Shown here piece after piece: positions 1-64,000 of a stretch of DNA of 64,000 nucleotides. The position numbers and the translations under genes were made by a program. Every line of letters starts with the position of its first letter. The first letter of the stretch is position 1. The DNA comes from Faecalibacterium longum CLA-AA-H243. GTDB taxonomy: Bacteria; Bacillota; Clostridia; Oscillospirales; Ruminococcaceae. The stretch covers positions 1-64,000 of the forward strand of contig NZ_JAJEQG010000008.1 in the NCBI RefSeq assembly GCF_020687245.1, written 5' to 3'. A model generated the notes under the pieces. It had not been told where the DNA came from. It did not search any database and saw nothing but the letters and a program-made list of their open reading frames with translations.

Positions 1-40
1 TGGAAACGGCTTGTGAAAATAGGTAGTCGCCGACTTGATC

Positions 41-78
41 AAAACGCTCTAAGAGAAATCTTGGAGCGTTTTCTTTTT
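41..78 (+). terminator. Rho-independent terminator of an upstream gene
   Basis: AAAACGCTC and GAGCGTTTT form the stem, with extra pairing in AAGA/TCTT, and the right arm runs into a T-rich tract. It probably ends a transcript entering from before the window. Confidence 0.7.
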
Positions 79-98
79 GCTTTTTTCGTCCAAAGCTC

Positions 99-127
99 TT
101 GCATCTGGTCGGCGGGTGCGGTATGCT
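99..127 (+). promoter_or_regulatory. Putative sigma-A promoter for the SNF2 helicase gene
   Basis: TTGCAT and TATGCT are separated by 17 bp and sit about 40 bp before the ATG. The -10 box is only fair. Confidence 0.4.
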
Positions 128-164
128 TAACCAATAGGACGCTTGGGAGAGGGAGGGCAGAGAC

Positions 165-3490
<3,326 letters not shown>

Positions 3491-3494
<4 letters not shown>

Positions 3495-4486
3495 AATACG
3501 CATTGTTTTCGGTGCCGGTAGGCACCATTTACGACCTGCCCCAGACCATCAAAGAGAGCGAGGCGGGTCTTGTCTCCACCATCGGAGATGAGGGCCTGTA
3601 TGGGCAGGCCTGTCAGGTGCGGACTGCGCCCGGCAGCGTGACCGCTGCGGGCGTCCAGCTTCCGCCCGATGTGGCCGAAGTGGTCAGCTTTTACGGTTAC
3701 CATGGCTATGTGAATCAGCGGGAATTGCAGTTTGTCCGCGAGGAGGAGCTGTGGGAGTATCTGGGGGCAGACCTCGTTCTCGTGGGCCGCGCTACGGATG
3801 TCCTCAGCCTGCCCAAGGTGCAGGGCGTCCGGATGATGGAATTGGAGCGGGGAGGCGTTCTCCGCCGCCAGCCTGAGACCGCCGAAGAGGCCGAGGCCCA
3901 CAAGGGCTGGGCGAAAGTCCTGCTGACGGATGGCCGGACGGGCTATGTCCGGGATGTGGCGCTGGAGCCGGTGAAATATGAGATGACGGCGGTCTTCTCC
4001 CAGAGAGAGGGCCTTGCCTTCAATGACGCGCTGGCCGAGACGCTGGACACGACGGCAGACAAGCTCGTGCCAGAAGCTGTAGCACGCTGGTACGGCGGCA
4101 GTGAAGATGCCTTCCGCGCCGCTGTCTGTGAGCAGGCAAAGAAGTATATGGGTACCGAGTACCGCTGGGGCGGCAAGTCGGGCCGGGGCATCGACTGCTC
4201 GGGCCTTGTCAGCAGCGCCTATATGCAGTGTGGTGTGCTCATCTACCGCGACGCAAAGATCATCGAGGGCTGGCCGATGCATGAGGTGGCTTTCGAGAAC
4301 AAAAAGCCCGGCGATGCGCTCTTCTTCCCCGGCCATGTGGCGCTTTATCTGGGCGAAGGGCGGTATATCCACTCCACCGGTGCCGCCGCCAGCGGCGGTG
4401 TGGTCATCAACAGCCTTGAGCCGAGCGACCCGCTGTATCGGGAGGATCTGGTGAAGTGTTTGTATGCGGTGGGGAGTATTTTCTAA
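3491..4486 (+). CDS. NlpC/P60-family cell-wall endopeptidase
   Basis: A 331-residue protein whose C-terminal 110 residues match the NlpC/P60 papain-like fold, which cuts D-gamma-Glu-diaminopimelate or related bonds in peptidoglycan. The catalytic Cys is C236 in GIDCSGLVSSAY, the His is H282 in GHVALYLG, and H294 in YIHSTG is the likely third residue. The upstream part resembles the SH3-like modules often found in these enzymes. There is no clear signal peptide, so the site of action is uncertain. It overlaps the helicase gene by 4 bp (ATGA) and is followed 12 bp later by an M19 dipeptidase, which fits a small operon for recycling murein peptides. Confidence 0.9.
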
Positions 4487-4498
4487 AAGGAGATAACC

Positions 4499-5500
4499 AT
4501 GAAAGTCTTTGATCTACATTGTGATACCCTGAGTGAGCTGCGCTACGCCGAAAAGGCGGGTACGCCCAAGAGCTTTGCGCAGAATGATTTGCATATCGAC
4601 TTGCAGAAACTGAAAAAGGGCGACTATATGCTGCAGTGCTTCGCCGCCTTTGTCAATCTGGGCGACAAGACCCCCGGTGCCGACCCGCTGGTGACGGCGC
4701 TGGAAGAAATCGACGTCTTCAAACGCATCATGGAAAAATACCCGGAGGATATTGCTCCGGTATATCAACCCTCTGACATCCGAAAAAACGCCGCCGAGGG
4801 CAAGATCAGCGGAATGCTCACCATCGAAGAGGGCGGCTGCTGCAAGGGCAGCATCGGCGTGCTGCGCCGGATGTACGAGCTGGGCGTCCGCATGATGACT
4901 CTGACCTGGAACCACGAGAACGAGCTTGCCAGCCCCAACGTCGTCCCCGGCGGGGGCCACAACATCTGGCCCTGCGCCCCCAACACCGAGACGGGCTTGA
5001 AGGAGAAGGGCTTCGAGTTCCTGGCTGAGATGGAGCGTCTGCACATCATCGCAGACGTGAGCCACCTGTCCGACAAGGGCTTCTGGGACATTGTGGAGCA
5101 CTCCACCCGCCCCTTTGCGGCCAGCCACTCCAACTGCCGCGCCCTGGCACCCCACTGCCGCAACCTCACCGACGAGATGATCCGCGCCCTCGCCAACAAG
5201 GGCGGCCTCGTGGGTCTGAACTACTGCAGCGGCTTCCTCGACAACCAGCCCGAAGAAAAGCTCTGCCGCAGCACCACGGCCCTGATGGCAAAGCACGCGG
5301 CCCACTTCAAGCAGGTGGGCGGTATTGAGATCATCGGTCTGGGCAGTGACTTCGACGGCATCGGCGGCAAGCTGGAAATGGACGACTGTTCCAAGCTCCC
5401 GCTGCTGGCCGACGCACTCTGCCGCGAGGGCTTCACCGAGGACGAGGTAGAGGCCATTTTCTACCGCAACGCCCGGCGGTTCTTCGAAGAAAACCTCTAA
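4499..5500 (+). CDS. Membrane-dipeptidase-family (peptidase M19) metallohydrolase
   Basis: A 333-residue TIM-barrel zinc dipeptidase of the renal dipeptidase family. H7-x-D9 in FDLHCDT forms the first metal site; TIEEGG, ADVSHLSD and SHSNCRAL supply the bridging Glu and His ligands, and GSDFDGI lies near the C-terminus. Family members hydrolyse dipeptides, often with a D-residue. No signal peptide is visible, so it is probably cytoplasmic despite the family name. The start follows AAAAGGAGAT. Placement after the NlpC/P60 gene and before a serine hydrolase suggests breakdown of wall-derived peptides; that link is inference. Confidence 0.93.
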   Translation: MKVFDLHCDTLSELRYAEKAGTPKSFAQNDLHIDLQKLKKGDYMLQCFAAFVNLGDKTPGADPLVTALEEIDVFKRIMEKYPEDIAPVYQPSDIRKNAAEGKISGMLTIEEGGCCKGSIGVLRRMYELGVRMMTLTWNHENELASPNVVPGGGHNIWPCAPNTETGLKEKGFEFLAEMERLHIIADVSHLSDKGFWDIVEHSTRPFAASHSNCRALAPHCRNLTDEMIRALANKGGLVGLNYCSGFLDNQPEEKLCRSTTALMAKHAAHFKQVGGIEIIGLGSDFDGIGGKLEMDDCSKLPLLADALCREGFTEDEVEAIFYRNARRFFEENL

Positions 5501-5531
5501 ATAATGTATAAAACGACAGGGAGATTCCAAA

Positions 5532-6380
5532 ATGGATAAAAACATGACGCTGGAAAAGCGTATTGCCGCCGAGCTGTATTCCTATCAGGGCAAGATGAGC
5601 GTCTTTGTGGACGATTTGCACGGCCACACGGTCGAAATCGGCGCTGACGAGGAATTTGAGACGGCTTCCACCATCAAGGCATATATCCTCGCAGCCCTGT
5701 ATCTGCAGGCCAGCCGGGGCAAAGCCAGCCTCGAGGAAAAAATCACTTACAAGCCCGAGCACTTTGTGGACGGTTCCGGTATGCTCCGGGCGCTGGGCGT
5801 GGGCGCAAGTCTGAAAGTTAAAGACGCCGCCACCATGATGATCATCTGCTCCGACAACATCGCCACCAACATGGTCATCGACTATCTGGGGCTGGACACC
5901 ATCAACGCCTGCATCCGGGAGATGGGCTTTGCCCACACCGTCCTGCACAACCCGCTCCACTTTGATATTTACAACGACCTCGGCACCACGACGCCCCGGG
6001 ACTACGCCTCGCTGTTTGCGCAGGTGGCAAAGGGAACGCTCGTCAGCGCTGAGGCCAGCGCTGAGATGTTGGCCATCTTCCGTCAGCAGCATTACAATAC
6101 CATGCTGACCCACGACTTCCCTCAGTTCTATCTCGACTGCGAGGAGACCGGCGAGCCGGAACTCATCTGGGTGGCCAGCAAGAGCGGCAGCATGAACGCC
6201 TGCCGCAACGACGGCGGCATCGTCCACACCCCCTACGGCGAGTATGTCATCGTCCTGATGAACAAGGACTTCCACGACATCATCGAGTACAATGACCATC
6301 CCTCCATGGTCTACGGCGCCCGGGTGTCCCGGATGATACTCGACCAGATTTTGGCCTGCGAGGGTGAGCTGTACAAGTAA
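5532..6380 (+). CDS. Serine hydrolase with class A beta-lactamase fold
   Basis: A 282-residue protein with the three penicillin-binding motifs in the expected order: S46-T-I-K49, S107-D-N and K217-S-G. I see no clear counterpart of the class A E-x-x-L-N motif between them, and there is no signal peptide. It is therefore better called a beta-lactamase-related serine hydrolase (peptidase or esterase) than a resistance enzyme. It starts 31 bp after the dipeptidase gene in the same direction, so both may act on small peptides. The substrate is unknown. Confidence 0.85.
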   Translation: MDKNMTLEKRIAAELYSYQGKMSVFVDDLHGHTVEIGADEEFETASTIKAYILAALYLQASRGKASLEEKITYKPEHFVDGSGMLRALGVGASLKVKDAATMMIICSDNIATNMVIDYLGLDTINACIREMGFAHTVLHNPLHFDIYNDLGTTTPRDYASLFAQVAKGTLVSAEASAEMLAIFRQQHYNTMLTHDFPQFYLDCEETGEPELIWVASKSGSMNACRNDGGIVHTPYGEYVIVLMNKDFHDIIEYNDHPSMVYGARVSRMILDQILACEGELYK

Positions 6381-6420
6381 AATCGTGGAAAAAATAGGAA
6401 TATTAAGGGGAATCATAACA

Positions 6421-7191
6421 ATGGGTATTCAAATCAGCCTGCCGATGATGGCATTTCTGGTGTTCATGACCGGCTTTGCGGGCTTTGTCGATTCGGCAGC
6501 GGGCGGCGGCGGACTCATCAGCCTGCCGGCCTATCTCTTCGCGGGCCTGCCGCCTCACTATACTTACGCCACCAACAAATTCAGCGCCGCCTGCGGCACG
6601 ACGTTCGCCACGGCCAGCTTCTTCAAGAACGGCGCGATGAACCTCAAGGTCGGCATCCTCGCCGCCATCGGCAGCTTTGCAGGCAGTGCCTTGGGCGCAC
6701 ACATCGTCCTGATGCTCAGCGATGAGGTGCTGCAGATGATGATGTTCATCATCCTGCCCATCGCGGCAGTCGTCATCCTGTGGCGTCGCAATCTCCCGGA
6801 CGAGAACCGGGACGACGGCACCCTGAATTTGAAAAAGGCCCTGCTGGCCCTGGGGATCGGCCTCGGCATCGGTCTGTACGACGGCATGGTGGGGCCTGGC
6901 ACCGGGACCTTTGCCATCATCGCTTTTACCAGCCTGATGGGCTTTGACCTGCGCACCGCCAACGGCAACGCCAAGGTGCTCAACCTCGCCAGCAACTACG
7001 CCAGCCTCTTCACCTATCTGAGCAGCGGGCTGGTGGTCTTTCCGGTGGGCATCCCCTGCGCCATCAGCAACATCGTCGGCAACATCATCGGCTCCCACTT
7101 CGCCCTGAGAAAGGGCGCAAAGTTCATCCGCCCCATGATGCTCGTGGTGCTGGTGCTTTTGCTGGGCAAGCTCATCACGGATATGCTGTAA
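6421..7191 (+). CDS. TauE/SafE-family sulfite/organosulfonate exporter-type permease
   Basis: A 256-residue polytopic membrane protein. GFVDSAAGGGGLISLPA in the first helix and GMVGPGTGTF in the second half are the paired glycine-rich repeats of the TauE/SafE (DUF81) family. About seven or eight hydrophobic segments are visible. Family members move sulfur-containing organic anions, but the substrate here cannot be read from sequence. I chose the ATG at 6421, preceded by AAGGGGAAT, over an upstream one at 6364 that would overlap the serine hydrolase gene and add 19 poorly hydrophobic residues. Confidence 0.9.
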   Translation: MGIQISLPMMAFLVFMTGFAGFVDSAAGGGGLISLPAYLFAGLPPHYTYATNKFSAACGTTFATASFFKNGAMNLKVGILAAIGSFAGSALGAHIVLMLSDEVLQMMMFIILPIAAVVILWRRNLPDENRDDGTLNLKKALLALGIGLGIGLYDGMVGPGTGTFAIIAFTSLMGFDLRTANGNAKVLNLASNYASLFTYLSSGLVVFPVGIPCAISNIVGNIIGSHFALRKGAKFIRPMMLVVLVLLLGKLITDML

Positions 7192-7201
7192 GGAAAAACG
7201 A

Positions 7202-7242
7202 AAAGAGGCTGCCGTGCAGATGCACAGCAGCCTCTTCCTATA
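7202..7242. terminator. Bidirectional terminator between TauE/SafE and degV genes
   Basis: GAGGCTGC pairs with GCAGCCTC, flanked by an A-rich stretch on the left and T-containing sequence on the right. It lies between convergent genes. Confidence 0.7.
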
Positions 7243-7247
7243 TACTT

Positions 7248-8105
7248 TTAGTCGATGACCAGCCCGTTATCAAAGAAGGCCAGACCAAACGCACCGGGAC
7301 CGGCGTGGGTGCCGATGACGCAGCCAATCTGGCGCACCAGCGGCTCGGGAAGGCCGAGATTGTCCACCAGATAGGTCTGGATGGGGTTCACCTCGCGGGG
7401 GCTGATGGTGTAACCGGCCAGAGAGGGGAAACGGGGATTGACGCCGCCCAGCTCCTCTATCTTCTTGAAGAGGGCGACGTATGCGCCGGGCAGACCCCGG
7501 GCCTTACCGGCCATGGCGACTTTGCCCTCCTTGATGGTGATGAGGGGCTTGATGCCCAGCATCCCGCCGGCCACGGCGACGGCGGCGGGCAGACGGCCGC
7601 CCTTGCGCAGATACTTCAGGTCGTCGATGGCGGCGACGAGGTGCAGGTGCTCCTTGGCGTGTTCGAGGGTGGCGGCGATCTGGACGGCAGACTTGCCTTC
7701 ATCCCGCAGGTGTGCGGCCAGACGCACCAGCAGACCCTCGCCGAGGCAGACATTGGTGCTGTCCACGAAGAGGACGTTGTCCACGTTGGCCAGGTCTGCG
7801 GCCAGCTTCGCACACTGATAGGTGCCGGACAGCTCATGGGACAGGAAGATGCCCACGACCTCGTCTCCGGCGGCAGCAGCCTCGGCGTAAAACTTTTCGA
7901 ACAGCTCAGGGCTGGGCTGGCTGGTGGTGGGCAGCTTTTTGCAGCCGGCCATGTGCTCGTAGTACTCGCTGGGAGTCAGGTCCACGCCGTCCTGGATGAC
8001 GGTGCCGTCCTCGAGGGTGACGTTGAGGGGGATGACGTCCACACCCAGCTGTACGGCCTCGGCGGGCAGGATGTCGGATGCGGAATCGGTAAGAATGCGT
8101 ATCAT
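7248..8105 (-). CDS. DegV-family fatty-acid-binding protein
   Basis: A 285-residue DegV protein. ILTDSASDIL at the N-terminus, TTSQPSP near residue 70 and GTHAGPGAFGL near the C-terminus are family signatures that line the fatty-acid pocket. DegV proteins (FakB) present a bound fatty acid to the kinase FakA for phosphorylation and use in phospholipid synthesis; no fakA is in this window. The start at 8105 is set by GGAGGT 10 bp upstream; a longer frame to 8267 runs through the promoter and is rejected. Monocistronic, with its own promoter. Confidence 0.92.
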   Translation of the reverse strand: MIRILTDSASDILPAEAVQLGVDVIPLNVTLEDGTVIQDGVDLTPSEYYEHMAGCKKLPTTSQPSPELFEKFYAEAAAAGDEVVGIFLSHELSGTYQCAKLAADLANVDNVLFVDSTNVCLGEGLLVRLAAHLRDEGKSAVQIAATLEHAKEHLHLVAAIDDLKYLRKGGRLPAAVAVAGGMLGIKPLITIKEGKVAMAGKARGLPGAYVALFKKIEELGGVNPRFPSLAGYTISPREVNPIQTYLVDNLGLPEPLVRQIGCVIGTHAGPGAFGLAFFDNGLVID

Positions 8106-8179
8106 ATAGCTCGTACCTCCATGGGTGCGTTCATCGTGTGTCTTTGGTAAAACGACAAATCTATAAAAAAGTCGTACAA

Positions 8180-8209
8180 AGTATACCAGAACGCCGGGCG
8201 GAATGTCAA
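8180..8209 (-). promoter_or_regulatory. Sigma-A promoter of the degV gene
   Basis: Reading leftward, TTGACA (8204-8209) and TATACT (8180-8185) are 18 bp apart, about 75 bp before the start codon. Confidence 0.75.
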
Positions 8210-8248
8210 TCTTTTGAGTGAAATTTCTTCGAATGAACGAAGAACTGC

Positions 8249-8278
8249 TTGCAAAACGGGGCGGCAATATGGTACAAT
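8249..8278 (+). promoter_or_regulatory. Sigma-A promoter of the CPBP/tadA operon
   Basis: TTGCAA and TACAAT are separated by 18 bp. The GTG start at 8302 follows 23 bp later with AGGAGGG between. Confidence 0.7.
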
Positions 8279-8301
8279 GTCCGCCGACAGGAGGGTGCGC
8301 C

Positions 8302-8751
8302 GTGAAAAGACTGATAAGGGAAACGGAAAAGCCGTCTTTTCCGGCTCAGTGCCGGGTCCTGGCCGAGGCGGCAGTGCTCTGGGCGCTGCTGGCGGCGGGA
8401 GCACTGCTGCTGCTCCCGGCAGAAAAGACGGCTCTGCCCGAGGGCGCGGCCCTCGCGTGGGCTGCGCTGCGCATCTGCCTTGTGACCCCTCTGGCGGAAG
8501 AGCTTGCCTTTCGGGGCGGGGCGCTCTATCTTTTGCAGCCGCTGGGCGGCGCGGGGGCTGTGGTGGTGCAGGCGGTGATTTTTGCGGCTCTGCACGGCAG
8601 CTGGACGGCCCGGGCCTATGCGCTGGGCATGGGACTCATCTTCGGCTGGGCGGCCCAGAAAGCGAAGAGCGTATGGCCCGGCAGTGCGTTACATATTATA
8701 AATAACTGCCTCGTGTTTGCCGCACGGCTGGCAGAAAGGGGAATGGGATGA
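8302..8751 (+). CDS. CPBP-family intramembrane glutamic endopeptidase
   Basis: A 149-residue membrane protein of the CPBP (CAAX protease and bacteriocin-processing) family, short for the family. E66-E67-x-x-x-R71 in AEELAFRG is the catalytic motif; H98 in AALHGS and H131-x-x-N134 in HIINN complete the site. Four to five hydrophobic stretches are visible. Bacterial members are linked to bacteriocin self-immunity or peptide processing, but the substrate here is unknown. I chose the GTG start because AGGAGGG precedes it and because an upstream ATG at 8218 lies before the promoter. The stop overlaps the tadA start by 4 bp. Confidence 0.85.
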   Translation: MKRLIRETEKPSFPAQCRVLAEAAVLWALLAAGALLLLPAEKTALPEGAALAWAALRICLVTPLAEELAFRGGALYLLQPLGGAGAVVVQAVIFAALHGSWTARAYALGMGLIFGWAAQKAKSVWPGSALHIINNCLVFAARLAERGMG

Positions 8752-9236
8752 CCGATTTTGAGCTGATGGGCGCAGCGCTGGAAGAGGCCCGAAAGGCCGC
8801 TGCACTGGGCGAAGTGCCGGTGGGCGCGGTAGTGGCGAAGGACGGAGAGATCATCTCTGCCGCCCACAACACCCGCGAGACGGAGAAAAACGCCCTCCAC
8901 CACGCTGAGCTGCTGGCCATCGACGCGGCCTGCAAAAAGCTGGGCGGCTGGCGGCTGTGGCAGTGTGAGCTGTTCGTGACGCTGGAACCCTGCCCCATGT
9001 GCAGCGGCGCCATCATCAACAGCCGCATCAAGCGGGTGGTGTACGGTGCCGCCGACGTCAAGGCGGGCTGCTGCGGCTCGGTGACAGACCTCTTCGCCCA
9101 GCCCTTCAACCATCACCCCGTCATCGAGAAGGGACTGCGGGCCGATGAGGCACAGCAGCTTTTGCAGGAATTTTTCGTTTCACTGCGGGCCAGGCGGGCC
9201 GCAAAGCCCCGCTGGAAGCCGCCCGTGAACCCCTGA
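8748..9236 (+). CDS. tadA: tRNA-specific adenosine deaminase TadA
   Basis: A 162-residue zinc deaminase that converts A34 to inosine in the anticodon of tRNA-Arg(ACG). H52-A-E54 supplies one zinc ligand and the proton shuttle, and P-C82-P-M-C85 supplies the two cysteines. The length and the motif SRIKRVVYGAAD are typical. Translationally coupled to the membrane protease gene through an ATGA overlap; the pairing has no obvious functional logic. Confidence 0.95.
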   Translation: MTDFELMGAALEEARKAAALGEVPVGAVVAKDGEIISAAHNTRETEKNALHHAELLAIDAACKKLGGWRLWQCELFVTLEPCPMCSGAIINSRIKRVVYGAADVKAGCCGSVTDLFAQPFNHHPVIEKGLRADEAQQLLQEFFVSLRARRAAKPRWKPPVNP

Positions 9237-9283
9237 ATCTGTGAAAAAAGTGGGAACTGCGTGAAAAAATCACCGGTGACCAC

Positions 9284-9312
9284 TTTATTTTTTCGCCCGA
9301 TTGTGCTATATT
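9284..9312 (+). promoter_or_regulatory. Possible extended -10 promoter before the SDR gene
   Basis: TGCTATATT gives an extended -10 at 9307-9312, with only a weak -35 (TTTATT) 17 bp upstream. A leader of about 180 nt without a clear ORF follows; I see no riboswitch in it. Confidence 0.4.
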
Positions 9313-9497
9313 ATTCAATGGAAACTTGTCGAAACCACACAAATGCCGCCGGGCGCGCCGCAGAGCCGGCCTAGACCGGAAAAAGTGAGCAGAGCGCAGC
9401 TCCGGCGGGGTGGGGGAAGTTGTTTCCTTTCCCGCCGCAGAGGCTTTGACACGAAGAGGCGCTGCGGCCGAAAATAGTGGACAGGAGGGTTTGACTC

Positions 9498-10448
9498 TTG
9501 TACAACGACGAATTTGAGCTGACATTTGACCTTGCAGACGCCGGGCCGAAGAAAGAACAGCGCAGGCCGACCCTGCCCGAGCCGGAAGAAGCGGCTGTGG
9601 CCGTACCGCCGGTGCAGGAAACGAGGGAAATGCCGGTCAGCGCTGCGCCGGAGAACACGCCGGCATCGGAGCCGGAACGCGAGCCGGAACCTGCGGCAGA
9701 GCCCCAGAGCACTGCCCCGGCGGCGAAGGACCGCACCGTCCTCATCTCGGGCGGCGACCGGGGCATCGGCGCAGCAGCAGCCCGCGCATTCTATGCGGCG
9801 GGCTACCGGGTGGCAGTGTTCTACCACACCAACGCCGAGGCCGCCGCAGCCCTGCAAAAAGAGCTGCCGGGCGTACTGGCCGTCCAGTGTGACGTGGCCA
9901 GCCGGGCCAGCTGTGAGCTGGCCTTCCGCGCCGCCGAGCAGGCGCTGGGCCGGGTGGATGTGCTGGTGAGCAACGCGGGTATCGCCCAGCAGAAGCTGTT
10001 CACCGACATCACGCCGGAAGAGTGGCAGCGGATGCTGGACGTCAACCTGACCGGTGCGTTCAACCTCTGCCAGCTGGCCCTGCCCGGGATGATACGCCGC
10101 AAAGCGGGCCGTATCCTCACCGTGAGCAGCATGTGGGGCCAGACCGGCGGCAGCTGCGAGGTACATTATTCCGCCGCCAAAGCGGGCCTCATCGGCCTGA
10201 CCAAGGCACTGGCAAAAGAAGAAGGTCCCAGCGGCATCACCGTGAACTGCGTGGCCCCCGGCGTCATCGACACCGATATGATGGCTTCGTTCACTGCTGA
10301 GGACAAAGCGGCATTGGCCGAAGAGACCCCTGTGGGCCGTCTCGGCACCGCCGAAGAGGTGGCAAAGCTTCTGCTGTACCTCGCCGGAGAAGACGCCGGC
10401 TACATCACCGGCCAGGTGTTCGGCGTCAACGGAGGTCTTGTGATTTAA
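9498..10448 (+). CDS. SDR-family 3-oxoacyl-ACP-reductase-like oxidoreductase with N-terminal extension
   Basis: A 316-residue protein. Residues 78-316 are a classical short-chain dehydrogenase: the nucleotide loop reads SGGDRGIG, followed by SNAG, S211 and Y224-x-x-x-K228, closest in layout to FabG. The first 75 residues are an acidic, Pro/Ala/Glu-rich, probably disordered tail absent from ordinary FabG. The start is a TTG at 9498 with AGGAGGG 7 bp upstream; no better start is in frame before the Rossmann fold. There are no fab genes next to it and rpoD follows after 72 bp, so a role in bulk fatty-acid synthesis is not supported by context. Confidence 0.85.
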   Translation: MYNDEFELTFDLADAGPKKEQRRPTLPEPEEAAVAVPPVQETREMPVSAAPENTPASEPEREPEPAAEPQSTAPAAKDRTVLISGGDRGIGAAAARAFYAAGYRVAVFYHTNAEAAAALQKELPGVLAVQCDVASRASCELAFRAAEQALGRVDVLVSNAGIAQQKLFTDITPEEWQRMLDVNLTGAFNLCQLALPGMIRRKAGRILTVSSMWGQTGGSCEVHYSAAKAGLIGLTKALAKEEGPSGITVNCVAPGVIDTDMMASFTAEDKAALAEETPVGRLGTAEEVAKLLLYLAGEDAGYITGQVFGVNGGLVI

Positions 10449-10520
10449 GAAGCAAGGCCGAAACTATGAGACAAGTTCACTTGCGGGGCGCTTCCCCTGC
10501 AGTGAGAAGGAGAGAGCGAA

Positions 10521-11906
<1,386 letters not shown>

Positions 11907-11923
11907 TATTTTCAACAATGCAG

Positions 11924-11955
11924 ACGGCTGCCGTGGAAAACGGCAGCCGTTTTTC
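11924..11955 (+). terminator. Rho-independent terminator after rpoD
   Basis: ACGGCTGCCGT pairs perfectly with ACGGCAGCCGT around a 5-nt loop and is followed by a T-run. Confidence 0.88.
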
Positions 11956-12006
11956 TGCATCCGGGCAGAAAAAACGCAAAATGCAAAATTTTTTTGCAAA
12001 AAACTC

Positions 12007-12035
12007 TTGCAATGCGGCAGAGTTTATGGTATTAT
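12007..12035 (+). promoter_or_regulatory. Promoter of tRNA-Thr copy 1
   Basis: TTGCAA and TATTAT are separated by 17 bp, ending 17 bp before the tRNA 5' end. Confidence 0.75.
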
Positions 12036-12052
12036 AATTGAGCTGTGATTGT

Positions 12053-12128
<76 letters not shown>

Positions 12129-12134
12129 GCTCAG

Positions 12135-12172
12135 AACATCTTGAGGTTGAAAAACTTCAGGGTGTTTTTTTG
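12135..12172 (+). terminator. Terminator after tRNA-Thr copy 1
   Basis: AACATCTTGAGGTT pairs along its length with AACTTCAGGGTGTT (with G-T pairs) and is followed by seven T residues. Confidence 0.75.
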
Positions 12173-12200
12173 TTGTAATTTGTGATTTTGCCTACCTGGG

Positions 12201-12229
12201 TTGATTTTTTGCGCTGAATGAAGTATACT
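12201..12229 (+). promoter_or_regulatory. Orphan sigma-A promoter upstream of a candidate small RNA
   Basis: TTGATT and TATACT are separated by 17 bp. No ORF follows before the terminator at 12294-12337. Confidence 0.6.
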
Positions 12230-12235
12230 ATCTCT

Positions 12236-12337
12236 ATAATCCAGACGGGATTTAACCAATTATTATTTACGAGAACTATTTCCTCCAATAGATAAACCGC
12301 GCCGCAGGTTCGAACATTACCTGTGGCGCGGTTTTTG
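12236..12337 (+). ncRNA. Candidate small regulatory RNA with a UCCUCC loop
   Basis: The interval from a predicted start about 7 nt after TATACT to a strong terminator is about 100 nt and holds no convincing reading frame. In its middle CTATT (12276-12280) and AATAG (12287-12291) pair perfectly around the loop TCCTCC, which is complementary to a Shine-Dalgarno sequence. That arrangement is known from Firmicutes small RNAs that block translation starts, such as RsaE in staphylococci. Promoter, loop and terminator are seen; that the RNA is made and acts in trans is inference. Confidence 0.5.
12294..12337 (+). terminator. Terminator of the candidate small RNA
   Basis: AAACCGCGCCGCAGGT pairs with ACCTGTGGCGCGGTTT with one mismatch-type pair, around a 9-nt loop, and is followed by T-rich sequence. 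Confidence 0.85.
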
Positions 12338-12366
12338 TTTTTGGCAGAGCGCTCTGCCGGGGAGAA

Positions 12367-12426
12367 CCTCTCAGTCAAAGCCTGTCGGCTTTGCCAGCTC
12401 CCCTGATAGGGGAGCCCTTGGCAGGC
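12367..12426 (+). repeat. Dispersed REP-like repeat, copy 1
   Basis: The unit opens with CCTCTCAGTC, continues with a small AAAGCC/GGCTTT hairpin, then GCCAGCTCCCCT, a short loop and AGGGGAGCC, and ends TTGGCA. Related units occur at 12605-12766, 54131-54186, 54208-54261, 63531-63600 and partially at 58851-58880, always outside genes. Confidence 0.8.
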
Positions 12427-12604
12427 TGGGTCACTTTGAGCTGACTGCCAAAAGTCCAATATGGCGCAAAAGTGCGGGCTCCGCTGCAGAGGTTAGCTGC
12501 TTCTGGACAGCGCACCTTGTCAAGCTGCCGCGGCTCTCTGTAGCGGAGCACTACAGTCCACGAAATAAATAAGCTTTACTCGTTCAGGGGAAACTTGGCC
12601 GACA
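12427..12604. other. Gene-free stretch between two repeat copies
   Basis: I find no convincing reading frame, tRNA or terminator here. The left part complements part of TTTGGCAG at 12339-12346, so it may form a long-range stem with the sequence before repeat copy 1. Confidence 0.4.
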
Positions 12605-12766
12605 TGCCAAAGCCTCCCCTCGTTAGGAGCAACGGCGACGACCGCCGCCAGCGGCGGAAACAGGGAGGAGCTGTTGGGGCCGCGGCCAGCAGGATGCGAG
12701 CGACAGCGAAGCAGACGCTGGGAGCCGCAACCCGGGCAGTGGCACGCCGCAGGCGTGACGGAGAGG
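12605..12766 (-). repeat. Dispersed REP-like repeat, copy 2, with enlarged centre
   Basis: Read leftward, it opens CCTCTCCGTC, has the ACGCC/GGCGT hairpin and GCCAC, and ends with CCTCCCC-type and TTTGGCA sequence. About 100 bp of extra GC-rich sequence separates the two halves compared with the copy at 54131. Confidence 0.6.
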
Positions 12767-12785
12767 TTCTATCATGGGCCGGTGC

Positions 12786-12805
12786 TCGACAGTTGCAACT
12801 GTCGA
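12786..12805. repeat. Perfect 20-bp palindrome
   Basis: TCGACAGTTGCAACTGTCGA reads the same on both strands. It lies between the repeat and the terminator of tRNA-Thr copy 2. Confidence 0.75.
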
Positions 12806-12807
12806 TG

Positions 12808-12849
12808 CAAACAAAAAACCACCTGAATCTCAAGGATTCAAGTGGTTTT
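12808..12849 (-). terminator. Terminator of the tRNA-Asp/tRNA-Thr transcript
   Basis: On the minus strand AAAACCACTTGAATC pairs with GATTCAGGTGGTTTT around 5 nt and runs into a T-tract. Confidence 0.85.
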
Positions 12850-12856
12850 CTCTCGA

Positions 12857-12932
<76 letters not shown>

Positions 12933-12935
12933 AAA

Positions 12936-13012
12936 TGGCGACCCGGATCGGGCTCGAACCGACGACCCCCAGCGTGACAGGCTGGTGCTCTAACCAACTG
13001 AGCTACCGGGCC
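12936..13012 (-). tRNA. tRNA-Asp(GTC)
   Basis: A 77-nt cloverleaf with acceptor GGCCCGG/CCGGGTC (one G-U pair), anticodon loop CTGTCAC (anticodon GTC), discriminator G and encoded CCA. Confidence 0.96.
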
Positions 13013-13063
13013 ATGATCGCTCAAGTGCATCGTTTCTGGCGGTTGACCGCCGGAACGTGTGTT

Positions 13064-13092
13064 ATTATACCTGAGAAACGCGCTGTTGTCAA
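13064..13092 (-). promoter_or_regulatory. Promoter of the tRNA-Asp/tRNA-Thr operon
   Basis: Leftward TTGACA (13087-13092) and TATAAT (13064-13069), spacing 17 bp: a consensus promoter. Confidence 0.9.
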
Positions 13093-13149
13093 GCATGAAT
13101 TTCGGAAAATGTCAAAAAAGTTTGGGAAAGTCTGACATTCAGGGAAAAA

Positions 13150-13184
13150 TACAAAAACAAAACGCACAGAGTACTCTCTGTGCG
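13150..13184 (-). terminator. Terminator of tRNA-Trp
   Basis: CGCACAGAG and CTCTGTGCG pair around a short loop, with T-rich sequence on the minus strand beyond. Confidence 0.85.
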
Positions 13185-13188
13185 CTTG

Positions 13189-13264
13189 TGGCAGGGGTAG
13201 TAAGTCTCGAACTCACGGCACGCGGTTTTGGAGACCGCTGCTCTACCAACTGAGCTATACCCCT
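13189..13264 (-). tRNA. tRNA-Trp(CCA)
   Basis: A 76-nt cloverleaf with acceptor AGGGGTA/TACCCCT, anticodon loop CTCCAAA (anticodon CCA), discriminator G and encoded CCA end. Confidence 0.96.
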
Positions 13265-13296
13265 ATCTATCTGTCGCATTCGCTGAATGCTTGATT

Positions 13297-13325
13297 ATTA
13301 TATAAGATTCTGTGCGGAATGTCAA
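13297..13325 (-). promoter_or_regulatory. Promoter of tRNA-Trp
   Basis: Leftward TTGACA (13320-13325) and TATAAT (13297-13302), spacing 17 bp. The 18 bp covering the -35 and its upstream flank are identical to those of the tRNA-Asp promoter. Confidence 0.9.
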
Positions 13326-13418
13326 GCATGAATTTCGCCTTTTTTGCAAAAAGCGGGAGACAGGGAAAGCTTTTTCGCAAAACGACGCCGAAAACAGGTG
13401 GAACTTCGGCTTTCCACC

Positions 13419-13447
13419 TTGAAGGAAAGAGGGAAATAGTGTATTAT
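13419..13447 (+). promoter_or_regulatory. Promoter of glnS
   Basis: TTGAAG and TATTAT, spacing 17 bp. The leader of about 50 nt is too short for a T-box. Confidence 0.65.
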
Positions 13448-13505
13448 AAGGGGTATCAAAAGTGTAATTCCGGGCTTGCTATGCCCTGACAGGGGGAACG
13501 CCACT

Positions 13506-15164
13506 ATGGCAGATAAAAACTTTTTGACTGAGATCATTGACGCCGACCTCGCCGAAGGCAAAATCAGCGAGATCCATACCCGCTTCCCGCCGGAGCCCAA
13601 CGGCTACCTGCACATCGGCAGCGCCAAGGCGATCTATATCAACTGGTCCATCGCAAACCAGTACGGCGGCAAGTTCAACCTCCGCCTCGACGACACCAAC
13701 CCCGCCCGTGAAGGGGAGGAGTATGTCAACAGCATCATCGAGGACCTGCACTGGCTGGGTGCCGACCCCAACGGCGGCATCTTCTACGGCAGCGACTACT
13801 TCGACAAGTGCTATGAGTACGCCGAGAAGCTCATCCTCGAGGGCAAGGCATATGTCGATGACCTGACCCGCGACGAGATGCGCGAGTACCGCGGCAGCGA
13901 CGCAGGCAAGCCCTCCCGTCCCTCTCCGTGGCGCGACCGCACCCCGGAAGAGAACCTCGACCTCTTCCGCCGGATGCGTGCAGGCGAGTTCAAGGAGGGC
14001 GAAAAGACCCTCCGCGCTAAAATCGACCTCGCCAGCCCCAACATGAATATGCGTGACCCGGCCATCTACCGTATCAAGTACGCCGAGCATCACCGTCAGG
14101 GCAATAAGTGGTGCATCTACCCGATGTACGATTTTGCCCACCCCATCCAGGACGCCATCGAGGGCATCACCCACAGCATGTGCAGCCTCGAGTTCGAGAA
14201 CCACCGCCCGCTGTACAACTGGGTCATCGAGAACATTTTTGGCACCGAGTTCCCCAAGCAGCGCGAGTTTGCCCGCCTGAACATGACCAACACCGTCATG
14301 AGCAAGCGCTATCTGCGTGAGCTGGTGGAGATGGGCATCGTGGACGGCTGGGATGACCCCCGCATGCCCACCCTGTGCGGCCTGCGCCGCCGCGGCTACA
14401 CCGCTTCTTCCATCTTCACTTTCGTGCGTGAGGCCGGCATCTCCAAGTCCGACAACCTCATTGATATGCGCCAGCTGGAAGCCTGCATCCGCAGCGAGCT
14501 GGACCTGACCGCGCAGCGCCGCATCGCCGTGCTGGACCCCGTCAAGCTGGTGGTGGACAACTACCCCGCCGACAAGACCGAGTATTTCGACATCGCCAAC
14601 AACCCCAACCGTGAAGCCAACGACACCACTACCCGCAAGGTCGCCTTCACCAAGGAGCTGTGGATCGAGAACGAGGACTTCGCCGAGGTGCCGCCTCCGA
14701 AGTTCAAGCGCCTGACCGTCGGCGGCGAAGTCCGTCTGATGGGCGGCTATATCGTCAAGTGCGAGAGCGTCGAGAAGAACCCCGACGGCAGCATCGCTGT
14801 TATCCACTGCACCGCCGACCTCGAGACCGGCAACGGCAGCCCTGCCGATGGCCGCAAGGTCAAGGGTACCATCCACTGGGTGAGCGCCGCCCACGCCGTG
14901 GATGCCGAGGTACGCCTGTACGACAAGCTCTTCACCGAGGCGAACATGAATGCCATCCCCGAGGGCAGCGACTACAAGGATTATCTGAATCCCGACAGCG
15001 TTGTCGTCTGCAAGGGCTGCAAGCTGGAAGAGGCTCTGGCCGACGCAAAGCCCGGCGATAAGTTCCAGTTCGTGCGCACCGGTTTCTTCACTCCCGACTC
15101 GAAGAACCCCGGCGTGTACAATCGTGTCGTGACCCTGCGCGACAGCTTCAAGCCCGCAAAATAA
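13506..15164 (+). CDS. glnS: Glutaminyl-tRNA synthetase
   Basis: A 552-residue class I synthetase that charges tRNA-Gln directly. PPEPNGYLHIGSAK at residues 28-41 is the HIGH signature in its Glx form and VMSKRYL near residue 264 is the KMSKS loop; the C-terminal anticodon-binding beta-barrels follow. The start at 13506 was chosen over an upstream ATG at 13476 because GGGGGAA precedes it and MADKNF begins the conserved region. Many Firmicutes lack GlnRS and use GatCAB; its presence here suggests direct charging, though GatCAB could also exist elsewhere. Confidence 0.96.
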   Translation: MADKNFLTEIIDADLAEGKISEIHTRFPPEPNGYLHIGSAKAIYINWSIANQYGGKFNLRLDDTNPAREGEEYVNSIIEDLHWLGADPNGGIFYGSDYFDKCYEYAEKLILEGKAYVDDLTRDEMREYRGSDAGKPSRPSPWRDRTPEENLDLFRRMRAGEFKEGEKTLRAKIDLASPNMNMRDPAIYRIKYAEHHRQGNKWCIYPMYDFAHPIQDAIEGITHSMCSLEFENHRPLYNWVIENIFGTEFPKQREFARLNMTNTVMSKRYLRELVEMGIVDGWDDPRMPTLCGLRRRGYTASSIFTFVREAGISKSDNLIDMRQLEACIRSELDLTAQRRIAVLDPVKLVVDNYPADKTEYFDIANNPNREANDTTTRKVAFTKELWIENEDFAEVPPPKFKRLTVGGEVRLMGGYIVKCESVEKNPDGSIAVIHCTADLETGNGSPADGRKVKGTIHWVSAAHAVDAEVRLYDKLFTEANMNAIPEGSDYKDYLNPDSVVVCKGCKLEEALADAKPGDKFQFVRTGFFTPDSKNPGVYNRVVTLRDSFKPAK

Positions 15165-15206
15165 CGAGCGGACCCCAAACATCGCAAAAGGAGCACTTCA
15201 CAGACC

Positions 15207-15599
15207 ATGAAAAAACACATGACCCGCAACATTATCCTCATGCTGGTGCTGGACGTCATCCTCGGCATCGTGCTGGCCCTCTATATCGCCAACACCGGCA
15301 CGGTTCCTGCTGCCGATAACGCCGACACCTACACCGACGGCACCTACACCTCCAGTGCGCAGGGCTGTCTGAGCGAGGTGGGCGTTACCGTGACCATCAC
15401 CGGCGGCAAGGTGACGAATGTTGTGATAGATGCTTCCGGCGAGACGCCGGAGCTGGGCGGCAAGGCGGCAGAGACGCTGTCGGCCTCCCTGCTGGCGGCT
15501 GGCTCGACCGTCGGAGTGGATGCTGTCTCCGGCAGCACCATGACCAGCGACGCGGTATTTGCGGCAATGAACGATTGCCTTGCACAGGCCGCACAGTGA
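15207..15599 (+). CDS. Membrane-anchored FMN-binding domain protein
   Basis: A 130-residue protein with one N-terminal membrane segment (residues 8-28) and an extracellular FMN-binding domain. D105-A-V-S-G-S-T111 fits the flavinylation motif in which ApbE attaches FMN to the final Thr; the hydrophilic domain is otherwise the size of an RnfG/NqrC-type FMN domain. Such proteins carry electrons outside the membrane. It begins 43 bp after glnS and ends at its own terminator. No apbE, rnf or nqr gene is in the window, so the redox partner is unknown. Flavinylation itself is inferred from the motif. Confidence 0.85.
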   Translation: MKKHMTRNIILMLVLDVILGIVLALYIANTGTVPAADNADTYTDGTYTSSAQGCLSEVGVTVTITGGKVTNVVIDASGETPELGGKAAETLSASLLAAGSTVGVDAVSGSTMTSDAVFAAMNDCLAQAAQ

Positions 15600-15614
15600 T
15601 GAAGTTTTGAACGG

Positions 15615-15650
15615 AGCTGCTGCACGGCGTGCCTGTGCGGCAGCTTTTTT
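15615..15650 (+). terminator. Terminator after the FMN-binding protein gene
   Basis: AGCTGC and GCAGCT flank GC-rich inner pairing and are followed by six T residues. It touches the GTG codon at 15651. Confidence 0.8.
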
Positions 15651-15665
15651 GTGAGCGAGGTTCTT

Positions 15666-16748
15666 ATGATACTGGATATTCTGCCGCTGGCGGGCGGCAC
15701 GGCCCGCCTTGTGCGGGTGTACGGAGGCGAGCCCTGCGTAAAGCTGCCCGGGGCTGTTCCTGCGCCGGAAGGGGAGGGCCAGTGGCCCATCACCGAACTG
15801 GGAGATTACTGTTTTTCTGAAAAGCCCCGGGGTCTGCCCGGACCGGAAAAGATCTGCCGCTATGAGCGGGCCGAGGACGGCAAGCTCTGTCTGACCCGTG
15901 CTTTTGGCCGGGATGTGAGCGGCAAAGAGCGGTACAGCTTTGACTTCGACGCCCCCGCCGCCCCGGCGCAGGACGACGAGCTCCACCCCATCTGCGGGAA
16001 CTTCCTCGAAGAAGTCACCCTGCCGGATAGTCTGCGGGTCATCGGCAGCTGCACATTCTACAACTGCCGCAGGCTGCGCCGCCTGACTGCCGGGACAGGA
16101 GAGCTGACCATGGGCAGCGATGTCTTCCTCAACTGCTTTGCGCTGGAAGACCTCGTCATCCGCGCTACGCCCGAGCAGGCCACCGGCCTGTTCGCCCTCG
16201 TGGGCAGCATCACCGAGGCCGTGCGGGCGCTGTTCTGGCCGGTGGGGGAGGCCGCACCCCGGGCGGGGCTGTGGTATCCCGCCTACTGGGAGGACATCGA
16301 GGAGACGCCCGCCCACATCCTGCTCCACACCTTTTCGGGGCAGGGCTACCACTACCGGCAGTGCTTTCTCGAAAATAAGCTTCTCCCGGCGGAGTACGAC
16401 GCCATCTTCCCGCAGGGCCACGACGCCGACGACGCTTCCGTGATGGCGATGCTCTGCTTCGACCGCCTGCGCTGGCCGTGGCAGCTGAGCGATGCCGCCC
16501 GGGATGCATACCGGGACTTCCTCAAGACCAACACCGGGCGGGTGCTGACCCGTCTGCTCAAGGCGCAGGACACCGAGGGCATCAAAGTCCTGCTGGCGCT
16601 GGATGTGATGGATACGGATGCCTTTGCCGAGGGCGCTGCCCTCGCGGCCAAGGCCGACAATGCCGAAGCTGCCGCCCTGCTGGCCGACGCAGAGCACAAA
16701 AAGCGTGCCGCTGCGCCCCAAAAGAAGAGGTATGATTTTGATTTCTGA
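15666..16748 (+). CDS. Leucine-rich-repeat-like protein in a VWA/MoxR cluster
   Basis: A 360-residue protein. Residues 105-165 carry LRR_5-like (BspA-type) units, seen in EEVTLPDSLRVIGSCTFYNC and GSDVFLNCFALEDLVI. The C-terminal 110 residues are helical with alanine-rich hairpins recalling ankyrin repeats and end in a basic tail. There is no signal peptide, so it is probably cytoplasmic. The ATG at 15666 follows GAGG; a GTG at 15651 would abut the upstream terminator. It overlaps the VWA gene by 17 bp, and the three genes to 19738 look like one operon. I cannot assign a function. Confidence 0.7.
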   Translation: MILDILPLAGGTARLVRVYGGEPCVKLPGAVPAPEGEGQWPITELGDYCFSEKPRGLPGPEKICRYERAEDGKLCLTRAFGRDVSGKERYSFDFDAPAAPAQDDELHPICGNFLEEVTLPDSLRVIGSCTFYNCRRLRRLTAGTGELTMGSDVFLNCFALEDLVIRATPEQATGLFALVGSITEAVRALFWPVGEAAPRAGLWYPAYWEDIEETPAHILLHTFSGQGYHYRQCFLENKLLPAEYDAIFPQGHDADDASVMAMLCFDRLRWPWQLSDAARDAYRDFLKTNTGRVLTRLLKAQDTEGIKVLLALDVMDTDAFAEGAALAAKADNAEAAALLADAEHKKRAAAPQKKRYDFDF

Positions 16749-18174
16749 GAAGGAAAAGTTTTTTGACCCCCGCAAGCCCTTCCAGTCGGCCCGGCCTGAG
16801 ACTCACGAAGAGTGGCAGGCCCGGATGGGCGGCGAGGTGCTGGCCGTGGTGCGCAGCGGGCTGTATCTGGACTTCCGCTTTTTAGACCAGGCCCTCTCGG
16901 CCCTGACGCCCACCGCCGACGAGCGGTGCGGTGTGCTGGCGACGGATGGGACCATCCTCTGCTACCAGCCCAGCGCCCTGCTTCGGCTCTACCAGAAGAA
17001 CCCCAAATATCTCAACCGGCTCTACCTCCACACGGTGTTCCACTGCATCTTCCGCCATCTCTGGCTGCGCGGCAAGCGGGACAAACGCCTGTGGGACCTT
17101 GCGTGTGACATTGCGGTGGAGAACGTCATCGACGGTCTTGGCCGCAAGAGCGTCCAGCGCCCCCTGACGTGGGTGCGCCAACACGCCTATGAGGAGATCA
17201 TCGCGCAGGAAAAAGTGGTTGCTGCAGCTCCCATCTACCGCTGGCTGGTGCGGCAGACGCCCGGCGTGCTCCGCCAGCTGGAAAAAGAATTCTACACCGA
17301 CGACCACCGCCTCTGGCCCAAAGATGCCCCCGAACAGCCTCAGCAGATGCCTGCGCCGCTGCCCCAGAGGACGTGGCAAAAAATCGGCGAGCGGATGCAG
17401 ACAGAGCTGGAACTCCGGGACAAAGAGGCCGGTGAGGGCGCGGATGCCATGCGGGAGCAGATCAAAGCCGCAAACCGCAGCCGCCGCAGCTACGGCGACT
17501 TCCTGCGCCGGTTCTGCGTCACCCGGGAGGAAGTCCACCTCGACCCGGACGAGTTCGATTTGAACTTTTACACCTATGGCCTGTCGGTCTACGGCAACCT
17601 GCCCCTCATCGAGCCGCTGGAGACCCGGGAGAGCAAGAAGATAGAAGAGCTGGCCCTCGTCATCGACACCAGCTACTCCACCTCGGGTGAGCTGGTGCGG
17701 GCCTTTCTGGCCGAGACGTACACTCTGCTGAAGGGCAGGGAGAATTTCTTCCATCGGATGAATCTCCACCTCATCCAGGCCGACAACGCGGTGCGGCAGG
17801 ATATTCCCGTCAAAAACGAAGACGACCTCATCCGTGCCATGAACCATTTCGAGCTGCGGGGCGGCGGCGGCACCGATTTCCGGCCCGCCTTCGAGTACGT
17901 CAGCCAGCTCTGCGCCGAGAAGAAGTTCTCGAACCTCCGGGGTCTGCTCTATTTTACCGACGGTATGGGTACTTACCCGGCCCGACGCCCGGCTTACGAC
18001 ACGGCATTTCTATTTCTGGGCGACCGCTTCGACGACGCCAATGTGCCGCCCTGGGCGATGAAAGTAGTGCTGGACGAAGAAGAATTTACCGGTGAGGCAG
18101 CCCGCAGCGCCTCGGCCCTGTCCGAAGCGCTGGCGGAGGAAGACGACCTCTACCGTGACCTCAACAATTCGTGA
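16732..18174 (+). CDS. VWA-like protein with degenerate metallopeptidase domain (DUF2201-like)
   Basis: A 480-residue protein with the layout of DUF2201 proteins: an N-terminal putative metallopeptidase domain and a C-terminal von Willebrand A-like domain. Where family members carry HExxH, this one has H100-T-V-F-H104, so the catalytic Glu is missing. The VWA domain has a plausible metal site: D312-T-S314-Y-S316, then GGGTDF near residue 380 and FTDG beyond. The start follows AGAAGAGG. It pairs with the MoxR ATPase 16 bp downstream, as in other MoxR-VWA systems thought to assemble or mature protein complexes; the client here is unknown. Confidence 0.82.
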   Translation: MILISEKEKFFDPRKPFQSARPETHEEWQARMGGEVLAVVRSGLYLDFRFLDQALSALTPTADERCGVLATDGTILCYQPSALLRLYQKNPKYLNRLYLHTVFHCIFRHLWLRGKRDKRLWDLACDIAVENVIDGLGRKSVQRPLTWVRQHAYEEIIAQEKVVAAAPIYRWLVRQTPGVLRQLEKEFYTDDHRLWPKDAPEQPQQMPAPLPQRTWQKIGERMQTELELRDKEAGEGADAMREQIKAANRSRRSYGDFLRRFCVTREEVHLDPDEFDLNFYTYGLSVYGNLPLIEPLETRESKKIEELALVIDTSYSTSGELVRAFLAETYTLLKGRENFFHRMNLHLIQADNAVRQDIPVKNEDDLIRAMNHFELRGGGGTDFRPAFEYVSQLCAEKKFSNLRGLLYFTDGMGTYPARRPAYDTAFLFLGDRFDDANVPPWAMKVVLDEEEFTGEAARSASALSEALAEEDDLYRDLNNS

Positions 18175-18190
18175 TAACGAGGGAAAGAAT

Positions 18191-19738
18191 ATGAACATCA
18201 AACGAGCCAAAGAAGAGATCGAGCATACCGTCAAAGCGTACCTCGCCAAAAATGCTCTGGGCGAATACGCCATCCCGGCCATCCGCCAGCGCCCTATCCT
18301 GCTGATGGGGCCTCCGGGCATCGGCAAGACCCAGGTCATGGAGCAGGCGGCGCGGGAGTGCGGCGTGGCGCTGGTGGCCTATACCATCACCCATCACACC
18401 CGCCAGAGCGCCGTGGGCCTGCCCTTCATCCGTCAGCGCAACTACGGCGGCCGGGACGTCTCTGTGACGGAGTACACCATGAGCGAGATCATCGCCAGTG
18501 TCTACGCCAAGATGGAGGCCACCGGCCTGAAAGAGGGCATCCTCTTCATCGACGAGATCAACTGTGTCTCCGAGACGCTGGCCCCCACCATGCTGCAGTT
18601 TTTGCAGTGCAAGACCTTCGGCAATCAGGCCGTGCCTGCGGGCTGGGTCATCGTGGCGGCAGGCAACCCGCCGGAGTACAATAAATCTGTCCGCGATTTC
18701 GATATTGTCACCCTCGACCGCGTCCGCCGGATGGACATTGAGCCGGATCTGCCGGTCTGGAAGGACTACGCCCGTGCAGCCCACATCCACAGTGCTATCC
18801 TGAGCTATCTCGAACTGCACCCCCAGAACTTCTACCAGATAAACGCCGACGTGGACGGCACCCAGTTCGTCACCGCCCGCGGTTGGGAAGACCTCTCCAA
18901 CCTGCTCAATACCTATGAGTCGCTGGGCCTACAGGCCGATGAAGAGCTCATCCGCCAGTATATCCAGCACCAGAAGATCGCCGAGGACTTCTCGGCCTAC
19001 CTCGACCTCTACTACAAGTACCGTGACGACTACGGCGTGGAGGACATTCTGGCCGGTCAGGCCAAGCCTGCCGCTTTTGCGCGGCTGCTGCAGGCCCCCT
19101 TCGACGAGAAGCTGAGCCTCGTGAACCTTATCCTGTCCGGCCTCGAGACGCGCTTCTCTGCCTCCCGGCGGGCAGACGCTGTGGCCGACAGCTGCTATGC
19201 CTTCCTGCGGGAGACGAAGAAAGCCTTTGCCGAGATGCCCGCAGAGCTGGCACAGGAGCCGAACTGCTGGGCGCAGCTCTTTGACCAGATGACCGCCGAC
19301 TACGAGGCTGAGACCCAGAAAAAGCGCACCGCCGGTCTGCTGGATAAGCCCACGCTGGAAGCCCGCTTGCAGACTGCCAAGACCCTGCGCAGCTGGGAGA
19401 AAGAGCTTCTGCGCGCCGCCGCGCCGGACGCGGACGCCGCCTTCAAGGTGCTGCGCACCCAGTTCGGCACCCTGTCGGATGCCCGGGACACTGCCCAGCA
19501 GGCGGCCAGCGCCGCGCTGGAAGCGGCCTTCGACTTTATGGAGCAGGCATTCGCCGAAAGTCAGGAGATGGTGGTCTTCGTCACCGAACTGACCCTCTCG
19601 CCCGCCGCCCATGCGTTCATTGCCGAAAACGGCTGTGAGCGGTATTTCCAGTACAACAAAGACCTCCTGCTCGACCACCGCAAGGCGGCCCTGAATCAGG
19701 AGCTGGAAGCCGAACAGCGTCGGCACGGGATGCTGTAA
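18191..19738 (+). CDS. MoxR-type AAA+ ATPase
   Basis: A 515-residue AAA+ protein. Walker A is G40-P-P-G-I-G-K46-T47, Walker B is ILFIDEIN near residue 120, and the sensor region reads VAAGNPPEYN, all in the MoxR style. The C-terminal 200 residues are mostly helical. MoxR ATPases act as chaperones with VWA-domain partners, here the gene just upstream. The start at 18191 follows GAGGGAAAG; a longer frame begins inside the VWA gene. A strong terminator ends the three-gene operon. Confidence 0.9.
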   Translation: MNIKRAKEEIEHTVKAYLAKNALGEYAIPAIRQRPILLMGPPGIGKTQVMEQAARECGVALVAYTITHHTRQSAVGLPFIRQRNYGGRDVSVTEYTMSEIIASVYAKMEATGLKEGILFIDEINCVSETLAPTMLQFLQCKTFGNQAVPAGWVIVAAGNPPEYNKSVRDFDIVTLDRVRRMDIEPDLPVWKDYARAAHIHSAILSYLELHPQNFYQINADVDGTQFVTARGWEDLSNLLNTYESLGLQADEELIRQYIQHQKIAEDFSAYLDLYYKYRDDYGVEDILAGQAKPAAFARLLQAPFDEKLSLVNLILSGLETRFSASRRADAVADSCYAFLRETKKAFAEMPAELAQEPNCWAQLFDQMTADYEAETQKKRTAGLLDKPTLEARLQTAKTLRSWEKELLRAAAPDADAAFKVLRTQFGTLSDARDTAQQAASAALEAAFDFMEQAFAESQEMVVFVTELTLSPAAHAFIAENGCERYFQYNKDLLLDHRKAALNQELEAEQRRHGML

Positions 19739-19752
19739 AAGATATAAACGCA

Positions 19753-19790
19753 AACGAGAGGCCGCACAGCTGTGCGGTCTCTCGTTTTGT
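19753..19790 (+). terminator. Terminator of the LRR/VWA/MoxR operon
   Basis: CGAGAGGCCGCACAG pairs with CTGTGCGGTCTCTCG with one G-T pair and is followed by TTTT. Confidence 0.88.
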
Positions 19791-19794
19791 GTGC

Positions 19795-19831
19795 AAAAAA
19801 GAAAAAGCATCTTGATAAAATCAAGATGCTT
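19795..19831 (-). terminator. Terminator of tRNA-fMet
   Basis: AAGCATCTTGAT and ATCAAGATGCTT pair perfectly around 3 nt; the minus strand continues in T-rich sequence. Confidence 0.88.
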
Positions 19832-19833
19832 GG

Positions 19834-19910
<77 letters not shown>

Positions 19911-19952
19911 ATATTTACTTTTTGCTGTCGGCCTCTCGCTGACTGCTCAAGT

Positions 19953-19981
19953 ATAATACCACAAGGCGGGGAACTTGTCAA
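19953..19981 (-). promoter_or_regulatory. Promoter of tRNA-fMet
   Basis: Leftward TTGACA (19976-19981) and TATTAT (19953-19958), spacing 17 bp. Confidence 0.88.
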
Positions 19982-20030
19982 GCGTTTTTTCAAAAAGAAT
20001 ATGACTTTTTCGAAAAGGCCGCTGCCGGAA

Positions 20031-20058
20031 ACAAAAAGCGCCCCATTCCGGGGCGCTT
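20031..20058 (-). terminator. Terminator after the DUF4349 gene
   Basis: AAGCGCCCC and GGGGCGCTT pair around 5 nt; the minus strand continues TTTTTG. Confidence 0.88.
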
Positions 20059-20072
20059 CGACAGATCGAATA

Positions 20073-21146
20073 TCACTTGCGGGTGCGGCGGCGCACGAAG
20101 CGGACGACGAGGGCGGCTGCGGCCAGAACGACCAGCACGGGCCAGACGCCCACGACCCAGACCGTCAGCTGCTGGATGCCGGAGACGAAGCCCGTCCAGC
20201 CATTGCGGAGGGCGCTGGACAGCCGGGAGAGGTAGGATTCCTCAGTGGGGGTGTATTCCTTCACCTCGTCCAGCGAGAGGTAGACCGTGGAGCAGGACAC
20301 CTGCTGGCTGTACCAGTCCAGCTGCGACTGCCAGCTCTCGATCTGGTACTGGACGTCGCTGAGAGAAGATTCGATCTCCAGTAGATCGGAGAGGTTTTCG
20401 GCGCTGGCCTGAAGCTCCTGCAAACGTGTGCGCTGGGCCGTCAGGTTGGAGAGCCGGGCCTCGATGTCCATATACTGGGTGGTGACGTCCTGCACCTGCT
20501 CGCTCTTGTCCACGAGGTTGCCCGCCTGCGCGGCGGCTTCGAGGAAGCTCGCGTAGTTGTCCTGCGGGACGCGGATGGTGAGGGAGAGGGTGCGGCTCGA
20601 GCCGGTGTAAGAGGATTCATTGCTGGATTCCAGATAGCCCCCGGCGGCGCTCACGGCGTCGGTGAGGGCGGTGCGGGCGGCGTCAAAGTCCTTGCTCTCG
20701 ATGGTGAGGTTGGCCGTGTAGATGAGCTTTGTGCTTGTCTGCGCGGCCTCGGCGCTGAGGGTGCCGGTGCCGCCTGCATCGCGGTCACTCATGGCATCGG
20801 CGCTTCCACCGGCCGGGACGGCCATCTTGGGTGCGGCAAGGGCGCTGTTCACGTCGTCCATCGAGTAGGCGGCGGCGTAGGAGGCCGTCTCAGGGGCAGA
20901 GCTGAGGGCCGCGCCGCCCGCAGGCAGCAGGCTGAAGGGGGAGTGGACTGCCGCATACAGACCAACGCCGCAGAGCAGGCCGCAGGCGGCGATGCTCAGA
21001 GTCTTGCGGGGAAAGTGGATGGCTTTTTTCGGTTTCCTGGCGGGTTTCGGCGCCTCTTCTGCCGGCTGCATGGCGAGGAGCTTTGCTTTCAGGTCGTCCG
21101 AAGCGTGAAGGTCGTCTACCTCCATCTTGTACTCATACCACCTCAT
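20073..21146 (-). CDS. DUF4349 membrane protein, likely anti-sigma partner
   Basis: A 357-residue protein. A short cytoplasmic N-terminus (1-45) precedes one membrane segment (48-66), a low-complexity linker, a DUF4349 domain (about 140-305) with a coiled-coil centre around residues 225-275, and a second membrane segment near the basic C-terminus. DUF4349 proteins are widespread and poorly understood. The gene overlaps the ECF sigma gene by 14 bp. A membrane protein with a cytoplasmic N-terminal tail directly after an ECF sigma gene is the usual place for its anti-sigma factor; I infer that role. Confidence 0.82.
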   Translation of the reverse strand: MRWYEYKMEVDDLHASDDLKAKLLAMQPAEEAPKPARKPKKAIHFPRKTLSIAACGLLCGVGLYAAVHSPFSLLPAGGAALSSAPETASYAAAYSMDDVNSALAAPKMAVPAGGSADAMSDRDAGGTGTLSAEAAQTSTKLIYTANLTIESKDFDAARTALTDAVSAAGGYLESSNESSYTGSSRTLSLTIRVPQDNYASFLEAAAQAGNLVDKSEQVQDVTTQYMDIEARLSNLTAQRTRLQELQASAENLSDLLEIESSLSDVQYQIESWQSQLDWYSQQVSCSTVYLSLDEVKEYTPTEESYLSRLSSALRNGWTGFVSGIQQLTVWVVGVWPVLVVLAAAALVVRFVRRRTRK

Positions 21147-21624
21147 CTTCGATCTCCTCCTTCAGCATCGTATGTAACTGTGCGCGGGCGCGGCGAAGCC
21201 AGCTGAGCACCGTGTTGGTGGGTGCGCCCAGCATCCGGCCCACCTCGGCGGCGGTGTACCCCTCGTAGTAGTGGAGGTAGACCGCGTTGCGGTAGTTCTC
21301 GGGCAGGGCGCGCACGGCGTCCAGCACACTGCCGTCTTCCATCTGGTCCGGAGCAGGAAGATTCTCGTCCAGCTCGGTGTCCTTCTGGCGGGCGGCGCGG
21401 GTCAGGTCGTGGCAGCGGTTGATGGTCACACGCAGCAGCCAGGCTTTCAGGTGTTCCTCGCTCTCGAAGCGGCCATTGTAGCACAGCAGCTTTTCGAAAA
21501 CATCCTGCACCACATCTTCCGCATCGGCGGTGCAGCTGCAGTTGTGCATGGCAGCTCGGAACACCGTGTCACTGTATCGCTGCACGGCCAGCGCAAAAAT
21601 CTCGTTTTTGGTCAGCTGTCCCAT
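21133..21624 (-). CDS. ECF-type RNA polymerase sigma factor
   Basis: A 163-residue group IV sigma factor. Region 2 spans about 15-75 (TADAEDVVQDVFEKLL) and region 4 about 103-155 (LPENYRNAVYLHYYEGYTAA, then TVLSWLRRARAQL). It would direct polymerase to stress or envelope genes not identifiable here. The start follows AAAGGAGC. Overlap with the DUF4349 gene implies coupled synthesis with its probable regulator. A small GTCCTG/CAGGAC hairpin lies just before the ribosome site. Confidence 0.92.
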   Translation of the reverse strand: MGQLTKNEIFALAVQRYSDTVFRAAMHNCSCTADAEDVVQDVFEKLLCYNGRFESEEHLKAWLLRVTINRCHDLTRAARQKDTELDENLPAPDQMEDGSVLDAVRALPENYRNAVYLHYYEGYTAAEVGRMLGAPTNTVLSWLRRARAQLHTMLKEEIEDEVV

Positions 21625-21802
21625 AGTTCTATGCTCCTTTGATGTCCTGTGTACAGCAGGACCCGGTGGAAAAATTATCTTTGATTGGGGACATTCACCC
21701 TGTATACGGATGAGCGGCCCCGATTATTGCAGTTTATGGTGCAGAGCGGAAAAATCTTCCGCCCGGCATCGTACAAGGTACCCAAAGTATAACATGAATA
21801 CG

Positions 21803-21849
21803 CCAAAAACAAAAGGGCCATTTGCCGCCATGTTTTGGCAAATGACCCT
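21803..21849 (-). terminator. Terminator of the argF operon
   Basis: AGGGCCATTTGCC and GGCAAATGACCCT pair with one mismatch-type pair around 10 nt; the minus strand continues TTTTGTTTTTGG. Confidence 0.8.
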
Positions 21850-21865
21850 GAGAGCTTCTGTTCAG

Positions 21866-22438
21866 TTATCGGTAGAGCCGCTGGAAGAGGGCTACCCGCT
21901 CGGAGAGATAGGTCTCGGCCCGGGGATGGTGGAGCCAGCGCTTGCCCGCCTTGTCGCAGGCGAGACGGTGGCCCAGCGCGGCGGGGCAGGCGTCTATCTC
22001 TTCCACGTCCCGCATGGTGAGGGTGAGGCTCAGCGCCGCCGGAGCGTCCGGCAGGGGAGGGAGCGGGTCTTCCCAGACGAAGGGCGGCAGCAGCTGGACG
22101 GCGTATACCGTCCGGGTGCATTCTTCGGTGAGCAGCAGCGCGGCGGGCGCACCATCCGGCATGACGTGCAGGGAGGAATAGAGCAGCTGCAGCTGCGCCG
22201 GGGCCAGCAGACGGGCAGAACCTGCCTCTTCGTCGGGGGAGAGGGTGAGAAAATCCGCCGCCTCGTCGGCGTAGATGCGCCGGGCCGGTGCGCGGAACTG
22301 CGCATACAGCGCGGGCAGGGCAAACACGCCCTCCCGGTCTAAGGCCCGCTGCAACAGGCAGTAAAACTCCGTCAGCGGGTGGGCCGGGTCGGGCTGCGGC
22401 ATCCCGAAATCGGGGCGCGAAACGTGTCCTCCGCCCAT
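21866..22438 (-). CDS. Hypothetical protein coupled to argF
   Basis: A 190-residue soluble protein that I do not recognise. It is rich in Leu, Pro and Ala, with acidic DEAADFLTLSPDEEAG in the middle and no membrane segment or clear motif. Its ATG overlaps the argF stop codon (TGATG), and it ends just before a good terminator, so it is a real downstream cistron of argF. Nothing in the sequence ties it to arginine synthesis. Confidence 0.65.
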   Translation of the reverse strand: MGGGHVSRPDFGMPQPDPAHPLTEFYCLLQRALDREGVFALPALYAQFRAPARRIYADEAADFLTLSPDEEAGSARLLAPAQLQLLYSSLHVMPDGAPAALLLTEECTRTVYAVQLLPPFVWEDPLPPLPDAPAALSLTLTMRDVEEIDACPAALGHRLACDKAGKRWLHHPRAETYLSERVALFQRLYR

Positions 22439-23433
22439 CAGCCGTTATAGCCCAGCGTGGCCGCCATGACAGCCTTGATGGTGTGCATCCGGTTCTCGGC
22501 CTCGTCGAAGACGATGCTCTGGGGGCCTTCGAAGACTTCGTCGGTGACCTCCATCGCGTCGCGGCCAAAGCGCTCGCCCATCTCCCTGCCCACGGTGGTC
22601 TTGTGGTCGTGGTAGGCGGGCAGGCAGTGCATGAACACGGCCTTGGGGCCGGCGATATTCATCAGGTCCTGGTTGATTTGATATGCGGCCAGGTCGTTGA
22701 TGCGTTCGGCCCAGACCTCGACCGGCTCGCCCATAGACAGCCAGACATCGGTGTAGAGGACGTCTGCGCCCTTTGCGGCCTTGGCAGGGTCTTCCTCGAA
22801 GGAGATGGTCGCACCCGTCTCGGCGGCGGTGGCCTTGCACTGCTCCACCAGTGCAGCGTCCGGCTGGTACTTCTTGGGGGCGCAGGCGGTGAAGTTGAGG
22901 CCCATCTTGGCGCAGCCCACCATCAGGCTGTTGCCCATGTTGTAGCGGGCGTCGCCGAAGTAAACGAAGTTGATGCCCTTGAGGTGGCCGAAGTGCTCCC
23001 GGATGGTGAGGAAGTCGGCGAGGATCTGGGTGGGGTGGAACTCGTTGGTCAGGCCGTTCCACACCGGCACACCGGCGTAGTGGGCCAGGTCTTCCACGAT
23101 GCTCTGGCCGTAGCCGCGGTACTCGATGCCATCGAACATCCGGCCCAGCACCCGGGCGGTGTCGGCGATGGACTCCTTTTTGCCGATCTGGCTGCCCGAC
23201 GGGTCGAGGTAGGTGACTTCCATGCCCAGGTCGTGGGCGGCGACCTCGAAGCTGCAACGGGTGCGGGTGGAGGTCTTCTCGAAGATAAGGGCAATGTTCT
23301 TGCCGCGCAGAGCATCGTGGAGGATGCCGGCCTTTTTCTTTGCCTTCAGGTCGGCGGCGAGGTCCAGCAGACCTTCGATCTCTTCGGGAGTGTAATCGAG
23401 AAGCTTCAAAAAGCTGCGGTTCGTAAGATTCAT
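22438..23433 (-). CDS. argF: Ornithine carbamoyltransferase
   Basis: A 331-residue enzyme that joins carbamoyl phosphate and ornithine to make citrulline. S55-T-R-T-R59 binds carbamoyl phosphate, HPTQILAD lies near 133, and H269-C-L-P-A is the ornithine/catalytic loop. Full length. No other arg genes are next to it, so it could serve synthesis or, as an arcB-type enzyme, arginine breakdown; standing apart from an arcA/arcC pair favours synthesis. A promoter and a possible ArgR-type site lie upstream. Confidence 0.95.
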
Positions 23434-23461
23434 TGTATATATTCCTCTCTATGCGCCAAAA

Positions 23462-23479
23462 TTTGAATATTTATACTTT
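23462..23479 (-). promoter_or_regulatory. Possible ARG-box-like operator in the argF leader
   Basis: The minus-strand sequence AAAGTATAAATATTCAAA matches about 13 of 18 positions of the Bacillus ARG-box consensus as I recall it, and lies between promoter and start codon. AT-rich sequence makes chance matches easy. Confidence 0.35.
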
Positions 23480-23489
23480 CACAGACCCT

Positions 23490-23518
23490 ATTATAATACA
23501 GAGCAAAGGTGGGGTCAA
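23490..23518 (-). promoter_or_regulatory. Promoter of argF
   Basis: Leftward TTGACC (23513-23518) and TATAAT (23490-23495), spacing 17 bp. Confidence 0.85.
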
Positions 23519-23593
23519 GAGGAAGCACTTGACGCACCTGTCAAAATTGCGATCCAATGCAAAAATCAAGGTGCTATGAAAAAATTTAACATC

Positions 23594-24073
23594 TTACAAC
23601 TCCAGCTCCGCCTTCCGCCCGCTGGGCTGGTAGGGGGTGAGCCGGACGCCGGCCTTTTTGAACATGAACCGCGCAGCTACGCTGGAATCGGTGTCGTGGT
23701 ACTTGTCGCTGTAGTAGACGACCTCGGCGATGCCGGACTGGATGATGGCCTTGGTACACTCGTTGCAGGGGAAGAGGGTGACGTACACCCGCGCGCCCTT
23801 GAGGTTGTTGTGGGCGCTGTTGAGGATGGCGTTCAGCTCAGCGTGGCAGACGTACATATATTTCGTATTCAGCGGCTCACCCTCCCGCTCCCACGGCATA
23901 GCGTCGTCGTCGCAGCCGATGGGCATACCGTTGTAGCCCAGAGAGAGGATCTTGTTTTCCGGGCTGACGATGCAGGCGCCCACCTGACTGCTGGGGTCCT
24001 TGGAGCGCATGGCCGTGAGCAGGGCAATGCCCATGAAGTATTCGTCCCAGTTGATGTAATCCGTGCGTTTCAT
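23594..24073 (-). CDS. dCMP deaminase / ComEB-family cytidine-type deaminase
   Basis: A 159-residue zinc deaminase. H77-A-E79 and P-C103-N-E-C106 form the zinc and catalytic site; YNGMPIGCDD and the late YHDTDSS loop fit dCMP deaminases, which make dUMP for thymidylate synthesis. The start at 24073 is chosen because AAGGAGC lies 8 bp upstream; the ATG at 24097 would precede that site. The gene is divergent from the EF-G-like gene. Confidence 0.9.
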   Translation of the reverse strand: MKRTDYINWDEYFMGIALLTAMRSKDPSSQVGACIVSPENKILSLGYNGMPIGCDDDAMPWEREGEPLNTKYMYVCHAELNAILNSAHNNLKGARVYVTLFPCNECTKAIIQSGIAEVVYYSDKYHDTDSSVAARFMFKKAGVRLTPYQPSGRKAELEL

Positions 24074-24232
24074 CGTGTGGTGCTCCTTGTTCTGCATAAA
24101 AATTGGGTTCGGTGGCCCTATTATAGCGTGCTACGGCAGCTTTTACAATAAAATATTTGCCCTCAAGGCAAAATGCACAAAACAAAGCTGGGAAGTTTGG
24201 CAGGGTAAAAGCCGAAAATTTCAAATGAAATA

Positions 24233-24261
24233 TTCAAAAATCGTTTGAAGTGTGGTATTAT
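24233..24261 (+). promoter_or_regulatory. Possible promoter of the EF-G-like gene
   Basis: TTCAAA and TATTAT, spacing 17 bp; the -35 is weak. Confidence 0.45.
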
Positions 24262-24327
24262 CTTTGTAAAATATGCCACAAAAACAGAGAGAATGCTCTG
24301 TGCGGCGGAAATGAGGGAAAAACCGAT

Positions 24328-26409
24328 ATGAAATACGCAAGCAACAACATCCGTAATATCTTGATCGCAGGCCATGCCGGCAGCGGCAAAACGACGCTGA
24401 CCGAGGCATTGGTCTATTTTTCGGGCGCTGCCGAGCGTATGGGCCGGGTCGAGGACGGCACCACGATTTCGGACTTTGACCCCGAGGAAGCAAAGCGGAA
24501 GGCCAGTCTGTCGGCATCGGTCGTGCCGGTGGAGTATGAGGGCATCAAGTACAACCTCATCGACGCTCCGGGCCTGTTCGACTTTGAGGCAGGCGAGTAC
24601 GAGGGCATCCGTGCAGCCGAGAGTGTGCTGGTGTGCGTGTCGGGCCGCAGCGGCGTGACCGTCGGTGCGGAAAAAGCGTTCCAGCTGGCCCGCAAGAACG
24701 GCAAGGCAACGATGGTCTTCGTCTCGAAGTGCGATTTGGAGAACGCGAACTACTTCAAGATTCTCGAGGACATGAAGATAAAGTTCGGCTCCACCGTCTG
24801 CCCCTGCGTCGTCCCGGCGAAGCTCGACGACGGCACCCCCGTGTACATCAATCTGTTCAGCCAGAAAGCCTTCAAGTATGAGGGCGGCAAGCAGGTGCAG
24901 GTCGATCTGCCCGACATCGGCCACCGCTTCCAGGGCCTTATCGAGGCTATGAGCGAGGCCATCGCCGAGACCGACGACGAGCTGATGGAGAAGTTCTTCG
25001 GCGGCGAGGCATTCACCACCGAAGAGATCGTCGATGGTATGCGCAAGGGCGTCAAGGATGGCCTCATCACCCCTGTGTTCTGCGGCAGCGCTGTCAACCA
25101 GCAGGCTCTGGATATGCTGCTGTACAATATGCATAAGCTGCTGCCCAGCCCGGAGCACAACAGCGTTCTGGCTGAGGATGCCAACGGCGAACCCGTCGAG
25201 CTGACCTGTGCAGAGAGCGAGCCTACCGCTGCCTACGTCTTCAAGACTGTGGCCGACCCCTTCGTGGGCAAGCTGAGCTATCTGCGCGTCGTCAGCGGTA
25301 AGATCACCGCAGGCGCTTCTCTCGTCAACGCCCGCACCGGTGAGACCGAGAAGATGGGCAAGCCCCTCACTGTTATGGGCAAGAAGCAGACTGAGGCCGA
25401 GAGCATCGGTGCCGGTGACATCGGCGCTGTGGCAAAACTGGTCAGCGCAAAGACCGGCGACACCCTCTGCGACGCTTCCCGCGTGGTCAAGCTGCCCGCA
25501 CCCGTCTTCCCGAAGCCCAGCCTGTTCATGGCTGTCACCGTCGCCAAGAAGGGCGACGAGGGCAAGATCAGCAGCGCTTTGGCCCGTCTGATGGAAGAAG
25601 ACCCCACCCTGAGCTACGTCAACAACGCCGAGACCCATCAGCAGATCATCGGCGGTCTGGGCGAGCAGCACCTCGACGTGGTCAAAGCCAAGCTGAAGAA
25701 TAAGTTCGGCGTGGAAATTGGCCTCGAGGCTCCGCGTATCGCTTACCGCGAGTCCATCCGCAAGGCCTGCCAGAAGCAGGGCCGTCATAAGAAGCAGACC
25801 GGCGGCCACGGCCAGTTCGGCGATGTCGTCATCAACTTCGAGCCCTGCGACAGCGAGCAGGTCGTCTTCGAAGAGAAGGTGTTCGGCGGCAGCGTGCCGA
25901 AGAACTTCTTCCCGGCTGTTGAAAAGGGTGTCCGCCTTGCCGCTGAGAAGGGTGTGCTGGCCGGTTATCCTGTGGTCGGCCTGAAAGCCACCCTGCTGGA
26001 CGGCAGCTACCACCCCGTGGACAGCTCCGAAATGGCCTTTATCATGGCTGCAAAGCTGGCTTATAAGGCCGCAATGCCCGAGGCTGGCCCTGTCATCCTC
26101 GAGCCTATCCACACCCTGAAAGCTCATGTTCCCAACGACAATACCGGCGACATCATGGGCGATGTCACCAAGCGCCGCGGCCGCGTGTTGGGCATGGAGC
26201 CCGACGAGGACGGCTTGCAGACCATCATCGCCGAAGTGCCTCTGGCTGAGCTGGCCAACTTCACCACCTTCATCCGTCAGACCACCCAGGGCCGCGGCTG
26301 GTTCACTACCGAGTTCGCCCGCTACGAGATCCTGCCTGAGATGCTGGTTCCCGCCGTGGTCGAGCAGGCCAGGAAGCTGGGCAATCTGGATGAATCCGCA
26401 GACGACTGA
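24328..26409 (+). CDS. EF-G-like translational GTPase (second paralogue type)
   Basis: A 693-residue protein with the full five-domain EF-G layout. The G1 loop is G15-H-A-G-S-G-K21-T22. Switch II reads D79-A-P-G-L83, whereas canonical EF-G has DTPGH with a catalytic His, and the G4 motif is S133-K-C-D136 instead of NKxD. These changes fit the EF-G2-like group rather than the housekeeping factor, which normally sits with rpsL/rpsG. The G domain is expected to bind GTP, but its hydrolysis may be slow or ribosome-independent. The ATG follows GAGGGAAA; an upstream ATG at 24250 lies inside the promoter. Confidence 0.88.
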   Translation: MKYASNNIRNILIAGHAGSGKTTLTEALVYFSGAAERMGRVEDGTTISDFDPEEAKRKASLSASVVPVEYEGIKYNLIDAPGLFDFEAGEYEGIRAAESVLVCVSGRSGVTVGAEKAFQLARKNGKATMVFVSKCDLENANYFKILEDMKIKFGSTVCPCVVPAKLDDGTPVYINLFSQKAFKYEGGKQVQVDLPDIGHRFQGLIEAMSEAIAETDDELMEKFFGGEAFTTEEIVDGMRKGVKDGLITPVFCGSAVNQQALDMLLYNMHKLLPSPEHNSVLAEDANGEPVELTCAESEPTAAYVFKTVADPFVGKLSYLRVVSGKITAGASLVNARTGETEKMGKPLTVMGKKQTEAESIGAGDIGAVAKLVSAKTGDTLCDASRVVKLPAPVFPKPSLFMAVTVAKKGDEGKISSALARLMEEDPTLSYVNNAETHQQIIGGLGEQHLDVVKAKLKNKFGVEIGLEAPRIAYRESIRKACQKQGRHKKQTGGHGQFGDVVINFEPCDSEQVVFEEKVFGGSVPKNFFPAVEKGVRLAAEKGVLAGYPVVGLKATLLDGSYHPVDSSEMAFIMAAKLAYKAAMPEAGPVILEPIHTLKAHVPNDNTGDIMGDVTKRRGRVLGMEPDEDGLQTIIAEVPLAELANFTTFIRQTTQGRGWFTTEFARYEILPEMLVPAVVEQARKLGNLDESADD

Positions 26410-26423
26410 ATAAGACATTTTCC

Positions 26424-26463
26424 AAGCCCTGTCGGCACTTCCCTCTGTCGGCGGGGCTTTTTT
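26424..26463 (+). terminator. Terminator of the EF-G-like gene
   Basis: AAGCCC pairs with GGGCTT with further GTCGGC-type pairing inside, followed by six T residues. Confidence 0.75.
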
Positions 26464-26497
26464 GCGGCCTTTTTGGCCCGCAGGGCGGCAGTTTTTA

Positions 26498-26526
26498 TTG
26501 ACAAGGCCGCGGCTTGCTATTATAAT
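26498..26526 (+). promoter_or_regulatory. Promoter of the greA-lysS operon
   Basis: TTGACA and TATAAT, spacing 17 bp: full consensus. A leader of about 80 nt follows. Confidence 0.9.
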
Positions 26527-26611
26527 GAATAGGTCAAAATGGCATTCGTGTGCGGTTTTATGTTTTATGACACTCTGCCGTACCCCAAAAAATAGATAAG
26601 GAGATTTCCAA

Positions 26612-27097
26612 ATGGCACAAGAGATCAAGATGTCCGCTGCTGGCCTGAAGGCAATGCAGGAGGAACTGGAATACCTGAAGACTGTCCGCCGCAAGGAGCT
26701 GGCAGAAGAGATCAAGGAAGCCCGCAGCCACGGCGACCTGTCCGAGAACAGCGAGTACGATGAGGCCAAGAACACCCAGGGTCTGGTCGAGAACCGCATC
26801 ACCGAGCTGGAGCAGATGGTCAAGAACGCTGTCGTCATCGACGAGAGCGAGCTGAGCGTTGAGAACGTCTCTGTCGGTACTCACGTCACCATCCAGATGG
26901 AGGGTGAGGACGAGGTCGAGGAGTACGACATCGTGGGCCGCACCGAGGCTGACCCCCTGAACGGCAAGATCAGCGACGAGAGCCCTGTGGGCCACGCCCT
27001 GCTGGAGAAGGCTGTCGGCGACACCGCCGAAGTCCTGCTGCCCACCGGCCATACCGTCAACTACAAGGTGCTGGGCATCACCCACTCTGCAAACTGA
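26612..27097 (+). CDS. greA: Transcription elongation factor GreA
   Basis: A 161-residue protein that rescues backtracked RNA polymerase by stimulating transcript cleavage. The N-terminal coiled coil (about 10-80) carries the acidic tip in GDLSENSEYDEAK, and the C-terminal FKBP-like domain includes DPLNGKISDESPVGHALL. Length and motifs are typical. It starts after AAGGAGA and is followed 18 bp later by lysS, a common Firmicutes pairing. Confidence 0.96.
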   Translation: MAQEIKMSAAGLKAMQEELEYLKTVRRKELAEEIKEARSHGDLSENSEYDEAKNTQGLVENRITELEQMVKNAVVIDESELSVENVSVGTHVTIQMEGEDEVEEYDIVGRTEADPLNGKISDESPVGHALLEKAVGDTAEVLLPTGHTVNYKVLGITHSAN

Positions 27098-27115
27098 GCC
27101 AAGCGGGAGGAAATT

Positions 27116-28627
27116 ATGGAAGAACAGAAGAAGAACCCCGCACAGGGCCTGTCTGAGAGCGAGCAGGTGCAGGTGCGCCGCCAGAAGCTGGCAGACCTGC
27201 AGGCTGCAGGCCACGACCCCTTTACCCTGACCAAGTTCCCTCAGGATGCTTACTCTGCTGACCTGAAGGAAGAGTTCAAGGACCTGCCCAACGAGACCGA
27301 CAGCGGTAAGAAGGTCGCACTGGCCGGTCGTCTGATGTCCAAGCGCGTCATGGGCAAGGCAAGCTTTGCCCATCTGCGCGACGATAAGGGCGACATCCAG
27401 CTCTACGTCCGCCGTGACGAGCTGGGCGACGACGCTTACGCTGCTTTCAAGAAGCTGGACGTGGGCGACATCATCGGCGTCAAGGGTGAGGTGTTCCGCA
27501 CCAAGACCGGTGAGCTGAGCGCCCGTGCCGAGGAGATCACTCTGCTGGCCAAGAGCCTGCGCCCCCTGCCCGAGAAGTTCCACGGCCTGACCGATACCGA
27601 GATGCGTTATCGTCAGCGCTATGTTGACCTCATCGCAAACCCCGAGGTCAAGGAGACCTTTGTCAAGCGCAGCAAGATCCTGAAGGAGATTCGTGCTTAT
27701 CTGGACGAGAAGGGCTTCCTCGAGGTCGATACCCCCATCCTGACCCCGTTCGAGATCGGTGCATCCGCACGTCCCTTCTACACCCATCACAACACCCTGA
27801 ACATGGACATGGTGCTCCGCATCGAGACGGAGCTGTACCTGAAGCGCCTCATCGTGGGCGGCATGGACCGCGTCTATGAGGTGGGCCGCATCTTCCGCAA
27901 CGAGGGCATGGACCCCAAGCACAACCCCGAGTTCACCACCATCGAGCTGTATCAGGCGTTCACCGATTTCCACGGTATGATGGACCTGGTGGAGGAGCTG
28001 TATAAGCGCCTCGCTCAGAAGATCTGCGGCAGCCTGGTCATCCCCTATCAGGGTAAGCAGATCGACATGGGCCACTGGGAGCGTTTGACCATGATCGAGG
28101 CCGTCAAGAAGTATTCCGGCGTTGACTTCAACGACTGGAAGACCGATGAGGACGCCATCGCCGCTGCCAAGGAGCACCATGTGGAGCTGCCCGAGGTTCC
28201 CACCAAGGGCGCCATCCTGGCCGAGTTCTTCGACGCCTTCGTCGAGGACAAGCTCATCCAGCCCACCTTCATCTATGATTACCCCGTCGAGATCAGCCCG
28301 CTGGCCAAGCGCAAGCCGGATGATCCCGCTTTCACCGAGCGTTTTGAGTACTTCATCGACTGCACCGAGTACGGCAACGCTTTCAGTGAGCTGAACGACC
28401 CCATCGACCAGAAGGGCCGCTTCGAGCGTCAGGTCGCCGAGCGCAAGGCCATCGAGCCCGACTGCAAGGCACAGGTCGATTACGACTACGTCAACGCTCT
28501 GGAGTACGGTCTGCCTCCCACGGGCGGCCTCGGCTTCGGTGTTGACCGTCTGGTCATGCTGCTGACGGACAGCGCTTCTATCCGTGACGTGCTGCTGTTC
28601 CCCACGATGAAGCCGATTGAGCAGTAA
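27116..28627 (+). CDS. lysS: Lysyl-tRNA synthetase, class II
   Basis: A 503-residue class II synthetase. An OB-fold anticodon-binding domain (about 65-170) is followed by class II motif 1 (residues near 190), motif 2 ([20 protein letters not shown]) and motif 3 ([17 protein letters not shown]). The gene is intact, but its last 30 bp, to just after the stop codon, are duplicated at 39085-39114; they form the attachment site of the element that follows. Integration therefore restores the final codons exactly. The native terminator is probably the one now at 39135-39182. Confidence 0.97.
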
Positions 28628-28628
28628 A
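28599..28628 (+). repeat. Attachment site, left (lysS 3' end)
   Basis: A 30-bp sequence beginning TCCCCACGATGAAG and ending GAGCAGTAAA, identical to 39085-39114. It covers the last codons and the stop of lysS. Confidence 0.9.
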
Positions 28629-28689
28629 ACACAAAATTAAAACGCAGGTACGATGAAATTTTGAACGGATTTCAAGCAACATCTGCGGT

Positions 28690-28785
28690 ACTACACCACA
28701 ACTACACCAATTTTGGGACGTTTTCCCGAAAAGGAGCCTTACAAAGCGGTGTGGTGTAAGAATCGAATAGGCGGATTGGTGTAGT
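28690..28785. repeat. Putative arm-type integrase sites, left
   Basis: Two ACTACACCA copies 11 bp apart, and two in reverse orientation about 50 and 75 bp further in. The same motif occurs three times, about 12 bp apart, at 38936-38967. Confidence 0.65.
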
Positions 28786-28811
28786 AGGTACACTGAACCC
28801 CAAACGCAAAA

Positions 28812-28857
28812 ATGCGGCAGCTATGTTGTGAAAATACAACGTAGCTGCCGCTTTTTG
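28812..28857. terminator. Bidirectional terminator at the end of the riboflavin operon
   Basis: GCGGCAGCTATGTTGT pairs with ACAACGTAGCTGCCGC (one G-T pair) and is flanked by A-rich and T-rich tracts on the two sides. Confidence 0.88.
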
Positions 28858-28968
28858 TTTCGTATAGAGATTTTATGCTGACAGGCAACTTCTCCTGTGG
28901 TTAAATCAATTTGTCGTTGGCAAGTGTCAAACACTCCTGATTTGGCATACGCCAAAATTTACGCCAAT

Positions 28969-29418
28969 TTAGCGCAGTTCCTCAAGCAATGCCGTGCATC
29001 CTTCCAGTATATCCTGCCATGTGGCTTCAAAATCTCCCGTGAACCATGGGTCTGCCACTTCACGGGGATGATCCGTATGCGCCATCAGCAGCGAGACTTT
29101 ATGCTGTGGGTCTCCGCCGACAAGCCGCAGGATGTCGCACAGATTACTTTCGTCCATGCCAATCAGATGATCATACCGTGCATAATCCAGCCGGGTCATC
29201 TGCCGGGCGGTCTTGCCGTTGCAGTCGATGCCATGTTCTGCCAGCTTCTGCCGTGCAGGAGGATAGACCGGATTTCCGATTTCCCATGCACTGGTGGCGG
29301 CTGATGCGATTTCAAATTGCTCGGATAGTCCTGCCTTGGACGTAAGGTCTTTCATCACATACTCCGCCATCGGGCTTCGGCAGATATTTCCGAGACAAAT
29401 AAATAAGATCCTGGTCAT
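28969..29418 (-). CDS. Low-molecular-weight protein-tyrosine phosphatase
   Basis: A 149-residue phosphatase. The P-loop C8-L-G-N-I-C-R-S follows the N-terminal strand and includes the nucleophilic Cys and Arg; the general-acid Asp is in DPWFTGD near residue 125. The length is normal. Last gene of the rib transcript, overlapping the winged-helix gene by 4 bp. A phosphatase in this place is suggestive, since the riboflavin pathway needs an unassigned phosphatase step between RibD and RibH, but in known cases that is done by HAD enzymes, not this fold. The target may equally be a phosphoprotein. Confidence 0.9.
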   Translation of the reverse strand: MTRILFICLGNICRSPMAEYVMKDLTSKAGLSEQFEIASAATSAWEIGNPVYPPARQKLAEHGIDCNGKTARQMTRLDYARYDHLIGMDESNLCDILRLVGGDPQHKVSLLMAHTDHPREVADPWFTGDFEATWQDILEGCTALLEELR

Positions 29419-29831
29419 GCCGGGTCGTTCTCCTTTTGGCTTACAAAAGCATAGCCGCCGTGGGTAGTGCGGATAAAGCTACCGCAGCCGGCCAGCTTCT
29501 TTCGCAGATTGGAAACGGTATTTGCCACGACCTTTAAGGTGTCGTCACAGTTTTGTCCCCACACAGCACGGAAAAGCTCTTCTTTTGAGAAGATTTGTCC
29601 TTCGTGGGAGGCAAGCATCAGCAGCAAATCGAACTCCAGTCGTGTAAGGGAGACTTTTCTGCCGTTGCACGACACTTCGTGGGTCATTCCGTCCAGTGTA
29701 AGCCCCGGAAGAACCAACTTCTCCCATGAATCAATGGATATTTGCTCTGCCTCGATGTGCTCTCGTTCCAGAAGCATCCGGATCTTCTGCTCTAATTCCG
29801 GGTCAGGCTGTCGGGTCTTTATAACGATCAT
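29415..29831 (-). CDS. Winged-helix (OmpR/PhoB-type) DNA-binding protein without receiver domain
   Basis: A 138-residue protein. Residues 45-130 are an OmpR/PhoB C-terminal domain: VSLTRLEFDLLLMLASHEGQ, FSKEELFRAVWG, then NTVSNLRKKL and IRTTHGGYAF. The N-terminal 40 residues are far too short for a phosphoacceptor domain and contain no Asp pocket. The start follows CAGGAG. It may be a one-component regulator or a remnant of a response regulator. It lies between ribH and the phosphatase gene, so it may act on the element's own genes; that is inference. Confidence 0.85.
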   Translation of the reverse strand: MIVIKTRQPDPELEQKIRMLLEREHIEAEQISIDSWEKLVLPGLTLDGMTHEVSCNGRKVSLTRLEFDLLLMLASHEGQIFSKEELFRAVWGQNCDDTLKVVANTVSNLRKKLAGCGSFIRTTHGGYAFVSQKENDPA

Positions 29832-29851
29832 GGCAAACTCCTGCGTGTATT

Positions 29852-30328
29852 TTACTCTGCGGCGGTATCCATTTCCCGGAGCAGGTTTACCATCTCGATG
29901 GCACTGACTGCACAGTCATAGCCTTTATTACCTGCTTTGGTGCCTGCCCGCTCGATGGCCTGTTCGATGTTTTCGGTGGTCAGAACACCAAAGAGGACGG
30001 GAACCCCGCTTTCCAGCGAGACCGTGGCAATGCCTTTGGAAACCTCATTGCACACATAGTCGTAATGGCTGGTAGAACCGCGAATCACGGCACCAAGGCA
30101 GATCACAGCATCATACTTTCCGCTTTTTGCCATTTTAGAGGCAACCAGTGGGATCTCAAAAGCACCCGGAACCCATGCAACATGAATATCAGCGTCCTGC
30201 ACATCGTGCCGGAGCAGACCATCCATTGCTCCGCTCAGAAGTTTGGACGTGATAAATTCGTTGAAGCGGGCAGCTACGATACCGACCTTGATGTTCTGAG
30301 AAACCAGCTTACCTTCAAATGTTTTCAT
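29852..30328 (-). CDS. ribH: 6,7-dimethyl-8-ribityllumazine synthase
   Basis: A 158-residue enzyme that condenses the ribityl pyrimidine from RibD with dihydroxybutanone phosphate from Rib[33 protein letters not shown] and GVLTTEN are the family motifs; the His in TSHYDYV acts in catalysis. Full length, expected to form 60-subunit shells. Fourth gene of the rib operon; the start follows GAGGT. Confidence 0.96.
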
Positions 30329-30349
30329 TTTTAAATACCTCTTTCGTTG

Positions 30350-31546
30350 TTAATATTCCAGAAGATGCCCCATCCGTGCCTGCTTCGTTTTCAGGTAAAA
30401 CAGGTCATACGGGGTCGCCGTCATCTGAATGGGTACGCGCTCGGAGATCTCCAGCCCAAACTCGGAGAGCTGATATACTTTGTCCGGGTTATTGGTAAGC
30501 AGGCGCAGGCTTTTTACGCCAAGTTCCCGGAGGATCTGTGCGCCGAGATAATACTCCCGTTCATCTCCATGGAACCCAAGAGCGAGATTGGCTTCCAGCG
30601 TATCCATGCCCTGCTCCTGAAGTTCATAGGCACGCAGCTTGTTGATCAGACCGATGCCCCGGCCTTCCTGCCGCATATAGAGCAGGATACCCCGGTCTTC
30701 TTTTTCGATCTGCGTCATGGCAGCGGCCAGCTGTTGGCCGCAGTCACAACGCAAAGAGCCAAATGTATCTCCTGTCAGGCATTCCGAGTGGACGCGGCAC
30801 AGAATATCCTTTCCATCGCCAATGTCACCTTTTACCAGTGCAATGTGATGCTCTCCGTTCAGGCGGCTCACAAAACCATAAGCTCTGAAGGTGCCATACT
30901 TGGTGGGCAGGTTCACTGCCGTCACCTGATCGACCAGTTTATCGTGACACTTGCGGTACTCCTGTAAATCACGGATGGTGATGAATTTGATCTGGAAACG
31001 CTCTGCCAGCTTTGCCAGTTCAGCGGTGCGCATCATCGTGCCATCCTCCCGCATGATCTCGCAGCACAGGCCGCATTCTTTCAGCCCTGCCAGACGGCAC
31101 AGGTCAACGGTTGCTTCCGTGTGACCGTTGCGCTCCAACACACCGTTCTTTTTTGCCAGAAGGGGGAACATATGGCCCGGTCTGCGGAAATCTTCTGCTT
31201 TTGCGTGATCGTCCACACAAGCCATCGCCGTAATGGAACGCTCTGCGGCAGAAATGCCCGTAGAAGTAGAAACGTGGTCGATGGACACCGTAAATGCCGT
31301 TTCATGGTTGTCGGTGTTATACTGCACCATCTGCGGAAATTGCAGCTTCTGGACGAAAGCCTCGGACATCGGCATACAGATCAGACCTTTGCCGTGGGTC
31401 GCCATAAAGTTGATGTTTTCGGTGGTGGCAAATTCGGCAGCACAGATGAAGTCCCCCTCGTTTTCACGGTCGGGGTCATCCGTTACCAGAATGATTTTTC
31501 CTTGCTTCAGGTCTTGCAAAGCTTCGGGAATGGTATTGAAGTTCAT
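30350..31546 (-). CDS. ribBA: Bifunctional DHBP synthase / GTP cyclohydrolase II
   Basis: A 398-residue fusion. Residues 1-200 make dihydroxybutanone phosphate from ribulose 5-phosphate: [10 protein letters not shown] binds the metal, and [10 protein letters not shown] and RRPGHMFPL are family motifs. Residues 205-398 open GTP, the first step of the pathway: SECLTGD, then CDCG give the zinc cysteines, and EGRGIGL with LTNNPDK complete the site. Both halves look intact. The start follows AAGGAGAG, 12 bp after ribE. Confidence 0.96.
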
Positions 31547-31558
31547 CGTAAACTCTCC

Positions 31559-32200
31559 TTAAAAGCCGCAGCGCAGCAGCATTTCTTTTGTGAGCGTGTT
31601 TTGCTTCGGTGTTTCTGATGGAAGCAGCCTCTCGATATATTTTCCAACAACATCGGTTTCCAAATTGACAAAATCCCCTTTGTGCCGTTGGTTCAGGTTC
31701 GTCTGACGGACGGTGTGCGGTATCGTGGACACGGAAAAGCCCGTAGGTTCCACCGCAGCCACGGTCAGGCTGATACCGTCTATTGTGATAGAGCCTTTTT
31801 CAACGACATAGCGAAGGATTGCAGGATCTGCATGAATGGTGTACCAGATAGCCGTATCGTCTTTTCGGATATTAGCAATGCGTCCGACGCCATCCACATG
31901 GCCTGCTACGATGTGTCCGCCAAAACGTCCGTTGGCCGGCATGGCACGTTCCAGATTGACAGCACTTCCAACGGTGAGCTGTGCAAGTGCAGAGCGGTTC
32001 AAGGTCTCGTGCATGACATCCGCAGCAAAGCTATCCGGGAAGAGCTGCCTGACGGTCAGACAGATGCCGTTGACGGCGATGCTGTCACCGATTCTGGTTT
32101 CTTCCAGAACCGTTTTTGCACGAACAGTCAGTACGGCAGAATGCTGTCCCCGATTGATGGATTTTATTGTTCCGACTTCTTCCACGATTCCGGTAAACAC
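31559..32200 (-). CDS. ribE: Riboflavin synthase, alpha chain
   Basis: A 213-residue enzyme that dismutates two lumazines into riboflavin and a pyrimidine. It is built of two similar lumazine-binding barrels: MFTGIVEEVG with NGICLTV near 45, and GHIVAGHVDG with DGISLTV near 145. It begins with GTG after GAGGTGGAG and overlaps ribD by 37 bp. All expected motifs are present. Confidence 0.95.
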   Translation of the reverse strand: MFTGIVEEVGTIKSINRGQHSAVLTVRAKTVLEETRIGDSIAVNGICLTVRQLFPDSFAADVMHETLNRSALAQLTVGSAVNLERAMPANGRFGGHIVAGHVDGVGRIANIRKDDTAIWYTIHADPAILRYVVEKGSITIDGISLTVAAVEPTGFSVSTIPHTVRQTNLNQRHKGDFVNLETDVVGKYIERLLPSETPKQNTLTKEMLLRCGF

Positions 32201-33288
32201 GGGTACTCCACCTCACTTTCGATCAGGAAATCTTTGCCAAGCTGTTCCAATCGGCTGTTCTTCAGGCGGAATGCAGCATCCGGAAGCGGGACACCTGCAC
32301 CCTCAATGGGTACTTTGGCATCCCTTCCTCCGAACAGCTTCGGGGCAATGTAAGCCTGTACCTGCTGCACGATGCCGCTTTCCAGTGCAGACCAGTTCAA
32401 GGTTCCGCCGCCTTCCAGCAGAATGCTGTCGATCTGCTCCTGCCCCAGCTGTTCCATCAGTTGCAGAAGATTCACATGACCGCAATGCGCTTCCAGACAA
32501 AGGACCCGGCACCCGGCCTGTTGATATGCCGCCTGCTTCTCCGGGTCGCCGCAGCAGGTCGCAAGAATGGTCGGAACCTGTTTGGCGGTCATGACCACCT
32601 GTGATTGCAGCGGTGTCCGCAAATGTGTATCACAGATGATCCGGACGGGATCACGGCCACCCTCTATCCGGCAGGTCAGCAGCGGGTCATCTGCTAGGAT
32701 GGTTCCGACTCCCACCATAATGCCGCGGAATCGGTGTCGCTGCCGTTGAACATGATTCCGGGCAATTTCCCCGGTGATCCATTTAGAAGCGCCTGTGTAT
32801 GTGGCGATTTTTCCATCCATCGTCATGGCGTATTTCATGGAAACGAAAGGGCGTTTTGTGGTGATATAGTGGAAGAATACCTTGTTCAGCGCATCGCATT
32901 CCTCTTGCAGAACATTTTCGGTCACATCTATGCCGTGTGCGCGCAGGATTGCAATTCCTTTTCCAGCCACCAGCGGATTCGGGTCAGCAGAACCCACGAC
33001 CACCCGGTGAATGCCCGCGTCCAGAATCGTATCCACGCAGGGCGGCTGCTTTCCGTAATGGCAGCACGGCTCCAATGTCACATACAGGGTCGCTCCCTGC
33101 GGATCTTCGGTGCAGGATGCCAGCGCATTGCGCTCCGCATGAGCCTGACCGTATCTCTGGTGCCAGCCCTGTCCGATGATCCTGCCCTCTTTTGCGACCA
33201 CGGCACCCACCATCGGGTTGGGAGATGTCCATCCGCAACCCTTTTTTGCAAGCTGCAAAGCCAGACGCATATACTCTTTGTCGTTCAT
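32164..33288 (-). CDS. ribD: Bifunctional riboflavin deaminase/reductase RibD
   Basis: A 374-residue fusion performing steps two and three of the pathway. The N-terminal deaminase has H50-A-E52, C75 and C84 as zinc site (TLEPCCHYGKQPPC). The C-terminal NADPH reductase covers about 145-374, with FVSMKYAMTMDGKIAT and ILLEGGGTLN. The ATG at 33288 lies 8 bp after GGAGG; an upstream ATG at 33321 falls inside the riboswitch terminator and is rejected. First gene of the operon, under the FMN riboswitch. Confidence 0.96.
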   Translation of the reverse strand: MNDKEYMRLALQLAKKGCGWTSPNPMVGAVVAKEGRIIGQGWHQRYGQAHAERNALASCTEDPQGATLYVTLEPCCHYGKQPPCVDTILDAGIHRVVVGSADPNPLVAGKGIAILRAHGIDVTENVLQEECDALNKVFFHYITTKRPFVSMKYAMTMDGKIATYTGASKWITGEIARNHVQRQRHRFRGIMVGVGTILADDPLLTCRIEGGRDPVRIICDTHLRTPLQSQVVMTAKQVPTILATCCGDPEKQAAYQQAGCRVLCLEAHCGHVNLLQLMEQLGQEQIDSILLEGGGTLNWSALESGIVQQVQAYIAPKLFGGRDAKVPIEGAGVPLPDAAFRLKNSRLEQLGKDFLIESEVEYPCLPESWKKSEQ

Positions 33289-33300
33289 CGTGTTGCCTCC

Positions 33301-33334
33301 AAAAGAAAAAGCCCTGAACAAAAACGTTCAGGGC
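33301..33334 (-). terminator. Expression-platform terminator of the FMN riboswitch
   Basis: GCCCTGAAC and GTTCAGGGC pair perfectly around 6 nt and are followed, leftward, by TTTTTCTTTT. It lies between the aptamer and ribD, so it would stop transcription when FMN is bound. Confidence 0.9.
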
Positions 33335-33443
33335 AAGCCGAAAAGACACAAGGGACCCTTGTGCAAAAAAGAAAGCTCCAGAATGCAAACGCATCCCAGA
33401 GCAGCCTCCACAAGCGCCGAACCGTGCGGGCTCTGCGCTTGGT

Positions 33444-33550
33444 ATCTTCTTTCATCCAGACTGTACTGTCGGCTTCGGAGTTTCACCGAATCATGCCTTA
33501 CGGCTCGTGGGCTGTACCACCGGTAGGGAATCGCACCCTGCCCTGAAGAT
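33444..33550 (-). ncRNA. FMN riboswitch (RFN element) aptamer
   Basis: Read leftward it has P1 ATCTTC/GAAGAT, then the highly conserved blocks AGGGCAGGGTGCGATTCCC, TACCGGTGGT, AGCCCACGAGC, GATTCGGTGAAACTCCGA and GCCGACAGT...AGTCTGGATG. This is a nearly canonical RFN element. With the terminator at 33301-33334 it would shut off the rib operon when FMN is plentiful. Confidence 0.96.
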
Positions 33551-33571
33551 TTCTGATTCAATTACAGCGGC

Positions 33572-33600
33572 ATTATAGCACGGCTCCTTTCGGATTGCAA
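33572..33600 (-). promoter_or_regulatory. Promoter of the riboflavin operon
   Basis: Leftward TTGCAA (33595-33600) and TATAAT (33572-33577), spacing 17 bp, about 15 bp before the aptamer. Confidence 0.85.
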
Positions 33601-33770
33601 GGGCATTCTGCAAACCGGGACGAAACCGGGATGAAGATGGGTACGAAACTTTTTGACTATTATTGCCTTGTCAAGAGGGTAGGCGTCGTCCAGCCCTCTC
33701 TCTTTTTGCCAAAGTTTCCCTTGCTTTTTCTTGCACCCTGCCGAAATCAGCGTATTCCCAAAACTTTTTG

Positions 33771-33799
33771 TTGACACGGCTCGATTTTTGTGGTAATCT
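33771..33799 (+). promoter_or_regulatory. Rightward promoter of the replication/mobilization genes
   Basis: TTGACA and TAATCT, spacing 17 bp. Confidence 0.6.
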
Positions 33800-33982
33800 A
33801 TCCCAACAATTGAATATAACATATTTTTACATATTCGTTCAGACCCTGCGGGGCTGAACATTTTGGCTTTCAGCCGTTACATAACCGACTAGCATGACCT
33901 TCCAGAAAAAGCGAAGGCATGGCTGGTCTGTTTTGTGACGGCTTTTTTGTTGCCGTTTTGCCTGTTGAACCTTGAAAACCGC

Positions 33983-34177
33983 ATGACCGTCTGCATGGGA
34001 TACCCGGCGATGACCCCCAAGTGGGAGAGCCGGAAAACGCCGCCGGAAGGGGGCAGGAAAGCCATGCAGGGAGAACGGCAGGATGTTGATTTCCCAGTTG
34101 CGGAGAAAAACGATGTGCTCAAAATGATCACATCGTTTTTCCGTAACGCCAAGAAAGGACGGTGTGCCTATGAGTAA
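33983..34177 (+). CDS. Possible small ORF before the helicase gene
   Basis: A 64-residue frame starting ATGACCGTCTGC and ending TAA at 34175-34177, overlapping the helicase start by 8 bp. It is charged and hydrophilic, ends KKGRCAYE and resembles nothing I know. The overlap suggests coupling, but no strong ribosome site is seen. It could be a remnant of the primase half missing from the helicase. Confidence 0.35.
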   Translation: MTVCMGYPAMTPKWESRKTPPEGGRKAMQGERQDVDFPVAEKNDVLKMITSFFRNAKKGRCAYE

Positions 34178-35489
34178 TTTTACCCCTGCATGGTTCAAGA
34201 AAGGTTTTTTCAACGAATCCCTGTTCTGTGACGATTTTCTGAGCATCCACCAACTGCTTTACTCGAATGGCGCATTTTTCACCCCGGACGGCAGAATGGT
34301 GGACCCCATGCCCCTGCGGTGTGAGATCTTCGAGATGATGCGTGAATACGTCGGGGCGAACCTTGCCAAGAAGGTCACCAATGTGGTGGACGTGCTGAAA
34401 CTGGCGGCACAGGTGGAGGACTTTCCGCCTGTCACCGACCGCATCGCACTGGCAAACGGCACCCTGTATCTGGACGGTACCTTTCAGGAGGGCAAGCCGG
34501 AGATCGTGCGCAACCGCCTGCCTGTCAAGTATGACCCGAAAGCCGCCCAGCCCGTCCACTGGCTGCGGTTTCTGTCCGACCTGCTCTACCCGGAGGACAT
34601 CCCCACCGTGCAGGAGTTCATCGGCTACTGCCTGATTCCCAGCAATAAGGGCCAGCGCATGATGGTCATCAAGGGCAACGGCGGCGAGGGCAAGTCGCAG
34701 ATCGGTGTGGTGCTGTCCCGGCTGTTCGGCTGCAACATGAAGGATGGCAGCATCGGCAAGATCTCGGAGAACCGCTTCGCCCGTGCTGACCTGGAGCACA
34801 CCCTGCTCTGCGTGGACGACGATATGCGGATGGAAGCCCTGCGCCAGACCAACTATGTCAAGTCCATCGTGACCGCACAGGGGCAGATGGACTTGGAGCG
34901 CAAGGGCAAGCAGAGCTATCAGGGTTGGATGTACGCCCGCCTGCTGGCGTTCAGCAATGGCGATTTGCAGGCATTGTATGACCGCTCGGACGGTTTCTAT
35001 CGTCGTCAGCTCATCTTGACCACCAAGGATAAGCCCCTGTCTCGTGTGGATGACCCGGACATTGCCGAGAAGATGGCGGCAGAGGTCGAGGGCATCCTGC
35101 TGTGGGCATTTGAGGGCTTGCAGCGGCTGGTGAAGAATGGCTTCCAGTTCACCGAGAGTGACCGTGCCAAGCGCAACCGGGAACTGGTGAAGCGGGACAA
35201 CAACAATGTGTTTGATTTCCTCGAATCCGAGGGCTACATCCGCCTGAAGGCGGATGCCTGCACCAGCTCGAAAGAGCTGTATGAGGTCTACAAGATGTGG
35301 TGCGAGGAGAACAGCCTGAATGCGATCAAGGCCAGAGGGTTCAGCGATGCGCTGATCGCCAACCAGCGCAGGTATAATCTGGAATCCACCAACAACATCG
35401 TCAATTCGTCCGGGCGGCGTGTCCGGGGCTTTATCGGCATTGAAGCCCTTGTGCAGCCCGACCTTACTCCCAACAGTTGGCGAGTATGA
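34170..35489 (+). CDS. D5/P4-type SF3 helicase (DUF5906-like) for element replication
   Basis: A 439-residue protein. A D5-type N-terminal region (about 10-125) leads to an SF3 helicase: Walker A G169-N-G-G-E-G-K-S176, Walker B near LLCVDDD (213-218) and the Asn-containing motif C in LLAFSNGD. C-terminal winged-helix-like sequence follows. P4-type replication proteins usually also carry an N-terminal primase; here it is missing, so the protein may rely on the host primase. The ATG at 34170 follows AAAGGA; a GTG at 34164 is also possible. Expected to unwind the element's origin, perhaps the hairpin field just downstream. Confidence 0.85.
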   Translation: MSNFTPAWFKKGFFNESLFCDDFLSIHQLLYSNGAFFTPDGRMVDPMPLRCEIFEMMREYVGANLAKKVTNVVDVLKLAAQVEDFPPVTDRIALANGTLYLDGTFQEGKPEIVRNRLPVKYDPKAAQPVHWLRFLSDLLYPEDIPTVQEFIGYCLIPSNKGQRMMVIKGNGGEGKSQIGVVLSRLFGCNMKDGSIGKISENRFARADLEHTLLCVDDDMRMEALRQTNYVKSIVTAQGQMDLERKGKQSYQGWMYARLLAFSNGDLQALYDRSDGFYRRQLILTTKDKPLSRVDDPDIAEKMAAEVEGILLWAFEGLQRLVKNGFQFTESDRAKRNRELVKRDNNNVFDFLESEGYIRLKADACTSSKELYEVYKMWCEENSLNAIKARGFSDALIANQRRYNLESTNNIVNSSGRRVRGFIGIEALVQPDLTPNSWRV

Positions 35490-35518
35490 CCCCCTATAAA
35501 GGAGAATTTGGGTGTTTT

Positions 35519-35571
35519 GCTGCGTACGTGTGTACGCAGCAGTCGGCTTTCTCTGTACGCACGTACGCAGC
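35519..35571 (+). repeat. GTACGC iterons with inverted repeat
   Basis: GCTGCGTAC and GTACGCAGC face each other around GTGT, followed by GTACGC at 35555-35560 and GTACGCAGC at 35563-35571. Confidence 0.75.
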
Positions 35572-35602
35572 GATTGACCGAAAACGCGCCATATAAGGGG
35601 CT

Positions 35603-35633
35603 TTGGTTGGTGGTCAAAACGACCACCAACCAA
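35603..35633. repeat. 13-bp-arm inverted repeat
   Basis: TTGGTTGGTGGTC and GACCACCAACCAA are perfectly complementary around the loop AAAAC. No T-tract follows, so it is not a terminator. Confidence 0.85.
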
Positions 35634-35732
35634 CCCCATAGCGTTAAGTGCCGGAAAGCGGCACTTGCCAGCATCCACCCAAATCCCCAAAATGGGAATC
35701 AGTGTGAGATGGCCGTTATCAGACCGTCTATC

Positions 35733-35759
35733 TGCCTGTTACCATTTTGGTAACAGGCA
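35733..35759. repeat. 11-bp-arm inverted repeat
   Basis: TGCCTGTTACC and GGTAACAGGCA around ATTTT. Perfect pairing. Confidence 0.85.
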
Positions 35760-35763
35760 AAAC

Positions 35764-35786
35764 CAGTGGGTCAAAATGACCCACTG
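35764..35786. repeat. 9-bp-arm inverted repeat
   Basis: CAGTGGGTC and GACCCACTG around AAAAT, starting 5 bp after the previous repeat. Confidence 0.85.
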
Positions 35787-35875
35787 AAAAAGCCGGACGA
35801 GCTGCGGGCAGGGATTCGCAAATCGTTGCTTGTCAGCTTGCCCGGTGCAGGAGTGCAGAGGGTGCAGCCCTTTGC

Positions 35876-35912
35876 CCCAGTGATATGATGCTGTGCGTCA
35901 TATGCTACTGGG
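35876..35912 (+). other. Candidate oriT stem-loop
   Basis: CCCAGT...ACTGGG and inside it ATATGATG...CGTCATAT pair around CTGTG. MobV relaxases act at an inverted repeat just upstream of their own gene, and this one ends 62 bp before the relaxase start. No nick site can be assigned from sequence. Confidence 0.5.
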
Positions 35913-35974
35913 TATTATCTGGCGCAAAACGGCGGCAGATTCAGCAGCTTCGCTGCTGCGTTCTCCCTGCCAAG

Positions 35975-37225
35975 ATGTTGAAACGGAGGGATGTCTATCT
36001 GAAGTTAACACGACACAATGGACGAGCCGGAGCACACGGCACCTATAACCCAAAGCACAATGACCGCAGTTTTAACCTTGCTAACAGTGAGCACATCGAC
36101 CCGGAACGAGCCAAGGGCAACATCTACTGGGACTGCTTTCACGGTTTCCGTTCGGCTCTCGACCCGCAAGACCCGGATGATTTGGCTGCGACTTTCTCGG
36201 ATGTGGAACGGCAGTTCTACGAAACCCACTACACGGCCTTTGTTGAAAGCCAGAACGAACGCAACGCCAAGATCCGGCACACGGAGCGCAACCGCTCCAT
36301 TCCTGACCTGCTGTCCAGCCGCAAGACCTGTCCGGAAGAGACCATCTACCAACTTGGAACGCTGGATGAACACGCTTCGGCAGAGGACTTGCTGAACATC
36401 GTCACCGAGTTCATTGACGAGTTCAAGACTAAGTTTGGCGAACACGTTCACGTTCTGGACTGGGCGCTGCATCTGGACGAAAGCACACCCCACATCCACG
36501 AGCGTCATGTGTTCGACTGCGGGAACAAGTACGGCGAGGTGGCACCCCAGCAGGAAAAGGCATTGGAAGTGTTGGGCTTCAACCTGCCCGACCCGGACAA
36601 GCCCCTCAGCCGCCGCAACAACCGCAAAATCACCTTCGATGCAGCCTGCCGGAAGATGCTGTTTGAAATCGCCAAACGTCATGGTCTGGAATTGGAGGAA
36701 GAAGCGGAGTACGGCAACCGCAAGTATCTCGAAAAGCAGGACTTCATCCTTGCCAAGCAGAAGGAGCAGCTTGCCGCCCAGCAGAGCAAGCTGGACGAAC
36801 TGACCCTGAAAGTTTCGGATATGGAGACCCTGCTGGAAAATGTTTCGGCTGCGGCCTATGACAAGGCGGTGGAGGTCGTGACGGACGTGGTACGCACCGA
36901 GACCCGCAAGGAAGATATGCGGATGATCGAGGACACGAAGAAGTGGGTGCTGTCGCCAGAGAGAAAGGCTCCCAAGGTTACACGGGAGTACACTGCCAAA
37001 CATCTGGACACTGTGCTGGACAAGTTTCTCAAGACCATGCAAACCACCACTACCCGCTTGCAGGAGAAGCTGCTGAAGCCGGAAGTCCGGCAGAAGGGCA
37101 AGGAGCAGGTCAAGGAGAAAGCACGAGATTCCGTTCTGCAACTGCTGAACCGCTTGCAGGCAGAACAGGCACAAAACAAACCAGCGGCACAACCCCGCAC
37201 ACAGGAGGGGCACTCGGAAATCTGA
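35975..37225 (+). CDS. MobV/Mob_Pre-family relaxase
   Basis: A 416-residue relaxase. H166-L-D168-E169-S-T-P-H173-I-H175 matches the HxDExxPHxH metal-binding motif of MobV (Pre/Mob) enzymes, which nick oriT and start DNA transfer. The N-terminal KLTRHNGRAGAHGTYNPKH is also typical, with an early His/Asn. Residues from about 250 to the end are helical and likely coiled coil. The start at 35975 is set by similarity of that N-terminus; the ribosome site is weak, and a frame open to 35885 would run through the stem-loop. It would use another element's secretion machinery. Confidence 0.88.
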   Translation: MLKRRDVYLKLTRHNGRAGAHGTYNPKHNDRSFNLANSEHIDPERAKGNIYWDCFHGFRSALDPQDPDDLAATFSDVERQFYETHYTAFVESQNERNAKIRHTERNRSIPDLLSSRKTCPEETIYQLGTLDEHASAEDLLNIVTEFIDEFKTKFGEHVHVLDWALHLDESTPHIHERHVFDCGNKYGEVAPQQEKALEVLGFNLPDPDKPLSRRNNRKITFDAACRKMLFEIAKRHGLELEEEAEYGNRKYLEKQDFILAKQKEQLAAQQSKLDELTLKVSDMETLLENVSAAAYDKAVEVVTDVVRTETRKEDMRMIEDTKKWVLSPERKAPKVTREYTAKHLDTVLDKFLKTMQTTTTRLQEKLLKPEVRQKGKEQVKEKARDSVLQLLNRLQAEQAQNKPAAQPRTQEGHSEI

Positions 37226-37302
37226 ACCTCATCGGGAGAGTTCGGAGCAGAAAGCTGGCACTTTCTGCCCCGGCACCCGGTTACAAGGATATGGAGGTGC
37301 AA

Positions 37303-37590
37303 GTGAAAGAAGTTTGCGTTTGCGAAGCAATGAAGTCCCCAGTGGGGACTTTAAGCAACGGAACGGTCTTGCGTCAGCAAGATGGAGGGACTAAGTCCCG
37401 ACAAGTTCCGATTTGGCAAAAGAGTAATCTGACCTTGGAGGAAGCGGCGGCTTACTCTGGGATCGGTATCAATAAACTGCGGTCAATGACCGATAGCGAT
37501 GAATGCAAGTTCGTCCTTTGGAACGGAACCAAACGGCTGATCAAACGCCGTAAGCTGGACGAATATCTGGACAAGGCATTCTCGATCTGA
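37303..37590 (+). CDS. Excisionase-family DNA-binding protein
   Basis: A 95-residue protein. Residues 40-95 (NLTLEEAAAYSGIGINKL through KRLIKRRKLDEYLDKA) are a winged-helix MerR/Xis-type fold close to the Tn916 excisionase type. The GTG at 37303 has GGAGGT directly upstream; an ATG at 37291 overlaps that site and an ATG at 37330 has none. It lies 108 bp before the integrase gene, where it would set the direction of recombination toward excision. Confidence 0.85.
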   Translation: MKEVCVCEAMKSPVGTLSNGTVLRQQDGGTKSRQVPIWQKSNLTLEEAAAYSGIGINKLRSMTDSDECKFVLWNGTKRLIKRRKLDEYLDKAFSI

Positions 37591-37697
37591 TGCGGTTCAA
37601 AAATTGACCGTTTGATGTTGCAGGGAGTCTTGCGTCATGGTATACTCATGGCGTAAGGCTCCTTTTCAACATTCTGTGAATGAAAAGGAGAGTTTAT

Positions 37698-38930
37698 ATG
37701 CAAAGACGTAAAGATAATAAAGGCCGTGTTTTGAAGGATGGCGAGGTCTACCGCAAGAGCGATGGGCTGTATATGTACCGTTGGACTGCGAAAAACGGAA
37801 AACGCCATACCATCTATGATGCAACCTTGGAGGGGCTGCGCGAAAAGGAAGAGAAGATCCAGCACGACTTGGCAGATGGCCTCCGCATCCCGGAGTGCAG
37901 CCTGACCCTGAATGACCTGTTTGAACTGTGGCGTAAGAACAAGGTGGGCTTGAAAGAGCATACCTTCGCCAATTACGTTTATATGTACAATCGGTTCGTC
38001 CGGGATGAGATCGGCATGATGAAGCTCAAGGACATTCGCAAGTCGGATATCCGCAGCTACTACAATGGCATCGTCCGCAATGGCAAGATGGCGTTGAACA
38101 CGCTGGAAACCATCCAGAATGTTCTCCATCAGGTCTTTGCGGTGGCGGTGGACGATGAGTACATCCGTGTGAATCCCACGGATGGTGTCCTGACGGCCAT
38201 TAAAGCCGCCCACCAGTACGAAACGCCCAAACGACACGCTCTGACCCTGCCCCAGCAGCAGGCGTTTCTGAATTTCATCAAGAAAACGCCGAAGTTCCAG
38301 CACTGGCTCCCGATGTTCACCTTCATGCTGGGTACCGGATGCCGCATCTCGGAAACGGTTGGCCTGTGCTGGGGTGACATCGACTTCGAGAGTGGGTTTA
38401 TCACCATCCAGCACAATCTGGTGTACCATGACCACGAGGTCGGTGGCTGCTATTTCACCATGTCCACCCCCAAGACTGCCGCCGGTAAGCGGGCAATTCC
38501 AATCTTGCCCGAAGTGCGGAAAGCGCTGGAGCAGGAACGCACCAACCAGCAGGAGCTGGAACTGGTATGCGAATACGAAATCGACGGAATCTCGGACTTC
38601 GTATTCCTGAACCGCTTCGGCCAGCCGCAGAATCCGCAGACGGTCAACCGCGCCATCAAGCGCATCAGTGTGGCCTACAACGAAGCCGAGCTGGAAAAGG
38701 CCGAAAAGGAAAAGCGGGAACCGCAGCTGCTGCCGCCTTTCTCCTGCCATAATCTCCGGCACACATTCTGTACCCGGCTGTGCGAAAATGAGACCAACCT
38801 GAAGATCATTCAGGATATCATGGGACACCGGGACATCAGCACCACGATGGAGATTTACGCAGAAGCCACCAAGGAAGCCAAAGCCCATTCCTTTACAAAT
38901 CTGAACGGTAAACTGGGCATTTCGGTCTGA
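37698..38930 (+). CDS. Tyrosine-type site-specific integrase
   Basis: A 410-residue recombinase. Residues 1-60 form an arm-binding domain, 70-165 the SAM-like core-binding domain and 180-400 the catalytic domain with R216 (GCRISE), H351-x-x-R354, H377 and nucleophile Y387 (MEIYAEA). Layout and length match Tn916/phage-type integrases. The ATG follows AAAAGGAGAG. It lies next to the right attachment site and almost certainly catalyses insertion at the lysS 3' end. Confidence 0.95.
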   Translation: MQRRKDNKGRVLKDGEVYRKSDGLYMYRWTAKNGKRHTIYDATLEGLREKEEKIQHDLADGLRIPECSLTLNDLFELWRKNKVGLKEHTFANYVYMYNRFVRDEIGMMKLKDIRKSDIRSYYNGIVRNGKMALNTLETIQNVLHQVFAVAVDDEYIRVNPTDGVLTAIKAAHQYETPKRHALTLPQQQAFLNFIKKTPKFQHWLPMFTFMLGTGCRISETVGLCWGDIDFESGFITIQHNLVYHDHEVGGCYFTMSTPKTAAGKRAIPILPEVRKALEQERTNQQELELVCEYEIDGISDFVFLNRFGQPQNPQTVNRAIKRISVAYNEAELEKAEKEKREPQLLPPFSCHNLRHTFCTRLCENETNLKIIQDIMGHRDISTTMEIYAEATKEAKAHSFTNLNGKLGISV

Positions 38931-38935
38931 AATCT

Positions 38936-38967
38936 ACTACACCAACTACTACACCACTTTTACACCA
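38936..38967 (+). repeat. Putative arm-type integrase sites, right
   Basis: ACTACACCA at 38936 and 38948 and TTTACACCA at 38959, phased by about one helical turn, directly after the integrase gene. Confidence 0.7.
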
Positions 38968-39084
38968 AATTGCCGGTAAGTTGTGGAGAGTTGCGTAGGG
39001 TGACGTACGGGAGCAGGAAAAAGAAAGCCGCATGGATAGGCTTATAAAGGAAAATAAAGCCATTTGTGAGCCTTCCTTGACCTG

Positions 39085-39114
39085 TCCCCACGATGAAGCC
39101 GATTGAGCAGTAAA
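39085..39114 (+). repeat. Attachment site, right
   Basis: Identical over 30 bp to the lysS 3' end at 28599-28628. Here it is not part of a gene. Confidence 0.9.
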
Positions 39115-39134
39115 TTTCCAATTTAAGCGAAACA

Positions 39135-39182
39135 AAGCCTGAAACTTCTTGATGTACCGAGAAGTTTCAGGCTTTTTCTTTT
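39135..39182 (+). terminator. Terminator, probably the original lysS terminator
   Basis: AGCCTGAAACTTCT and AGAAGTTTCAGGCT pair perfectly around 10 nt and are followed by TTTTTCTTTT. It starts 21 bp after the right copy of the lysS stop codon. Confidence 0.88.
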
Positions 39183-39414
39183 GATGGATTTCCAACGAAA
39201 ATTGCGCCATACGCCAATTTTACGCCAAACGATGTATGATTTTGTGCAGAGCAAAAAGAGCGTTGTTCGGGTTTGACGTAAGAAGCGGGTGTGTGGTGGA
39301 TGAGTGCAGACCTGCAAAGGGTTGCATCAGGAAGTGGCTTTATATATTTGCAAACGGACAGCTGAAACTTTCCACCGCAGAAGAAGTAAATGTGAAAAAC
39401 ATGGAGGTTTCCTT

Positions 39415-39666
39415 ATGAACAAACGGCTTTCTTGCCGTTACAATATGGATACCAATCGGGTGGAAGCCTGGTTCGAGGGTGGCACTACCCTTGCTATCGA
39501 CTGCATCGCCGTCGAGGACGAGTACGGCAACACCCCGGCACAGCGGGCAGAACTGGACTGGCTGCTCTACAACAAGCCCTTGGAGTATGCGCAGCTTGTG
39601 CTGGGTGGGGAGATCGAGCATTATCTCTCCCTCAGCTGTGACCACGGCAGGCTGAAAGATCAATGA
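39415..39666 (+). CDS. DUF6061-like small protein
   Basis: An 83-residue protein that resembles DUF6061 proteins I associate with Faecalibacterium and relatives: CRYNMDTNRVEAWF, a central IDCIAVEDEYG and ELDWLLYNKPLEYAQLVL. Function unknown. The ATG follows GGAGGT at 39402-39407 with good spacing. It lies alone between the lysS flank and the sucrose locus. Confidence 0.75.
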   Translation: MNKRLSCRYNMDTNRVEAWFEGGTTLAIDCIAVEDEYGNTPAQRAELDWLLYNKPLEYAQLVLGGEIEHYLSLSCDHGRLKDQ

Positions 39667-39674
39667 CATAACAA

Positions 39675-39718
39675 ACACAGCCCCGCTTTGGCGAAGGAGA
39701 AGCCAAAGCGGGGCTGTA
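39675..39718. terminator. Bidirectional terminator between the DUF6061 and GH32 genes
   Basis: CAGCCCCGCTTTGGC and GCCAAAGCGGGGCTG pair perfectly around 9 nt between convergent genes. Confidence 0.88.
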
Positions 39719-39750
39719 TTCAATGAAGGAGAAATGAAGGAAATATCAGA

Positions 39751-41226
39751 TTACAGGTCCAGTTCAAACTGCTCCACCGTAACAGTTGCTTTGCCATCGG
39801 CAGCAAAGGTGATGCCATCGGCAGACTGCGGGGTGTAGATCCATGCGGTCATGGTTTGCTCACCATCGTTGACAAAGACCTCCACGCTGTTTTTATCCAG
39901 CAGAATGCGGAGCTTGAGCGCACCGTTCTGGCTGCGTACTTTGCAGCTGCGGCTGTGAACGATGTCTGCACGGGAACCGGCATGGCTGCGGTCCAGCGTC
40001 AGCTCGGAGGTGTAGGGGTCGTAGGTCAGGCTGGTGTGATGGTCTGCGTCAGCAGCCAGTTTCAGGGTAAAGGAACGGTATTCGCCGGGCTGCACCGTGA
40101 CGGTCAGGTCGGCCACCCGACCCTTGATACCTTCCAGAGAGGTTTCGTTTTGCACCGTCACATTTTCGTGGAAGGTTCGCTTACCGTGGACGGCATCCAG
40201 CTCCCGCACCGGGGTCTGAACGATGCGCCCGTCCTTGATGTGCAGTTCGCGCGGGCAGATGGTCTGCCCGAACCACTTGCAGCCCTGCGGCTTATCCTCG
40301 GTGTCCGACCAGGTCTGCAGCCATGCGGTCATGAGCCGGCGGCCATCCGGGGCAAGGGTGGTCTGGGTAGCGTAGAAGTCGATGCCGCTGTCCATCTGCT
40401 GCACGTTTTCCCTGGTGAATGTGTGGGTGGCTTCGTCGTAGCTGCCGATGAAGGCGATCACGTTGTGACCGTTGTGGAACTCGCCCTTGGGCAGCATCTC
40501 CATGGGCCCCAGCATCAGGACCTGCTTGCCGTCCAGCGGGAAGAAGTCCGGGCATTCCCACATTTTGCCGTACTGATTGTTGCAGCGTTCCAGCACCGTG
40601 ACAAAGTGCCAGTCGAAGCCGTCCTTGCTCTGGAACAGTGCTGCTGCGCCGCTGCCATCCTCGGCAAGGCAGACGGTGACGGCAGAGTAGGTGCCGTCAG
40701 CCTCCCGCCAGATCTTGGGGTCCCGGAAGTCGAACTTGCTGAAGCCTTCCGGCAGGTCTTTCTGGGTCAGCACCGGGTTGCAGGCAGGCTTTTCGTAGTT
40801 CAGTCCATCACCGATGGCAATGCTCTGGGTCTGGATGTCCCGCATCTCCCCATTGGGCTGCTTTTCTGCCACCACGCTGGTGTACATCAGCAGCTGCCTG
40901 CCGTCATCCATCTGGGTGGCAGAGCCGGAGAAACAGCCGGGGCCGTTATCTGCCGGGGAATCCGGTGCGAGCGCACAGGGCAGATACTCCCAGTGCAGCA
41001 GGTCGGTGCTGACGGCGTGACCCCAGTGCATGGGCGCCCACCGCACATCGTAGGGGTTATACTGATAGAACTGGTGATACTTCCCTTTATAATAAGAGAA
41101 GCCGTTGGGGTCGTTGAGCCAGCCCACATAAGGAGTCATGTGGTAGGCAGGGCGTTCCGCCGGGGAAATGGCAGCGCCATGCTCGGCCTCGTAGGCACGG
41201 GCTTTTTGTAAAGTCAAATCGTTCAT
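39751..41226 (-). CDS. GH32 beta-fructosidase (sucrose/fructan hydrolase)
   Basis: A 491-residue GH32 enzyme. The nucleophile is D39 in WLNDPNG, the stabiliser D169 in FRDP and the acid/base E224 in the MWECPD motif; a C-terminal beta-sandwich follows (about 350-491). It cleaves terminal beta-fructose from sucrose or short fructans. There is no signal peptide, so it acts inside the cell on imported sugar. GGAGG precedes the ATG at 41226, ruling out the ATG at 41238 inside that site. Last gene of the leftward ABC operon. Confidence 0.94.
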   Translation of the reverse strand: MNDLTLQKARAYEAEHGAAISPAERPAYHMTPYVGWLNDPNGFSYYKGKYHQFYQYNPYDVRWAPMHWGHAVSTDLLHWEYLPCALAPDSPADNGPGCFSGSATQMDDGRQLLMYTSVVAEKQPNGEMRDIQTQSIAIGDGLNYEKPACNPVLTQKDLPEGFSKFDFRDPKIWREADGTYSAVTVCLAEDGSGAAALFQSKDGFDWHFVTVLERCNNQYGKMWECPDFFPLDGKQVLMLGPMEMLPKGEFHNGHNVIAFIGSYDEATHTFTRENVQQMDSGIDFYATQTTLAPDGRRLMTAWLQTWSDTEDKPQGCKWFGQTICPRELHIKDGRIVQTPVRELDAVHGKRTFHENVTVQNETSLEGIKGRVADLTVTVQPGEYRSFTLKLAADADHHTSLTYDPYTSELTLDRSHAGSRADIVHSRSCKVRSQNGALKLRILLDKNSVEVFVNDGEQTMTAWIYTPQSADGITFAADGKATVTVEQFELDL

Positions 41227-41250
41227 GGAATCCTCCAAAGGAAAGAATTC

Positions 41251-42924
41251 TTATGCGTAGTAAGCATCCAGATATTTCTGCATAATGCCCAGATAGTCGG
41301 ACAGGCCGTAGGCTTCCAGCTTGCTCAGATATTCGTTCCACTCTGCATCCGTAGTGCCGTTCATGATCCAGTTGGCCTTCTGCGTATTCATGTAGGTCTG
41401 CAGATCTGCCTGCAGGTTAGAGACCTGCTCGGTGTCCTCGTTGCTCATAAAGACATTGGGATAGACATAATCGTTGTTCATATCCGGGGTGTAGATCTCC
41501 TTGATCCAGTCCAGACGATACTGTGCATCGTCCGGGCAGGTAACGTATACACCATAGTAATCATCCAGAACCGCCAGAGGCCCACTGACACACTGCGCTT
41601 CACGGACTTCCACGGGAGAAGCATCGCCCAGAGGAGCGTGCTTCAGCATGGGCTCGCCCTTATCGTTGGTGGACAGTTCAAAAATGTTAAAGCCTTCCGC
41701 ATCGCCGTAGGTACCCCAGTTGTTCTGCGGAGACTGGAGGGGGGCGTACATCTGATCCAGCCATGCACAAACCAGTGCAGGATTAGCCGCCTTTGCGGTG
41801 ACAACGCATCTGCCGCGGGCAAAGCCGCTGGTGAAAGAGCCGTTCTGCGGAGTGATATTTCGGGTGTCGGCGGTCAGGGCAGGCAGCGGCTCCCAGTCGG
41901 TCAGGTTGTCGATGTTGGCAACATCCCAGCTGAAGCAGACACCATAGCGGCCAGCCTTGCCCTTGGAAACATAGGTGGACCACTCCTGCGTGAAGCACTC
42001 CGGGTCGATGAGCTTCTCGGCGTACAGCTTGTGCAGCCAGTCCAGACCATCGCGGTAGCCCTGCTGGGTGGCGGCACAGATGACTTTCCGGTCGTTGGTA
42101 ACGGCAATATGACGGTCCTTGTCAGCGTCGCCGTAGCCTTCGCCAAAGCCATTGATGAGGATGCTGGGGTCCTGATCGCCGTTGTTGACGATGCAGGACA
42201 TGGGGATGATGTCGCCGTCAATGCCATACTCTGCCTTGAGAGAAGCGGCGTTATCACGGAATGCCATCAGAACCTGCTCAAACTCGTCCACTGTGGTGGG
42301 CATCGACAGACCGAGGAAGTTCAGCCACTTGGTATTGATGAAGCTCATGTTGCCAATGGTCTGGATGGCGGTCTTTTCTGCGCCGAGCTGCTCGATCCAG
42401 GGCAGTGCCCAGATGTGGCCATCGCTGTCGGTGCACATGGTGCGGTACTCCGGGTACTGCTCAAAGACCTTCTGGAGATAAGGCATATTGTTGTCAATGT
42501 AGTCTTCCAGATTGAGGATGACACCCTGATCTGCGTAGCGCAGCAGATTGCTGTCGGTAAAATCAGCAGTAAAAACAAAATCCGTCAGGGTGTTGGGGTT
42601 GGACATATTCAGGGTGATCTTATCGCTCCACTGGTCGGACTGGATGGCGGTCCAGTCGATATGCACATTGGTCTGTTCTTCCAGACGCTTGAAGATGGTG
42701 CGGTTGTTCGGCTCGGGTTCGCTGCCCACAGGGAAGCTGGTCATACCGGTAAAGGTGACCTTTTCGGACAGCGGAAATGTAACGGCACCAGTCACATCCA
42801 CAGCTGCGGCAGCAGAATTGTTGCTGCCGGTGGATTGGCCGCCGCCACAGGCAGACAGAGCAGCGGCAGAGCCCGCCAGAGCGCAGACCTTGAGGAAGTT
42901 GCGGCGAGAGATCAGCTTTTTCAT
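41251..42924 (-). CDS. ABC transporter solute-binding lipoprotein (LipO/LplA-type)
   Basis: A 557-residue extracellular binding protein. The N-terminus has RRNFLK, a hydrophobic stretch and the lipobox LSAC at about residues 22-25, so it is lipid-anchored; the twin arginine may mark Tat export. Length over 500 residues fits the LplA/YtcQ group that binds oligosaccharides. Encoded between two LplB/LplC-type permeases and GH32, it probably binds sucrose or fructo-oligosaccharides. Confidence 0.92.
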   Translation of the reverse strand: MKKLISRRNFLKVCALAGSAAALSACGGGQSTGSNNSAAAAVDVTGAVTFPLSEKVTFTGMTSFPVGSEPEPNNRTIFKRLEEQTNVHIDWTAIQSDQWSDKITLNMSNPNTLTDFVFTADFTDSNLLRYADQGVILNLEDYIDNNMPYLQKVFEQYPEYRTMCTDSDGHIWALPWIEQLGAEKTAIQTIGNMSFINTKWLNFLGLSMPTTVDEFEQVLMAFRDNAASLKAEYGIDGDIIPMSCIVNNGDQDPSILINGFGEGYGDADKDRHIAVTNDRKVICAATQQGYRDGLDWLHKLYAEKLIDPECFTQEWSTYVSKGKAGRYGVCFSWDVANIDNLTDWEPLPALTADTRNITPQNGSFTSGFARGRCVVTAKAANPALVCAWLDQMYAPLQSPQNNWGTYGDAEGFNIFELSTNDKGEPMLKHAPLGDASPVEVREAQCVSGPLAVLDDYYGVYVTCPDDAQYRLDWIKEIYTPDMNNDYVYPNVFMSNEDTEQVSNLQADLQTYMNTQKANWIMNGTTDAEWNEYLSKLEAYGLSDYLGIMQKYLDAYYA

Positions 42925-43000
42925 GGTATTTTCTCCTTTTTCATGTTTCTTTTTTCGTGTAACAGATGAGCGTACCGGCTCATAAAATTCTGGAATATCC

Positions 43001-43906
43001 TCAGCCTTTAATGGAACCAGCCATGATGCCGGCATCAAAATACTTCTGGAAGAAGGGATACATCACCAGCAGCGGCAGACTGGAAATAATAATGGTTGCA
43101 TATTTGAGCAGCTCTGCCATCTTCGCACGTTCGGCAGTACTTTGGATATCTGCGATCATGCCGGATTCCGGCTGGCTCTGGATCAGGATGGAACGCAGCA
43201 CCAGCTGCAGCGGCTGCTTCGATGCGCTGTTCAGGTAGATCATGGCGTCAAAGTAGCTGTTCCACATCGCCACGAACTGCCACAGAGCCAGAACTGCCAC
43301 CACCGGCATACAGACGGGCAGCAGGATCTTGAAGAAGTAAAGCATCTCGCTGGCTCCATCCACATCCGCAGCTTCACGCAGCTCACGCGGGATGCCTTGA
43401 TAATAGGTACGGGCAATGATCATGTTCCACACGCTGAATGCTCCCGGCAGAATGACCGCCCACATGGAATCCAGCAGACCCAGATTGTTGATGAGCAGGT
43501 AGGTGGGGATCAGACCGCCGCTGAAAAACATCGTGATCACAAACAAGGCGTTGAAGATCTTTTTGCCTTTGAAGTCCGGCAGCGACATGGGATAAGCGGC
43601 AAGCATCGTCACAGCTACCGAGATGATGGTGAAGATGATCGAGTAAAGGATTGCGTTCTTGAAGCCGACCCAGATCTGCTTGTCCGAAACGACACGCTGG
43701 TAAGCATCCAGACTCCACTTGCTGAAATCAAAGGAGATGCCCTTGTTTTGCAGAGTGACCGGGTCCATAAAGGACGCGATGACGATGTAGATCATCGGAA
43801 CGATGATCGCCAGCAGGAACAAGCCCAGAAGTGCGTAGCCGCAGTACAGGATGATCTTATCTTGTCTGGTGTAGAGGGCCATTTTTGATTTTTTCTGTTT
43901 TGCCAT
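43001..43906 (-). CDS. Carbohydrate ABC permease, LplC/MalG-type
   Basis: A 301-residue membrane protein with six hydrophobic segments. The EAA loop (ELREAADVDGASEMLYFFKI) that docks the ATPase lies near residue 190. Start at 43906 after GGAGGGG. Partner of the LplB-type permease upstream. No ATPase gene is in the operon; these importers usually share an MsmK-like ATPase encoded elsewhere. Confidence 0.93.
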   Translation of the reverse strand: MAKQKKSKMALYTRQDKIILYCGYALLGLFLLAIIVPMIYIVIASFMDPVTLQNKGISFDFSKWSLDAYQRVVSDKQIWVGFKNAILYSIIFTIISVAVTMLAAYPMSLPDFKGKKIFNALFVITMFFSGGLIPTYLLINNLGLLDSMWAVILPGAFSVWNMIIARTYYQGIPRELREAADVDGASEMLYFFKILLPVCMPVVAVLALWQFVAMWNSYFDAMIYLNSASKQPLQLVLRSILIQSQPESGMIADIQSTAERAKMAELLKYATIIISSLPLLVMYPFFQKYFDAGIMAGSIKG

Positions 43907-43919
43907 GGTAAACCCCTCC

Positions 43920-44867
43920 TTACAAGCCCTTGCCATCGTTCATTTTGGCAACGACCTTGTTCACTGCGATCAGCAGGATGACGTTGACAACGGTGTTGAA
44001 CAGACCGACTGCCGTGGAAAAGCTGTAATCGCCGTCCAACAGGCCCTTTTTATAAACGTACGTTGCAATGATCTCGGCGGTGTTCAGGTTCAGGTCAGTT
44101 TGCAGGGCATAGGCTTTTTCAAAACCGATGCTCATGATGTTGCCTGCCTGCAGGATGAACTGAATAACGACCATATCCTTAATGGCGGGCCACTCCACCG
44201 TCATGATCTGCTGGATCAGGTTTGCGCCGTCGATCATCGCAGCTTCCTTCAGATCTTTGCTGGCGTTAGAAAGGGATGCGGTGTACATGATGGATGCCCA
44301 GCCGGCACCCTGCCAGATGCCGCTGATGATGTAGATGGGGCGGAACGCTTCCGGCAGCGTCATGAAGTTGATGCTGGTGTGAAGCAGGCCGTTCACCGGA
44401 CCGGTGACACTCAGCAGCACCCGGACGATACCGCACAGCACGATGACCGAAATGAAGTTGGGCATATACAGCACCAGCTGCACCTTCTGCTTGATCTTCT
44501 TGCTCTCGATACGGTTGAGCAGGAATGCCAGCAGGATGGGGATCGGGAAGCCCCACAGCAGACCGTAGACGCTCAGCTTCAGGGTGTTGATCAGATAGCG
44601 CTGGAAGTCCGGCGAGGACATGAAGCGGGTAAAGTTTTTGAAGCCTACCCACTCGCTGCCCCAGATGCCCTTGAAGGGATTGTACTTCTGGAATGCGATC
44701 AGCACACCGCCCATGGGAGCGTACTTGAACACCAGCGTCAGCACCACGGCAGGCAGCAGGAACAACAGGTAAAGCTGCCAATGCCGTTTGATGTAGACCC
44801 ATGTGTTGTGCAGCTTGCGTTCTGCTGTCAGCACAGCCGTTTCCGGCGAGGCCGTCTTTGCTTTCAT
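43920..44867 (-). CDS. Carbohydrate ABC permease, LplB-type
   Basis: A 315-residue membrane protein with six hydrophobic segments and an EAA loop (DLKEAAMIDGANLIQQI) near residue 205. The start follows AAAGGAGGAG. First gene of the leftward operon permease-permease-binding protein-GH32. The gene order, permeases before binding protein, fits the LplB/LplC branch. Confidence 0.93.
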   Translation of the reverse strand: MKAKTASPETAVLTAERKLHNTWVYIKRHWQLYLLFLLPAVVLTLVFKYAPMGGVLIAFQKYNPFKGIWGSEWVGFKNFTRFMSSPDFQRYLINTLKLSVYGLLWGFPIPILLAFLLNRIESKKIKQKVQLVLYMPNFISVIVLCGIVRVLLSVTGPVNGLLHTSINFMTLPEAFRPIYIISGIWQGAGWASIMYTASLSNASKDLKEAAMIDGANLIQQIMTVEWPAIKDMVVIQFILQAGNIMSIGFEKAYALQTDLNLNTAEIIATYVYKKGLLDGDYSFSTAVGLFNTVVNVILLIAVNKVVAKMNDGKGL

Positions 44868-44910
44868 GAATCATTCTCCTCCTTTTTGATTTGCTTGCCG
44901 CTTGATTTGC

Positions 44911-44969
44911 GTTTTACATTTGCACCTTTGAATTTTACGTTTTTCACTTTGATTGTGCAAATGTAAAAC
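44911..44969. promoter_or_regulatory. Paired operator-like inverted repeats
   Basis: GTTTTACATTTGCAC (44911-44925) and its exact reverse complement (44955-44969) lie 44 bp apart in the importer leader. A third related half-site is at 45094-45109. Likely sites for the neighbouring LacI-type regulator, though they could also form a leader hairpin. Confidence 0.6.
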
Positions 44970-44980
44970 TCTGTAATTCA

Positions 44981-45009
44981 TTTATATCACGCAAGCAAGC
45001 GAATGTCAA
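44981..45009 (-). promoter_or_regulatory. Promoter of the sugar importer operon
   Basis: Leftward TTGACA (45004-45009) and TATAAA (44981-44986), spacing 17 bp. Confidence 0.85.
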
Positions 45010-45108
45010 CGATAATTCATGGTATATATCAAAAAATACTGTGGATTTGTACAGATGCACAAATTCGAAAGTGCGTAAATATGCAAAATGATGATTTGCA
45101 TTTTTACA

Positions 45109-45138
45109 TTTGACTAATTTGTGCATTTGCACTATACT
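45109..45138 (+). promoter_or_regulatory. Promoter of the lacI-type regulator gene
   Basis: TTGACT and TATACT, spacing 18 bp, with GTGCATTTGCAC lying in the spacer, where a bound repressor would block polymerase. Confidence 0.7.
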
Positions 45139-45224
45139 GGAGTCACAAAGAATAAGATCCGTCACCAGACTTTATCTATAAAAAAGAACATCCGCTCCTG
45201 TATTATAAAGAAAGAGGATGACTT

Positions 45225-46280
45225 ATGGCAACCAAGGTCACCATTCAGGATATTGCAAGCGAACTGCAGCTTTCCCGCAACACAGTTTCAAAGGCCATCA
45301 ACAACACCGGTGTGCTGGCAGATGCCACACGGGAGAAGATCCTGCGCAAAGCCGCCGAAATGGGCTATAAGCAGTTTGCCTATCTGCCGCTGTTTCAGGA
45401 AGACGCTGCAAAAACAGCAGGGCCTTTCATTCTGCCGAGTGACAAACGGGAAATCGCCATGCTGACGACCCGTTTTCTGAACAACTCTCACTTTTCCTCC
45501 ATGATGCTGGATCGTTTCCAGTCGGAAATCGACCATCTGCACAGCTGCATGACCATTCATCGCATTTCTCCCATAGAGCTGAAAGAGAAAAAACTTCCAT
45601 CTTCTCTCAACATCCAGCACACAGCCGGCATCATCTGTTTTGAAGTATTCGACTATGACTACGCACAGATGCTGTGCGATCTGGATGTTCCGCTGCTGTT
45701 TGTAGACACCCCTGTGATGGATATGCGTCCTCCTCTTAAAGCTGACCGCCTTTATATGGAAAACCGCATTGAGATTCAGAATGCGGTGGCCCACATGGTC
45801 CAGCACGGCAAAAAACGCATCAGCTTTGCGGGGGATAAAAACCACTGTCAGTCCTTCTTTGAGCGTTATATGGCTTATAAGGATGCAATGGAGTACTTTG
45901 GTCTGACAGAAGGCCTGAGCACCTGTGCGATGCCATCTGGACAGCAGAACTATCCGGTATCCCTGTACGAAACCATACGTCGGTTCAAAACGATGCCGGA
46001 TGCCTTTGTCTGCGCCAATGACTTTGTTGCCATGGATCTGGTCAAGGCATTGAATGAGCTGGGGTATTCGGTTCCCGATGATATCTGGGTCTGCGGCTTC
46101 GATGACAGTCAGGAGGCTTCCTACTTTGTCCCCCGTCTGACTTCGATCCATATCCATGGACAGATCATGGGCTACACCGCTGCCAATCTGCTTATGACCC
46201 GCATCGAAGAGCCATCGCTGAACTATCGCACCGTCTATACGGAAACCAACCTGATCCTGCGCGAATCCACAGGAGATTGA
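45225..46280 (+). CDS. LacI-family transcriptional regulator
   Basis: A 351-residue regulator. The LacI helix-turn-helix is at residues 5-50 (TIQDIASELQLSRNTVSKAI) and includes the hinge; the rest is a periplasmic-binding-protein-like effector domain with FVCANDFVAMDLVKAL and WVCGFDDSQEA near the C-terminus. Divergent from the importer operon and first in the rightward operon with the YesL-like protein, fructokinase and GH13 enzyme, so it probably controls both in response to a sugar. Confidence 0.93.
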   Translation: MATKVTIQDIASELQLSRNTVSKAINNTGVLADATREKILRKAAEMGYKQFAYLPLFQEDAAKTAGPFILPSDKREIAMLTTRFLNNSHFSSMMLDRFQSEIDHLHSCMTIHRISPIELKEKKLPSSLNIQHTAGIICFEVFDYDYAQMLCDLDVPLLFVDTPVMDMRPPLKADRLYMENRIEIQNAVAHMVQHGKKRISFAGDKNHCQSFFERYMAYKDAMEYFGLTEGLSTCAMPSGQQNYPVSLYETIRRFKTMPDAFVCANDFVAMDLVKALNELGYSVPDDIWVCGFDDSQEASYFVPRLTSIHIHGQIMGYTAANLLMTRIEEPSLNYRTVYTETNLILRESTGD

Positions 46281-46297
46281 GCGAAAGGAGAACCACC

Positions 46298-46948
46298 ATG
46301 CGTGACCTGTGCAATACGGACAAGCCGTTGTTTGCTGTGCTGACGAAATTGACTTACAGTGCTTATCTGAACATCTTATGGCTCGTGTGCAGCCTGCCCA
46401 TCGTTACCATAGGGGCTTCTACGACCGCATTGTTCTACGTCACGCTCAAAATGGCGGAAGATCGGGACGATGGTCTGACCCGGATGTTTTTTAAGGCGTT
46501 CCGGGAAAATTTTAAGCCTGCCACAAAACTCTGGCTTATCCTGCTGGCAGTCGGCAGTTTTCTGGCTGCGGATGGCTTTGTGCTGTGCCGAATGTGGAGC
46601 GAAAACATTTTCTGGACGCTGCTCACGGCAGTGCTTATTGGTGCGGCAGTTCTGTACGGCATCGTTCTGCTGTATGTCTTTCCTCTGCTGGCACGGTTTG
46701 AAAACACCACCTTCGGCATCCTGAAAACGGCGTTTCTCGTGGGTGTCCGGTATCTGTTTTGCACCCTGCTGATGGCGGCGGTCTATGGCATCATGGGGTA
46801 CGTCATAGTGTTTGTGTTCACGCCTGCATTCCTGCTGGGCATGGGCTTCTGCGCCATGATCTGCTCCTTTCTGATGCTTCGGATCCTCTATCTGATCGGT
46901 GGAGACCCTGATGCAGTACACGAGGAATACGACCATGACAAAAACTGA
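46298..46948 (+). CDS. YesL-family (DUF624) membrane protein
   Basis: A 216-residue protein with about five membrane segments. The N-terminal part (NILWLVCSLPIVTIGASTTA) is the DUF624/YesL signature. YesL-like proteins are found next to LplB/LplC-type sugar importers, but their role is not settled. The ATG at 46298 follows AAAGGAGAA, 17 bp after lacI. It overlaps the next gene by 14 bp. Confidence 0.87.
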   Translation: MRDLCNTDKPLFAVLTKLTYSAYLNILWLVCSLPIVTIGASTTALFYVTLKMAEDRDDGLTRMFFKAFRENFKPATKLWLILLAVGSFLAADGFVLCRMWSENIFWTLLTAVLIGAAVLYGIVLLYVFPLLARFENTTFGILKTAFLVGVRYLFCTLLMAAVYGIMGYVIVFVFTPAFLLGMGFCAMICSFLMLRILYLIGGDPDAVHEEYDHDKN

Positions 46949-47552
46949 CCGGGATACGCTCCGCTCCCTCCATGGACGCAAAAAGTGGGAGCACATCTGG
47001 GCATATTACAAGCTGCCCATTGCGATCGTGCTCATCGTCGTCTATATCCTCGGGTATGCAGCCTACCGTCATGTGACGAAAAAAGAGGATGTGCTTTACC
47101 TTGGTCTGGTAAATATCACTGCCGGGTCTGATCTGACGGAACAGCTTACCACCGGCTTTGCCGAGGCGCAGGGTCTGACCAAAAAGCAACAGGTCGATCT
47201 GCTGTCCGGCTTGCTGCTCAGCGAAAGCGAACGCGCAGAGGAGCAGTATGTATATGCTTCGGAGATGAAGCTGCTGGGTGCAGTCAGTGCCCAGCGGTTA
47301 GATGTTGTTCTGATGGACGAATATGCACGGGATCGACTGTTGGCAGATGATTATTTTCTCGATCTGCGGACACTGGATGCGTCTTTCCATGCACTGTCGG
47401 GTTTGAACGCCGGTGGGACAGTGCTGGATATTTCGGACACGCCGTTTGTCAGGCAGGCAGGTTTTTCTGGCAAGGTCTATCTTGGGGTAGTGCAGAATGC
47501 ACCGCACCCGGAGCGTGCAGCCGCTTACATTCATTATCTGTTCCAGCGGTGA
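46935..47552 (+). CDS. Hypothetical single-span membrane protein
   Basis: A 205-residue protein that I do not recognise. A basic N-terminus is followed by one membrane segment (about residues 22-42) and a hydrophilic domain, probably outside the cell. The ATG at 46935 has GAGGA upstream; earlier ATGs at 46899 and 46911 lie deeper in the YesL gene. Located between yesL and the fructokinase gene, so presumably part of sugar uptake; I cannot say how. Confidence 0.7.
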   Translation: MTKTDRDTLRSLHGRKKWEHIWAYYKLPIAIVLIVVYILGYAAYRHVTKKEDVLYLGLVNITAGSDLTEQLTTGFAEAQGLTKKQQVDLLSGLLLSESERAEEQYVYASEMKLLGAVSAQRLDVVLMDEYARDRLLADDYFLDLRTLDASFHALSGLNAGGTVLDISDTPFVRQAGFSGKVYLGVVQNAPHPERAAAYIHYLFQR

Positions 47553-47588
47553 TCGTTGGGTTTCACATCAAGAATAAGGAGAATTATC

Positions 47589-48521
47589 ATGGACATTTTA
47601 ACGATTGGTGAAGTTTTGATCGACCTGACCCAGACCGGCAAGGATGAGCGCGGCATCCCTCAGTTTGCCGCAAACCCCGGCGGTGCTCCGGCCAATCTGG
47701 CGGTGGCTGCCGCCCGGCTGGGCGCACAGACTGCCTTTATCGGCAAGGTGGGTGCAGATGCCTTTGGCCGCTACCTGAAAGAGGTTCTGGCAGAGAACAA
47801 GGTGGACGTTTCCGGCATGGCGGTGGATGCAGACCACCCCACCACCATGGCGGTGGTCTCGGTGGATGCTACCGGTGAGCGGGATTTCAGCTTCTACCGC
47901 AGTGCTAACGCCGATGTGATGCTGAGCAAAGAGGACATTTCGGAGGGCGCTCTGAAAGCTGCCAAAATCGTCCACTTCGGTTCTGTCAGCCTGACCGCCG
48001 ACCCTTCCCGCACCGCCACACTGGATGCCGCCGCCCGTGCCAAAAAGATGGGTGCTGTCATTACTTATGACCCCAACTACCGTGCAAACCTCTGGAAGAA
48101 CAAAGAGGAAGCCATTGCCCAGATGAAAGCTCCCCTGCCACTGGTGGATATTCTGAAAGTGTCCGATGAAGAGCTGCCCCTGCTCACCGGCACCACTGAT
48201 TGCGAAAGCGGCACAGCACAGCTGGCACAGAATGGCATCCGGCTGATTTTCGTCACCTTGGGTGCAAACGGCGTATTCTACCGTTTTGGAGAGAAAACCG
48301 GTCATGTGGCTGGCGTTCCCTGCAAGGTAGGCGACACCAACGGCGCAGGCGACACCTTCTTTGGAGCGGCTCTGTCCAAGCTCTGCAAAGAGGATCTGAA
48401 CAACCTCACCGTGGACAAGCTGGAAGGCATTCTGGCTTTTGCCAACAAAGCGGCCAGCATCACCACCAGCCGGCATGGTGCCATCCCTGCCATGCCCACC
48501 CTTGCAGAAGTGGAGGGCTGA
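47589..48521 (+). CDS. PfkB-family fructokinase
   Basis: A 310-residue sugar kinase of the ribokinase/PfkB family. FAANPGGAPANLAVAAARLG is the first PfkB signature and DTNGAGDTFFGA the second, with the catalytic Asp in GAGD. Neighbouring GH32 and GH13 enzymes release fructose, which fits fructokinase as the activity. The start at 47589 follows AAGGAGAA. It ends 3 bp before the GH13 gene. Confidence 0.9.
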   Translation: MDILTIGEVLIDLTQTGKDERGIPQFAANPGGAPANLAVAAARLGAQTAFIGKVGADAFGRYLKEVLAENKVDVSGMAVDADHPTTMAVVSVDATGERDFSFYRSANADVMLSKEDISEGALKAAKIVHFGSVSLTADPSRTATLDAAARAKKMGAVITYDPNYRANLWKNKEEAIAQMKAPLPLVDILKVSDEELPLLTGTTDCESGTAQLAQNGIRLIFVTLGANGVFYRFGEKTGHVAGVPCKVGDTNGAGDTFFGAALSKLCKEDLNNLTVDKLEGILAFANKAASITTSRHGAIPAMPTLAEVEG

Positions 48522-48524
48522 ACC

Positions 48525-50354
48525 ATGGCAGCGAAACAGGAATTTGCGTCCCGGTTTGCCAAGCACAAGGACGAGCTGGAATGGCTGTTCATGGAGCTGT
48601 ACCACAACCGGGAAGGGCTGGAGGTTCTGGAGCGGGAGATGGCAGAAGCCTACAACGCCCGCAGTGCCGAGCTGAAAGCACTGGATAAGGTACGCTCTGC
48701 CGACCCGGACTGGTACAAGCGTGGCAATATGTTCGGCATGACCATGTACACCGACCTCTTTGCCGGGAACTTGAAAGAGCTGGCAAAGAAGCTGCCCTAC
48801 CTCAAAGAGCAGAAGCTGACCTATCTGCACCTGATGCCCCTGCTGCAGATGCCCCATCCCCACAACGATGGCGGCTATGCGGTGGAGGATTTCGACACCG
48901 TAGACCCTGCCCTTGGCACCAACAAGGATCTGGAAGATCTGACCCGTGAACTGCGCAAGGCGGGCATCAGCCTGTGTCTGGATTTCGTGATGAACCACAC
49001 CGCCAGCACCCACCGCTGGGCCATGGAGGCAAAGGCAGGTGACCCGTGGTTTCAGGCGTATTACCATCTCTATGACGACCGCACCATCCCCGACCAGTAC
49101 GAGCAGACTGTGCCGCAGGTGTTCCCCAACACTGCCCCCGGCAACTTTACATGGTGTGAGGAGATGCACAAGTGGGTGCTGACCACCTTCCACGACTACC
49201 AGTGGGATCTGAACTACGCAAACCCGGCGGTGTTCGTGGACATGACCAAGAGCATCCTGCATCTTGCCAACCTCGGCGTAGAGGTGTTCCGCATTGACGC
49301 CGTGCCCTACATCTGGAAGCAGCTGGGCACCACCTGCCGCAATCTGCCGCAGGTACACACCATCGTGCGGATGCTCCGCATGGTGCTGGAATGCGTCTGC
49401 CCGGCGGTCATCCTCAAGGGCGAGGTGGTCATGGCTCCCAAGGAGCTGGCAGCGTACTTCGGCACCCCGGAAAAACCGGAATGCCATATGCTCTACAACG
49501 TATCCACCATGGTCAACCTGTGGGGTGCCCTTGCCAGCCGGGATACTCGGTTGCTGAAAGCCCAGCTGGATGCCCTCCACGCTCTGCCAGACAACTGCTG
49601 GTTCGTGAACTATCTGCGCTGCCACGATGATATTGGCTGGGGTCTGGACGAGGCGGTGGAAAACCGGCTTGGTATCGACCCGCAGAAACATAAAGAATAT
49701 CTCTACCACTTCTACGAGGGCAACTTCCCCGGCAGCTGGGCAAAGGGCGAGCTGTACAACTACGACCCTGCCACCGGCGATGCCCGCAGCTGCGGCACCA
49801 CCGCCAGCCTGTGCGGTATCGAACAGGCACTTGAGAAAAACGATAAAATTGCGCTGGATTATGCCGTGAAGCGCGACCTGCTGCTGCACACTGCTATGGC
49901 ATTCTTGCAGGGCTTCCCCATGCTGAACTGCGGGGACGAGATCGCCCAGTGCAACGGCTGGGATTACAAAAACGACCCTGACCGTGTGGAGGACAGCCGC
50001 AATCTGCATCGCAGCAAGTTCAACTGGGAGGATGCCAAACAGCGCACCCAAAAAGGCACGCTGCAAAACAAGTTGTGGCAGGGCATGGAGCAGCTGCGCC
50101 AAATGCGGGCAGACCCCTGCTTTGCCCCGGATGCGTGGGTGACCACATGGGACAGCCACAACCCCGGTGTGCTGGCGCTGGTACGCAAGCGCGGCGAGGA
50201 AACGCTGGTGGGACTGTTCAACTTTACCGAGTACCCGGCAGGAGCCGGTCTGGACGCTCTGGGCGGCAAGTATCACACCGCAGATGGAGCTTCCGTCTGG
50301 CTGGCGGATGTGGAACTGAAGCCCTATCAGGCGCTGCTGGTAAAAAACAAATAA
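48525..50354 (+). CDS. GH13 amylosucrase-like enzyme (subfamily 4 type)
   Basis: A 609-residue GH13 enzyme. FRID258AVPYIWKQLG holds the nucleophile and strongly recalls amylosucrase (RxDAVAFIWKQxG); the acid/base is E300 in LKGEVVM and the third acid D368 in HDDIGW. An N-terminal helical domain (about 1-90) with DPDWYKRGNMFGMTMY is also amylosucrase-like. Amylosucrases turn sucrose into alpha-glucan plus fructose; the close relative sucrose hydrolase only hydrolyses. No signal peptide is seen. Next to fructokinase, which would take the fructose. Which reaction dominates cannot be told from sequence. Confidence 0.88.
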   Translation: MAAKQEFASRFAKHKDELEWLFMELYHNREGLEVLEREMAEAYNARSAELKALDKVRSADPDWYKRGNMFGMTMYTDLFAGNLKELAKKLPYLKEQKLTYLHLMPLLQMPHPHNDGGYAVEDFDTVDPALGTNKDLEDLTRELRKAGISLCLDFVMNHTASTHRWAMEAKAGDPWFQAYYHLYDDRTIPDQYEQTVPQVFPNTAPGNFTWCEEMHKWVLTTFHDYQWDLNYANPAVFVDMTKSILHLANLGVEVFRIDAVPYIWKQLGTTCRNLPQVHTIVRMLRMVLECVCPAVILKGEVVMAPKELAAYFGTPEKPECHMLYNVSTMVNLWGALASRDTRLLKAQLDALHALPDNCWFVNYLRCHDDIGWGLDEAVENRLGIDPQKHKEYLYHFYEGNFPGSWAKGELYNYDPATGDARSCGTTASLCGIEQALEKNDKIALDYAVKRDLLLHTAMAFLQGFPMLNCGDEIAQCNGWDYKNDPDRVEDSRNLHRSKFNWEDAKQRTQKGTLQNKLWQGMEQLRQMRADPCFAPDAWVTTWDSHNPGVLALVRKRGEETLVGLFNFTEYPAGAGLDALGGKYHTADGASVWLADVELKPYQALLVKNK

Positions 50355-50417
50355 GCAAAACGAGCCATCCGGCCAATGCCGTTAAGTTAAGCGGCTAATA
50401 AAAAATGGACCTCATCA

Positions 50418-50464
50418 AAAAGCGCCCCGGCTCCCTCGTGCAGTGAGGGAGCCGGGGCGCTTTC
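50418..50464. terminator. Bidirectional terminator between the GH13 and GH105 genes
   Basis: AAAGCGCCCCGGCTCCCTC and GAGGGAGCCGGGGCGCTTT pair perfectly around 7 nt between convergent genes. Confidence 0.92.
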
Positions 50465-50483
50465 TTGCGCGATACGGTCTTTC

Positions 50484-51629
50484 TTACTTCCGTGCTATCA
50501 TCTCGGTATAGGCCAGCACCAGCGGGCCGACGCCCTTTGCGTCGTTGCAGACCACTGGCTCACTGAAATAGTAAGCCAGCGAGCCGTCGCGGTGGTCCTT
50601 GCCGCCGAGGCCGGCCACGAGGCAGATGCCGTCCAGCTGCAGGCTGCCGTCCGGGTTCTTGCTCAGATACTTGTCACAGGTGCCGTAGAAGGCTTTCTCG
50701 GCCCATGCGGCCATCCGCTTGGGCAGGTAGCCGAGACGCACGCCCTTGAGCACGGCGTAGGCGAAGAGGGCCGTGCCGCTGGTCTCGAGGTAGTTGCCCT
50801 CGACGCCGGGGTGGTCCATCACCTGCCAGAACATGCCGGTCTCCTCGTCCTGGAACTTGTGGACGTCCTCAATGGTCTGCTTGAACATCGCCATGATGCC
50901 GCGGTACTCGTTGTACAGCTGCTCATCCATCCGCTCCAGCACGTCCACCATCGCCACCATGAACCAGCCCATGGCCCGCAGCCAGAAGTTGGGGCTGCAG
51001 CCGGTGACGGGGTCGGCCCAGTACATCTGGCGGCTCTCGTCGTAGCCGTGGTAGTACAGGCCGGTCTTCTCATCCCGCATGTGCTTCTTGATGTTCATGA
51101 ACTGCTTGTAGCTGTCGATGCAGCCCTGCATCTTGTTGTAGCGGGTCTCGTACTCCATATAGAAGGGCTGGGCCATGTAGGTGCCGTCCAGCCAGACCTG
51201 CCACGGATAAATGTCCTTGTGCCAGAAGTTGCCCTCCTTGGTGCGGGGCTGGGTGAGCAGCTGGCTGCGGATGGTGTCGATGGCCTTGCGGTACTTCTCG
51301 TCGCCGAAGATGTCGTAGAGGATGAACAGGTTTTTGCCCTGATTCACGTTGTCGAGGTTGTACTCCTTCGGGTCGTAGGTCTTGATGGAGCCGTCTTCCT
51401 GCACGAACCAGTCGATGAAATCCCTGGAAAATTTCAGATACTTCTCGTCGCCGGTGGTCTTATACAGGCTCAGGCAGGCGGTGATCATGCAGCCGTCGAT
51501 GTAGTTCCACTTGTTGGGCTTGCCGCTGCGGACCTTCTCGATGTTCCACATGGGTGCCTCGGCGCTGGAATTGGCGATGAGGTAGTCCACATAATCGCCC
51601 AGCATGGACAAAATCTCTTCATGAGTCAT
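50484..51629 (-). CDS. GH105 unsaturated rhamnogalacturonyl hydrolase (YteR-like)
   Basis: A 381-residue alpha/alpha-barrel enzyme that removes unsaturated galacturonic acid from pectin lyase products. D148 in WLDGTYMA corresponds to the catalytic Asp of YteR; YHGYD near residue 194 and GWFMVAMVD are further family features. There is no signal peptide, so it acts on imported oligosaccharides. It begins 3 bp after the GH28 gene ends. Confidence 0.92.
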   Translation of the reverse strand: MTHEEILSMLGDYVDYLIANSSAEAPMWNIEKVRSGKPNKWNYIDGCMITACLSLYKTTGDEKYLKFSRDFIDWFVQEDGSIKTYDPKEYNLDNVNQGKNLFILYDIFGDEKYRKAIDTIRSQLLTQPRTKEGNFWHKDIYPWQVWLDGTYMAQPFYMEYETRYNKMQGCIDSYKQFMNIKKHMRDEKTGLYYHGYDESRQMYWADPVTGCSPNFWLRAMGWFMVAMVDVLERMDEQLYNEYRGIMAMFKQTIEDVHKFQDEETGMFWQVMDHPGVEGNYLETSGTALFAYAVLKGVRLGYLPKRMAAWAEKAFYGTCDKYLSKNPDGSLQLDGICLVAGLGGKDHRDGSLAYYFSEPVVCNDAKGVGPLVLAYTEMIARK

Positions 51630-51632
51630 GGC

Positions 51633-53189
51633 TTAGTCCTCCTCAAAATGGCCGACGTTGGCAAAGCGCAGGCGCTCGCCCTCGTAGCCCTCGATCTTGA
51701 CGTTGTGCAGCTCGATGTTCTTGACGTTCTCGGCGTAGATGGCCAGCTTCTTGACCAGCGGGCGGTTGTCGGCCATGGCAGCCTGACCCTCCTTTGCGTC
51801 GGGGTCGAAGGTGATGGTGACGTTCTTCATGGAGACGCCCTCGATGGGCTGCTCGGGCAGGCCGTCAAAGTAGCAGCCCGCAAACTGTGCGTCGGTGGCC
51901 ACGATGTCTTCCATGGTCAGGGTGCCGAGCTTCGGGGTGTACTCGTCCACGGGCAGAGCCTCGCGGCACTGGACATAGGGGCTGTGGCCGTCCGGGTCGC
52001 AGAAGTAGAACATATTGATGACGAAGGGAGCCTTGACGCCCCGCATCTCCACGTTGCGGAACACCAGACCGTCGATGACGGCGGTGTTGCCGCGGCCGCG
52101 GCGGGTCTTGACGCGGAGGCCGCGGTCGGTGTGGTCCATGAGGCACTGGGTGACCACCATGTCCTTGACGCCGCCGCTCATCTCGCTGCCGATGACGATG
52201 CCGCCGTGGCCCTTGTCCAGCAGGCAGTTGCGGATGACGGTGTGCTCGCAGCTCTTCTTGAGCTTCATGCCGAGGAAGACCTTGCTGGCCTTCATGGCGA
52301 TGCAGTCGTCACCGACGTGGATGTTCACGCCGATGATGCGGATGTACTCGCAGCTTTCGGGGTCGATGCCGTCGGTGTTGGGGGCGTTGTAGGGATTGTT
52401 GATGTTGAAGTTCAGCAGGTCGAGGTGTTTGACGAAGATGGGGTGGATGGTCCAGGAGTAGCTGTTCTGCACGGTGATGCCGTGGAGGCAGACGTTCTCG
52501 CTGTCCACCATCGCCACGGCGCGGGGACGCCATGCGATGCGCTTGACCTTGGGATCGACCCACCAGTCGCCGTTCTGGGCGTCGCAGTCCAGTGTGCCTT
52601 CACCGGTGACGACGACGTCATGCACCTGGGTGATGTTCAGCAGGCCCGCAAAGCTGTTCAGCGGGTTGCCCTCCCAGCCGGTGAGGTAGTATTCGTCCAC
52701 TTCGTTCTCGCTGGGGATGACGCCAGGCAGGATGGGGTAGTGGGTGCGGTCATTGTCGCCCAGCAGCACAGCACCCTTCTCGAGGTAGAGGGTGGTGCAG
52801 CTCTTCATGAAGAGGCTGGCGGTGCGGTAGCGGCCAGCGGGGACATATACCGTGCCGCCCCTGGGGCAGGTGGAAAGAGCAGCCTGCAGCCTGCCGGTGT
52901 TGTCGGTCTCGCCATCGGCGACGAGGCCATAGCGGGATGCGTCCACAAAGAAGCTCTCGGCCTCGGTGGTGAAATCCAGTTTCAGGTGCTCACCCTCGGT
53001 GTCTACCTCCACGGTGTAGGTGGTGGACGGAGTCAGGGAAAAGAGGGAGAACACGTTGGTGTTGCAGCTTTCGTAAATGGTCTTGCCGTTCAGAGCCACG
53101 GCGAAGGGGTGCTCCGGGCGGAAGCACTTGCCATTTTCCAGCTCGAAGACGGCGCTGCGGGTCATAGAACGGATGAGAGACAGATTCAT
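51633..53189 (-). CDS. GH28 polygalacturonase-type pectin hydrolase
   Basis: A 518-residue enzyme. After an N-terminal fibronectin-like stretch (about 1-75) comes a right-handed beta-helix with the GH28 signatures N271-T-D with D276, D294-D295, G327-H-G329 and R359-V-K361. These bind and cleave galacturonan. No signal peptide is seen, so it probably trims imported oligosaccharides with the GH105 enzyme. The ATG at 53189 follows AGGAGG; a frame open to 53600 would overlap the AraC promoter. Confidence 0.93.
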   Translation of the reverse strand: MNLSLIRSMTRSAVFELENGKCFRPEHPFAVALNGKTIYESCNTNVFSLFSLTPSTTYTVEVDTEGEHLKLDFTTEAESFFVDASRYGLVADGETDNTGRLQAALSTCPRGGTVYVPAGRYRTASLFMKSCTTLYLEKGAVLLGDNDRTHYPILPGVIPSENEVDEYYLTGWEGNPLNSFAGLLNITQVHDVVVTGEGTLDCDAQNGDWWVDPKVKRIAWRPRAVAMVDSENVCLHGITVQNSYSWTIHPIFVKHLDLLNFNINNPYNAPNTDGIDPESCEYIRIIGVNIHVGDDCIAMKASKVFLGMKLKKSCEHTVIRNCLLDKGHGGIVIGSEMSGGVKDMVVTQCLMDHTDRGLRVKTRRGRGNTAVIDGLVFRNVEMRGVKAPFVINMFYFCDPDGHSPYVQCREALPVDEYTPKLGTLTMEDIVATDAQFAGCYFDGLPEQPIEGVSMKNVTITFDPDAKEGQAAMADNRPLVKKLAIYAENVKNIELHNVKIEGYEGERLRFANVGHFEED

Positions 53190-53227
53190 TTTTACAGCCT
53201 CCTGAGTTATTTGCGTAGATTTGCGGC

Positions 53228-53256
53228 TTGCCCGCAGAGGGCGGGCATGGTACACT
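53228..53256 (+). promoter_or_regulatory. Promoter of the AraC-type regulator gene
   Basis: TTGCCC and TACACT, spacing 17 bp. GCCCGC and GGCGGGC form a small inverted repeat inside it, possibly an operator. Confidence 0.6.
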
Positions 53257-53319
53257 GGAGATAAGAATATCAGAGCACTGCCCCGGCGGGGCAGGCATAG
53301 CAAGAAGGGGGAAGGGCGG

Positions 53320-54129
53320 ATGCGCGCCGAACGGGAAAAACTCAACGCGAAGATCACGGCGGGAGCGCTCAAGCTGGCCGGCGGGCGGCTCGAGCTGCCT
53401 GCCGAGATGTGCCATATCGTTCTGTTTTCAGGCGGCAGCTGCACGGTCCAGTGCGGGGACATGTCGCTCCTGGTCAGCCCCGGCTGCGCACTGCTGCTGG
53501 GGCCAGGGGCGTGGGTGGTATCGCAGGCAGGCCACACCCAGCCGGAAATGCTGGGGTGCGAGTTCCCGCTGGCAGTGCTCCACGAGATGAAGAACGCCAC
53601 CGGCGAAGATTTCCTCCGCCTTTTTGCACCGGGAAGTCAGATGGTCCTTTACGGCAGCGTCCAGTGGGCCAGCCGTCTGCGGACGCTGCTGGAGATGATG
53701 CGGGGCGCCATGGGCGAGCCGGAGTATCCCGGCGGGCTGTATCTGGCACTGACGCTCCACTATGTGGAGCAGGAGCACCGGGCGCAGAGCGCCGCCGATG
53801 CCCGCCCCCGCAACGAGACGGTGGAGCAGATATGCGCCTACCTTGCGGCAAACTACCAGCAGAAGCTTTCCCTCACCGAGGTGGCAGCGCGATTCTACAT
53901 CTCGCCCTACTATCTGAGCCGGCTGTTCCGGCGGGTGACGGGGCAGTCCATCGTGGACTACATCAACGCCCGCCGCATCGAGGCGGCACAGAAGCTTCTG
54001 GAAACGACAGAGCTGAGCATCGGCAGCGTGGCCGAGCAGACCGGTTTCGCCTCTGCGGCCCACTTCCGCCGCGTTTTTCGGGAGACGATGGGCGTCGGGC
54101 CGCTGCAATATAGAAAAAGTAGGAAATAA
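53320..54129 (+). CDS. AraC-family transcriptional regulator
   Basis: A 269-residue protein. The C-terminal 100 residues form the double helix-turn-helix domain: LTEVAARFYISPYYLSRLFR and SIGSVAEQTGFASAAHFRRV. The N-terminal 150 residues are a cupin-like sensor domain. The ATG at 53320 follows GGGGGAAGGG. It lies between the GH28/GH105 operon and the ABC importer, divergent from the former, so it probably activates pectin genes. Confidence 0.92.
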   Translation: MRAEREKLNAKITAGALKLAGGRLELPAEMCHIVLFSGGSCTVQCGDMSLLVSPGCALLLGPGAWVVSQAGHTQPEMLGCEFPLAVLHEMKNATGEDFLRLFAPGSQMVLYGSVQWASRLRTLLEMMRGAMGEPEYPGGLYLALTLHYVEQEHRAQSAADARPRNETVEQICAYLAANYQQKLSLTEVAARFYISPYYLSRLFRRVTGQSIVDYINARRIEAAQKLLETTELSIGSVAEQTGFASAAHFRRVFRETMGVGPLQYRKSRK

Positions 54130-54130
54130 A

Positions 54131-54186
54131 CCTCTCCGTCACGCCTGACGGCGTGCCACCTCTCCTATCGAGGAGAGGCCTTGGCA
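54131..54186 (+). repeat. Dispersed REP-like repeat, copy 3
   Basis: CCTCTCCGTC, an ACGCC/GGCGT hairpin, CCTCTCCT/AGGAGAGG hairpin and TTGGCA. It directly follows the AraC gene and faces copy 4. Confidence 0.8.
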
Positions 54187-54207
54187 TTTCATAAAGCTTC
54201 ACCTCTT

Positions 54208-54261
54208 CGCCAGAGGCTCCCCTCGGTAGGGGAGCTGTCGAGCGATAGCGAGACTGAGAGG
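54208..54261 (-). repeat. Dispersed REP-like repeat, copy 4 (inverted)
   Basis: On the minus strand CCTCTCAGTC, a CGCTATCGC-type hairpin, AGCTCCCCT and GGGGAGCC. With copy 3 it makes a head-to-head pair, like paired REP sequences of enterobacteria. Confidence 0.8.
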
Positions 54262-54274
54262 TTGATACCTCCGC

Positions 54275-54323
54275 AAAAAATGCCCCCTGCGTCCTCTCTA
54301 CGGGAAGAGGCACAGGGGGCATT
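54275..54323 (-). terminator. Terminator of the pectin importer operon
   Basis: AATGCCCCCTG and CAGGGGGCATT pair, with CCTCT/AGAGG inside; the minus strand continues in a T-run. Confidence 0.85.
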
Positions 54324-54362
54324 CATGTTTGTCGGGATTATCCGAGCGGCGGGGGCTTCAGC

Positions 54363-55220
54363 TTAGCCCTTGACAGCACCGGCGGAGATACCTTCGACGA
54401 ACTGATCCTGTGCGCAGAAGAACACGATGAGCTGCGGCAGGATAGAGATCAGGGACAGGGCCAGAATACGGTTCCAGGCAAAGCCCGTATCACCGTCCAT
54501 GGACAGCTTGACGAACAGGGACATGGGGTACTTTGCAGGGGTCTGGACGTAAAGCAGGGGACCCATGAAGTCGTTGCAGCTCCACATGAACTGGAACAGT
54601 GCGCAGGACACCAGAGCGGGCATCAGCATCGGGACGATGACCTTGTACAGGGTCTGGAAGGAGGAGCAGCCGTCGATGGCGGCAGCCTCGTCCAGGTCGC
54701 GGGGGACGTTGCGCATGAACTGCACCAGCTGGTAGACGAAATAGGTCTCAGTTGCGAATGCGCAGTGGACCCAGATGGCCAGATAGAACGGGCTGTTGAC
54801 CCAGCCGAACTTGGTGTACAGCAGGAACTGAGGCACGTTCAGGACGACCTGAGGCAGGAACAGGGTGGCCAGCATGATGCTGAACAGGATCTTCCGGCCC
54901 GGGAAGTCGAAGCGGCCAAAGCCGTAAGCTGCAATGCAGGAGGAGACCACGGTGCAGATGACCTTGGGCAGAACGTAGCTGTAAGTGTTCAGCATGGCCT
55001 GCAGGATGTTGATGGAACCGCCGAAGTTGTTCAGCGCGTTCTTGTAGCCCTCCAGAGTGGGGTTCTTGATCCACAGGCCGATGCCTGCAAAGATCTCGCT
55101 GTTGTCCTTAAAGGTGGCGCTGATCATCCACAGCAGGGGATAGATCATGATGAGGCCCACCAGGATCAGGACGAAGTACTTGAAAAACGTCGCGATGGCG
55201 TTAGAAGCTTTCATTCCCAT
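54363..55220 (-). CDS. Carbohydrate ABC permease, MalG-type
   Basis: A 285-residue membrane protein with six hydrophobic segments and the EAA loop DLDEAAAIDGCSSFQTLYKV near residue 175. Last gene of the three-gene importer. As with the other locus, no ATPase gene is present. A second in-frame ATG two codons later is an equally good start. Confidence 0.92.
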   Translation of the reverse strand: MGMKASNAIATFFKYFVLILVGLIMIYPLLWMISATFKDNSEIFAGIGLWIKNPTLEGYKNALNNFGGSINILQAMLNTYSYVLPKVICTVVSSCIAAYGFGRFDFPGRKILFSIMLATLFLPQVVLNVPQFLLYTKFGWVNSPFYLAIWVHCAFATETYFVYQLVQFMRNVPRDLDEAAAIDGCSSFQTLYKVIVPMLMPALVSCALFQFMWSCNDFMGPLLYVQTPAKYPMSLFVKLSMDGDTGFAWNRILALSLISILPQLIVFFCAQDQFVEGISAGAVKG

Positions 55221-55231
55221 ACTGTCACACC

Positions 55232-56158
55232 TTACCTTTCATCCGAGTAGTAGACCCACTTCTTCTGGCTGGTGAAGGCGATGATCGTCAGGATGCAGAC
55301 GATGACGAACATGATCCATGCCAGTGCGGAAGCCATGCCCATCTGGTTGGACTTGAATGCGTAGTTGTAGACCAGAATGGAGATGAGGGTGGTGGAACCG
55401 CGGGGACCGCCGTTGGTGATGATGAACGGGCCATTGAACTCCTGGAAAGCCTGGCAGATCTGAGTGACCAGGTTGTAGAAGATGATGGGGGTGATCATCG
55501 GGACGGTGATGGAGAAGAACTGTTTCCATTTGCCAGCGCCGTCGATGGTGGCAGCCTCGTACAGGTCGGCCGGCACGCCCTTCAGAGCGGCGAGGAACAG
55601 CACCATGGCGGAGCCGAACTGCCAGATACGCAGGAAGCAGATGATCCACAGTGCGTAGCCGGGGTCGCTCAGCCAGGAAGGACCCTGGAAGTGGCCGAAG
55701 GTCAGCATACGGATGAGGGTGTTGACCAGACCGTCATCACGGAACACGGCCTTCCACAGCACGGCGATAGCAACAGAGCCGCCGAGGATGGAGGGAATGT
55801 AGTAGACGGTGCGGAACACGTTCACGCAGGCAATCTTGAAGTTCAGGATGTAGGCGATGAACAGTGCGAAGACCAGCTTCAGAGGCACAGTGATGAAGCT
55901 GTACTTGAAGGTGGTGATGAGCGCCTTGGTGATCTTGGGAGTGGTAAAGGCGTCCACATAGTTCATGATGCCATACTGATGGATGCCGTTGAAGAAGTCC
56001 ATATCCGTAAAGCTGTAGTACAGAGACTGGCCGAACGGAATGGCCTTAAAGACGACGAAGCCGATGATCCAGGGGATCAGGTAGAACAGGCCCTGCCATT
56101 TGTCAAAAAACTTCTGGGCCGGGGTACGCCCGAGAGAGGGCGCTTTGCTTTCTTTCAT
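55232..56158 (-). CDS. Carbohydrate ABC permease, UgpA/MalF-type
   Basis: A 308-residue membrane protein with six hydrophobic segments and the EAA loop DLYEAATIDGAGKWKQFFSI near residue 205. It pairs with the downstream permease, 11 bp away. Start after AAAGGAGGAT. Confidence 0.92.
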   Translation of the reverse strand: MKESKAPSLGRTPAQKFFDKWQGLFYLIPWIIGFVVFKAIPFGQSLYYSFTDMDFFNGIHQYGIMNYVDAFTTPKITKALITTFKYSFITVPLKLVFALFIAYILNFKIACVNVFRTVYYIPSILGGSVAIAVLWKAVFRDDGLVNTLIRMLTFGHFQGPSWLSDPGYALWIICFLRIWQFGSAMVLFLAALKGVPADLYEAATIDGAGKWKQFFSITVPMITPIIFYNLVTQICQAFQEFNGPFIITNGGPRGSTTLISILVYNYAFKSNQMGMASALAWIMFVIVCILTIIAFTSQKKWVYYSDER

Positions 56159-56247
56159 CCGGGAATCCTCCTTTTATAAGGATATGTCTCGTACGCCGCA
56201 CAATAGTTTGGACACATTTTTGTCAAAAAAATGTCATCACCGTCTTG

Positions 56248-56287
56248 CAAAAAAGGGGCATCCGTCCGTAGGTGGAAGGGATGCCCC
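56248..56287 (-). terminator. Attenuator-type terminator between binding protein and permeases
   Basis: GGGGCATCC and GGATGCCCC pair perfectly around 15 nt and are followed, leftward, by TTTTTTG. It lies inside the operon, so most transcripts should stop after the binding-protein gene. Confidence 0.85.
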
Positions 56288-56365
56288 TTGCAAGACTCCT
56301 TTATGCGGGGCGGCCTGTGTCAACACCGCGCGTGTGCGGGCCGCAAAAAGTCCGTGAGGCGGAAA

Positions 56366-57742
56366 TTAGACGGAGTAGCCGACAGACTCCATGCCGTCCA
56401 GCAGGGTATCGACCAGGTCAGCGCCGGAAGCATTGTCGTAATCCAGAGTGTCGAACACTTCCTGATAGATGCCGGTGCCGGTAGCCTTCAGGTCGTTGGA
56501 CTCGAACAGGGGGTCCAGCTGGTTGGAAACGAAGGCCATGACCTTGCCGTTTGCCTCAGCGACCAGCTCCTTGACGGCGCCGGCAGCCTGAGCAGCAGCC
56601 AGACCAGCCTTGGAGGCGGGGATGCCGCACTCAGAACCCATGATGGAAGCGCCCTTCTCCTCGTTCAGCAGGAAGTTGATGAGGGTAGCTGCCTCTGCGG
56701 GATGCTCGCAGGTCTTGGTGATGGCCAGACCCATGGAGACCTTGGAGAAGCCGCCGTTGTAATCGCCGAACTTGATCTCCTCGCCCACGGTGAAGCCAGC
56801 CTTGTTCTCCTCGTCCAGAGCGTCAGCGTACTTGGTAGCGGAGGAGTCCCACTCGAAGCAGCCGGCCAGCTTGCCGGTAATCCACTCGGTGGACTGGTGA
56901 GCGGCGTTGTCGCCGTTGGAGCCGTAGTAGGTGGGCAGGCTCATGATGACGTGACCATCCACCAGGCTCTTGATGAAGTCGATGCCCTCAGCGATCTGGT
57001 CAGCGTCGTAGTTCAGGGTAGAGGTGGTGGGGTCTGCCCAGTCCTTGCCGTACTTGGACTCGAGGTAGAAGACCATCAGGATCATACGGTCGTATGCGCC
57101 CAGGTGCAGGGGATAGTAGTCATCGCCCAGCTTCTCCTGGAAGGTCTTGCCGGCAGCCATCAGCTCGTCCAGAGTGGTGGGGAAGGAGATGCCGGCCTTG
57201 TCGAAGGTGGTCTTGTTCCAGTAGAAGATACGGCCGGTCATGGAGACAGGCACGCACTGCTGGGCGTTTGCCACGTTGCAGGCAGCCAGCTTGGCCTCGT
57301 CCCACTGGGTCAGGTCCAGATAGTCGGAGACGCTGTTCAGGTCGATGAAGGTCTGGCCGCTCTTGGAGTAGTTGTACAGCCAGTTCCAGTTGATCTGGCA
57401 GACATCCTCAGCGACGCCGCCTGCGAACTTGGTGGACATGGTGTCCTCCCAGCCGGACCATGCAGCGAAGGTGGGGTTGACGGTGATGGTGCTGTGCTCA
57501 GCAGAGAAAGCCTTGATGGCCTCCTGGTAAGCATTGTGACGGGACTCGCCGCCCCACCAGCTCATGGTCAGGGTGACGGGGTCAGAAGACAGACCGGCCA
57601 CAGAAGCTGCTGCGGAAGAAGCAGCGGTGGAAGTGGCGGTAGAACCAGTGTTGCTGGAGCCGCCGCAGGCGGCCAGCAGGCCGGCAGCACCCACAGCGCC
57701 AGAGACCTTCAGAAAGTCACGACGAGAAATTGCCTTGCTCAT
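56366..57742 (-). CDS. ABC transporter solute-binding lipoprotein (family 1)
   Basis: A 458-residue extracellular sugar-binding protein. SRRDFLK, a hydrophobic stretch and lipobox LAAC near residue 24 mark a lipoprotein signal, perhaps Tat-dependent; a Ser/Thr/Ala-rich linker follows. The mature part has the family 1 layout (MSWWGG near the start). The start at 57742 follows GGAGGAG. Placement by GH28/GH105 suggests galacturonate or rhamnogalacturonan oligosaccharides as ligand. Confidence 0.92.
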   Translation of the reverse strand: MSKAISRRDFLKVSGAVGAAGLLAACGGSSNTGSTATSTAASSAAASVAGLSSDPVTLTMSWWGGESRHNAYQEAIKAFSAEHSTITVNPTFAAWSGWEDTMSTKFAGGVAEDVCQINWNWLYNYSKSGQTFIDLNSVSDYLDLTQWDEAKLAACNVANAQQCVPVSMTGRIFYWNKTTFDKAGISFPTTLDELMAAGKTFQEKLGDDYYPLHLGAYDRMILMVFYLESKYGKDWADPTTSTLNYDADQIAEGIDFIKSLVDGHVIMSLPTYYGSNGDNAAHQSTEWITGKLAGCFEWDSSATKYADALDEENKAGFTVGEEIKFGDYNGGFSKVSMGLAITKTCEHPAEAATLINFLLNEEKGASIMGSECGIPASKAGLAAAQAAGAVKELVAEANGKVMAFVSNQLDPLFESNDLKATGTGIYQEVFDTLDYDNASGADLVDTLLDGMESVGYSV

Positions 57743-58221
57743 TTTCGTTCTCCTCCTATGTAGAAAACATCTTCTTGCATGGATGCCTCTGCAAAGCATC
57801 CGTTGTATACAAATATGATACCAAAGGCAAGAAAAAAAAGAAAGATGCAAATTGTAGTGATAACGGCAGAAAACGTACAAATATTGCGCTTATTTTTTGC
57901 CCGGTTTTGACGTCATTGCCATAATGAATAAACTTGGACCGAAAAACTGTGCAACTTGTATACTTCAACGATTTGCATAGAAAACTGGGATGCAACAGGA
58001 GAAGATTGGCCTGAATTGCAAGAATTTTGTAGCCGAGGCAGAATTTGTTGAAAGAGCGTTGTATACATCAAAAGCGACGATAACAGAAAGTTCCGACCCT
58101 GAGCTGATATATCAATAGTGCAAAAAACGCGCGAATTGGGGCGCGACTGATATATCACGGATGCAGAAAAGATACAAAAATGCCGTCCGGCGTGCGGACG
58201 GCATAAAATCAGGAAAAAGAG
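57743..58221. other. AT-rich control region before the pectin binding-protein gene
   Basis: No gene of convincing length. It has three TTGTATAC sites (57803-57812, 57956-57965, 58059-58068) and two CTGATATATCA sequences (about 58102 and 58146). The importer promoter must lie here but no unambiguous -35/-10 pair stands out. Confidence 0.6.
57803..58068. promoter_or_regulatory. TTGTATACAA operator-like repeats
   Basis: TTGTATACAA at 57803 is a perfect palindrome; TTGTATACTT at 57956 and TTGTATACAT at 58059 match in 8 of 10. GTATAC cores of this kind are bound by GntR-family regulators of sugar-acid genes; no such regulator is in the window. Confidence 0.5.
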
Positions 58222-58824
58222 TCACCGGCGGGCGGCGTAGAAGGCGCTGCGCTCCCGGAAATAGCACTGGGGACACATGCTGACGTACTGGACGTCGTTC
58301 TCAAGGTCGATGGCTACCTGTTCGCCCTCAAAGACGAAGCGGCCGTTGACCTTGCGGCAGTTGCAGGTGGCCTTGCGGCCGCAGGTGCAGATGGTCTTCA
58401 TCTCCTCGATGGTGTGGGCCAGCTCCAGAAGCCGGGTGGAGCCGGGGAAGCCCTTGAGGGAGAAGTCGGAGCGCAGGCCGTAGCAGATGACGGGGATGTT
58501 CAGCTCTACCGTCACCATGAACAGCTGCTCGGCCTGCTCGGCAGTGAGGAACTGGCTCTCGTCACAGAGCACACAGGCCAGAGGCCGACCCTCGCTGCTG
58601 GCGGCCCGGACGGCCTCCACCAGGTCCATGTCCGGCGGCACCAGCAGGTCGGCAGGGCGGCGGACGCCCAGACGGCTCACGAGGTCGCCGCTGCCCTTGG
58701 TGTCCACCTTCGGCTTGAGGATGAGCACCCGCATCCCCTGCTCCTCGTAGTTGTGGGCCACCTGCATCAGCGCGGTGCTCTTGCCGCTGTTCATTGCGCC
58801 GTAACGGAAATAAAGCTTTGCCAT
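58222..58824 (-). CDS. tdk: Thymidine kinase (type II)
   Basis: A 200-residue salvage kinase making dTMP from thymidine. Walker A is GAMNSGKST (residues 9-17), the catalytic region reads VLCDESQFL near residue 90, and the C-terminal lasso has the zinc cysteines in CTCGRKATC and CPQC. Length and motifs are typical of the tetrameric TK1-like type. Start at 58824 after GAGGAGA. Confidence 0.95.
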   Translation of the reverse strand: MAKLYFRYGAMNSGKSTALMQVAHNYEEQGMRVLILKPKVDTKGSGDLVSRLGVRRPADLLVPPDMDLVEAVRAASSEGRPLACVLCDESQFLTAEQAEQLFMVTVELNIPVICYGLRSDFSLKGFPGSTRLLELAHTIEEMKTICTCGRKATCNCRKVNGRFVFEGEQVAIDLENDVQYVSMCPQCYFRERSAFYAARR

Positions 58825-58850
58825 GTCGAAAAAGTCTCCTCATGAAAGGA

Positions 58851-58880
58851 CTCTCTCAGCCAAAGCCTGACGGAGAGGGC
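58851..58880 (+). repeat. Partial REP-like repeat
   Basis: CTCTCAGCCAAAGCCTGACG followed by GAGAGGG: an eroded copy of the repeat family between tdk and rex. Confidence 0.6.
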
Positions 58881-58902
58881 CTGTATTATTGATAGTATGT
58901 GC

Positions 58903-59544
58903 TCAGTCCTGATTGCGCAGCCGATAGCCCAGGCTCATCAGGCTGTCGCCGAGGTGGACGTTCTCCACCACCACGTCGGGGTAGGAGACAGACAGATCGT
59001 AGTGGGAGAAGTTCCAGAAGCCCTGAATGCCCAGAGCCACCAGACGGCCGCTGATCTCCTCTGCGCCGCTGCGGGGCAGACAGAGCACAGCCACCTCGGG
59101 GTGGTGCTCGGCGCAGAAAGCTTCCAGCTCATCAATGTGTAAAATCTGGATGCCGTTGATCTCTTTGCCTACCTCGTCGGGGGCATTGTCGAAGGCGGCG
59201 ATGAGCTTGTAGCCGTTGGTGTCGGTGGTGATGAAGCGGCTCACAGCCTTGCCCAGACGGCCGCAGCCAATAAGGATGGTGGGCAGGAGGTCGCCGTTGC
59301 CAAAGAGCAGATGCTCAAGGATGCTCAGCAGGTTCTCCACCGAGTAGCCGATGCCCTGACGGCCATTCACGTCGCCGATGCAGTTGAAGTCCTGCCGCAC
59401 CTGAGAGGCAGTGGTACCCATCTGGGCGGCCAGCTCACGGGACGAGATGCTGGTGATGCCGTCGTTCTTCAGGGTGCGCAGGTAGCGATAGTATTTGGGC
59501 AGGCGCTTGATGACGGGCAGAGAAGCTTTGCCGGGAGTGTTCAT
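58903..59544 (-). CDS. rex: Redox-sensing transcriptional repressor Rex
   Basis: A 213-residue repressor that binds NAD(H) and lifts repression of fermentation and redox genes when NADH rises. The winged helix (about 10-65) contains ISSRELAAQMGTTASQVRQD; the Rossmann domain opens with LIGCGRLGKA near residue 88. The start at 59544 follows AAAGGAGA; a frame open to 59814 runs through the promoter. Monocistronic and divergent from the TepA-like gene. Confidence 0.95.
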   Translation of the reverse strand: MNTPGKASLPVIKRLPKYYRYLRTLKNDGITSISSRELAAQMGTTASQVRQDFNCIGDVNGRQGIGYSVENLLSILEHLLFGNGDLLPTILIGCGRLGKAVSRFITTDTNGYKLIAAFDNAPDEVGKEINGIQILHIDELEAFCAEHHPEVAVLCLPRSGAEEISGRLVALGIQGFWNFSHYDLSVSYPDVVVENVHLGDSLMSLGYRLRNQD

Positions 59545-59675
59545 AGGGGGGTCTCCTTTCTTTTTATCCGCAGCATTGCCGGGGAGAAGTGCGCAGCGGC
59601 AGAGTGCTCCGGCAAAAGATTTGTACTTTCTTGTACAATAATGATACATATTTGACAATCTTATCTCTAGTATAA

Positions 59676-59703
59676 AGTATACAGCGCGAAGACAGAATGT
59701 CAA
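59676..59703 (-). promoter_or_regulatory. Promoter of rex
   Basis: Leftward TTGACA (59698-59703) and TATACT (59676-59681), spacing 16 bp. I do not see a clear Rex operator in it. Confidence 0.7.
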
Positions 59704-59807
59704 ACCATTTGGCACATTTTTTTGAGAAAGAAAAGAAATCTTTGCCGAAGTATAACCGGCAGGAATGCCGGACAAGCTGAAATGAAGCAAAAAGGAGGAT
59801 ACGCAGA

Positions 59808-60494
59808 ATGTCACAAGAAGAGAAGAACATCCCCGTGGAGCAGCAGCGGCTGGAAAAAGAGCAGATCGAGGATATGGGCAGCGTTTACCGTACCCGGGGA
59901 GCTCACGCCATCCACTGCCTGACGGTCATCGGGCAGGTGGAGGGCCATGTGGAAGCGCCTCAGGGCCAGAAGACCACCAAGTATGAGCACGTCATCCCCC
60001 AGCTGGTGGCCGTGCAGGAGGACCCCGCCATCGAGGGCCTGCTGGTCCTGCTCAATACGGTGGGCGGGGATGTGGAGGCGGGGCTTGCGCTGGCGGAGCT
60101 CATCGCCAGCATCTCCAAGCCCAGTGCGGCGGTGGTGCTGGGCGGGGGCCACTCCATCGGCATCCCGCTGGCCGTCAGCGCCCAGCGGAGCTTCATCGTG
60201 CCTACTGCCACCATGACGGTCCACCCCGTCCGCCATTCCGGCATGATACTGGGCGTGCCCCAGACCATGCGCTGGTTCGAGCAGATGCAGGAGCGCATCA
60301 CCGGCTTCGTGGCGTCCCACAGCGGCATCTCGGAGAAGCGGTACACCGAGCTGATGATGCGCACGGGCGAGCTGGTCATGGACGTGGGTACCGTGCTGGA
60401 TGGCCGAAAAGCCGTGCGGGAAAAGCTTATCGACGAGCTGGGCGGGCTGTCGGACGCGCTGGCATGGCTCTACCGAGAAATCGAGGGGAAATAA
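59808..60494 (+). CDS. TepA-like ClpP-family serine protease
   Basis: A 228-residue ClpP-fold protein. S116 in GGGHSIGIP and H139 in MTVHPVRH are candidate catalytic residues; NTVGGDV is the oxyanion strand. It lacks the handle features of true ClpP and matches the TepA (translocation-enhancing) group, which in Bacillus also precedes spoIIIE. The start follows AAAGGAGGAT. It ends 132 bp before ftsK. Confidence 0.88.
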   Translation: MSQEEKNIPVEQQRLEKEQIEDMGSVYRTRGAHAIHCLTVIGQVEGHVEAPQGQKTTKYEHVIPQLVAVQEDPAIEGLLVLLNTVGGDVEAGLALAELIASISKPSAAVVLGGGHSIGIPLAVSAQRSFIVPTATMTVHPVRHSGMILGVPQTMRWFEQMQERITGFVASHSGISEKRYTELMMRTGELVMDVGTVLDGRKAVREKLIDELGGLSDALAWLYREIEGK

Positions 60495-60495
60495 A

Positions 60496-60524
60496 TTGCC
60501 ATTTGACTTTTCCCGTGGTACAAT
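60496..60524 (+). promoter_or_regulatory. Promoter of ftsK
   Basis: TTGCCA and TACAAT, spacing 17 bp, followed by a leader of about 95 nt. Confidence 0.65.
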
Positions 60525-60626
60525 GAAAGAATCGAGTAGTATCGAAATTCTTCCATCGTCACCGACAGAGCCGCCCTGAGCGCGCCCTGCTTCATGATAT
60601 AAAATAAGGAACGGGTTTTAGGAAAC

Positions 60627-63530
60627 ATGGCAAAGAGAAAACGCAAGACCTCCGGGCGCAGCACAGCCTCGCGCCGCAAGAACCGGACACAGGACCGGAT
60701 GCCCGCGGGGCTCATCACCCTGTTTGCGGGGCTGGTGCTCATGGCGCTGGCTTTCGTGCCGGGCAGCTCGGCTTGGCGCACGATGCACGATGTCCTGTTC
60801 GGCGTGTTCGGCTGCGGAAGTTTCGTGCTGGGCGCAGCGCTGTGCTATCTGGCCATCCTCTACACCCGGGGCGAAGACCTTCTGCCCCATATCGCAAAGC
60901 TGGTGCTGGGGCTCATCTTCGCCAGCGGCACGGTTATCGTCTTTTCTGACATCCCCACCGACCAGACCGCCGCGCAGATGACTGCCGCCTGTTATCATAA
61001 TGGTATGAGCGCATGGCTCTCGGGCGGTGCGCTGGGCGCTGTGCTGGGCGGGACGCTCCTGCTGCTCTGCGGCAGACCCGCCGCCAATCTGGTCATGGCG
61101 GCGCTGGCGGCCTGCGCCAGTCTGTACATTTTTGACGTTACGCCCGCCGAGTGCTGGCAGTGGCTCTGCAACGTGGGCGGCAGCGTCCACGAAAAGGGCC
61201 TTGCCGTCCACGAGCAGAATGCCGCCCGCCGGGCTGAGCGTCTGGCAGAACGCGCCGCTGAGGAGGCCGCGGCAGAGGAATATGAAGACTATGACGACGA
61301 CCTGCCGGAAGACGAAGTGGGCGAAGGCGAGGACTACTACGGCGGCGAAGAGCCTGCCGCGCCCGCCTTCCATATCCAGCCTCCCGGCTGGCTGGCTGGC
61401 GTCTTCCACTGGGGCCATCAGGTGATGCAGGGCGGCGAACAGGCGGAGCCTGCCCCTGCGCCCGCACCGGAAGCGCAGACCCCGCCTCAGCCCGAGCCTG
61501 CCCCCGTACAGGTGGAAAAGTCCCGGCCTCGTGCGCCCTTTGATATTGACTTAGGCCCTGACCATACCACCGTCACCGAGGGCGGCAGTGAGCCTATCGA
61601 GCCCATCATCCTCGGCCCCGGCGGCACCTTCGGCATGGACCCGCTCCGCCGTGCGCCCATCCGCGCCACCGTGACTCCCATCGTCCCGGACGCTGTGGAT
61701 ACTGCCGCTGAGGACTTCTTCACGGCCCAGCCCGAGCCGACGGTGACACCTACCGTCACGCCCGCTGCCCCGGCAGAAGAGCCGGAACAGCAGCCCGCAC
61801 CTGAGCCGCCGCTCTCTTTCGGCATCCCGCTCTATGATTTGACCCCGACTCCGGAACCGGCCCCGCAGCCGGTCAGCGCCGAGAATGCGGTGGCGTTCCG
61901 CTCTGAGCCGGATGAGGACGGCTGGATCAGCATCACCAGCGACCCGGTGGAGGAAAAAGACCTCAACACGCTGGTGGCAGCCGCCATGGAAAAGCCTGCT
62001 GTCTCCGAGGAGCAGGCCGCGAACGCCCCCGCCGAAGAGGCGGAGACGGAGGAGAGCTTCCAGTATCAGTACCCGTCCATCGAGCTGTTCGAGCGCGCCC
62101 CGGAGGAAAGCGACTCCGGCGCGGAAGACGAGCTGAAAGCCAACGCCCAGAAGCTGGTGGACACGCTGGAAAGTTTCGGCGTCCGCACCCGTGTGCTGGA
62201 TATTTCCCGCGGCCCGTCGGTCACCCGGTATGAAGTCCAGCCCATGGCGGGTGTCAAGATAAGCCGCATCACTTCGCTGGCGGACGACATCGCCCTGAAC
62301 CTGGCGGTGGCCGATGTCCGCATGGAGGCACCCATCCCCGGCAAGCCTGCCGTGGGCATCGAGGTGCCGAACCATAAGAAAACGCCGGTCTACATCCGCA
62401 GCGTCTTTGAGAGCCAGAGCTTTTTGCGGATGACCTCGCCGATGGGCATTGCGCTGGGCAAGGACATCGCCGGTGTGGCCCAGGTGGCCGACCTGTGCAA
62501 GATGCCCCATCTGCTCATCGCGGGCAGCACCGGCAGCGGTAAATCGGTCTGTGTCAACAGCATCATCATGAGCCTGTTGTTCCGCTCCAGCCCCGAGGAC
62601 GTCAAGCTCCTGCTCATCGACCCCAAGGTCGTCGAGCTGGCTGAGTACAACGGCATCCCCCACCTGCTGATGCCCGTCGTCACCGAGCCCCGCAAGGCGG
62701 CCGGCGCACTGGGCGGCGCAGTGCAGGAGATGGAGCGCCGCTACCACCTCTTCGCGGAGAACAACGTCCGCGACATCAAGTCCTTCAATAAGCTGGCTGC
62801 AACGGACCCGAACCTCGAGAAGATGCCCTATATCGCCATCATCATCGACGAGCTGGCCGATTTGATGATGGTCGTCGGCAAGGATGTCGAAGACTCCATC
62901 TGCCGCATCGCCCAGAAGGCCCGCGCCGCCGGTATGCACCTCATCGTGGCGACCCAGCGCCCCAGCGTGGACGTCATCACCGGCCTCATCAAGGCCAATA
63001 TCCCCAGCCGCATCGCCTTCGCCGTGTCCAGTCAGGTGGACAGCCGCACCATCCTCGACGGTGCCGGTGCCGAAAAGCTGCTGGGCATGGGCGATATGCT
63101 CTTCATGCCCGTGGGCGCACCCAAGCCCACCCGTATCCAGGGTACCTTTGTGCGGGATGAGGAGATCAGCCGTGTGCTGGACTTCATCAAGAAGAGCGCC
63201 ACCGTCCAGTACGACGAAGCCATGATAGAGGCTATGGAAAAACACGCCATCCAGGACGGCAAGAAGGGCAGCAGCTCTGCCGACTCCGACGAGGAGGGCG
63301 GCAGTGACCCGATGCTCAAGCAGGCCGTGGAGGTGGTCATCGACGCCGGCCAGGCGTCTACCAGCCTGCTGCAGCGCCGCTGCAAGCTGGGTTATGCCCG
63401 CGCCGCCCGCATCATGGACGAGATGGAAGAAAAGGGCATTATCGGCCCCTACGAGGGCGCAAAGCCCCGCGCTGTCCTCATCAGCCGCCAGCAGTGGCTG
63501 GAAATGCAGATGAATCAGCCGGATGAATAA
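60627..63530 (+). CDS. ftsK: DNA translocase FtsK/SpoIIIE
   Basis: A 967-residue DNA pump that clears chromosome from the division septum and, in spore formers, moves it into the forespore. Four membrane segments (about 30-165) are followed by a long Pro/Glu/Ala-rich linker (about 200-500), the alpha/beta motor with Walker [11 protein letters not shown] near residue 633 and Walker [10 protein letters not shown] near 735, and a C-terminal gamma winged helix (about 895-955) that reads orientation sequences. The basic N-terminus [10 protein letters not shown] starts after AGGAAAC. Complete. Confidence 0.96.
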
Positions 63531-63600
63531 CCTCTCAGTCAAAGCCGGACGGCTTTGCCAGCTCCCCTACCAGGGAAGCCACTGGCGTACCGGACAGGCT
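63531..63600 (+). repeat. Dispersed REP-like repeat, copy 5
   Basis: Begins with CCTCTCAGTC directly after the ftsK stop codon, followed by AAAGCC/GGCTTT, GCCAGCTCCCCT and an imperfect AGGGAAGCC. It may also serve as the ftsK transcript end. Confidence 0.8.
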
Positions 63601-63691
63601 CACGCTGGATGAATAGGAATAGAATTTTTGATTTCGGAAGCAATAGAGCCCTGCTGTATAGGGCAGGCATAATGAAAGAAAAAGGATAACT

Positions 63692-64000
63692 ATGGAACAT
63701 TACACCGAATTTCTCCCCATCAGCCGGGCCGACATGGAGGCCCGGGGATGGGACCAGCTGGACTTCGTGGTGGTGGGCGGCGACGCCTATGTGGACCACC
63801 CCAGCTTTGGCACCGCCATCATCAGCCGCCTGCTGGAAGCCGAGGGCTACAAGGTGGGCGTGCTGGCCCAGCCCCGCTACACCGACTGCGAGGACTTCAA
63901 GCGGTTCGGAAAGCCGAAGTACGGCTTCTTCATCGGCGGCGGCAATGTGGACAGCATGGTGAGTCACTATTCCGTCGCAAAGATCCCCCGCGCGGAGGAC
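63692..64000 (+). CDS. YgiQ-family radical SAM protein, N-terminal part
   Basis: The first 103 residues of a gene that runs out of the window. [35 protein letters not shown] and [13 protein letters not shown] match the start of YgiQ-type (UPF0313) proteins; the Fe-S CxxxCxxC motif would come later and cannot be seen. The ATG follows AAAGGATAAC. The function of the family is unknown. Confidence 0.85.

Follow-up and report, generated by a model that had tools for sequence, protein, structure and literature searches.

A probable integrative mobilizable element at lysS of Faecalibacterium longum carries a complete riboflavin operon

Tn4451, Tn6215 and IMESag-rpsI have been reviewed as integrative mobilizable elements (IMEs) of the MobV type (PMC5704250). 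As described there, such elements have an integrase and a relaxase without a conjugation apparatus, most are 5-15 kb long, some carry replication genes, and the cargo is variable. The element reported here is like them in these respects, although its relaxase is putative. It differs in that this putative relaxase is divergent and its cargo is a whole vitamin operon with a riboswitch, whereas much of the cargo in the review is drug resistance; the word "vitamin" does not occur in the review's main text. The lysS ICEs of Streptococcus also share with this element a tyrosine integrase, the lysS 3' end as target and direct repeats of the gene end (PMC4701971). Their reported repeats are the last 17 bp in one case and 13 bp lying more internally in two, compared to 30 bp here, and, unlike the present element, they have conjugation modules. 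The gut plasmid system PS486 is similar in having a riboflavin-related cargo gene ("riboflavin biosynthesis") on a gut mobile element, but it is a Bacteroides plasmid (PMC10914615). Vitamin B biosynthesis genes have been stated in general terms to be enriched on gut chromosomal MGEs (PMC6907783), and riboflavin does not occur in the main text of that paper.

The window, which is the whole stretch of DNA analyzed, comprises 64,000 nucleotides of F. longum CLA-AA-H243. A sequence-only reading had described a riboflavin (rib) operon as cargo on an IME, and our analysis supports it. We consider it likely that an IME in the lysS 3' end carries a complete riboflavin operon, and that this cassette was acquired horizontally and has been exchanged among contexts. 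All coordinates are on the forward strand of the window except those of the rib cassette and its parts, which lie on the reverse strand. The target gene, lysS, was placed at 27116..28627 from its ORF and by comparison with 28 lysS loci; the element is attached at the 3' end of this gene. The 30-bp repeats of this end, said to enclose the element, were confirmed as attL (28599-28628) and attR (39085-39114), with 30/30 identical bases; identity falls to 88% when the repeat is extended over 42 bp. A 1,001-base query of lysS and the left end had two matches in the window's own genome, namely its own place and 39085-39114. The left arm (28629..28787) is common to rib-less sibling elements and has three TACTACACCA-type repeats (28689, 28701 and 28777), which are candidate integrase arm sites; repeats of this type were also found by a repeat search at the right end (38935..38971). 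A hairpin at 28814..28851, with 17 pairs and then a T run, probably terminates the lysS transcript. The native lysS terminator (39134..39177) is separated from lysS by the element, and it stands immediately 3' of lysS in the four empty-site sequences.

Empty lysS sites in relatives had been set beforehand as a test. The search of 31 genomes provided 28 lysS loci, with two genomes giving no match and one a 24-base match only, and in four of the 28 loci lysS runs straight into the sequence that lies downstream of the element in the window. The sites of G015 and G025 are clean, with a single 30-bp copy, and those of G006 and G009 have further att copies 12-25 kb downstream. Rib-less sibling elements are also present, one with arsenic genes in the rib slot. 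In a rib-less sibling, a contig ends exactly at att and the assembly graph has an att junction. This is the nearest physical sign of excision, and it could also come from a tandem copy.

The integrase and excisionase-like genes were borne out as Tn916-type. The product of int (37698..38930) matched PF00589 with 107.3 bits and the Integrase_DNA family PF02920 with 61.6 bits, and that of xis (37300..37590) matched the Tn916-Xis family, PF09035, with 75.6 bits, all above the Pfam cut-offs as in Tn916. Tn916 has low target specificity, in contrast to the specific lysS target here. A replication gene had also been claimed, and the ORF at 34170..35489 encodes a P4-type primase/helicase (TIGR01613, P4-type primase C-terminal, 123.9 bits; phrog_864, E 3.5e-92). 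For the claimed relaxase (35981..37225), the evidence is motifs and a match below threshold. It was read against the motif pattern of MobV relaxases. Seven homologues were aligned, and all of them keep HxDExTPHI, RHN and HNDR; the H that follows HxDExTPHI is replaced by Q in one. A 62% homologue matched Mob_Pre with E 0.0025, which is below the cut-off, and a 56% homologue gave no Mob_Pre match. With the thresholds applied, searches of Pfam, NCBIfam and PHROGs matched the protein itself to no curated family, and neither BLASTP nor hhalign matched it to a recognized MobV relaxase (L065). Its AlphaFold model is poor (pLDDT 45.6), and a PDB sequence search gave one chance-level match. Since no MobV family match exceeds the cut-off, we call the protein a putative, divergent MobV-like relaxase only.

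Ahead of this mob gene lies a candidate oriT (35728..35920) with perfect hairpins at 35733-35759 and 35764-35786, the latter carrying compensatory changes, and a further hairpin at 35876-35912; the hairpins are conserved. Good folding was found for a third stretch too, 35510-35575 (z -4.7), so hairpins by themselves cannot single out the oriT. Ten genes were named inside the att pair, and Pfam matched none of them to a T4SS or coupling-protein family. The locus thus combines a site-specific integrase and att repeats with an empty site in relatives, without a complete conjugation apparatus, as expected for an IME. The coupling-protein family PF02534 has seven matches in the window's own genome, which make a helper possible. 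PADLOC found nothing in four element proteins. As another explanation, decay could have left only an immobile remnant of the element, with a cargo that is now effectively chromosomal. In favor of this, no circle or transfer was seen in the sequence data for any rib-bearing copy, and the element that holds the G026 rib copy is truncated; the contig there has no lysS. However, int, xis, rep and mob are all open in the window, the att copies are identical, and the Int protein is 99% identical in G005, G011, G026 and G028, so we regard a remnant as improbable.

The cargo is a rib cassette of 4,664 bp (28973..33636) that runs from promoter to last codon and is common to all 10 carriers found. The claim of a full ribD-ribE-ribBA-ribH operon held for its four genes, all above Pfam cut-offs: ribD (32164..33288; PF01872 and PF00383), ribE (31559..32200; PF00677), ribBA (30350..31546; PF00926 and PF00925) and ribH (29852..30328; PF00885, 211.5 bits). 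That gene list was short by two, however. The operon also has a stand-alone OmpR-type winged-helix gene (29415..29831; PF00486, 64.8 bits), with 51% identity to the gene following ribH in L154, and a low-molecular-weight (LMW) tyrosine phosphatase family gene (28969..29418; PF01451, 120.8 bits). A weaker possibility is that this phosphatase might supply the pathway phosphatase step otherwise missing from the operon. The FMN riboswitch was verified with RF00050 at 33440-33554 (110.2 bits; the cut-off is 66.2), and the aptamer and the four genes together make this an FMN-riboswitch riboflavin operon. Between riboswitch and ribD, a hairpin of 10 pairs followed by a T run (33311..33334) is read as the intrinsic terminator of the expression platform because of its place, as the number of terminator-like sites in the stretch is near chance (8 observed, 6.5 expected). 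The same applies to the promoter-like TTGCAA-17-TATAAT with TG ahead of the second hexamer (33572..33600), since 5 such sites were observed and 4.4 are expected by chance. Across carriers, 59 of 60 copies of the cassette genes are intact, with dN/dS of 0.07-0.19. G000 and the rib-less G005 both have a second FMN riboswitch that is followed by an ECF gene, interpreted as RibU.

The earlier reading would also have been refuted had all related genomes carried rib at this place without att duplication, and this was not seen either; lysS is no fixed place for the operon. Among 31 Faecalibacterium species genomes, 10 carry rib, counted equally by RibBA and by PF00885, and they do so at five locations. 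The earlier reading described a single element, and its operon block recurs in other contexts. The locations are the lysS-type att (G000, G011, G028 and G026), a rumA-like gene (G029 and G030), an island (G003 and G009), a site beside a serine-recombinase gene (G006) and a site near FMN-binding genes (G025). A second rib copy was searched for with RibBA and RibH and none was found, except one truncated, divergent match in a 79%-complete genome. Empty counterparts were seen for the rumA-like gene (in G028) and the island (in G025 and G030), and the G006 site is nearly empty (70 bp) in G020; for the G025 location, no clean empty site was found in the three genomes examined. Among the contexts read, an intact integrase adjoins rib only at lysS and in G025. 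In the rumA, island and G006 contexts none was seen, and the G006 recombinase gene is split over two frames. G029, G030, G003 and G009 have a context in common, and no uninterrupted form of it was found: nine loci with a 67-80% left-flank homologue were checked, and the right flank was missing from each. The left end of the cassette meets three kinds of flank and the right end two. The idea that the cassette ends are recombination sites was weakened, since the junctions, compared by eye, have at most a few bases in common.

A phage origin was rejected. Five "phage" records matched, all unannotated; the four that were examined are virome scaffolds marked UNVERIFIED, and the matched stretches contain no rib gene. 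The MT837937 match starts in the cassette end (window 33508, within the riboswitch) and extends outward. IMG/VR had no RibBA, one 25% relative of Int and one 90% relative of Mob, and the plasmid collection gave no match.

The cassette is 94.4-99.8% identical between carriers, compared to about 91% for lysS, and of 45 genome pairs, 44 are more alike in the cassette than in lysS; the median identities are 97.9% for the cassette and 91.2% for lysS. Its G+C content is lower (53.1 vs 59.9% for lysS). In the RibBA tree its RibBA groups with Lachnospiraceae-type operons, and the AU test rejects a tree in which it forms one clade with genomes of the same family (p = 0.00066). The original source was thus probably a Lachnospiraceae-like operon gained horizontally. 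If rib were instead native to the genus, the rib-less species would reflect repeated loss. A published comparison, in which the operon is present in four of five F. prausnitzii strains, explained rib patchiness in this way, and it described B2 as the vitamin whose phenotype varies least at the species level (PMC6593275). Rib presence is also clustered, occurring on the lysS tree in 10 of 14 genomes outside the two starred, rib-less groups. Five locations with empty sites, a cassette identity far above that of lysS, the separate position of RibBA and the lower G+C already disfavor repeated loss, and we consider it very unlikely.

The clustering on the lysS tree (4 changes, whereas shuffles gave 8.4 and none of 500 reached so low a number) does leave room for an early single gain followed by relocation, recombination and loss. 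Such a gain in the F. prausnitzii group could have spread chiefly through homologous recombination in flanking DNA and through exchange between elements, with little conjugative mobilization. Between G003 and G009, the island and several kb of chromosomal flanks are 97.7-99% identical compared to 92.4% for lysS; between G000 and G011, the cassette and rep are >99% identical compared to 90.6% for mob; and in three of the five contexts no intact integrase was seen adjoining rib. Yet distant chromosomal sites and different backbones require site-specific movement as well, and the two clean empty lysS sites also argue against this explanation, which we hold to be possible and the less probable one. 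Exchange of the same cassette between element types and islands suggests that the riboflavin synthesis of the sampled genus is an accessory trait gained by horizontal transfer. Whether prototrophy is wholly mobile, as an operon-exact cassette moving between unrelated elements and islands without a fixed chromosomal home, is an evenly balanced question.

For the lysS element, we propose that Int and Xis would excise it at the 30-bp repeats and that the replication gene would maintain the excised circle. The relaxase may then nick the hairpin region ahead of mob, and a co-resident conjugative element would move the element. The cargo is a self-contained cassette in which a promoter, an FMN riboswitch and a terminator accompany the genes as far as the last codon. 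It could convert a cell that only imports riboflavin, through RibU, into a maker when FMN is low, and such a cell would be expected to be prototrophic in culture. The cassette has probably also been swapped between elements of the lysS type and contexts of other kinds, mobile or island.

When abundant gut bacteria are auxotrophic for a vitamin, this is often interpreted as a property of the lineage that came about through loss. Here, B2 synthesis looks gained, is patchy among close species and lies on integrative elements, and transfer could thus redistribute it. The near-identical copies at several chromosomal sites make B2 production look like a spreading trait and not a lineage-fixed one. 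Faecalibacterium has been reported or proposed to employ riboflavin in extracellular electron transfer, and T-cell activation has been linked to gut-microbial riboflavin production. MR1 ligands derive from riboflavin precursors. Because of these links, strains with and without the cassette may differ in redox behavior and immune visibility. If the cassette is wholly mobile, species of an abundant gut genus would switch between B2 consumer and producer through transfer.

Two identical copies of the 30-bp lysS 3' end, at 28599-28628 and 39085-39114, enclose the element, as the sequence-only reading had proposed. Between these att repeats, the forward strand carries genes for a P4-type primase/helicase and a putative relaxase, followed by Tn916-type xis and int genes. 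The reverse strand carries the full riboflavin operon claimed in that reading, with an FMN riboswitch (110 bits), ribD, ribE, ribBA and ribH, and, in addition, a stand-alone winged-helix gene and an LMW phosphatase gene. The integrase, xis and replication genes were likewise confirmed, while the relaxase is putative, based on motifs and one sub-threshold match. Repeats of the TACTACACCA type are found at both element ends and are candidate integrase arm sites. A DUF6061 gene (PF19537, 131 bits) lies just past attR at 39415-39666, and small genes resembling it are seen near the rib-region borders of loci L063 and L065.

Empty lysS sites with a single 30-bp copy had been suggested as a check. 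A lysS-end search of 31 Faecalibacterium genomes gave 28 lysS loci that were read, two cases without a match and one with a 24-base match only. In four of the 28 (G015, G025, G006 and G009), lysS is joined directly to the window's downstream sequence; eight, counting the window, have the element's left arm; and the other 16 have neither by BLAST. A single 30-mer copy is present in G015 and G025, and G006 and G009 have extra copies 12-25 kb downstream. The native lysS terminator directly follows the gene in the empty sites and lies beyond attR (39134-39177) in the window. The existence of these empty sites supports integration of the element at lysS. At two other places, L261 (G026:C16, about 8783) and G030:C1:2460435, the lysS 3'-end match ends 19 bases early. 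At L261, the end of the gene is altered at the att core, as though an element had replaced it; the G030 match, known from match coordinates alone, stops at the same query base.

The same backbone was found without rib in G005, G022 and contig C36 of G026, which is 7,801 bp long and runs from att to att. Between left arm and replication gene, C36 carries an ArsR-type regulator, an ArsP permease, a thioredoxin-like protein and an LMW-phosphatase-family protein that we read as ArsC-like (L062, 5228-7471). Since siblings hold other cargo in this slot, it is a cargo site. By eye, a similar arsenic gene set follows lysS in G029 (L267, 2182-3854). The G026 contigs overlap by exactly 77 bases at the att edges (C14 end with C36 start, and C36 end with C7 start), and both 77-mers were found nowhere else in the stretches read. 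That these contigs are joinable yet unjoined suggests that the reads contain an additional junction. One running from right end to left end would be 124 bases, too short to survive as a contig, and the lysS-end search found no further att copy in G026 outside C7, C14 and C36. A circle or tandem copy of the rib-less C36 element fits these data; no rib-bearing circle was seen. C7 and C14 also hold elements with related integrases (47-49% identical) at other lysS-type att copies (L061, L259, L260).

Hairpins are located upstream of the putative relaxase gene. In an alignment of 10 sequences, with L274 left out, the hairpin at 35764-35786 keeps its pairing through two-sided changes in 4 of 10 pairs, and 96% of cells are paired. 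The hairpin at 35876-35912 folds much better than shuffles (z -5.2) and is present again in nine of the 10 loci examined in relatives. This region is a candidate oriT, which we infer from its hairpins and position, although another stretch close by also folds well, so hairpins by themselves do not mark an oriT. The relaxase gene has a 90% relative on a 151-kb contig in a viral collection, L302 (IMGVR_UViG_650377940_000003). Four virome scaffolds labeled 'Bacteriophage sp.', L272, L273, L274 and L303 (MT837647, MT839064, MT836903 and MT837937), have pieces related to the element family; MT837937 starts within the riboswitch end of the rib cassette.

The operon is not fixed at lysS in all relatives, in keeping with the mobility that had been proposed. 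Rib presence was scored by RibBA and RibH searches; full-length RibBA was found in 10 of the 31 genomes (10 of 22 among those at least 90% complete), and RibH (PF00885) gave the identical set. Each carrier had a single copy of both genes in these searches; G010 (79% complete) gave a truncated 69% RibBA match at a contig end. All carriers share the same 4,664-bp block (28973-33636 in the window; 4,663 bp in G030), and its ends are the meeting points of differing flanks, three kinds on the left and two on the right, with similarity continuing within a kind. The block is at lysS-type att in G000 (the window's genome), G011, G028 and G026, where it adjoins an att copy in a truncated element on a contig without lysS. 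In G029 and G030, it occupies the 3' portion of a rumA-like gene (PF05958), and in G003 and G009 it is in an island. In G006, its neighbor is a resident serine-recombinase gene, and in G025 it is near FMN-binding-domain genes, within an element that carries a Mob_Pre relaxase of its own. The distance to these genes is about 5 kb (L065, 561-3030), perhaps by mere chance. Rib-free counterparts were found for three locations: the rumA-like site in G028, with 4 or 59 bp separating the flanks; the island in both G025 and G030, with 55 bp; and, in G020, the site used in G006, with 70 bp. For the G025 location, no clean one was found in three genomes. One island segment lies on the opposite side in G025 and G030 and, therefore, the region was also rearranged. 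G000, G009 and G022 have only the left flank of the G006 site, with the recombinase. An intact integrase was seen beside rib only in the lysS context, truncated G026 excepted, and in G025. The G006 block is accompanied by a recombinase gene split in two frames, and the remaining contexts show, by eye, apparent recombinase remnants.

Judged from sequence comparison, inheritance of the rib cassette is probably horizontal and not vertical. Cassette identity exceeded lysS identity in 44 of 45 genome pairs (exception G009-G030, 97.1 versus 97.9%), with medians of 97.9 and 91.2% and a correlation of 0.30. G+C is 53.1% in the cassette, 53.9% in the backbone and 59.9% in lysS. Between G000 and G011, identities were 99.8% for the cassette, 99.6% for rep, 97.5% for xis-int, 96.5% for the left arm, 90.6% for mob and 93.4% for lysS; with G028, they were 99.1, 94.3, 97.5, 85.7, 91.6 and 91.4%. 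Parts of the backbone thus also exceed lysS, pointing to an element that is a mosaic. A gain at an early stage, with relocation, recombination and some loss afterward, is also compatible with the data, and rib presence is clustered on the lysS tree, with four changes (4-6 over bootstraps) against a shuffle mean of 8.4 (0 of 500 as low) and every carrier outside two rib-less starred groups. In the portions retrieved, PMC6593275 reports the operon in four/five F. prausnitzii strains and states that related strains "apparently have lost" it, and PMC12056005 gives riboflavin production as a prediction for one new Faecalibacterium species, with no such entry for another. No paper placing the Faecalibacterium operon on a mobile element was found in the open-licence literature, supplements aside, as far as the retrieved text goes; general precedents for vitamin or riboflavin genes on gut mobile elements appear in excerpts of PMC6907783 and PMC10914615.

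A RibBA tree of 118 rows places the genus together with two MAG loci, L154 and L155, amid Lachnospiraceae-rich rows. The collection rows in this tree are biased to near relatives because only the best 80 of 586 confirmed matches entered, L228 being left out. The joint group had support of 99.9 in a second RibBA tree. A single clade of the genus and 18 same-family rows was rejected (p-AU 0.00066), with six rows dropped beforehand (four long branches and two duplicates); the 15 rows for the genus include five named duplicates of the compared genomes. Among 396 family genomes (seven of the genus), the best outside the genus among the matches listed was 73% over 1.6 kb or 66-68% over 3.4-3.7 kb. 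L154 and L155 have rib plus the winged-helix gene; no integrase was found there by eye or by tblastn with the element's proteins. The LMW phosphatase gene also had no match in them and, therefore, probably joined the operon later. A second such gene (74-76% DNA identity) is present at G000:C11:143433-143863 and G006:C12:484340-484788, the latter adjoining a distant integrase gene.

The cassette appears intact, with 59 of 60 gene copies open and dN/dS of 0.07-0.19. The exception, ribD of G030 (L060, window position 33242), has a 1-bp deletion within a T run that may be a read error. A promoter-like site, the riboswitch and a terminator-like hairpin are all within the cassette. Every carrier has at least two FMN riboswitches (three in G009); the 21 non-carriers have one in 16 genomes, two in G013, G019 and G021, three in G010 and none in G017. 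In the two genomes read, G000 and rib-less G005, the non-rib riboswitch is upstream of an ECF substrate-binding gene, our reading of which is RibU. Given a RibU-type gene behind the second FMN riboswitch, the cassette is predicted to supply riboflavin synthesis to an importer cell.
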